Source: an uncultured beta proteobacterium
GTDB taxonomy: Bacteria > Pseudomonadota > Gammaproteobacteria > Burkholderiales > Burkholderiaceae_C
Length of the DNA: 34,173 nucleotides
Direction: 5' to 3'
Assembly: GCA_903822205.1 (NCBI GenBank)
Contig: CAIJOK010000053.1
Coordinates: 1-34,173 of the forward strand
The notes beneath the pieces were generated by a model. That model ran no database searches. It worked only from the letters and a program-made list of their open reading frames with translations, and was not told where the DNA came from. The first letter of the stretch is position 1. Every line of letters starts with the position of its first letter. Shown here in pieces: positions 1 through 34,173 of this stretch. The position numbers were made by a program, and so were the translations under genes.

Positions 1-147
1 AATTGTGATGTTAAATTAAATAACTAATAATTGTCGTTATAAATCAACAACTTGCGATACTTTGGAAGTAGTATTTATAATAATTTCTTGATGAATTAAA
101 TTATTGCATTCAATGCCAAATAACTTTGTTGTTCTGACTTAGCAAAG
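1..147 (+). repeat. Dispersed AT-rich repeat, copy 1 (cut by window start)
   Basis: This stretch matches two other places in the window: 7751-8012 in the same orientation and 10484-10656 in reverse complement. Shared blocks include AAATCAACAACTTGCGATAC near 41-60, the segment GAATTAAATTATTGCATT near 93-110, and CTGACTTAGCA near 134-144. It keeps the palindrome GCATT-C-AATGC at 106-116. About 25 bases present at the left end of the other copies would fall outside the window. It begins 33 bases beyond the stop codon of the leftward radical SAM gene, so it may be a 3' flank of that gene or a leader of a gene further left. Confidence 0.75.
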
Positions 148-180
148 TAAAATAAAAAAACTTCAAATCCCACTCCAAAT

Positions 181-1998
181 TTATTTCAATGTTACATCCA
201 ATAGCAAATCAGCAATGCAAAATATTTTTTTAGCTTTAGAGAATTTATCTTCAATTGCATTTCTTATATTTGCAAAATATTGAGGAACAGCAACAACTAT
301 ACATACAATGCTCTCCTTTTCAATTACTTCAGGTGACTGAATTATTTTGCCAAATACATTCAAACCAATTCTTGCATCTGATGTGTCAACATAATAAATG
401 TTATCATTACTTAAATTTAATTTATCTGACAAACTATAAAAGTAGGAATTTATTCCCCAAAAAGCAATTTTAATATTTTTACCCAATAAATCAGCAATTC
501 CATTGTTTAAATTCATAACAACCGATTCAGGAATAGGCGCAATATGTCTGCTGCCACAATACTTACAAGTCAAACTCTCAAATATAAACAATCTGCACTG
601 TTCCCAGTTATTTACAGTACCACATCTAAAACATTCGCCCTTTATGTCAATATTTGCATTTTCATAATCGATATTTTTAACTTCAGTATTCTTTGGTTCA
701 TTCGTTGTCAATCTTGGCAATTTAACAACTTGTTCAATTAGCCACAAATACTCATCATTGCTCATTTTTGAGAGACGAACAACCGGGCAACCATCTTTAA
801 TATACTGAATCGGATCAGTTATTATACCATTTTTTATGGCGTATTTATATAAGACGGTCCCAGGGTAAGTTATAATTAAGCTAAGCATAAGCCCATAATG
901 TATATGTTCCTTCCACCAGTTTAGTGTCTTCGTTGCAGATTCAATGGTCTCCGCTGGATCTCCAAAAATAAGAACTCCCTGAATAGCAATTTTAGCATTA
1001 TAAACAAGATTTAAAGCCTTTTCCGTTTGCTCAATTGTTATTTTTTTATTCATGCTTTTTAAAATGCTATTATCTGCACTCTCAATACCAAAAGCCATGG
1101 TGGCAATATTGCCATGTTTGACAACGTCTATTAACTCAGAATTTATATCATTAACCCTAAAATTAGCCAGCCATTTGACATTATATGATTTAATACGACT
1201 ACAAAAATCCTTAACACGCTCAATTTTATACCCAAAAAGCTCATCCGAGATTGACAAAAATTTGATACCATATTTACTAACTAAATAATCAATTTCCATA
1301 AATACGTTATCAAGTGATCTTTGACGAAATTTTTGACCACTTGGATGAAAACAAAATGTGCATCTAAACGGACAAGATCGACTTGTAATAATTGATACGG
1401 TTCTATCTTCACTCATTCCAATAACGTTAGGAATAGAATTGAGCAATTTCCCTAACTCAAATCCTTCATAATCAGGCATTGGTATTTTGTCCAAATTTAC
1501 ACGTTTAACTTCTCCATCAGTAATCATGTAAATATCATTTTTTTTATATATAACGCCTCCAACTTTTTCTATGTTTAAATTATTTTCAAGTTCATTTTGC
1601 AAATTACAAATTATAAGTTCGCCTTCGCCAATAACACCGTAGTCAGCGAATTCAATAGCTTTCATGGCATTTTCAGGGTCACTTGTTATAATGCCGCCAC
1701 CTGCAATTGTTATTATTTTTGGATTAATAATTTTTGCACAATATAAAACCTCCCTAATTGCTCCGTACTGGCCAGTTAATCCACCCGTGGATACAATATC
1801 AATACGAAATTTATCTATATATTTTTTTAATATGTCACTTGTCTTTTCTGTTCTGTGATTAAGGTTCAATGTATAAATATTAAATCCTGCGCTTTTAAGG
1901 CTGGATGAGATGTATGCAATTCCAAGGGGGAATTGATACCAATCACCAACTTGGTTGACTATTCGGGGCATAACCAGCAAATGATTAAGTTTACTCAC
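181..1998 (-). CDS. B12-binding radical SAM protein with zinc-ribbon and Rossmann-like tail
   Basis: Predicted cobalamin-binding radical SAM enzyme of about 605 residues. The first ~150 residues form a B12-binding-like alpha/beta domain (PLGIAYISSSLKSAGF; IAGGGIITSDPE), although I see no clear DxHxxG cobalamin ligand. The radical SAM cluster motif CxxxCxxC is at C209, C213 and C216 (SRSCPFRCTFCFHPSG). A four-cysteine knuckle follows at C456/C459 and C478/C481, and residues ~507-605 look like a small Rossmann domain (KIAFWGINSYFYSL, then YYVDTSDARIG). I chose the GTG start at 1998 because AGGGAG lies six bases upstream; an in-frame TTG at 2028 is possible but has no such site. Family members methylate unreactive carbons or catalyse other radical chemistry; the substrate here is unknown. 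The polysaccharide context suggests a sugar or lipid-linked glycan. Confidence 0.85.
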   Translation of the reverse strand: MSKLNHLLVMPRIVNQVGDWYQFPLGIAYISSSLKSAGFNIYTLNLNHRTEKTSDILKKYIDKFRIDIVSTGGLTGQYGAIREVLYCAKIINPKIITIAGGGIITSDPENAMKAIEFADYGVIGEGELIICNLQNELENNLNIEKVGGVIYKKNDIYMITDGEVKRVNLDKIPMPDYEGFELGKLLNSIPNVIGMSEDRTVSIITSRSCPFRCTFCFHPSGQKFRQRSLDNVFMEIDYLVSKYGIKFLSISDELFGYKIERVKDFCSRIKSYNVKWLANFRVNDINSELIDVVKHGNIATMAFGIESADNSILKSMNKKITIEQTEKALNLVYNAKIAIQGVLIFGDPAETIESATKTLNWWKEHIHYGLMLSLIITYPGTVLYKYAIKNGIITDPIQYIKDGCPVVRLSKMSNDEYLWLIEQVVKLPRLTTNEPKNTEVKNIDYENANIDIKGECFRCGTVNNWEQCRLFIFESLTCKYCGSRHIAPIPESVVMNLNNGIADLLGKNIKIAFWGINSYFYSLSDKLNLSNDNIYYVDTSDARIGLNVFGKIIQSPEVIEKESIVCIVVAVPQYFANIRNAIEDKFSKAKKIFCIADLLLDVTLK

Positions 1999-2004
1999 AA
2001 ATTT

Positions 2005-2010
2005 CTCCCT
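2005..2010 (-). promoter_or_regulatory. Ribosome binding site fixing the start of the B12 radical SAM gene
   Basis: AGGGAG on the minus strand, six bases before the GTG at 1998. It favours this GTG over the upstream in-frame TTG. Confidence 0.6.
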
Positions 2011-2233
2011 GCCATTGGTTGCTAACAATACGTATCGTTACATCCTGCTAATAATTAATAAACTACTTGTCATATCGCTTTATATAATTATAAAGCATTA
2101 TAATCTCAGGTTGTGCAGTTTTGCATTTGATTAATCAACAGAAAAATCACAAATCAATTATATCGTTGCGCTTATAAAAACCACTATCGAATAAATCTCT
2201 CAGGAAACTTGATGATCATGGTATATAAATTCA

Positions 2234-3358
2234 TTAGCCTGTGGTATTAACCAATTTTTTAATTGCCGCATTATTGATCGACTCCATCATCGATAACCCC
2301 TCAAGTGCTTTCTCGGCCGAGTAAACAAAGGGATTTATAGGTTTCTTTCCAGCTTTAAATTCTCTCACGTCTTCAGCTATATCTGCGTAAAGATTTGCAA
2401 AAGCTTCAATAAAACCTGATGGATGCCCAGCCTTGAACCGGTTGTATCGTGTCTCTTGTGCAGTTTTAGCCTCACATGAACCACGGTCAATTGAATACTG
2501 GCGACCCTCATTGTCAGCCCATTTGAGGTCTTCCGGTTTCATCTGATACCACTCCGCACTGGCTTTATCACCAAATACACGAACGCGCAGTCCATTTCTA
2601 TAGCCAAGTGCCGTCTTTCCCCACCATGCCTGAACGCGTAGGTTCTTCTCATATTGTGCAAAACAATAAACGTTATCTATAATACCTCTGAATTTTCCAT
2701 AACTGGCTTGTTCACCTGACAATAGAACAGGTTTCAATCCATTGGATAAAAAATCAATCAAATGGTGAACATGTACCCCAAGGTCAAGGGAAACAGTTGG
2801 TACCGCATAGTCACAACGCCGCCAGTATTGTGGGTTTGCATTGTCTCTCAGGTAGCCCTCTTGAGGCATTTCAATATGAATTTGATGCAGGGTTCCTAAC
2901 AATCCTTCGCTAATCATGCGTCGAAGTTCACGTACCATGGGATAACCTGAATAATTAAAAGTAACAGCAAGGTATTGTTGAAATTTATTTCTGGCATCAA
3001 TTATACGTTGACACTCCTCACTGGATGTACCTAGTGCTTTTTCGCAGATCACGTTATAGCCTGATTCTAGTGCTACAATTACAATATCAACATGACTGGG
3101 TGTTGGGGTCAAGATGACGACTGCGTCCAATTGTTCCCTTTCTTGATCCAGCAATGATAACCAGTTAGTATAAGTACGCTGCGGACTAACCCCATATATA
3201 TGAGCCGTTTTTTCGTTATTTTCAACATCGCGACTAAAGCATCCAGCTACAACCCTAAAATGCCCATCAAGACGGCTGGCATTAAAGTGTGTATGGCCTA
3301 CAGCAGAGCTCACAGCTCCGCCTATAAAAGCAATATTAAGAGATTGTGTAATGGGCAT
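2234..3358 (-). CDS. Gfo/Idh/MocA family NAD(P)-dependent oxidoreductase
   Basis: A 374-residue sugar-type dehydrogenase. The N-terminal Rossmann fold starts with NIAFIGGAVSSAVGHTH (residues 8-24), a variant of the glycine-rich nucleotide-binding loop. The family EKP-type motif appears as EKAL (K107), and the catalytic Asp/His region is SLDLGVHVHH (D192, H196). Such enzymes oxidise or reduce nucleotide sugars, inositols or related polyols; the exact substrate is not readable. I prefer the ATG at 3358 (MPITQSLN), which puts the Rossmann strand at the usual distance from the start; in-frame ATGs at 3373, 3379 and 3391 also exist. Its start overlaps the last 23 bases of the upstream ATP-grasp gene, implying translational coupling and a joint role in making one polysaccharide substituent. 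Confidence 0.88.
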   Translation of the reverse strand: MPITQSLNIAFIGGAVSSAVGHTHFNASRLDGHFRVVAGCFSRDVENNEKTAHIYGVSPQRTYTNWLSLLDQEREQLDAVVILTPTPSHVDIVIVALESGYNVICEKALGTSSEECQRIIDARNKFQQYLAVTFNYSGYPMVRELRRMISEGLLGTLHQIHIEMPQEGYLRDNANPQYWRRCDYAVPTVSLDLGVHVHHLIDFLSNGLKPVLLSGEQASYGKFRGIIDNVYCFAQYEKNLRVQAWWGKTALGYRNGLRVRVFGDKASAEWYQMKPEDLKWADNEGRQYSIDRGSCEAKTAQETRYNRFKAGHPSGFIEAFANLYADIAEDVREFKAGKKPINPFVYSAEKALEGLSMMESINNAAIKKLVNTTG

Positions 3359-4529
3359 AGTTATCTCGTGCATATTCATCTGGAGATACATGATAAATTT
3401 TACGTTCTAATGTCGCGTTAAATAAATTATTAAATTCATTCACTGAGTCAGCCTTTGCAAAAAGAACTGCAATTCTTCCAGCAGGACTTGCACATACTTT
3501 ATCACCAGCAGAACTGATTGGCACTAATCTCTCAATCTGCAATGGAGTGTGAAATTTAATAAAACCAAGTATGCAGTCAATAGGTTGTGAAATGGTATGG
3601 CGCATGATTAATTTAGATTCGTTCGATGACAATATTGCTAATGGCATATCAATAAATGAGCGTACATAGTTCTCTGCGTAGTTTGTTCCAGTAGAAAGCT
3701 CTATTAGTTGGCTGTACAAATCGCCTGGACAACGCCGTGTCACTTCAATTAACCAGTAATCTTTACCTTTGACTATCAACTGGGTATGTACAAGACCATC
3801 TTGCAAATTTAACTCTTTTGCCATTGTCCTCACATTTTCTCGGAGTTTCATCAGCATTTGTTGAGAGAAATCGTATCTGACTCTGCTGGTATCAACCACA
3901 AATGGATTAGCCGTACAGTGCTCTTCAACTATGTAGTCGATCAGCACCTGCCCTCTCTGAATAAATGCACTATGGCTATACAGTTGGCCTTGAACGTAGT
4001 CTTCAATAATATAGGTTTTTGAAGATGAAAACTCGATAGCACGTGCAGCGGCTATTGAAAGATGGTCTCGATCCGATTCCTGAATAATCGTAATTCCGCG
4101 TCCACTGTACGCATCGACGGGTTTTACAATCACAGGCCATTGTGTACCAATTTCTTCTGGGGACAACAAAGCCGGAACAGGCAAACAATGCTTCTGAGCA
4201 AACCTGCGAAACTTTTCTTTATTATTGATCGTAGCGGTTGTTTGGGTTGTATCAATTCCTGGGTAGCGACCGTCATGATTAAGTGCTGCACAAATCATGT
4301 ATGAGCGATCATTGCATCCTGGCACGATATATTTAATATCACGTTTTTTGATCAATTCCTGTACTTTGTTCAGGTTTGAATAATCTATTTTTTCGTATAG
4401 CGCCACACATTTTGCTAAGCAATCCTTTGGATTGCTGCCAACCACATAAACACTGTGACCTAATCGAACAAGGCAATTGTATATAGGGACTGATGAGAAG
4501 TTCGTATCAATTAATAAAATATTACTCAT
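3336..4529 (-). CDS. ATP-grasp domain ligase, polysaccharide-locus type
   Basis: A 397-residue protein with ATP-grasp architecture: a pre-ATP-grasp alpha/beta domain (NILLIDTNFSSVPIYNCLVR), a nucleotide-binding strand PVIVKPVDAYSGRGITII, the hinge segment EDYVQGQLYSH, and the metal-binding strand LIEVTRRCPGD. ATP-grasp enzymes couple ATP hydrolysis to joining a carboxylate to an amine, thiol or similar nucleophile through an acyl-phosphate. In a surface-glycan locus a reasonable inference is amide formation between an amino acid (or carboxylated sugar) and an amino sugar. The gene overlaps the downstream Gfo/Idh oxidoreductase by 23 bases. There is no strong ribosome-binding site before the ATG. 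AT-rich codon use matches the rest of the island and differs from the core genes to the right. Confidence 0.85.
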   Translation of the reverse strand: MSNILLIDTNFSSVPIYNCLVRLGHSVYVVGSNPKDCLAKCVALYEKIDYSNLNKVQELIKKRDIKYIVPGCNDRSYMICAALNHDGRYPGIDTTQTTATINNKEKFRRFAQKHCLPVPALLSPEEIGTQWPVIVKPVDAYSGRGITIIQESDRDHLSIAAARAIEFSSSKTYIIEDYVQGQLYSHSAFIQRGQVLIDYIVEEHCTANPFVVDTSRVRYDFSQQMLMKLRENVRTMAKELNLQDGLVHTQLIVKGKDYWLIEVTRRCPGDLYSQLIELSTGTNYAENYVRSFIDMPLAILSSNESKLIMRHTISQPIDCILGFIKFHTPLQIERLVPISSAGDKVCASPAGRIAVLFAKADSVNEFNNLFNATLERKIYHVSPDEYARDNYAHYTIS

Positions 4530-5200
4530 TCTGTATTACTAAATAACAGCCAGCAAGATCTAATGGATTAAATTTGCAAAATATATTTGTCAATGAAATT
4601 AATATGAAACTTAACTCATATATTTGTAAGCAAATCAAAATAAAGCAAAAAAATGGTTCTCGATTCACTAGTTGCAATTTTCATTGCACTCGCTCGCAAG
4701 GCAAAAATAATAATTTTCATAAGTTGTTGAAGATCTACAACAAAATACAAATATTTGATAATAAATTTACGAATTTGCTAATGATAAATAACTTAAATTT
4801 ATTGACCTACAACATAAAAATGACAATTTAAATTGTTCTCAATGAACTATACGCTCTTTTCCATCTACCACATGTGGCACAAGAATACCTTCTCACCCAT
4901 AAATTCCGACCGCAAACGCGCTTATGGATTTCGTATATATTGAAATTTACAAACATGTATCACACTATTTGCGCAGATAATGCTGACAGACTGCAGATAG
5001 ATTATTGCAATTTTTTGATTGTTATTTAAATTGATAAGAAAAAAATTGGGATTTTTGAATTATTGTTTTACAGTTATTGGGTAGTTAAGCGACTCCATTT
5101 CCTTGGCGTTACTATCACTAATTACATTATTCATCACGACACAAACATACCAATTAAATTACAAGGCAGCACACATAACTTTAATCGTGACAGCGCTCTG
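4530..5200. other. AT-rich intergenic gap, no convincing gene
   Basis: 671 bases between two leftward genes. Rightward reading frames here are low-complexity Asn/Lys/Ile runs and look non-coding. One leftward 42-codon frame (4828-4956) contains RRYSCATCGRW, a single CxxC knuckle, and could be a remnant of a lost gene; it has no clear ribosome-binding site. No tRNA, CRISPR array or copy of the dispersed repeat is visible. Confidence 0.5.
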
Positions 5201-7627
5201 CTAAATGATAATTCGCCTTATAACGCGCATATCGTTGATTCCTAGTTTAAGCAATTTGTCGTAAATATACGGATATCCTTGGGTAGCGGCAATAACAATA
5301 GGTAAATTGTCATTCAGCAAAATATGTGGTGATAAAACTGGATACCCTAAATATTTTGTTCCAATCTTGCTAATAGTGTCGTCTACAAAATAAGACACTT
5401 TTGATAATTGAAAAAAAAATGAGTTTTCGTACATATATTTCGCTTGCAAGCCGGCACCCCAAATGACAACCACTGGATAGTCACTAGAGTCAGCCAAAGC
5501 TGATTCATGACTAATATCTCTTAGGGTATGTTTAATACTTATTATTTCGTGATACTGAATGCTACCCAAACGAATACGAAGCAAATCATCGATAAAAACA
5601 GAAAGATGCCCGTCGCGAATCAACATATCGTGCATGAGTATAATCAGTATTATTGTCTCTAGTGATACGTATTCATCGTTAAAATTTCCACTTATTTGAA
5701 AATTGCACCCCACTAAATCGTATTGCTTGATCAAGGTGATAAAACAATTCACTTCGTTAAGTGATGAGTTTTTTTCAGTAAAAATATACTTGATTGTAAC
5801 CTGTTTTGGGTTTAATAAAACATAAATTTTAAGGTTTTCCATGACTTGTTTCAATTTAGCTTTACCTCGAACCAACTTAAAGGTTTCTGCTGTTCCAGCA
5901 TCAATACTTGTAGTTATTGTCACATAGTTTCCTTTAAGCAAGTTTGCCACTGTTTTTGAAAATTTAACAGCATTGGTCAGAATGCGATGTGTTGCATTCG
6001 GTAATTTGTCAATCATATTTTCAATTAGGGACGTAAATTGCCGATCAATGACAGGCTCACCCCCACCCCAGACAACAGTGTAGCAGCTTTTCAAATGACC
6101 ACGTTTAATAAGCTCATTTATTAGATATTCAATATCATAGTTTACTTTTAGACCACCATAATAAGCTTTGCTGCAATAATGGCATCTTAAGTTACATACG
6201 GAATGGTATTCGAATGATATATAGAGAACATCAAGATAATCTTGATGTTTCCATTCCTTAAATTCTAAAAATGGACAACCCTCACAATTAGTTTCATCTC
6301 CACGATTGATCGCATCTCGCAATTGGCTTTTCGCAATAGCTATATCATCTGGATCAAGTGTTTGACCCGGCTCAACTTTCAGCAAAACGACATCTCCGTG
6401 AATGTTTCCTTTGTAAAAAAAACGTTTACAACATGTTCGAACTTCGTTGGGTCGCAGAAAAACAGAGTTTTGAATATCTACACAGCTCCATGATTTACTT
6501 AAAATAGATGGCATTAAATTATTTATTTCTTCAGCTTTATCAACGTCATTTAATTCAATTTTCTTCATTGTGTCAATAAATAAATTAGCAAGGAACCCGT
6601 ATTTCGTATCTTGAATAGGAATAGATAATTGTAACTCTTTAGTTATCATCAGAACCTGATCAAACAAGCATCTGTACAGTTGTGCAGTATGTTTATCATC
6701 TGTCCAGCGATAAATTTCACGAAGTCGCGTCGCAATGACTGCATTAACCCCATTTGCAAAATAATCCAACAATGTATCCGTTTGTTTCCCAGCATTGTTT
6801 CGTATGTGATTTCCTATGGCTAACCATGCTCTTGTGAAACCAGTTATGTGATTTTCACTGATAGAATTAACAATTGAATTTTGTCGAGATATCTTGCCAT
6901 AAAGAACCTTACCAATATAACGGAATCCTCTTGCGTACCAATAGACATAATACAAAAAATCAACGTCTTCATGAATGCCAGCAAAAAACCTTATATTGTT
7001 TTGAAAAATCATCTGACGTCGTATCGATGTATAAATCACAGAGCCATCGGTTTGGAGACATAGATATCGCTTTAGCAATTCGTCACGTCCCTTGAGTAAA
7101 TGCACATGATCTTTTCGCAACCCATGCGTAAGGGATCCCGTTAAACCTTGTCGCTGTAAGTATGTCCAGTTAAACGCTACAATATCAAAAGTTTCTCCGT
7201 TACACTGGATTTCGTACTTCAAATCGGAAAGCGTTGTCGGTACTAGACAGTCATCACTATCTAGAAATAGAAGCCAATCGCCTTTCGCCAATTCAATTCC
7301 TACATTGCGTGCAGTACCGGGACCAGAGTTTTGTAACGTAGTTGCAATGCGGAAATTGTCATGGTGAATGTATGATAGTAAAATATCACGAGTATTATCT
7401 GTTGAACAGTCATCGACCAAAATGACTTCAAAAAACTCTATTGAAAGAGTCTGAGCTAAAATACTATCAATAGCATCACCTATATAAGCAGCAGCATTCC
7501 AGATAGGTACAATGATAGAAAACAAAGGAAATCCACAACGATTAATCGCGTCGAGATTTTCTTGCTTTACTTGAGATTTTCGCTCATCGTTGTAATTATT
7601 ATTGCTATCAACACATTTAATATCCAT
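5201..7627 (-). CDS. Family 2 glycosyltransferase-radical SAM-Rossmann fusion protein
   Basis: An 808-residue three-part protein. Residues ~35-250 are a GT-A fold family 2 glycosyltransferase: FSIIVPIWNAAAYI, then VDDCSTDNT at 71-79 and the metal-binding DSDD at 123-126. After a helical linker, residues ~395-455 carry CC (399/400) and CEGC (448/451), which could bind an additional cluster or metal. The radical SAM domain follows, with CNLRCHYC (C478, C482, C485) and GGGEP at 521-525. Residues ~717-808 form a Rossmann-like domain (VVIWGAGLQAKYMYE; YFVDDTISKIG; PIVIAATQGY). I chose ATG 7627 because GGAAG sits six bases upstream; an ATG at 7660 lacks a site. Transfer of a sugar by the first domain is likely; the radical reaction and substrate are unknown. 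Confidence 0.88.
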   Translation of the reverse strand: MDIKCVDSNNNYNDERKSQVKQENLDAINRCGFPLFSIIVPIWNAAAYIGDAIDSILAQTLSIEFFEVILVDDCSTDNTRDILLSYIHHDNFRIATTLQNSGPGTARNVGIELAKGDWLLFLDSDDCLVPTTLSDLKYEIQCNGETFDIVAFNWTYLQRQGLTGSLTHGLRKDHVHLLKGRDELLKRYLCLQTDGSVIYTSIRRQMIFQNNIRFFAGIHEDVDFLYYVYWYARGFRYIGKVLYGKISRQNSIVNSISENHITGFTRAWLAIGNHIRNNAGKQTDTLLDYFANGVNAVIATRLREIYRWTDDKHTAQLYRCLFDQVLMITKELQLSIPIQDTKYGFLANLFIDTMKKIELNDVDKAEEINNLMPSILSKSWSCVDIQNSVFLRPNEVRTCCKRFFYKGNIHGDVVLLKVEPGQTLDPDDIAIAKSQLRDAINRGDETNCEGCPFLEFKEWKHQDYLDVLYISFEYHSVCNLRCHYCSKAYYGGLKVNYDIEYLINELIKRGHLKSCYTVVWGGGEPVIDRQFTSLIENMIDKLPNATHRILTNAVKFSKTVANLLKGNYVTITTSIDAGTAETFKLVRGKAKLKQVMENLKIYVLLNPKQVTIKYIFTEKNSSLNEVNCFITLIKQYDLVGCNFQISGNFNDEYVSLETIILIILMHDMLIRDGHLSVFIDDLLRIRLGSIQYHEIISIKHTLRDISHESALADSSDYPVVVIWGAGLQAKYMYENSFFFQLSKVSYFVDDTISKIGTKYLGYPVLSPHILLNDNLPIVIAATQGYPYIYDKLLKLGINDMRVIRRIII

Positions 7628-7633
7628 GAGTAG

Positions 7634-7638
7634 CTTCC
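7634..7638 (-). promoter_or_regulatory. Ribosome binding site fixing the start of the glycosyltransferase-radical SAM gene
   Basis: GGAAG on the minus strand, six bases before the ATG at 7627. It decides against the in-frame ATG at 7660, which has nothing similar upstream. Confidence 0.55.
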
Positions 7639-7750
7639 AATAAATCTTGTTCTTCAGCATTGACTGACTTGCGAAATCAATAATTGAGCATAATAACTAG
7701 GAATAATAGTAACTTGGAATACCCCAATCAATCACCTGTTATCAGTTATA

Positions 7751-8012
7751 CCATTCAAATTCTTTATCATTGACCTAAAACCGTAAGTTTAAATTCATCT
7801 ATTTGTGTTTCGTTGCTTAAAATCAACAATTTACGATGCTTTGAAGGTTGTATATTAGACAGTATTGGAAACCTACCTGCGATTGTAGGAAAATCAACAA
7901 GTTAGCAAAATCAAAGAATAGGCTTCCAATAAAGTCTATTGCATAATTTTTTTTCGTAAATTAAATTTTTGCATTTAATGCTGCATAACTTTCTTTTTCT
8001 GACTTACATAAT
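7751..8012 (+). repeat. Dispersed AT-rich repeat, copy 2, with internal insertion
   Basis: The left part (7751-7855) contains TTCTTTATCATTGACCTAAA, which is exact in the reverse complement of copy 3, then AAAATCAACAA and ACGATGCTTTGAA. The right part (about 7949-8012) contains TAAATTAAAT, the palindrome GCATT-T-AATGC at 7971-7981, and ATAACTTTC...CTGACTTA. About 80-90 bases between them (roughly 7856-7945) are absent from copies 1 and 3, and include a second AAATCAACAAGTTAGC motif, as if part of the repeat was duplicated or something was inserted. It fills most of the 457-base gap between the aminotransferase and the glycosyltransferase fusion; I see no gene in that gap. Confidence 0.75.
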
Positions 8013-8084
8013 GGCAATTTTTTTTGCTTACAGATTTGTAATCTTTTGTCAATTGTATAGTATTTGTTGGATGATGAATTTATT

Positions 8085-9194
8085 TCAAGCATCTTCCATC
8101 ACTCGAACAATGTACTCAACCGTTGTCAGATCCAAGTCAGGATAAATTGGAAGGCACAAAACCCGCTGTGCGGCAGATCGTGCGTTGGGTAAATTGTTAG
8201 GATGTGCAGAATGCAGCCCACGGTACATTGAAAAATCAGAAATCAAGGGGTAAAAATATCGACGAGGGTGAATTTTCTTGGTCTTAAGTTTTTTGTAGAG
8301 TTCATCCCGTGTGAGGGGGTAGTTTTCACTGACAAGAATGGGATAATAGGCATAGTTGGAACGTTTTTCACAACCTGGTGGCAAACATGAAATTCCTTGA
8401 ATGCCATCAAGTAACTTACGGTAGAGTGCATCTATATTTTGGCGAGCGGTAATGGCTTGATCTATATATTTTAACTGCAATAAGCCCAATGCCGAATTAA
8501 ATTCACTCATTTTACCGTTGATGCCTGCAGCCACTACGGTGGTTTCACCCACAAAACCAAAGTTTTTAAGCTGGTCAATGCGTACTTTGGTTTTGGCATC
8601 TGGGCAAATGATAGCGCCGCCCTCAAACGTGTTGAAGACCTTGGTGGCATGAAAACTGAGGACAGAAAGATCACCATGTCGCAAGATGCTGCCGTTTTCG
8701 TCATTCACGCCAAAAGCATGGGCGGCATCGTAAATGACCCTAAGGTTGTAGTTGTCGGCTATGGTTTGGATGGCCTCCACATCACAAGGGTGACCATAGC
8801 AATGCACGGGCATGATGGCTGTGGTACGTGGCGTGATGGCAGCTTCTATTTTGTTGGGGTCAACGTTCAGTGTTTGAGGATTAATATCAACAAAGACGGG
8901 TTGAATGCCATTCCACAAAAGCGAATGCGAGGTCGCAACAAATGAGTAAGGTGATGTGATCACTTCACCGTTAATACGCAAGGCTTGCAGCGCAGTGATA
9001 AGGGCAATGGTGGCATTGGTGAACAACGCGATGTGTTCAACACCTAAATAGCTACATAATGCGTCCTCCAATGCTTGGTGAAAGGGTCCGCCATTGGTCA
9101 GGTTTTTGCTTGCCCAAATTTTTTCCAGATAAGGAATAAATTCTTCAAGCGGTGGCAAACAGGGTTGGGTGACGTAGATGTCTTTAGCTGTCAT
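8085..9194 (-). CDS. DegT/DnrJ/EryC1/StrS family sugar aminotransferase
   Basis: A 369-residue PLP-dependent aminotransferase of the fold I sugar-transaminase family. The PLP-binding aspartate is in YDAAHAFG (D156), and the Schiff-base lysine is K185 in SFHATKVFNTFEGG. The N-terminal substrate motif is VTQPCLPPLEEF, and the substrate loop LTNGGPFHQALE is present. Enzymes of this group transfer an amino group, usually from glutamate, onto a 3-keto or 4-keto dTDP- or UDP-sugar. The sequence is reminiscent of VioA/WecE-type 4-aminating enzymes, but position specificity cannot be settled by eye. The start ATG at 9194 has an AGGT eight bases upstream. Its product could be an amino sugar used by the ATP-grasp ligase in the same locus (inference). 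Confidence 0.92.
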   Translation of the reverse strand: MTAKDIYVTQPCLPPLEEFIPYLEKIWASKNLTNGGPFHQALEDALCSYLGVEHIALFTNATIALITALQALRINGEVITSPYSFVATSHSLLWNGIQPVFVDINPQTLNVDPNKIEAAITPRTTAIMPVHCYGHPCDVEAIQTIADNYNLRVIYDAAHAFGVNDENGSILRHGDLSVLSFHATKVFNTFEGGAIICPDAKTKVRIDQLKNFGFVGETTVVAAGINGKMSEFNSALGLLQLKYIDQAITARQNIDALYRKLLDGIQGISCLPPGCEKRSNYAYYPILVSENYPLTRDELYKKLKTKKIHPRRYFYPLISDFSMYRGLHSAHPNNLPNARSAAQRVLCLPIYPDLDLTTVEYIVRVMEDA

Positions 9195-9410
9195 AAGGTG
9201 TGACCTGGCTCATTGGTAACAAAAGCGAGCACTGAATTGACGTGCAATGTACCAGAAATGTGCTGTAGGTTTGTTGTATTTGCAGTGCGTCGTTTGCATT
9301 GCTTGGGTTGCCAGCTTGAGCAGCTACGTTATTGAAGTCGATTTTGTACATAAAACAGACAAACTGTTGCTGGTCATCAGTAGTTTGAATAAACGGCTAC
9401 TTTTTGATCG

Positions 9411-10163
9411 TTATCGTCTTCTTAAAATGGCTGTAAGACTTAGGCCGAAAGGAAATGAAACCAATTTTTCAACTTGCTTTTCAAATGGTATAACGTATTT
9501 ATCATAAATGCCACCCTTATTTTTGACAAGATTCAATCCTTCATCTGACTTGAGAATAATTTTTCTCATCTTGAAAAAATACCAGGAACCGAAAACTCCA
9601 ACGGGATCTTGATACCAAAGTTTTGTTACCTCGAATTTTTTGGTATCAATTTTGGAAAGCAGTATTTTTTTATTGTATCGGCGATAATGCCCCAGCATTT
9701 TATCGTGATTTGAATACAAGAATGGCATTGCTGGTACTTCAATCAGAACATAACCACCCGGATTCACAAAATCATATAAGTAATCCAGCGCTGTTTTATC
9801 ATGTTCAATATGTTCCAATACATGAATCAAAATTGCAGTGTCAAAAATCCCTGTCTTATCAATATTCAAATCAAACAGATCGATGCATTCAAAGTTAACG
9901 AAGTCAGGGAATTGAAAGTTTGAATAGTGCGTTTCATACAATGTTTTTGAGGGTTCGATGGAAAGCAAATTCTGGACGTTTTTGTTTTCATGCAACAACT
10001 GTTGAGTAAAACTTCTGTCGCCACTGCCAACTTCCAGAATATTTGTGCCAATATACCTTCCAATTAAATCGTATTGATATTTTCTATAATTCCTCATGTC
10101 ATTAAAAGAAAAGACACCTTTTCCCCAATCCATACCATGAACGTACTTGTCTTGTTGGTTCAT
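9411..10163 (-). CDS. Class I SAM-dependent methyltransferase
   Basis: A 250-residue Rossmann-fold methyltransferase. Motif I is NILEVGSGDRS (residues 41-51); the acidic end of the next strand is LLSIEPS, and the later motif is HVLEHIEHD followed by PGGYVLIEVPAMPFLYS and LGHYRRYNKK. The last pattern is common in methyltransferases found beside glycosyltransferase genes. It uses S-adenosylmethionine; acceptor unknown, probably a sugar or lipid-linked intermediate. I chose ATG 10163, which has GGAG nine bases upstream; the longer TTG frame starting at 10178 would overlap that site. It is the first leftward gene of the AT-rich locus. Confidence 0.85.
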   Translation of the reverse strand: MNQQDKYVHGMDWGKGVFSFNDMRNYRKYQYDLIGRYIGTNILEVGSGDRSFTQQLLHENKNVQNLLSIEPSKTLYETHYSNFQFPDFVNFECIDLFDLNIDKTGIFDTAILIHVLEHIEHDKTALDYLYDFVNPGGYVLIEVPAMPFLYSNHDKMLGHYRRYNKKILLSKIDTKKFEVTKLWYQDPVGVFGSWYFFKMRKIILKSDEGLNLVKNKGGIYDKYVIPFEKQVEKLVSFPFGLSLTAILRRR

Positions 10164-10350
10164 TAATTTAAACTCCAAAACGCAAACATTTAACCACCTG
10201 AGTGAATCAATGCATCCATTGGTCAGATTTTAACCCGATATTTTCGCATTGTTGCTTGGTGTGAGTTGATCTACGAGTATAGGATGTTGATTGAACTAGT
10301 TTTTATGGCCTTTTCAGTCACCCCGAATAATGAAAGATGGCCACGCTTAG

Positions 10351-10376
10351 GTCGGGTTAGAGAAGCCTAACCCGAC
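10351..10376. repeat. REP-like palindrome A (inverted partner of B)
   Basis: GTCGGGTTAG and CTAACCCGAC form a perfect 10-base-pair stem around a six-base loop. It is preceded by AG, giving AGGTCGGGTTAG, the mirror image of the CTAACCCGACCT at the end of palindrome B. The two together form a head-to-head pair like the bacterial interspersed mosaic elements built from REP units. Confidence 0.75.
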
Positions 10377-10401
10377 TGGCTCTATGTTCTCACGGGGTGA
10401 T

Positions 10402-10429
10402 GTCGGGTTACGGCTTCGTCTAACCCGAC
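10402..10429. repeat. REP-like palindrome B
   Basis: GTCGGGTTA and TAACCCGAC pair as a nine-base stem around a ten-base centre containing GGCTTCG. This is the form of many REP elements seen in proteobacteria. It lies 25 bases after palindrome A, in opposite orientation, between the methyltransferase start and the third dispersed repeat. It could act as a transcript end or a RAYT transposase target; no RAYT gene is in the window. Confidence 0.75.
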
Positions 10430-10483
10430 CTACAATATTCGCTATGGTTTTTGAGTTCTTTCACATTAACAGGGGGTTATAAT

Positions 10484-10656
10484 CTGCTAAGTCAGATAAA
10501 GAAAGTTATTTAGCATTGAATGCAATAATTTAATTTACCAAAAAATTGTTCAAGATGTCACTTTCAAAGTATCGTAAGCTGTTGATTTTTATAGCTAAAC
10601 ACGAATAGTTGAATTTGATCTCACAATTTTAGGTCAATGATAAAGAACTTGTATGG
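10484..10656 (-). repeat. Dispersed AT-rich repeat, copy 3 (reverse orientation)
   Basis: Read as reverse complement, this 173-base stretch aligns with copies 1 and 2 throughout. It contains TTCTTTATCATTGACCTAAA, AAAAATCAACAGCTTACGAT, TAAATTAAATTATTGCATT, and CTGACTTAGCAG. The palindrome is GCATT-G-AATGC at 10513-10523. It lies at the outer edge of the AT-rich locus, in inverted orientation to the other copies, and lacks the extra segment of copy 2. Confidence 0.75.
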
Positions 10657-10684
10657 CCTAACTTACCAACCTCTTACTGTTCAT

Positions 10685-10936
10685 CTATGTTATTTTGACC
10701 ACTTCTTCGATTGACATCCCTATGTCCTGCATATCTCACGCCATTTCAGTTTTTACCTTGTCCCTGCCACTTTTAAGACTTACCTCAGTGCCCTCTTTAC
10801 GCCCCTTGATATGAACCATGGCAATGGAAGATCTTTGAAAAATAATAAAACCCCTGCGTTTGAATTGAATTTTCAATTCTTCAAAAGATAACCCCGCCAT
10901 ATTGCCAATGGCAACGGCCTGCGTGTGTTCATGCAT
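10685..10936 (-). pseudogene. Decayed gene with Rpn/PD-(D/E)XK transposase-like tail
   Basis: A leftward frame of 66 codons ends at a TGA (10736-10738); the same frame continues for 16 sense codons to a TAG at 10685. Read through, the tail is GRKEGTEVSLKSGRDKVKTEMA-stop-DMQDIGMSIEEVVKIT. This matches the pattern of repeated G-R-x-E-G units and the (A/E)xxMLxxGxSIEExxxITGLS ending typical of Rpn-family recombination-promoting nucleases and related PD-(D/E)XK putative transposases. A CGA to TGA change would explain the internal stop. The catalytic domain is not visible upstream, so this is a truncated, inactive remnant. The reading rests on pattern memory only. Confidence 0.45.
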
Positions 10937-11489
10937 CAGTTGCCCACGATGCGGGAACTCAAAGCTTACTTACAAAACAACGATGAACCAGTCATTCTGT
11001 ATGCTTGAAATCTACCAGCATTAACGCAATGCGCAAATGAGAAATGCCCACAGATGAACAGTAAGCATTTTGACACCCCTGCGACTGCTTCACTAGCTGA
11101 TTCAAGTAGTTGATTTCCATAGAATGCAACTCCGTTCAGACCAAAAATGAGGGGGATCTAATCGGTTAGGATGCCCAAACGTGTGCGATGACTGGGTCTG
11201 TGGGCTGCTTGTCATGTTTAGCGGGCGTTGTCGTAAAATTCTGCGTAACATGTTGATTTCATTGGAATACGGGAATTGTGAAAATTCGACAAGTGATTGA
11301 TAACAAACAATTTTTCATTTATTCACCAACACCTTTTCAATGCGTTGGATGTGTCAATTTTGGGCAAGATCGTACACCATGCGAGCGAGATGCATCCTTT
11401 GTTATCAACTGAAGTTGCTTGAGTTTTCACAGCTATAAGATCTTGGCTTGTCGCACAAAAACGTTAACTTAACAAATGTCCTCACTTTC
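10937..11489. other. Intergenic stretch at the island edge, nothing coding recognised
   Basis: About 550 bases between the decayed nuclease remnant and the pilin accessory gene. Composition is intermediate between the AT-rich left side and the GC-rich right side. No long open frame has a recognisable product, and I see no tRNA or integrase that would mark an island attachment site. A short rightward frame at 10940-11008 (26 codons) is not supported as a gene. Confidence 0.4.
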
Positions 11490-12263
11490 ATGACAAAACT
11501 TGGTTGTTTTTTCTGGCAAGCCCGCCTCAAAGCCAGCGGCATTCACTTTGGCATCAGCCTGACCATCGCCCTGATGGCGGCCCTGCTTGTTTTTGTCGTC
11601 TGGTACCCCTACCCGTACCGTGAGATTTCAGGGGGGCGCGAGTTGTTTTTTATCGTGGTGACCGTGGATGTCATTCTGGGGCCGTTGATCACTCTGACCG
11701 TGTTTAACCCTGTCAAACCATGGCGCGTGATGCGGCGTGATTTGGCTGTAGTGGCCTTGATTCAACTGGCCGCTTTGGGCTATGGCCTGTGGACGGTGTT
11801 TGTAGCCAGGCCGGTTCACATGGTTTTTGAAAATGACCGCTTTAGTGTGATCCATGCGATCGATGTGCCTCCTGAATTGTTGTCCACATCATCAGGCGAT
11901 GTTACTGCCTTGCCTCTCATGGGTCCAACGCTGTTGTCTCTGCGTCCGTTTAAGGACAGCAATGAAAAAATGGAGGCGACACTGTCCGCGCTGAACGGTT
12001 TTGCTTTAAACGCCCGCCCCAACCTGTGGCAACCCTACGCCCTGGCAAAGAGCGATGTCTCGCACGCCGCCAAGCCCGTAACGGCGTTGAAGGCCAGACT
12101 GCCCGCGCAGTCTGCCTTGATCGATGCAGCCATCTCCCCCACAGGCAAAAAACCAGAATCTTTGGTTTATGTGCCCCTGGTGGGTCGCAAAGTGTTTTGG
12201 ACGGTTTTTTTGGACCCTGTGACCGCCGATATTTTGGCTTTTGCGCCGATCGATTCGTTTTGA
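11490..12263 (+). CDS. TfpX/TfpZ-type type IV pilin accessory protein
   Basis: A 257-residue inner-membrane protein of the TfpX/TfpZ family. It has three predicted membrane segments near residues 18-38, 50-70 and 84-104, separated by the conserved-looking WYPYPYREISGG loop, then VDVILGPLITLTVFNP and DLAVVALIQLAALGYGLWTVF. The remaining ~150 residues form a soluble, presumably periplasmic domain. In the family these proteins assist pilin assembly or modulate surface pilin and normally sit next to a pilin gene; no pilin gene is seen here. I used the ATG at 11490; an in-frame TTG at 11448 would add 14 residues, and neither has a strong ribosome-binding site. The gene is the first of the GC-rich part of the window. 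Confidence 0.85.
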   Translation: MTKLGCFFWQARLKASGIHFGISLTIALMAALLVFVVWYPYPYREISGGRELFFIVVTVDVILGPLITLTVFNPVKPWRVMRRDLAVVALIQLAALGYGLWTVFVARPVHMVFENDRFSVIHAIDVPPELLSTSSGDVTALPLMGPTLLSLRPFKDSNEKMEATLSALNGFALNARPNLWQPYALAKSDVSHAAKPVTALKARLPAQSALIDAAISPTGKKPESLVYVPLVGRKVFWTVFLDPVTADILAFAPIDSF

Positions 12264-12630
12264 TTGCTATCGTTCCTACATTCAGATGTCCTGATCCGTC
12301 CCCACGCAAAAAGCAGAATTATTTATCGTTCCCACGCTCCTGCGTGGGAATGTCTTCCAAAACGTTACTGCATCAACGACTGTTTAAAGCGCACGAGAGC
12401 GAAAAAGTATGCATTGCTTGTCCCAGTCGCGATCGTAGCGGTCATGGATGCGATAGTTGTCAATCAAAGGTGTGGTGGTCATTCGGTGTTCTGCTGGTCG
12501 AGACGGCCTGGGGTTGCAAAGGTGTGCTGTTTGGGGCGGCCAGGGGTGGCATCACGGTGCGCCCTGACGCGCTTTGAATCGCACCCTATGAAGCGAGACA
12601 ATCCAATTTTGAATCTTCATACGGGCTTTT
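12264..12630. other. Non-coding gap with a REP-type hairpin
   Basis: 367 bases between the pilin accessory gene and the FAD oxidase. Open frames crossing it contain the peptide RSHAPAWEC, which is what the hairpin at 12327-12352 spells when translated, so they are not credited as genes. The rest shows no recognisable product. Confidence 0.5.
12327..12352. repeat. REP-type palindrome, second family (also possible terminator)
   Basis: TTCCCACGC and GCGTGGGAA pair as a perfect nine-base stem around TCCT, extendable outward by a G-T and a C-G pair. This CGTTCCCACGCnnnnGCGTGGGAATG form is a familiar proteobacterial REP sequence, distinct from the GTCGGGTTA pair at 10351-10429. It lies 64 bases after the TfpX/TfpZ-type stop codon and could end that transcript, but no U-run follows. 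Confidence 0.7.
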
Positions 12631-14124
12631 GTGAATACCTTTTCTCTCCCCTTTTTTAGCCCTTTGATTGCGTCTTTGCGAGAGATTACCGGCCCTGACC
12701 ATACTTTGACGCACGGCGATCTGTCTGCTTGGCAGCAGGACTGTCGGGGGCGTACGGCGGGCGTGGCCCTGGCAGTGGTGCGCCCAGCCCATACCGACCA
12801 GGTGGCCCGTGTGGTCAGGGCATGTGCCCTGTTTTTGGCGCAGCACCCAGGTTGTGGTTTGGGCATCGTGCCCCAGGGGGGCAATACCGGACTGGTGCAG
12901 GGGTCAACCCCCGACGGCTCTGGCCGCCAGATCGTTCTCAGTTTGCAACGCTTGAATGCCGTGCGCCATGTGGACACGGCCAATCTGACCATGACCCTGG
13001 AGGCCGGCTGCATTTTGCAAACGGCGCAAGAGTGCGCTGACCAAGCCGGTCTGCTGTTTGCCCTCAGTCTGGCGGCCAAAGGCAGTTGCACCGTCGGTGG
13101 CAATCTGGCCACCAATGCTGGCGGCACCCAGGTTTTGCGCTATGGCAATGCGCGTGATCTGTGTCTGGGGCTGGAGGTGGTTACCGCCAGCGGCGACACC
13201 TGGCACGGACTGCGTGGACTGCGCAAAGACAACACAGGCTATGACCTGCGCGACCTGCTGGTAGGGTCTGAGGGCACCTTGGGCATCATCACCGCCGCCA
13301 CTTTTAAGCTCTATCCGCGCCCTGCATCGCAGCTTTGCGCCTGGGGCGTGGTGCCGTCGCTGCCTGCTGCGGTCAGACTGTTGGGCCTGGCGCACCAGCA
13401 GTTGGGGGCCGGGCTGACGGGGTTTGAGCTGATGGGGCAACTGGCCCTGGGCCTGGTGGCGCGTCACTTTGCCGACCTGAACGTTCCGCTGTGGCAGGAC
13501 GGCCCCTATTGCGTGTTGCTGGCCTATTCAGACCACCGGCCTGAGTCGGTCGCGCTGGGGGTGCTGCTTGAATGCCTGGAAAGCGCCCTGGCTGACGGCT
13601 GTCTGTCGAATGCGGTCATGGCCAATAGCCTGGCGCAGGCTGAAACTTTTTGGCGAATTCGTGAAAGCCTGCCTGCCGCGCAGACCCGCGAGGGCCAGAA
13701 CATCAAGCACGATATTGCCCTGCCGGTGTCGCAGGTGGCCCAGTTTGTCCAGACGACCGACCAACGCTTGCAGCAAACCATCGCGGGGTTGCGGATGGTC
13801 ACGTTTGGCCACCTGGGTGACGGCAATCTGCATTACAACGTGCAGGCCCCGATGGGGGTGGATGCCTGCCAGTTTGTACTGAACCATGAAGAGACGGTCA
13901 ATCGCATCGTTTTTGATGCGGTCATGGCGCTGGGGGGGTCTTTCTCGGCCGAGCACGGCATTGGCAGTCTGCGCGTCTTGCAGTTGCAACGCTACCAGTC
14001 ACCGGTGGCGCTTGGCATGATGCAGGCCATCAAGAAAGCGCTTGACCCGCTTCACTTGCTCAACCCTGGGCGTGTGTTGCTTACGTCCCATTCGTCCCAT
14101 TCGTCCCATTCGTCCTATTTATAA
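12631..14124 (+). CDS. FAD-binding oxidoreductase, GlcD/D-2-hydroxyacid dehydrogenase family
   Basis: A 497-residue flavoenzyme of the vanillyl-alcohol oxidase superfamily with the FAD-linked oxidase C-terminal domain. FAD-binding motifs are IVPQGGNTGLVQGS, GSCTVGGNLATNAGG and LLVGSEGTLGIITAATFKLYP. The C-terminal domain has FGHLGDGNLHYNV and FSAEHGIGSLR, typical of D-lactate, glycolate and D-2-hydroxyglutarate dehydrogenases. It would oxidise a D-2-hydroxyacid to the 2-oxoacid and pass electrons to an electron carrier; which acid is not determinable. The start is GTG at 12631 with only a weak purine site. The last residues, SHSSHSSHSSYL, come from a nine-base tandem repeat and are not part of the usual fold. 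Confidence 0.88.
   Translation: MNTFSLPFFSPLIASLREITGPDHTLTHGDLSAWQQDCRGRTAGVALAVVRPAHTDQVARVVRACALFLAQHPGCGLGIVPQGGNTGLVQGSTPDGSGRQIVLSLQRLNAVRHVDTANLTMTLEAGCILQTAQECADQAGLLFALSLAAKGSCTVGGNLATNAGGTQVLRYGNARDLCLGLEVVTASGDTWHGLRGLRKDNTGYDLRDLLVGSEGTLGIITAATFKLYPRPASQLCAWGVVPSLPAAVRLLGLAHQQLGAGLTGFELMGQLALGLVARHFADLNVPLWQDGPYCVLLAYSDHRPESVALGVLLECLESALADGCLSNAVMANSLAQAETFWRIRESLPAAQTREGQNIKHDIALPVSQVAQFVQTTDQRLQQTIAGLRMVTFGHLGDGNLHYNVQAPMGVDACQFVLNHEETVNRIVFDAVMALGGSFSAEHGIGSLRVLQLQRYQSPVALGMMQAIKKALDPLHLLNPGRVLLTSHSSHSSHSSYL
14085..14120 (+). repeat. 9-base tandem repeat, four units, at the 3' end of the FAD oxidase gene
   Basis: Three exact units of GTCCCATTC followed by the imperfect GTCCTATTT. 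Nine is a multiple of three, so unit gain or loss adds or removes Ser-His-Ser without shifting frame. The stop codon follows directly at 14122-14124. Confidence 0.9.
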
Positions 14125-14333
14125 GTGCTTACGAATATAATGAACTCAGCGTTGCTGGGTAGGCGATGCTATTGGATAAAATAAGTTACACACGTTATTT
14201 AGTCAATATTTATAGCGCGTTACGCAATGCTGGTGTGCTTAATTGCTTAATTAGCGTAATTTATTGCGTATAAAATTTAATGCAAATTTGTTGACGCAGG
14301 GCGGTGTGTCAGTTCTATTGGAGTGGGTATTTC

Positions 14334-15446
14334 ATGGCAACATTTCAGGGGTTTGCGGCGGTCAACCAAGGGGTGCGGTCACGGTGGTTCAAGCAGGCCG
14401 CGCCGGTCACGCTGCTTGCAGTCACCTTGGGCGCTGCGGTGCTGGGGCCGGTGCAGGCACAAACACGGCCTGCCGTCCCTGTGGTCGCGGTCGGCACACG
14501 GGCGGTGGGTCAGGGTTTTGATCTGGATGGCGTGGTGCAGCCCATGATCGAAAGCACCGTGTCGGCGCAAGCATCGGGTCGCGTGCTGGCCCTCTTGGTC
14601 AAGGCAGGCGACAGGGTCAGGTCTGGTCAATTGCTGGCCACGATCGATGATCAAGAGACTCAGACCGCCGCCCAGCGTAGCCAGGCAGCGCTGGCGCAAA
14701 CTCAGGCCGACTTGCGCAATGCCCAGGCCAGTTTTGACCGCACCCGTGACCTGCATGCCCAGGGTTTTGTCAGTGCAGCGGCACTGGACGGCGCATCGGC
14801 GCAGCTTGCGTCGTCTCGTGCTGTGCTGGATCAGGCTCAATCGGGTGTCAAACAATCCGGATTGGCGCAGGGCTTTACCCGCGTGACCGCGCCGTTTGAT
14901 GCCTTTGTTTTGCAAACGCAGTCGCAAGTGGGCGATCTAGCGGTTCCAGGCAAGCCCCTGCTAACGCTGTACGCACCCCAGCCGCTGCGGGTGGTGGTGC
15001 AAGTGCCTGTGTCACGGGCAGCCCTGATGCCAGCGGATGGCGCAGTCCAGATGTTGTTGCCCACACCTGGCCGGTCACCGCAGTGGACGAACCCCGCTGC
15101 AGTGACGCGTTTGCCGTCGGTCGATGCCGTGTCCCAGACCGCAGAATGGCGGCTTGATCTGACACCCGCATCGGCGCGGGCCGTGTTACCCGGGCAAAAA
15201 GTACCGGTGCGGTTTGCCACTGGCTTGCAGTCGCGTCTGATGCTGCCTGCTGCGGCCATTTTGCGGCGCGGTGAGCTGACAGCCGTTTATGTGGCCACGG
15301 GCTTCGGTTTTGCCTTGAAGGCTGTGCGTCTGGGGTCCGACCACGGTGTCGATGGCATGGAGGTTTTGGCAGGGGTGGAGGTAGGTGACCGCGTGGCGCT
15401 TGACCCCGTCAGGGCAGGGCTGCTCGGCGCACAGGCGACCGAATGA
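14334..15446 (+). CDS. RND efflux periplasmic adaptor (membrane fusion protein)
   Basis: A 370-residue membrane fusion protein that would link the inner-membrane RND pump to an outer-membrane channel. It has an N-terminal signal segment (AAPVTLLAVTLGAAVLG, cleavage near QAQ at residue 42). A lipoyl/barrel-sandwich half follows (STVSAQASGRVLALLVKAGDRV), then a coiled-coil hairpin rich in Ala, Gln and Arg (roughly residues 100-175), and the returning half FTRVTAPFDAFVLQTQSQVGD. I chose ATG 14334, preceded by GGAG at ten bases; a GTG at 14304 is in frame. The stop codon overlaps the start of the permease gene (ATGA), so the two are co-translated. Confidence 0.92.
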   Translation: MATFQGFAAVNQGVRSRWFKQAAPVTLLAVTLGAAVLGPVQAQTRPAVPVVAVGTRAVGQGFDLDGVVQPMIESTVSAQASGRVLALLVKAGDRVRSGQLLATIDDQETQTAAQRSQAALAQTQADLRNAQASFDRTRDLHAQGFVSAAALDGASAQLASSRAVLDQAQSGVKQSGLAQGFTRVTAPFDAFVLQTQSQVGDLAVPGKPLLTLYAPQPLRVVVQVPVSRAALMPADGAVQMLLPTPGRSPQWTNPAAVTRLPSVDAVSQTAEWRLDLTPASARAVLPGQKVPVRFATGLQSRLMLPAAAILRRGELTAVYVATGFGFALKAVRLGSDHGVDGMEVLAGVEVGDRVALDPVRAGLLGAQATE

Positions 15447-18400
15447 ATCACGTTATGAATCCCACTACGCCTACAACAACAGACTTGCAGCCCGCAGCGA
15501 TGGGCGTGTCCGGGCGCATTGCGCGGATGTTTTTGGCCAACGCCATCACGCCGCTCTTGGCACTGGTGGCCTTGCTGCTGGGCTTGTTTGCCGTGTTGGT
15601 CACCCCGCGTGAGGAAGAGCCGCAGATCAACGTGACGATGGCCAATGTGCTGATCGCCTTTCCGGGGGCATCCAGCGCGGATGTTCAAAACATGGTGGCG
15701 CGTCCGGCGGAGCAGGTGTTAAGCCAAATTGCCGGCATTGAACACACGTATTCTGTGGCACGCCCGGGCATGGCGGTGCTGACGGTTCAGTTCAAGGTGG
15801 GTGTGCCGCGCACCGAGGCCCTGGTGCGTTTGTACGATGTCTTGAATGCCCATCAGGACTGGCTGGCCCCCAATCTGGGAACGTTGCCACCGATCGTCAA
15901 ACCCAAGGGCATCGACGATGTGCCTGTTTTGGCGGTCACGCTGTGGAGCGCCGACACGCTGCCTGCGTCTGAACTGGCGCGTGTGGCTTATGCGGTAGAG
16001 GCCGAGATCAAACGGGTGCCTGGCACGCGTGAAGTGGCCACCATCGGCGGCCCGGGGCAGGCTGTGCAGGTGTGGCTGGACCCCGCCCGTCTGCGAGAAC
16101 GCGGCATGGATGCGATGCAGTTGAAATCTGCACTGGCCGCCGCCAATGCGGGCATGCCATCAGGATCCGTGATCGATCCTGATTGGTCGGGCCAGATGCT
16201 GGCGGTTGAGACCGGCGAGTTTTTGCATTCGGCATCAGATGTGGGCAACCTGGTGGTCGGTATCAGCAAAGGGCTGCCCGTGTTTTTGCACGAAGTAGCG
16301 CGGGTTGAGGCCACGGCCCAATTGCCACAGCGCTACGTCTGGTTTACCCCGGGCGCGGCAAGCCATGCGCAGGCAGCCAGTGCATCTGCGGGTTCATTGG
16401 CGGCTGCATCGGTGGCCGTCGGCGGGGTCTATCCATCGGTCACCTTGAGCGTCACCAAAAAGCCTGGCACCAATGCGGTCGATGTGTCGCAGGCGGTGCG
16501 CAAACGCATCCAGGAACTGCGCAATCGCCTGATCCCTGCCAACATCCAGACCACCATCACCCGCGACTATGGTGAAACTGCCGCCGAAAAGGCCAATAAG
16601 CTGATCCAAAAACTGGCTTTTGCAACAGGGTCGGTGATCTTGCTGGTGGGGCTGGCACTGGGCCGGCGTGAGGCCGTGATCGTCGGGTCTGCCGTGATTT
16701 TGACGCTGACGGCCACCTTGTTTGCGTCCTGGGCGTGGGGGTTCACGCTCAATCGGGTGTCTTTGTTTGCCCTGATTTTTTCGATCGGCATTTTGGTCGA
16801 TGATGCGATCGTGGTGGTTGAAAACATCCATCGGCATCAAGGGCTGACACCGGATCGCAGCCTGAAGGACATCATTCCGGTTGCCGTCGATGAAGTGGGC
16901 GGCCCCACCATTTTGGCGACGCTGACGGTCATTGCTGCGCTACTGCCCATGGCCTTTGTGTCGGGGCTGATGGGGCCGTACATGAGCCCCATCCCGATCA
17001 ATGCCAGTTTGGGCATGGCCATCTCGTTGGGTATCGCGTTTACCGTCACCCCGTGGCTGGCCTTCAAGCTGATGGATACGCACAAGAATGTACCGGTCGC
17101 CGAACACGGTGCGGGTGCGGGTACGGGTCACGGTCTGGCATTGCGCCTACAGGTTTTGTTTGCAAGGGTGCTTGCACCTTTGCTGGACAGTGCTAAAAAG
17201 CGCTGGTACTTGTTGGCGGGCATCGTGGCGGCCTTGCTGCTGTCGGTGGGCCTGGCCGCAGTGCAGGCGGTGGTCCTGAAAATGCTGCCGTTTGACAACA
17301 AAAGCGAGTTTCAGGTGGTGGTCGACATGCCGGCAGGCACACCGCTTGAAGATACAGCCGCAGCGCTGCACGATTTGGGCGCTTTTTTGGCAGGACAGCC
17401 TGAGGTCGTGCATTTGCAGGCGTATGCGGGCACGGCCTCACCCATTACTTTCAACGGTTTGGTCAGGCAGTATTACCTACGGTCGGATGCCGAACAAGGC
17501 GACCTTCAGGTCAGTCTGGTCGATAAACACCATCGCAGTGACAAGAGCCACGCCATTGCACAACGCCTGCGTCCGGCGCTGGTGGCCATTGGCTTGCGGC
17601 ATCATGCCCGCGTCAAAGTGGTTGAGGTTCCGCCCGGGCCACCGGTGATGTCCCCGCTGGTGGCTGAGGTGTATGGCCCGGACGAGGCCGGTCGCCAACG
17701 TCTGGCTGAGCGTGTAGCACAGGCTTTTGCGGACACTCCCGACATTGTGTTTGTCGATACATCGCTCAAAGAAAATGCCCCCAGGGCTTATCTGCGGGTG
17801 CATCGCCAACGGGCTGATGCGCTGGGCATACCGGTGGCCATGGTGGCGCAGACCGCTGCCATGGCGCTTTCTGGCGCAGACGCTGCTTATTTGCACGACA
17901 GGCAGTCCAAATACCCAGTTCCGGTGCGACTGCAATTGCCACTGAGCGCACAGGTGGGGTTGGATGCTGTGCTGGCCATGCCGCTGCGTGCGGCCAATGG
18001 CCAGTTGGTGCCTTTGTCTGAGCTGGTGCATGTGGCGCGCGGCGTGATCGATAAACCGTTGCTGACCAAAGACCTGCAGGGGGTTAGCTATGTTTTTGGC
18101 GACATGGCGGGCAAGTTGGACTCCCCCTTGTACGGGCTGTTTGCGGTCAGGCACAAACTGGCTGCGGCGGCCTTGCCCGGCACGGGCGAACTGGGTGAAT
18201 ACTGGATCACCCAACCGGCAGACCCTTATGGTCAGTACGCCATCAAGTGGGACGGCGAATGGCAAATCACCTACGACACTTTTCGCGACATGGGTGCTGC
18301 TTATGGTGTGGGGCTGATTTTGATTTACCTGCTGGTCGTGGCCCAGTTCAAAAGCTACCTCACCCCGCTGGTCATCATGGCTCCCATACCGCTCACGCTC

Positions 18401-18769
18401 ATCGGTGTGATGCCCGGACACGCCCTGCTGGGGGCGCAGTTCACCGCCACATCGATGATCGGCATGATTGCCCTGGCCGGTATCATCGTTCGCAATTCCA
18501 TTTTGCTGGTGGACTTTATCGAGTTGCAGGTGTCGCAAGGCGTGGCTTTTAAGACCGCAGTGGTGCAGTCTGCTGCTGTTCGTGCCCAGCCCATTGCCCT
18601 GACGGGGCTGGCGGCGATGATCGGTGCGCTGTTTATTCTGGACGACCCCATCTTTAACGGCCTGGCCATCTCGCTGATCTTTGGCATTCTGGTATCTACA
18701 CTGCTCACCCTGGTGGTGATACCTGTTCTGTATTACGCTCTTTATTGGCGGCGTGTGGCCGTTGCGTAA
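15443..18769 (+). CDS. RND multidrug-type efflux permease, AcrB-like
   Basis: An 1108-residue inner-membrane proton-driven pump of the AcrB/HAE1-like RND superfamily. It has the usual duplicated layout: a TM helix (ANAITPLLALVALLLGLFAVL), a large periplasmic loop, a six-helix bundle, and then a repeat of the same. The proton-relay aspartate pair is in SIGILVDDAIVVVENIHRH, in the TM4 region. The first loop begins PREEEPQINVTMANVLIAFPGASS, a pattern of RND pumps with broad or unassigned substrates. Start ATG at 15443 overlaps the adaptor stop by four bases; another ATG three codons in is possible. No outer-membrane factor gene is present in the window, so the pump probably shares one encoded elsewhere. 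Confidence 0.95.
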   Translation: MNHVMNPTTPTTTDLQPAAMGVSGRIARMFLANAITPLLALVALLLGLFAVLVTPREEEPQINVTMANVLIAFPGASSADVQNMVARPAEQVLSQIAGIEHTYSVARPGMAVLTVQFKVGVPRTEALVRLYDVLNAHQDWLAPNLGTLPPIVKPKGIDDVPVLAVTLWSADTLPASELARVAYAVEAEIKRVPGTREVATIGGPGQAVQVWLDPARLRERGMDAMQLKSALAAANAGMPSGSVIDPDWSGQMLAVETGEFLHSASDVGNLVVGISKGLPVFLHEVARVEATAQLPQRYVWFTPGAASHAQAASASAGSLAAASVAVGGVYPSVTLSVTKKPGTNAVDVSQAVRKRIQELRNRLIPANIQTTITRDYGETAAEKANKLIQKLAFATGSVILLVGLALGRREAVIVGSAVILTLTATLFASWAWGFTLNRVSLFALIFSIGILVDDAIVVVENIHRHQGLTPDRSLKDIIPVAVDEVGGPTILATLTVIAALLPMAFVSGLMGPYMSPIPINASLGMAISLGIAFTVTPWLAFKLMDTHKNVPVAEHGAGAGTGHGLALRLQVLFARVLAPLLDSAKKRWYLLAGIVAALLLSVGLAAVQAVVLKMLPFDNKSEFQVVVDMPAGTPLEDTAAALHDLGAFLAGQPEVVHLQAYAGTASPITFNGLVRQYYLRSDAEQGDLQVSLVDKHHRSDKSHAIAQRLRPALVAIGLRHHARVKVVEVPPGPPVMSPLVAEVYGPDEAGRQRLAERVAQAFADTPDIVFVDTSLKENAPRAYLRVHRQRADALGIPVAMVAQTAAMALSGADAAYLHDRQSKYPVPVRLQLPLSAQVGLDAVLAMPLRAANGQLVPLSELVHVARGVIDKPLLTKDLQGVSYVFGDMAGKLDSPLYGLFAVRHKLAAAALPGTGELGEYWITQPADPYGQYAIKWDGEWQITYDTFRDMGAAYGVGLILIYLLVVAQFKSYLTPLVIMAPIPLTLIGVMPGHALLGAQFTATSMIGMIALAGIIVRNSILLVDFIELQVSQGVAFKTAVVQSAAVRAQPIALTGLAAMIGALFILDDPIFNGLAISLIFGILVSTLLTLVVIPVLYYALYWRRVAVA

Positions 18770-18837
18770 TCCGTGGCTTCAACCCGACTGTTTTGGGTTT
18801 AGGCTTGTTTGTTTATTGTTATTTATTGGAGTTTATG

Positions 18838-19062
18838 ATGACTGTTCAACGTTATATCCACGTGTTTGCAGGTTTGTTTGTCATGGTGTCACTGGCCCTG
18901 GGGGTGGAGGGCAGCCCTGTGTTTGTCAGCAAATGGGCACTGGCCTTTACGGCCTTTGTGGGAGCCAATCTGTTTCAGTATGGGTGGACTAATTTTTGCC
19001 CGATGGGCATATTGCTAAAAAAACTGGGTGTTCCAGAATCCAAAAGCTGCTGCGGCAAATAA
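18838..19062 (+). CDS. Small DUF2892 (YgaP-like transmembrane) membrane protein
   Basis: A 74-residue inner-membrane protein with two predicted helices (YIHVFAGLFVMVSLALGV and WALAFTAFVGANLFQYGW) and the family signature TNFCPMGILLKKLGV. This domain is found alone or fused to rhodanese in YgaP; its role is not well established. I chose the second of two adjacent ATGs (18838), six bases after GGAG; the ATG at 18835 has only three bases of spacing. The C-terminus SKSCCGK adds a vicinal cysteine pair, which could bind metal or take part in thiol chemistry (inference). It follows the RND permease by 68 bases and may share its transcript. Confidence 0.85.
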   Translation: MTVQRYIHVFAGLFVMVSLALGVEGSPVFVSKWALAFTAFVGANLFQYGWTNFCPMGILLKKLGVPESKSCCGK

Positions 19063-19233
19063 GCCTTTGTGGGCAAGCGTTGTGGCCCCTGCCATAACGC
19101 AAAACGCCCCTTCAATAGACCGGCCAACGGCTGCCAAAAATCCTTTTTGCACTTTGGCCCGTAAGGTGGCGGGGGCCAATACTTGCACATCGGCCCCATA
19201 GCGCGTGATGTCGCCGATCAATTCGGTGGTGTC
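19063..19233 (-). pseudogene. Remnant of a WYL-domain transcriptional regulator (C-terminal end)
   Basis: The leftward frame starting at 19233 reads DTTELIGDITRYGADVQVLAP and continues with ATLRAKVQKGFLAAV. This is the pattern of the last strand and helix of WYL-domain regulators, where a T-E-L-(V/I)-x-D-I-x-R-Y-G segment is followed by VEVLAPxxLR. Directly upstream there is an in-frame TGA (19236-19234). The inverted-repeat element at 19229-19391 begins there, so the rest of the gene is missing. Downstream the frame runs into the antisense of the DUF2892 gene without a proper end. It is clearly non-functional. Confidence 0.6.
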
Positions 19234-19391
19234 TCATGTTGACATACAGCGCTGAACACGATGCGTTAAAAGTGATGATGGGAATGGACAATTCGCAAAA
19301 CCGCCGCGTCTGCGTGGGTTACAGACCGCGTTTGGACAACTTTGGCATGGATTTCGTACCCAGCACGACCTTGTATGTCAACGTGAGACAC
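19229..19391. mobile_element. MITE-like element with 20-base terminal inverted repeats
   Basis: GTGTCTCATGTTGACATACA at 19229-19248 is the reverse complement, with one mismatch, of the 20 bases at 19372-19391. The 163 bases they enclose carry no recognisable gene, as expected of a non-autonomous miniature element mobilised by a transposase elsewhere. No clear target-site duplication is visible in the flanks (GGTG on the left, TACC on the right). The left edge coincides with the breakpoint of the WYL regulator remnant. Alternatives are a small structured RNA or a binding site for a dimeric regulator. Confidence 0.55.
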
Positions 19392-19434
19392 TACCCAAAT
19401 TTGCCTCGACCCAACCCCTTTGACTTGGATTGCT

Positions 19435-20172
19435 ATGAAAAGAATACTCATCATCGGCGCGACATCGGCCATTGCCGAGGCCACGGCCCGTCTGTGGGCG
19501 GCACAAGGCCACAGCCTGTACTTGCTGGGCCGCAATGTTGAGCGCCTGGGCAGCATCGCCACCGACCTGGCTGTGCGCGGGGCATCATCGGCCCAGTTGG
19601 CCCGGCTGGACGTGAACGACTTTGCCCAACACGTTTGCGTTCTGGATGCTGCCATCACGGCGCTGGGCGGCATTGACATGGTGCTGATTGCCCACGGCAC
19701 GCTGGGTGAGCAAAAAGCTTGCGAGCGAGACTTTGCTGCCACGCTGCAAGAGTTGAACACCAACGCCATCAGCGTGATCTCGCTGCTCACCCACCTGGGC
19801 AACCGTTTTGAAGCGCAAGGGCACGGTTCGATGGTGGTGATCAGTTCAGTCGCCGGTGACCGAGGCCGCCAGTCCAACTATGTCTATGGCGCGGCCAAAG
19901 GGGCTGTGTCCATTTATTTGCAAGGTTTGCGCCAGCGACTGCACAAGTCTGGCGTGCAGGTACTGACCGTCAAGCCTGGGTTTGTGGATACGCCGATGAC
20001 GGCTGAATTCAAGAAGGGCTTGCTGTGGGCCAAGCCGGAGGCGATTGCGCGATGTATTGATGCAGGCGTGCAAAAAAGGCGCGATGTGGTTTATGCGCCT
20101 TGGTTTTGGTGGGGGGTGATGACGGTGATACGCGCAGTGCCAGAGCGGCTGTTTAAAAGATTGAGTCTGTAA
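19435..20172 (+). CDS. Short-chain dehydrogenase/reductase (SDR) family oxidoreductase
   Basis: A 245-residue classical-type SDR. The cofactor loop is LIIGATSAIAEATARLWA (residues 5-22), a variant in which the usual glycines are partly Ser/Ala, as in DprE2-like keto-reductases. The catalytic residues are S137/S138 (VVISSVAGDRG), Y151 and K155 (YVYGAAKGA). The PGFVDTPMT segment follows. It would interconvert a hydroxyl and a keto group with NAD(P)(H); similarity in style to decaprenylphosphoryl-ribose epimerase subunits hints at a lipid-linked or sugar substrate, but this is weak. I chose ATG 19435 (MKRILIIGA) over TTG 19420. The C-terminus FWWGVMTVIRAVPERLFKRL may associate with the membrane. 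Confidence 0.9.
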   Translation: MKRILIIGATSAIAEATARLWAAQGHSLYLLGRNVERLGSIATDLAVRGASSAQLARLDVNDFAQHVCVLDAAITALGGIDMVLIAHGTLGEQKACERDFAATLQELNTNAISVISLLTHLGNRFEAQGHGSMVVISSVAGDRGRQSNYVYGAAKGAVSIYLQGLRQRLHKSGVQVLTVKPGFVDTPMTAEFKKGLLWAKPEAIARCIDAGVQKRRDVVYAPWFWWGVMTVIRAVPERLFKRLSL

Positions 20173-20175
20173 CAC

Positions 20176-20196
20176 CAATCATCAATCATCAATCAT
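20176..20196 (+). repeat. Short 7-base tandem repeat between SDR and membrane-protein genes
   Basis: Three exact CAATCAT units, followed by two degenerate ones (TCATCAT, CAAACAT) to 20210. It starts just after the SDR stop codon and lies in the leader of the next gene. Confidence 0.75.
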
Positions 20197-20224
20197 TCAT
20201 CATCAAACATCCTGAAAGAAACAC

Positions 20225-22246
20225 ATGGTTACGCATTCATCTCTCTTGTCTTATTTGAAAGAGTACTGGATTAGACAATCCGTCGAACGAATTGCCTATA
20301 CAGTTTCAGTATTACTCCTTGTTATTCCTGTTTGGATTGCAGATTTTCCGCCGTTTGGTGATATCCCTCAACATGCAGCACAGGTTTCTGAGTTTCTGCG
20401 CTATCTGGAAGGAAATCCGTCACCATCCTTTACTATTAATTTATTTACACCGTATATTTTTGGGTATGTACTCACAGCACTATTTGCGCTTGTGTTACCG
20501 TTGGTTGTCGCCATAAAACTCACTTTGTCTGTGGCAATCGTTGGATTTCCAATCGCTTGCTGCTGGTTAAGACGTGAGTCTGGCGGAAAACCGTATTGGG
20601 ACTGGATGATATTACCAACAGCGTATAGTTTTTCATTGGAGTGGGGTTTTCTCAACTTTATCATTGGAGCGCCTATAGCGATATTTTTAATTGCAGCGAG
20701 CTTAAATCGTGATCGGGCTGCATCATTGCGCAATGAATTTGCCGTTTTTTCATTGTCACTGCTGCTTTTTCTAAGTCATATCATCCTGTATGCCTTTTTT
20801 TGGGGGATCGCCTTTCTTATACTGGCCACACGCTTTGAGAATTTTACAATTTTATACAAACGTTTGCGGCCATTATTGTTATCTGCTGTATTGGTTCCTA
20901 TTTGGTTGGCCATGATATCCAGTGGTGAAGCAAAAATGATTCAGGGTGTTTTCTGGGGTCTGGAACCGGGGAGATTTTTTGAGCTACTTGTATTGCCACA
21001 TCTCTGGCCATTGGATGCTGTTCATGTGTCTGTATCTTTACTATTGCTCGCATTTCCTTGGTTCACTGGTGGACGCATGATCTGGCGGCGAGCACACAGC
21101 TTGTCTGCCGTCGCATTCCTGGTAGGATTTATGTTTCTCCCCAACGGCGCTTATGGTGCATCGTTGGTATTTCAGCGTTTTGCTGTATTTCTGATTCCAT
21201 TTTGGCTGCTTCTTTTCGTACCAAGAAAAGGTGACGCTGTAGCGTTATCACAAGGGCAAAAAATATTGACTGCTATTATGGTTATCTTGGTGTGTATTTT
21301 TTCGTGCAGCCTGGTCTATCGAAGAGCAGAAAATTACATGGGATTGTCCAAAGATTTTTCAGATTTTCGAGTTGTTATTTCACAAATGCGACCTCATGCC
21401 AAAGTGCTTTCTCTTCCCTTTGATCATGGTGGCGAACAATTTCCAGGACGGATTTTCGCGCATTTCGCTTCTTGGTATCAAGCATTCAATGGTGGTACGA
21501 CAGACCCAAGCTTTGGAACTCTTTATCACATGCTTGCAAGATACCGTCTGGAACAGTTGCCTCCGGTGAGGCTTGGCTTCGAAGATGCAGCTTCATCTTT
21601 TGACTGGGCTCGGCATAGAGGCGATGAGTACGACTATTTTCTGGTTCATTCATTTTCAGACAGAAATATGACTGAATTTAGTAAGTCTGCTTGTCCCATC
21701 GAGTTGGTTAAGCACGTGGGTGGGTGGTGGCTGTATGCACCGGTCGGTACGCACGATAAGCGCTGTTCAATCAAACGTCATCCGCATAAAAATTTTATGT
21801 TTTCCAACGTCATGCGTAGCAAAGATTATCCAACTTCTGACAAAGAATTTGATATGATGCATTTGAATCCAGTAGCGCCATTGGACAACATGAATCAGTA
21901 TCAATGGAAAAAAATTGATGGTTATCGTCTATTTGAATTGGATATAGATTTGGCTGCTGATCGTGGTAATACCGATTATAAAACAACCTACGTTTATGCC
22001 GAAATGGATGCAGGTCCAAGCGCTGTGGATGTTGAATTGGAATTGGGATCAGACGATGGCCTGACAGTTTGGCACGAAGGTCATCGCATTGTGTATGCAC
22101 CCAACCAGTTGCGAGCTGCAAAATGGGGGGATAACACCGTCACCGTTTTGCTTCAACCAGGCGTGAATCACTTTTTATTCAGAATCAATAATGCCGCTGG
22201 GGGATGGCGACTGCTTGGAAGAGCTGTCGCTGCTGCCAACCAGTAG
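20225..22246 (+). CDS. Polytopic membrane protein with C-terminal beta-sandwich-like domain
   Basis: A 673-residue protein not assigned to a named family. Residues ~20-360 hold about ten hydrophobic segments with an early luminal-type loop DFPPFGDIPQHAAQVSEFLRYL, which is reminiscent of GT-C membrane glycosyltransferases. An acidic residue in that loop would be the usual catalytic base, but this is inference. A soluble part follows (residues ~370-560). The last ~110 residues contain VELELGSDDGLTVWHEGHRIVY and VLLQPGVNHFLFRINNAAGGW, the pattern of carbohydrate-associated jelly-roll domains. Base composition is clearly lower in GC than its neighbours, suggesting later acquisition. Start ATG 20225 follows GAAAG. 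Confidence 0.7.
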   Translation: MVTHSSLLSYLKEYWIRQSVERIAYTVSVLLLVIPVWIADFPPFGDIPQHAAQVSEFLRYLEGNPSPSFTINLFTPYIFGYVLTALFALVLPLVVAIKLTLSVAIVGFPIACCWLRRESGGKPYWDWMILPTAYSFSLEWGFLNFIIGAPIAIFLIAASLNRDRAASLRNEFAVFSLSLLLFLSHIILYAFFWGIAFLILATRFENFTILYKRLRPLLLSAVLVPIWLAMISSGEAKMIQGVFWGLEPGRFFELLVLPHLWPLDAVHVSVSLLLLAFPWFTGGRMIWRRAHSLSAVAFLVGFMFLPNGAYGASLVFQRFAVFLIPFWLLLFVPRKGDAVALSQGQKILTAIMVILVCIFSCSLVYRRAENYMGLSKDFSDFRVVISQMRPHAKVLSLPFDHGGEQFPGRIFAHFASWYQAFNGGTTDPSFGTLYHMLARYRLEQLPPVRLGFEDAASSFDWARHRGDEYDYFLVHSFSDRNMTEFSKSACPIELVKHVGGWWLYAPVGTHDKRCSIKRHPHKNFMFSNVMRSKDYPTSDKEFDMMHLNPVAPLDNMNQYQWKKIDGYRLFELDIDLAADRGNTDYKTTYVYAEMDAGPSAVDVELELGSDDGLTVWHEGHRIVYAPNQLRAAKWGDNTVTVLLQPGVNHFLFRINNAAGGWRLLGRAVAAANQ

Positions 22247-22333
22247 CCCACCTTTTCGATGCCTCCCCGCATTCCATGTCTCAATCCACTTGAGCGCCCT
22301 CACTGATAACACGCCAACGACATCGATGATTCA

Positions 22334-22424
22334 TCCCTAATCCCTAATCCCTAATCCCTAATCCCTAATCCCTAATCCCTAATCCCTAATCCCTAATCCC
22401 TAATCCCTAATCCCTAATCCCTAA
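22334..22424 (+). repeat. Heptanucleotide tandem array, 13 exact TCCCTAA units
   Basis: Thirteen uninterrupted copies of TCCCTAA, followed by a partial TCCC. The array enters the 3' end of the leftward transglycosylase gene: its TAG stop (22414-22416) and the last Ile-Arg-Asp codons are made of repeat sequence. On the minus strand each unit reads TTAGGGA, giving telomere-like TTAGGG with an extra base. It may vary in length between strains by slippage. Confidence 0.97.
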
Positions 22425-23055
22425 TCCCCAAAGATTCCTTGGCTCCTAATACCAGGTTTGGATAGCTGGCTTGGCCGGGTGATCCGTTGTAGCGCCCCAG
22501 TGCCATGAACAGATTTCCGCCTTCACGGTCCAGATAATGTCGCAATATGGTGCAGCCAAAGCGCAGGTTGGTTTGCATATGAAACAGTTTTCCGGCATCA
22601 CCATCGCCCAGCAACCGCGTCCAAAACGGCATGACCTGCATATAACCGCGTGCATCAGACCTGCTGACCGCAAATTTGCGAAAGTTACTTTCCACCTGAA
22701 TCAGCCCTATCACCAGCGATACATCCAACCCGGCACGTTTGGATTCGTACCAGACTGTTTGCAAAAATTCAAGGCGGGTATTGGGGTCGGGGTGTTGTTT
22801 TTTCAACCGTTCATTCATCACGCCCAGCCACCGCTGATAGCGCAGGCGCGCCTCGGTATTGGCAAATTCGGGCACGGGGGGGGCAGAGCTGGTGACGGCA
22901 GAACTCAAGGCCGTCCGAACTGCGTCTTTCAGGGGTTCTTCAATTTGCGTACCGGCCCGGGCAGACACCACACAGCACAGGGCGCAGATCAATACCAACA
23001 GGGCGGGCAGGCTATCCATGCACTTGGCCTTGGCACACCCCCCCATGCGCGTCAT
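22414..23055 (-). CDS. Secreted lytic transglycosylase, SLT (GH23) type
   Basis: A 213-residue exported peptidoglycan-cleaving enzyme. A signal peptide with a KAK n-region and the core LPALLVLICALCCVV ends near SARA-G (residue 34). The catalytic glutamate is E122 in LIQVESNFRKFAVS, followed by ARGYMQVMPFW and ALGRYNGSPGQ, the standard SLT motifs. It would cut the MurNAc-GlcNAc bond to leave a 1,6-anhydro end. I chose ATG 23055 with GGAAG nine bases upstream; ATG 23073 starts one base after the proS stop and is an alternative. It follows proS in the same direction and is probably co-transcribed. The last three residues are encoded by the heptanucleotide array. Confidence 0.9.
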   Translation of the reverse strand: MTRMGGCAKAKCMDSLPALLVLICALCCVVSARAGTQIEEPLKDAVRTALSSAVTSSAPPVPEFANTEARLRYQRWLGVMNERLKKQHPDPNTRLEFLQTVWYESKRAGLDVSLVIGLIQVESNFRKFAVSRSDARGYMQVMPFWTRLLGDGDAGKLFHMQTNLRFGCTILRHYLDREGGNLFMALGRYNGSPGQASYPNLVLGAKESLGIRD

Positions 23056-23074
23056 CGTCGCGATCTTCCACATG

Positions 23075-24832
23075 TCACGCGATGTGAGCTGACTTGCGCA
23101 GCTTGGACTGCAAGTGCCCCAGCACGTTGGCCAATGCCAGTAGGGTTGCCGTGGTGTCCCGCCGGTGCTGGTATTCCACTTGGCCATCTTTCAGGTTGCG
23201 TTCACCGATGGTGATGCGGTGTGGTATGCCGATCAATTCCCAGTCGGCAAACATGATACCGGGTCGCAAGTTGCGATCATCCAGAATGACATCCACACCA
23301 AGCGCTCGAAGGTCTTCGTACAAATGCTCTGAAGCTGCCAAAACGGCAGGCGATTTGTCGGCATTGATGGGGCACAGAACGACTTCAAAGGGCGATAGGG
23401 CATCGGGCCAGACCATGCCTCGGTCATCGTGGTTTTGCTCGATAGCGGCGGCAGCCAGGCGCGTGATGCCGATGCCGTAGCAGCCCATTTCAAGCCACTG
23501 GGGCTTGCCGTTGGGGTCTAAAAAGCTGGCGTTCATGGCGCGGCTGTATTGAGTGCCCAGGTAAAACACGTGACCCACTTCGATCCCGCGCTCGATCATC
23601 AGCGTGCCCTGTCCGTCCGGTGAGGCATCGCCCGCCACCACATTGCGAATGTCAGCAACCCATTCAGGCTCTGGCAGGTCACGGCCCCAGTTCATACCGG
23701 TGTAGTGATAACCCCCATCGTTGGCACCGCAAACCCAGTTACCCATCACCGCAACCTCGCGATCGACCAAGATTTTCACGGGTTTGATGAGGCCAAGCGG
23801 TCCCAGCGAGCCAGGCGGACATCCAAAATGGTCTTGAATCTCTGCCGCAGTGGCAAAGCGAAAAGCCGCCAAACCTGGCAATTTGCCCACTTTGACCTCG
23901 TTCATGTCGTGGTCGCCGCGCAAGAGCAGCAAGCAGATTTGGGTGTCCGTGATGCGACCTTGGTCATCCGTCAGGTCAGTGGCCAGCACCAATGACTTGA
24001 CCGTGCGGTGCAACGGCAAGCCCAGCAACGCAGCCACGTCGGCACAAGCACAAGCCCCCGGCGTGGCGGTTTTTGTCAGGGGTTGTGTGGCATCAGGCCG
24101 TGGGCCAGCGGGGGCCAGAGCCTCTGCCTTTTCAAGGTTGGCACCATAGCTACTGCTTGGGCAATAGACGATGGCATCTTCGCCTGTGTCGGCGATCACC
24201 TGAAACTCCTCGCTCAGGCTGCCCCCAATCGCGCCACTGTCAGCCGCTACAGCACGGTAAGACAGGCCAAACCGGTCAAAAATTCGCCGATATGCCTGTG
24301 ACATGGCTTGATAACTGGCCTGGGCAGCGATCTTGTCACGGTCAAAGCTGTAGGCATCTTTCATGATGAACTCGCGCCCGCGCATCAGCCCAAAGCGTGG
24401 CCGTCGTTCATCGCGAAACTTGGTCTGTATCTGGTAAAAGTTTTTAGGTAACTGTTTGTAGCTGCGAATGTCCTGGCGGGCAATGTCGGTGATGACCTCT
24501 TCGCTGGTGGGTTGCACCACAAAACCATGACCGTGGCGATCCTGAATGCGAAGCAGTTCTGGCCCCATTTTGTTAAATCGACCGGTCTCTTGCCACAATT
24601 CTGCGGGTTGTAGCACGGGCATGCTGAGCTCGATGGCTCCGGCCCAGTTCATTTCTTCGCGGACGATGGCCTCAATTTTGCGGACGACGCGCAGGCCAAG
24701 AGGCATCAGGGTGTAGATGCCAGCGGCCAGTTTTTTGATCATGCCGGCGCGCATCATCAGCTTGTGGCTGATCACCTCTGCGTCAGCCGGAGCCTCTTTG
24801 AGGGTGGATATGAAAAATTGGGAGGCTTTCAT
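23075..24832 (-). CDS. proS: Prolyl-tRNA synthetase, bacterial type with YbaK editing insert
   Basis: A 585-residue class II aminoacyl-tRNA synthetase that attaches proline to tRNA-Pro. The start [20 protein letters not shown] at 24832 is the family's usual N-terminus; the longer frame begins with a TTG eight codons earlier. Class II motif 2 is around [25 protein letters not shown], and motif 3 is in [16 protein letters not shown]. Between them, the insert [21 protein letters not shown] with [11 protein letters not shown] is the YbaK-like domain that edits Ala-tRNA-Pro. The C-terminal anticodon-binding domain follows ([38 protein letters not shown]). Divergent from rppH with a 106-base gap. 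Confidence 0.98.
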
Positions 24833-24938
24833 GGCAAAAAGTAAAGGTGCAATCAAGGTGTTATCCCATTCTGGCGGCCAGTGCTATGGCGCTCATCGCT
24901 GTGGATAATCCGCTTAACTTAAAAAGTGGGGTTTGATT

Positions 24939-25481
24939 ATGCTTGACCGAGACGGCTATAGGCCCAATGTCGGCATCGTCTTGCTCAACCAGAAAAATCG
25001 GGTGTTTTGGGGCAAGCGTATCCACACGCACTCCTGGCAGTTCCCGCAGGGCGGCATTGACAGGGGAGAGTCCCCTGAGCAGGCCATGATCCGGGAACTG
25101 CATGAAGAAATCGGGCTGTTGCGAGAGCATGTTCGCATCGTGGCCCGCACCCGTGACTGGTTGCGCTATGAGGTGCCTGACCGATTTATTCGCCGCGATT
25201 CGCGCGGCTTTTACAAGGGCCAGAAGCAAATCTGGTTTTTGCTGCAACTGACGGGGCACGATTGGGATCTGAATCTGCGTGCCACCCTGCACCCCGAGTT
25301 TGATGCCTGGCGCTGGAACGACTATTGGGTGCCCCTGGATACCGTCGTCGAGTTCAAGCGTGATGTCTATTCCACGGCCCTGACCGAGCTGTCACGCTAC
25401 CTCCCGCTCCCTGAAGGTCGTGGTTGTTACTTTAGGCAAACTGTCAGGTCAGCAGGGGCGCAGGTCGAACGCCCTCAATAG
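24939..25481 (+). CDS. rppH: RNA pyrophosphohydrolase (Nudix)
   Basis: A 180-residue Nudix hydrolase that removes pyrophosphate from 5'-triphosphorylated mRNAs and so starts RNase E-dependent decay. The N-terminus [17 protein letters not shown] is characteristic of RppH. The Nudix box [20 protein letters not shown] fills residues 38-57, with IGL completing it. WQFPQGGI and [12 protein letters not shown] also match the family. Start ATG 24939 has GGGG eight bases upstream; TTG two codons earlier is less likely. Divergent neighbour of proS. The C-terminal ~15 residues are extra and charged. Confidence 0.97.
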
Positions 25482-25551
25482 GGGAGACAGAAATTGCTAA
25501 GACACCGAACGATCGACACGCTGTCATCCAGCGAGGGCCTTTTCACCCCCA

Positions 25552-27639
25552 TTACCCGCCGTGCAATTTCATCATCACGGGCACGATCAACAAAGCCACG
25601 ATGTTGATGATTTTGATGAGGGGGTTGATGGCGGGGCCGGCAGTGTCCTTGTAGGGGTCGCCAACGGTATCACCGGTCACAGCGGCCTTGTGGGCCTCAG
25701 AACCTTTGGTTCCGTGGCTGCCGTCTTCGATCAGTTTCTTGGCGTTGTCCCAGGCCCCGCCACCCGTACACATCGAGATAGCCACAAACAAACCGGTCAC
25801 GATGGTGCCCATCAACAGGCCACCCAGCGCAGCAGGCCCAAGGACAAGGCCTATCAGGATAGGAACCACCACTGGCAACAGCCCAGGGATCATCATCTCG
25901 CGGATGGCGGCGGTGGTTAGCATATCCACTGCCCTGCCATAGTCGGGCTTGGCCTTGCCTTCCATCAGGCCCTTGATCTCATTGAACTGGCGACGAACCT
26001 CAACGACAACCGCTCCAGCCGCCCTGCCCACTGCGTCAATGGCCAACGAGCTGAACAGATACGGGATCAGGCCGCCGATAAACAGACCGATGATGACAAG
26101 GGGGTCGCTCAGGTCAAACGTGATGAGCCGACCGTAAGCCTCAAGCTTGTGCGTGTAGTCAGCAAACAGCACCAGGGAGGCCAGTCCGGCAGATCCGATG
26201 GCGTAGCCTTTGGTCACGGCCTTGGTGGTGTTACCCACGGCATCCAGGGGGTCGGTGATGTCGCGAACGCTCTTGGGCATGTCCGCCATTTCGGCGATAC
26301 CGCCGGCGTTGTCGGTGATCGGGCCGTAGGCATCAAGCGCCACCACGATGCCTGCCATGCTGAGCATGGCCGTTGCAGCGACGGCAATGCCGTAAAGCCC
26401 TCCCAGTGCAAAGGATGCCCAGATGGCCATGCATACAAAGGCGACTGGCCAGGCTGTGGACCGCATGGACACGCCCAGACCGGCGATGATGTTGGTGCCG
26501 TGGCCTGTTTGCGATGCCCGGGCGATGTGTTGTACCGGCGCATACTGGGTGCCGGTGTAGTACTCGGTGATCCACACCAGGGCAGCCGTTAAAACAAGCC
26601 CGATGACACAGGCCCCAAACAGGTTAATGCTGCTGACCATGCGTCCATCGGCCAATGTCAGGACATCGGGCAACAGGCTTTGGGTGACCCCATAAAAGGC
26701 GATCAGCGACAAGCCACCGGCAACGGCCAGGCCACGGTACAGGGCCGGCATGACGTTGGTCATGGTGGGCGTGGCGCGGACAAAAAAACATCCGATGATC
26801 GAGGCCACGATCGAAACCGCGCCCAGCGCCAAAGGATAGACGACGGCGCTGGTGCCTGCCCCTTTGAGCAACAACCCTCCCAACACCATGGTGGCGATCA
26901 ATGTGACGGCGTAGGTTTCAAACAGGTCTGCGGCCATGCCAGCGCAGTCACCCACGTTGTCGCCCACATTGTCGGCAATGACCGCAGGATTGCGGGGGTC
27001 ATCCTCCGGGATGCCGACCTCAACCTTGCCGACCAGGTCAGCCCCCACATCGGCCCCTTTGGTAAAAATGCCGCCCCCCAGACGGGCAAAGATGGAAATC
27101 AGCGATGAGCCAAAAGCAAAGCCGATCAGGGGGTCAAGCAGTCGGGCATCGGCGATCGATACATCCGACATGCCTGAAACGCTCGCTTGTACCAGACACC
27201 AGTAAAAGCCTGTGACCCCCAACAGACCCAGCCCGACCACCAGCATTCCGGTGATGGCCCCGCCGCGAAACGCCACGTCCAGCGCAGGGCCGATGCCCCG
27301 GGTGGCCGCCTGGGCGGTACGGACATTGGCCATCACCGACACGTTCATGCCAATAAAACCGCAGGCCCCCGAGAGCACGGCCCCCACCAAAAAGCCCACA
27401 GCGGTCTGGGGGTCTAAAAAGAGGCCGATCAACAGGGTTAAAACCAGGCCCACCAGTGCGATGGTTTTGTATTGACGTGCCAAATACGCAGACGCGCCGG
27501 TTTGAATGGCGGCGGCAATGTCCTGCATCCTGGCATTGCCAGTGTCTTGCAAAATAATCCAGTGGCGTGCCCACACACCGTACAAAACGGCAGTCAGTCC
27601 ACAGATGACCGCCAGTAGGGGTACAAAATTGTCAGTCAT
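25552..27639 (-). CDS. hppA: Membrane-bound proton-pumping pyrophosphatase, K+-independent type
   Basis: A 695-residue integral membrane enzyme with ~16 helices that uses pyrophosphate hydrolysis to pump ions across the inner membrane. The pyrophosphate-binding segment [32 protein letters not shown] is at about residues 210-241. K473 and T476 in [15 protein letters not shown] are diagnostic: K+-dependent members have Ala at the first position, whereas Lys (with Thr) marks the K+-independent H+ pumps. Start ATG 27639 follows AGGAG at seven bases. It is divergent from the soluble pyrophosphatase gene across a 214-base gap, so membrane and soluble enzymes for the same substrate may share a regulatory region. 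Confidence 0.96.
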
Positions 27640-27853
27640 ATCAAGCTCCTGAGGGAATAAGCGAGAAAATGGTGCGACGCAAGGGCCTCACCGATGCGTT
27701 GCTTCCTCGCCGCCGCAGTACCGAACGAATACCACAGACGAGAGATTGGCCAACGTGCAGACTTTAACCCCAAATGTTGCAAGGACGAGGTTTGTCGGCC
27801 CAAAATATGAAGTCATACTCGCCCCTTCGATCAACTCTCTACGCACACCCACC

Positions 27854-28390
27854 ATGTCTCTGGATAACGTCACCCCTGGCCCCAAGGTGCCTGATGAATT
27901 TAATGTCATCATCGAAATTCCGATGAACGCAGACCCTGTCAAATATGAAGTTGATAAAGAAACCAGTGCGATCTTTGTCGACCGATTTATGAGCACCTCC
28001 ATGCACTATCCCACCAACTATGGTTACATCCCCCACACGACCTCGGGTGACGGTGACCCCGTCGATGTGCTGGTGGTGACACCCGTGCCGCTGATACCCG
28101 GGGTGGTGGTGACCTGCCGTGCCCTCGGGATTTTGAAGATGGACGATGAGGCAGGGGTGGATGGCAAAATTTTGGCAGTGCCGATCGACCGGATTCTGTC
28201 GCTTTACAGCCAATGGCAAAAACCCGAGGACATCAATCCAGCGCAATTGAGGGCGATAGCCCACTTTTTTGAGCATTACAAAGACCTGGAAGTGGGCAAA
28301 TGGGTCAAGGTACTGGGCTGGGAAGGCCCTGATGTCGCCCGTCGGGAGATCATGGATGGGGTTACCAATTACAAACGGGCCCGTCCTTGA
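27854..28390 (+). CDS. ppa: Soluble inorganic pyrophosphatase, family I
   Basis: A 178-residue cytoplasmic enzyme that hydrolyses pyrophosphate to two phosphates, pulling biosynthetic reactions forward. The signature DGDPVD is at residues 66-71, and [17 protein letters not shown] and YPTNYGYIP match the family I active-site region. I chose ATG 27854 ([16 protein letters not shown]), the usual start for this family; a longer frame begins at 27746 but its added 36 residues are not family-like. The usual hexameric family I length (~175 residues) fits. Confidence 0.97.
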
Positions 28391-28433
28391 TATGAAGTCG
28401 AAGTCTCTTGGTTGAACCAGTCTAAACGAATCA

Positions 28434-31400
28434 TCATAAAACCACCTCTGCCGTTTGACCCAGCATCGCGTGCATCTCTTGCACCGATATAACCCCCAAT
28501 TGATCCATATACCGCATACCCTCTACTGCGGCCTCGGCTCCGGCGATGGTGGTAAAGGTCGTTACCCGCGCCAATAAGGCCGAGGTACGTATCTGGCGAG
28601 AGTCAGCAATGGCGTTGCGGCGTTCCTCGACAGTATTGATGACCAGCACAATCTCATTGTTTTTAAGCATATCCACAATATGCGGGCGGCCTTCGGTCAC
28701 CTTATGGACAAGGCTGCACGGTACACCGGCGGCCTGAATGGCGGCAGCCGTGCCTTTGGAAGCAACCACGACAAACTGCATGGCAACCAGCGCCCGTGCC
28801 ACTTGCACGGCACGGGGTTTGTCGCTTTGTTTGACCGAGATAAAAACCTTGCCAGACGGTGCGCCTGATGGCAAAAATGGACGCGGCAGCTTGCTGCCCG
28901 CGCCCAATTGCGACTTGACAAAGGCCTCGCCAAAAGTTTTGCCTACACCCATCACCTCGCCAGTCGATTTCATCTCTGGCCCCAAAATGGTATCGACCCC
29001 GGGGAATTTGACAAACGGAAACACGGCCTCCTTGACGCTGAAATAGGGCGGTGTCACTTCATTGACGATGCCCTGGGCAGCCAGCGTTTGCCCCACCATG
29101 CAGCGGGCAGCCACTTTGGCCAAAGGCACACCGGTGGCCTTGGACACAAACGGCACGGTGCGCGATGCCCGGGGGTTCACCTCCAGCACAAAGATCACGT
29201 CCTGACCGCCCAGGTGCTGGATAGCAAACTGCACATTCATCAGCCCAACCACATGCAGCGCGTGGGCCATGGCGGCGGTCTGGCGTTTGATCTCGGTGAC
29301 GGTAGCCGCACACAGGCTGTAGGGCGGCAGCGAACAGGCCGAGTCGCCACTGTGAACCCCCGCTTGTTCGATGTGTTCCATCACGCCGCCGATGTAGGTT
29401 TGACCTGCGGTGTCACGAACGCAATCCACATCGCATTCAATGGCATCGTTCAAAAACCGGTCCAGCAACACCGGCGAGTCATGGGACACTTTGACGGCCT
29501 CGCGCATGTAGCGTTCCAGGTCGCGCTGTTCATGGACGATCTCCATCGCCCGCCCGCCCAGCACATAGCTGGGACGCACCACCAGCGGATAGCCCAATGC
29601 GGCAGCTTTTTGCAGGGCCTCGACCTCAGTGCGGGCCGTGGCATTGGGCGGCTGGCGCAGTCCCAGCTCATGCAGCAGTTGTTGAAAACGCTCGCGATCC
29701 TCAGCGGCATCGATCATGTCGGGGCTGGTGCCGATGATGGGTACACCGTTGGCCTCCAGCCCCAGCGCCAGCTTGAGCGGAGTTTGTCCACCGAACTGGA
29801 CGATCACGCCCGTGGGCTTTTCTGTATCGACAATTTCAAGAACGTCTTCGAGCGTGAGTGGCTCAAAGTACAGCCGGTCGGACGTGTCGTAGTCGGTTGA
29901 GACTGTCTCGGGGTTGCAATTGACCATAATGGTCTCGAAACCATCAGCACGCAAAGCCAGTGCAGCATGGACGCAGCAGTAATCAAACTCAATGCCCTGG
30001 CCAACGCGGTTGGGGCCACCGCCCAACACCATGATTTTTTTGCGATCGGTGGGCGCGGCCTCGCATTCGGCCCCTTCAGCTTCATACGTGGAATACAAGT
30101 AAGCGGTGTGGGTGGCAAATTCGGCGGCACAGGTATCGACGCGCTTATAGACGGGCCGCACGCCCAGCGCATGACGGCGATCGCGCACCACGGCTTCAGT
30201 CGTTTTGAATTGACGGGCCAGACGGCGATCTGAAAAGCCTTTTTGTTTAAGGACACGCAAAGTGACAGCATCCATCGCGTCAAGTACCGTTCCTGTGGCG
30301 GGCTGGGGCAGGCGTTCAATTTCCAGTTCAATCTGAACGATCTGCGCGATCTGCACCAAAAACCAGCGGTCAATGTGAGTCAGTTCAAACACTTCATCGA
30401 CGCTCCAGCCCGCAGCAAAAGCATCGCCCACGTACCAGATACGGTCGGGGCCAGGCTCACCCAGTTCTTTCTCCAGTACTTCACGATCCTGGGTTTTTTC
30501 GTTCATGCCATCGACACCCACCTCCAGCCCGCGCAAGGCTTTTTGGAACGATTCCTGAAATGTCCGGCCAATCGCCATGACCTCGCCCACGCTTTTCATC
30601 TGGGTGGTCAATCGGCTGTCTGCTGCCGGGAATTTCTCGAACGCAAAACGCGGGATTTTGGTGACCACGTAATCAATGCTAGGCTCAAAACTGGCAGGTG
30701 TGGCGCAGCCGGTGATCTCGTTGCGCAACTCGTCCAGCGTATAACCCACGGCCAGTTTGGCCGCCACTTTGGCAATTGGAAAGCCCGTGGCCTTGGATGC
30801 CAGGGCGGATGACCGGCTGACACGGGGGTTCATCTCGATCACCACCCTACGGCCATCCAGGGGGTTGATGGCAAACTGCACGTTGGACCCGCCTGTGTCC
30901 ACGCCGATCTCTCGTAACACGGCCAACGACGCATTGCGCAGCAGTTGGTATTCGCGGTCTGTCAATGTTTGCGCTGGTGCGACCGTGATCGAGTCGCCGG
31001 TGTGAACGCCCATGGGGTCGAGGTTTTCAATGGAGCAAACGATGATGCAGTTGTCGGCATGGTCGCGCACGACCTCCATCTCGTACTCTTTCCAGCCCAG
31101 CAAAGACTCTTCGATCAGCAGCTCATGGGTGGGCGAGGCCTCCAGTCCACGTTTGCAGATCACCTCAAACTCTTCGGGGTTGTAGGCAATGCCGCCGCCA
31201 CTGCCGCCCAGGGTAAAGCTGGGACGGATGACCGTAGGAAATCCGACCGTTTTTTGCACTTCCCACGCCTGCGTCATGCTGTGGGCAATGCCCGAACGGG
31301 CCGACCCCAGGCCAATGCGGGTCATGGCTTCCTTAAACTTCAGCCGGTCTTCGGCCTTGTCGATGGCCTGTGGCGATGCGCCGATCAGTTCAATGGCGCG

Positions 31401-31751
31401 TCCGGTGGCGGCCCCTGTGTATTTGTCCAGAACACCGTTGTGCCAAAGGTCAAGCGCACAGTTCAGCGCGGTTTGGCCGCCCATGGTGGGCAGGATGGCA
31501 TCGGGGCGTTCTTTGGCGATGATTTTTTCGACTGTTTTCCAGGTGACAGGCTCGATGTAGGTCACGTCCGCTGTCGCGGGGTCGGTCATGATGGTGGCGG
31601 GGTTGCTGTTGATCAGGATGACTTTGTAGCCCTCTTCACGCAATGCCTTACAGGCCTGTACGCCGGAGTAATCAAATTCGCAGGCTTGGCCGATGATGAT
31701 GGGGCCTGCGCCGATGATGAGGATGCTTTGAAGGTCGGTACGTTTGGGCAT
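28434..31751 (-). CDS. carB: Carbamoyl-phosphate synthase large subunit
   Basis: A 1105-residue synthetase domain protein that makes carbamoyl phosphate from bicarbonate, ATP and ammonia for pyrimidines and arginine. It begins [21 protein letters not shown], the classic CarB start. It carries two homologous ATP-grasp halves: the first has [11 protein letters not shown] and [16 protein letters not shown], the second [21 protein letters not shown] and [16 protein letters not shown]-terminal MGS-like allosteric domain ends at QTAEVVL. It lies 27 bases after carA with the same direction. It is slightly longer than the usual ~1075 residues, through small insertions. Confidence 0.98.
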
Positions 31752-31778
31752 ATTTTGGGATCGTTGCGTCAGCCTTGG

Positions 31779-32957
31779 TCAAGACATGTTGGCGATAAAC
31801 CGGTCAAACAAATAAGCAATGTCATGCGGCCCAGGCGAGGCCTCAGGGTGGCCCTGAAAGCCAAAAGCAGGCCGGTCGGTGTGCGCTAGGCCCTGCAAAG
31901 TGCCGTCAAACAGGCTGACATGGGTGGTGCGTAGATGGGCTGGCAGGGTGGTTTGATCAACCGCAAATCCGTGGTTTTGACTGGTGATGGACACGCAGCC
32001 TGTGCCCAAGTCTTTCACCGGATGGTTGGCCCCGTGGTGGCCAAACTTCATCTTGAAAGTTTTGGCACCGCAGGCCAGGGCCATGATCTGATGCCCCAGG
32101 CAGATGCCGAACATGGGAACGCCGGACGCGATAAGTTCAGAGGTAGCGGCGATGGCGTAGCCACAAGCAGCCGGGTCACCCGGGCCGTTGCTCAAAAAAA
32201 TACCGTCAGGCTGGTGAACCAGCACGTCGCCCGCAGAGGTTTGTGCCGACACCACCGTCATGCGGCAACCGCGCTCGGCCAACATGCGCAAAATGTTTTT
32301 TTTAACCCCAAAGTCATACGCCACCACATGAAAACGCGGCTGAGTCTGTGTACCAAACCCGGGCTGGCCGCCCAAATCGGGATTAGCTAAGGCCCATTCG
32401 GTCTGCGTCCATGCATAAGACGATGAAGTCGTGACAACTTTGGCCAAGTCCATGCCAGCCATGCAGGGGGCGGTTTGGGCCAGCATCACGGCCTGATCAA
32501 GGGTTGCCTGCGTGACACATTCACCTGCTGCCAGGGCCAGAATGCAGCCGTTTTGCGCCCCCTGTGTGCGCAACTGGCGGGTTAACTGGCGAGTGTCAAT
32601 ATTGGCAATCGCCACCGTGCTGTTGGCCACCAGGTAGTCACCCAGGCTTTGGGTCGCACGAAAGTTGGATGCCAGCAGCGGCAGGTCTTTGATGATGAGA
32701 CCTGCTGCCTGAATGCGGTCAGACTCGGTGTCATGGGGGTTGATGCCGTAGTTGCCAATGTGAGGGTAAGTCAGGGTGACGATTTGCCGGCAGTAGCTGG
32801 GGTCGGTCAATATCTCCTGATAGCCGGTCATCGAAGTATTGAAGACGACCTCGCCAACCGTGGAGCCACTGGCCCCGATGGATTTGCCGTGATAGACCGT
32901 GCCGTCTGCAAGCGCCAAAATGGCGGGGGAGGAGTTCCCGTTGAGGGACAAAAGCAC
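31779..32957 (-). CDS. carA: Carbamoyl-phosphate synthase small subunit (glutaminase)
   Basis: A 392-residue glutamine amidotransferase subunit that supplies ammonia to CarB. The class I triad is C286 ([12 protein letters not shown]), H370 and E372 ([13 protein letters not shown]). The N-terminal CPSase small-chain domain has [13 protein letters not shown] and [17 protein letters not shown] chose the GTG at 32957, giving [10 protein letters not shown], because GGAG lies exactly six bases upstream and the family starts there; longer frames to 33005 or 33080 add 16 or 41 residues without homology. First gene of the carA-carB unit. Confidence 0.96.
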
Positions 32958-32963
32958 AGAGTT

Positions 32964-32967
32964 CTCC
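32964..32967 (-). promoter_or_regulatory. Ribosome binding site fixing the carA start
   Basis: GGAG on the minus strand, six bases before the GTG at 32957 (CGGAGAACTCT-GTG). It supports a start 41 codons inside the longest frame. Confidence 0.65.
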
Positions 32968-33096
32968 GAAAGGGTGACAGGGATGCCCCAGTGAGTCGAA
33001 GGCATCCGCAGGTGCAAAAAGTCGTCGGATTGTATGCGAGGGGACTTCAAAACTGCCTGAAAACGGGCGGAGGATGGCACATCATGGCGTACTGTG

Positions 33097-33918
33097 TCAG
33101 GCTTTGTCTAGCAAAGCAGAAGCACTGGCATGAAGGCAAATTGCGGCAGCGGCGGCAACGTTCAATGACTCTTCACCGCCAGGCTGGGCAATTCTGACTT
33201 GCATGGCGGCAAGCGATTTCAGGGTATTGCCTACACCATGCCCCTCATGCCCCAAGGTCCAGGCGCAGGGCATCGGCAGCTCTTGGCTGGCCAGCAATTG
33301 ATGCAAAAGGCGGCCTCTATGCGAGTCTGTCACCAAGATGGGGACCGTCAGACGGAACACATCGTCCACGGTGGCCCCCTCGATCAAGCGCAAACCCCAA
33401 TGTGCGCCCATACCGGCACGCAAGACCTTGGGGCTCCACAGCGCCGCCGTACCTTTGATGGCGATCACCTGACCAAAGCCAAAGGCTGACGCGCTGCGCA
33501 AAATGGCCCCGACATTACCGGCATCTTGCACTCTGTCCAAAATGACACTGGCAGCGTTAGCCTGCAAGGTGGGTGATGGCGGTAGATCAAACACGAACCC
33601 CATGCGCGACGGGGACTCCAGGGCGCTCAGGGTGTCGTACAAATCATCCTGAATCACGATGTTTTTAGGTGCCGCCCAGGCGCATTCAATGGGAACAAGC
33701 GGCCAAAATGACGCTGCAAAAATCCCGATGGCTGGCCGCGTGCTACGCCGCAAGGCTGCACGCACCAAATGGTCACCCTCAGCCCAAAACTGGCCCTGTT
33801 TGCGATAGTCGGTCGTGCCGGCGCTCAATCGGCGCAGGTTTTTTAAAAAAGGGTTGTCGGCAGAACTGATCACGGTGGGGATGTTCACGGTGGGGATGTT
33901 CACGGTGGGGACGTTCAC
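33097..33918 (-). CDS. TrmH/SpoU family RNA 2'-O-methyltransferase
   Basis: A 273-residue SPOUT methyltransferase that adds methyl groups to the 2'-OH of ribose in rRNA or tRNA. The three SpoU motifs are visible: [18 protein letters not shown] (N135, R141), [12 protein letters not shown], and [20 protein letters not shown]. An N-terminal substrate-binding domain precedes them ([27 protein letters not shown]). I chose GTG 33918 because GGAG is six bases upstream; a TTG at 33933 lies in that site. The first residues, [16 protein letters not shown], come from a 15-base tandem repeat. The exact RNA target (RlmB-like or other) is not determinable. It ends 140 bases upstream of the chosen carA start. 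Confidence 0.92.
33874..33918 (-). repeat. 15-base tandem repeat at the 5' end of the TrmH-family gene
   Basis: Three 15-base units, two identical (plus strand GGTGGGGATGTTCAC) and the one at the start codon differing by one base. On the coding strand each unit begins with GTG, so every unit offers an in-frame start. Only the first has a ribosome-binding site (GGAG) at proper spacing. Unit number changes would lengthen or shorten the N-terminal V-N-I-P-T run. Confidence 0.93.
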
Positions 33919-33988
33919 GGGGTGCTCCTGCAAGGTGGGGCGGACGTGCCGGTCAAGATGTTTGCCGGGTTGTGAGTGTTATTGAAAT

Positions 33989-34173
33989 TCATACCCCCCA
34001 CACGCTGATCGACCGGTTGCCGCTGCGGTGCAGTTCCTGGTAAATTTTGTCGTCCCACGCCACGCTTGGGTCACGGTTGAATACCAACAGATGTGCGCTG
34101 TCTGCACCGCACTGGTCGGCATAGCGGGCGGTTTGTGTGAGGCCGGTGGCCAGTGTTGTCGCTTTGCCTTTGT
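33989..34173 (-). CDS. C-terminal part of an AAA ATPase/PD-(D/E)XK nuclease-like protein (partial)
   Basis: A leftward frame cut by the right window edge and ending at TGA (33989-33991). The 61 visible codons read KGKATTLATGLTQTARYADQC, then HLLVFNRDPSVAWDDKIYQE, and end in RSISVWGV. This matches the tail of bacterial AAA-type ATPases carrying a PD-(D/E)XK-like domain, where GxxQTxxYxD is followed by an L-V-I-F-(D/N)-R strand, W-x-x-K-I-(F/Y), and a final VWGM. The ATPase part would lie beyond the window. It ends 70 bases before the TrmH-family start and is in the same direction. Confidence 0.6.
   Translation of the reverse strand, partial: KGKATTLATGLTQTARYADQCGADSAHLLVFNRDPSVAWDDKIYQELHRSGNRSISVWGV

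Follow-up and report, generated by a model that had tools for sequence, protein, structure and literature searches.

The protein encoded at positions 5201–7660 of the 34,173-nucleotide stretch of DNA analysed here (the window) carries a GT2 glycosyltransferase domain and a radical SAM domain in one polypeptide. Its most satisfactory explanation, to which we give a probability of about one half, is a two-function protein-glycan enzyme, one activity attaching an N-acylated amino sugar and the other tailoring it through radical chemistry. A protein-glycan (or surface-glycan) role is well supported. The glycan likely sits on a protein, and the balance tips towards the sugar as the substrate of the radical step. 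The features of the fusion protein are as follows.

5201..7660, minus strand: GT2 / Twitch-like / radical SAM / Rossmann-like fusion protein, one uninterrupted open reading frame of 819 amino acids.
7627, minus strand: alternative start at the second ATG (residue 12 of the 819-aa form), giving 808 amino acids.
7175..7519, minus strand: GT2 domain, residues 48–162, PF00535 (Glycos_transf_2) 4.1e-29.
6251..6496, minus strand: Twitch-like five-cysteine region, residues 389–470, with C393, C410, C411, C459 and C462.
5822..6202, minus strand: radical SAM domain (Pfam extent), residues 487–613, PF04055 3.3e-15, with C489, C493, C496 and GGGEP at 532–536.
5204..5473, minus strand: C-terminal Rossmann-like domain, residues about 730–819, placed by likeness to the C-terminus of a neighbouring protein.

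The original prediction had put a GT2 and a radical SAM domain in a single frame. Both Pfam matches (4.1e-29 and 3.3e-15) do lie in one open frame, at 102 bits for PF00535 (cut-off 23.3) and 57 bits for PF04055 (cut-off 29.5). Residues are numbered here on the 819-aa form; C478/C482/C485 of the 808-aa form become C489/C493/C496, GGGEP 521–525 becomes 532–536, and C399/C400/C448/C451 become C410/C411/C459/C462. The GT2 motifs comprise a DxD at 134–136, inside the Pfam match, and an HED at 230–232, just beyond it. Relatives were compared in an alignment of 11 rows (A12), which omits the twelfth known fusion, L237, as this is split over two loci. DxD (D134 and D136), HED and GGGEP are invariant in all 11 rows of A12. 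Eight of the 18 cysteines in the window protein, and no more, are likewise unchanged in every row: 393, 410, 411, 459 and 462 upstream, and 489, 493 and 496 of the radical SAM motif. Conservation of these last three in homologues, on which the prediction depended, is thus complete. Assembly error, the other danger it had named, is ruled out by 12 distinct full fusions: the same architecture recurs in two other bacterial genomes and on phage contigs, in nine distinct phage sequences, so that the fusion is real.

The five upstream cysteines agree in spacing and position with an N-terminal Twitch domain, which holds an auxiliary Fe-S cluster. The spacing C-x16-CC is identical in 12 of 12 fusions; between the last of these five cysteines and the radical SAM motif lies a gap of 26 or 24. 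Five N_Twi sequences fetched for comparison have C-x17-CC; in N_Twi_rSAM proteins (NF033640), as here, a CxxC follows about 46–50 on, upstream of the radical SAM motif. These proteins differ in that the members read have no GT2 and that their cysteine region is not significantly alike: hhalign scored the five-cysteine region against N_Twi at 13.8, a value surpassed by 5 of 40 column shuffles, so the homology is not significant. The N_Twi set aligned well to the SPASM domain (94%, 1.2e-7). The NF033640 model gave the fusion 46 bits against a cut-off of 170, aligning only the radical SAM part. Because the profile comparison was no better than column shuffles, the region is named Twitch-like and not Twitch. 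The four cysteines that had been predicted as an additional CC...CEGC set are invariant and gain a fifth, C393, absent from the earlier list; profile comparison gave no confirmation that the set is homologous to Twitch. Judged from its sequence, the region likely holds an auxiliary Fe-S cluster. The usual SPASM/Twitch form, a C-terminal cysteine-rich extension, does not occur, there being no conserved cysteine past C496 in the 11 rows.

The predicted C-terminal nucleotide-binding-like domain fared less evenly. A GxG motif is present in the part concerned (residues about 730–819), which matches no Pfam family at E 0.01. In a single BLASTP comparison it matched the C-terminal end of the neighbouring B12/radical SAM protein (5e-4), and we read it as a Rossmann-like fold. 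As it is shortened in the phage rows of A12, it is probably accessory.

The best 25 of 60 NCBIfam matches all lie far below their curated cut-offs, and a MoaA orthologue is ruled out by score (TIGR02666, 53 bits against 284). Six solved-structure matches include MoaA, 5wgg (1.5e-6), SkfB (2.1e-5) and, ranking below these three, cytosylglucuronate decarboxylase (3.4e-4). The last is a sugar-acting radical enzyme, and its presence favours sugar chemistry. Entry 5wgg ('Radical SAM domain protein') we take to be a peptide maturase.

The gene is surrounded in the window by the following neighbours.

181..2028, minus strand: B12-binding radical SAM protein, PF04055 5.9e-17 and PF02310 7.4e-15.
2234..3391, minus strand: Gfo/Idh/MocA oxidoreductase, PF01408 9.7e-16.
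3336..4529, minus strand: ATP-grasp ligase, PF13535 1.2e-10.
8085..9194, minus strand: DegT aminotransferase, PF01041 1.6e-99.
9411..10178, minus strand: SAM-dependent methyltransferase, PF13489 1.6e-10.

The DegT protein is nearest the NCBIfam model DesI (289 bits, cut-off 650), and the models nearest the Gfo/Idh protein are sugar or inositol dehydrogenases. The B12-binding radical SAM protein has two extra CxxC pairs and the fusion-like C-terminal domain. The GC content is 36.2% at 1–10200 and 56.6% at 11400–34173; this AT-richness suggests that 1–10200 is an acquired island, which reaches the contig end at window position 1. About 1.3 kb at 10179–11447, between the island and a TfpZ pilin-accessory gene, has no frame above 66 aa and is perhaps the island border. 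Elsewhere in the window, a 673-aa frame at 20225–22246, within a stretch of 43% GC, matches no Pfam or NCBIfam model. Among the window proteins scanned there is no flagellar or Maf gene and no GT41, nor did the window show a recognisable ACP or VioB-type gene. Of the viosamine-type set (aminotransferase, NeuD/VioB-type acyltransferase and ACP), the window has the aminotransferase only.

The rest of the genome encodes four proteins with a flagellin N-terminal domain above the Pfam cut-off. Its only PseI match (113 bits, cut-off 340) is on contig C124, where a run of NeuB-like, TPP enzyme, SDR, radical SAM/SPASM, methyltransferase and epimerase genes stands near the contig end (L210 9468–16963); NeuB and radical SAM are named by model match, the rest partly from translations. 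A join of C124 to the window contig was sought by gene order: no DnaX, RecR or TfpZ match was seen near the place of GlcD in five genus relatives, a weak test, since in two of these relatives GlcD itself was missed by the simple ORF picking. The ends of the two contigs have no 15-mer in common.

The fusion gene is rare among the genomes searched. In 1,608 genome look-ups (a count that includes some genomes repeatedly; thresholds 1e-7 to 1e-20), no genome other than the window's own, G771 and G905 showed a full fusion. The full protein was used as query against 61 relatives, and the radical SAM half or alignments against 369 genomes of the class, 398 of the phylum, 196 of the family and 295 of the order of G771, and 289 of the window's own family. 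Among the matches listed for the 61 relatives, the best E-value in any other genome was 8.1e-24, for GT2. Class and phylum searches returned weaker matches in one and fourteen genomes, at 22–28% identity across the radical SAM core. Of four weak order-level matches (L202–L205), L202 and L203 were read by us as MoaA. A genome-contig scan with a two-row alignment, with patterns falling in GT2, gave no new fusion in 80 of 535 confirmed loci. Nor was a standalone radical SAM half present among 957 stop-to-stop frames (at least 400 aa) of 284 loci, a sample biased for this purpose, having been gathered by GT2, radical SAM, Gfo/Idh or family queries. All 35 frames with a strong radical SAM match (above 270 bits; many are copies) also carry the GT2 part, and the best of 24 frames without GT2 reached 49 bits for the radical SAM half.

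The fusion of G771 (770 aa) is 40% identical to that of the window and that of G905 (806 aa) 43%; over these two and the nine phage sequences, identity spans 28–43%. Both genomes hold Gfo/Idh, DegT and ATP-grasp genes in the same island. Their Gfo/Idh proteins are 44% (G771) and 51% (G905) identical to the window's, DegT 43% and 30%, and ATP-grasp 34% and 27%; at values as low as 30% and 27%, orthology is uncertain for the DegT and ATP-grasp proteins of G905. Maf glycosyltransferases occur in both islands (PF20157, 5.3e-39 in G771 and 7.4e-114 in G905), as do flagellin-like proteins near the fusion (1e-114 and 1e-57, both under the model cut-offs). PseB, PseC, PseI and PseG of G771 and PseC, PseF, PseI and PseG of G905 exceed the NCBIfam cut-offs; for PseI (cut-off 340) the scores are 363 and 510 bits. 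By these gene contents the fusions of G771 and G905 lie within flagellin-glycosylation islands. For G771, G905, C124 and the phage loci, a number of the gene names are read from translations.

Searched with the radical SAM half, the 2.9 million contigs of IMG/VR yielded four full-length relatives. A 7-row alignment found 16 loci there: these four as strong matches, and twelve weak ones (22–31%). With Gfo/Idh as query, 13 viral loci were found, six of one type (A) and seven of another (B). The fusion is on the same contig in 11 of the 13 (type A 4/6, type B 7/7), and conversely all four type A contigs from the radical SAM search, and all seven type B contigs, carry Gfo/Idh. Searching with the type B half returned the same seven contigs. 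Over the compared half, three of these do not differ, so the distinct phage fusions number nine. The fusion is missing from two loci: L270 ends within Gfo/Idh and may duplicate the L263 phage, whose scores it shares, and L262 has other frames for 1.3 kb past ACP, to the contig end. The phage nature of the loci is indicated by endolysins (L236, L237, L239), tail protein (L239, 2e-210), tail-fibre protein (L266) and RecT and YqaJ recombination proteins (L285); for L238, L261, L264, L265 and L269 it rests mainly on IMG/VR membership. No fusion was found with a single protein as viral query, and none that was new in 80 of 326 loci of a two-row alignment scan. Among named phages, the whole type A protein has matches in 53 records, but in no record does the match extend across 80% of the protein; for the radical SAM half there was one weak record. 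Plasmids yielded two weak records. Two faecal Gfo/Idh records (H19, H20) have no fusion alongside.

The two types of phage locus differ in gene content. All six type A loci contain GT41 and AMP-ligase; five contain LbH acyltransferase, four ACP and three methyltransferase (MT24). By Pfam, the phage gene next to the fusion encodes a methyltransferase. DegT is present in all five type A loci tested (two partial at the locus edge, a third starting late); the L237/L263 contig, where none was seen, breaks off within GT41. Two type A loci have a confirmed 4,6-dehydratase-like protein. Aminotransferase, acyltransferase and ACP all occur in type A phages, the acyltransferase being a candidate of NeuD/VioB type (135 bits, under the cut-off of 160.8). 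The order fusion, Gfo/Idh, ATP-grasp is kept in all five distinct type B loci. A short DegT-like frame stands upstream in four of them (none was seen in L269, and another frame intervenes in L265); that of L266, the sole one run against Pfam, scored 39 bits over part of the profile. Several further glycosyltransferase-like genes accompany type B fusions. An A-type Fe-S carrier (PF01521, 1e-19) lies at L266 8269–8592, directly after the ATP-grasp gene and near the fusion. Across the survey of three bacterial and nine phage fusions, then, Gfo/Idh, usually DegT, and an amide-forming gene recur, and the common denominator of the partner genes looks like an acylated amino sugar.

In both the fusion tree and the Gfo/Idh tree, the phages separate into one supported group for type A and one for type B, and the three bacterial rows fall unresolved between them. 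The ATP-grasp tree places the window protein, which is 46% identical to that of L266, with the type B phages (98/98) and away from G771 and G905; a very long branch for G905 leaves the rest of that tree unsure. This pattern is compatible with phage–bacteria exchange, in either direction.

The proposed mechanism has the following stages. (i) Neighbouring enzymes would make an activated amino sugar by way of the Gfo/Idh dehydrogenase, the DegT aminotransferase and an amide-forming step. (ii) The amide would be formed by ATP-grasp, or by an acyl (AMP) ligase with carrier protein (ACP) and NeuD/VioB-type acyltransferase. (iii) The GT2 domain would attach the amino sugar to a protein's glycan, for example that of flagellin. 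(iv) The radical SAM domain would abstract a hydrogen atom from the sugar or acceptor and then tailor that molecule, assisted by an auxiliary Fe-S cluster bound to the five upstream cysteines. (v) In type A phages, the protein-bound glycan could be begun by an NGT-like GT41 and extended by the GT2 domain. That sugar transfer is coupled to radical modification had been predicted from the domains alone; the idea is plausible and has gained a context of amino-sugar type genes, flagellin islands and phage GT41.

For the radical step itself, a BtrN-like two-electron oxidation serves as a first guess, and a tentative one. BtrN, of butirosin synthesis, oxidises an amino-cyclitol by two electrons and has an auxiliary cluster with four cysteine ligands (PMC9012708); oxidation is favoured on account of these two properties. 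Like the fusion, with its five conserved cysteines, BtrN combines radical SAM with an extra cysteine region and has an aminotransferase in its pathway. Its Twitch domain is C-terminal, by contrast, it lacks GT2, and it gave no sequence match to the fusion among the matches listed. In the Pseudomonas syringae viosamine island, N-acylated viosamine is added at the end of the flagellin glycan by a set comprising DegT-type aminotransferase, acyltransferase, ACP, methyltransferase and glycosyltransferase (PMC3927599). Type A cassettes likewise hold DegT, NeuD/VioB-type acyltransferase, ACP and methyltransferase, whereas the seven-gene table of that source has neither radical SAM nor Gfo/Idh, and has a keto-acyl synthase and reductase instead of AMP-ligase. 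The sfmABCDE flagellin-modification operon of Shewanella oneidensis includes an ATP-grasp protein and a methyltransferase (PMC3765264). The order NeuB, TPP, SDR, methyltransferase on C124 recalls that cluster; the operon as described has no radical SAM, GT2 fusion or Gfo/Idh. Homologues of the HMW1C/NGT protein N-glucosyltransferases (GT41) belong to the type A cassettes (L236 1316–3151, L238 9–1877, L239 16–1533, L262 2074–3915). That of L236 (PF18071, 1.2e-12) matches the protein N-glucosyltransferase model NF049992 along its length at 352 bits, below the cut-off of 1000, and those of L238 and L239 are 72% identical to it.

The radical SAM domain could instead modify the acceptor protein itself, as a peptide maturase, with GT2 glycosylating the same protein. 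That 5wgg and SkfB outrank the sugar enzyme among the solved structures fits such a role, as does the protein glycosyltransferase homologue of type A phages. The neighbours are sugar and acyl enzymes, however, and no precursor-peptide gene was recognised among those read, and we consider this unlikely. The same phage homologue, being a cytoplasmic protein-glycosyltransferase, weighs against another improbable target, a lipid-linked surface polysaccharide (O-antigen or capsule) in place of a protein. GT2 enzymes often serve such pathways, the other GT2 genes of the window genome sit in AT-rich clusters, and type B loci hold several more glycosyltransferase-like genes; yet flagellin islands with Maf surround both of the other bacterial copies.

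Within sugar chemistry, a non-oxidative radical reaction (elimination, deamination, decarboxylation or epimerisation) on the NDP-sugar before GT2 transfer is also conceivable, for which DesII, cytosylglucuronate decarboxylase and the radical epimerases would be the models. DesI acts before the radical SAM enzyme DesII, and DesI is the model nearest the window DegT; the decarboxylase is among the structural matches. Set against this, no DesII model appears among the best 25 of 60 NCBIfam matches, and the acylation genes suggest that the amino group is retained. C652, one further well-kept cysteine, is invariant in the 7-row alignment but Asn in the five type B rows of A12, which weakens it as an epimerase hydrogen donor. 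We regard all these variants as doubtful.

No glycosyltransferase–radical SAM domain fusion was found described in the open-licence literature, a limited statement. The two halves stay together in the material examined, the catalytic motifs are kept down to 28% identity, and the fusion travels with amino-sugar type genes in bacteria and phages; together these make radical tailoring of a protein-bound sugar directly testable. They point to a phage-borne gene set resembling a cytoplasmic protein-glycosylation pathway. A bolder proposal, possible but with the odds somewhat against it, is a radical glycosyltransferase, one polypeptide that would both attach and radically rewrite an amino sugar and would be the hallmark of a protein-glycosylation cassette that moves between flagellated bacteria and tailed phages. 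If so, phages carrying the cassette may re-sugar host surface proteins or their own fibres, altering adsorption.

Other unusual radical SAM fusions were encountered among the loci. At L223 1426–3990, an ABC transporter ATPase, by our reading of polysaccharide-export type, is fused to an N_Twi radical SAM protein, and further N_Twi copies lie beside it on the contig. At L218 1–2160, on the minus strand, a radical SAM protein with a SPASM-like end is fused to an apparent polysaccharide pyruvyl transferase.
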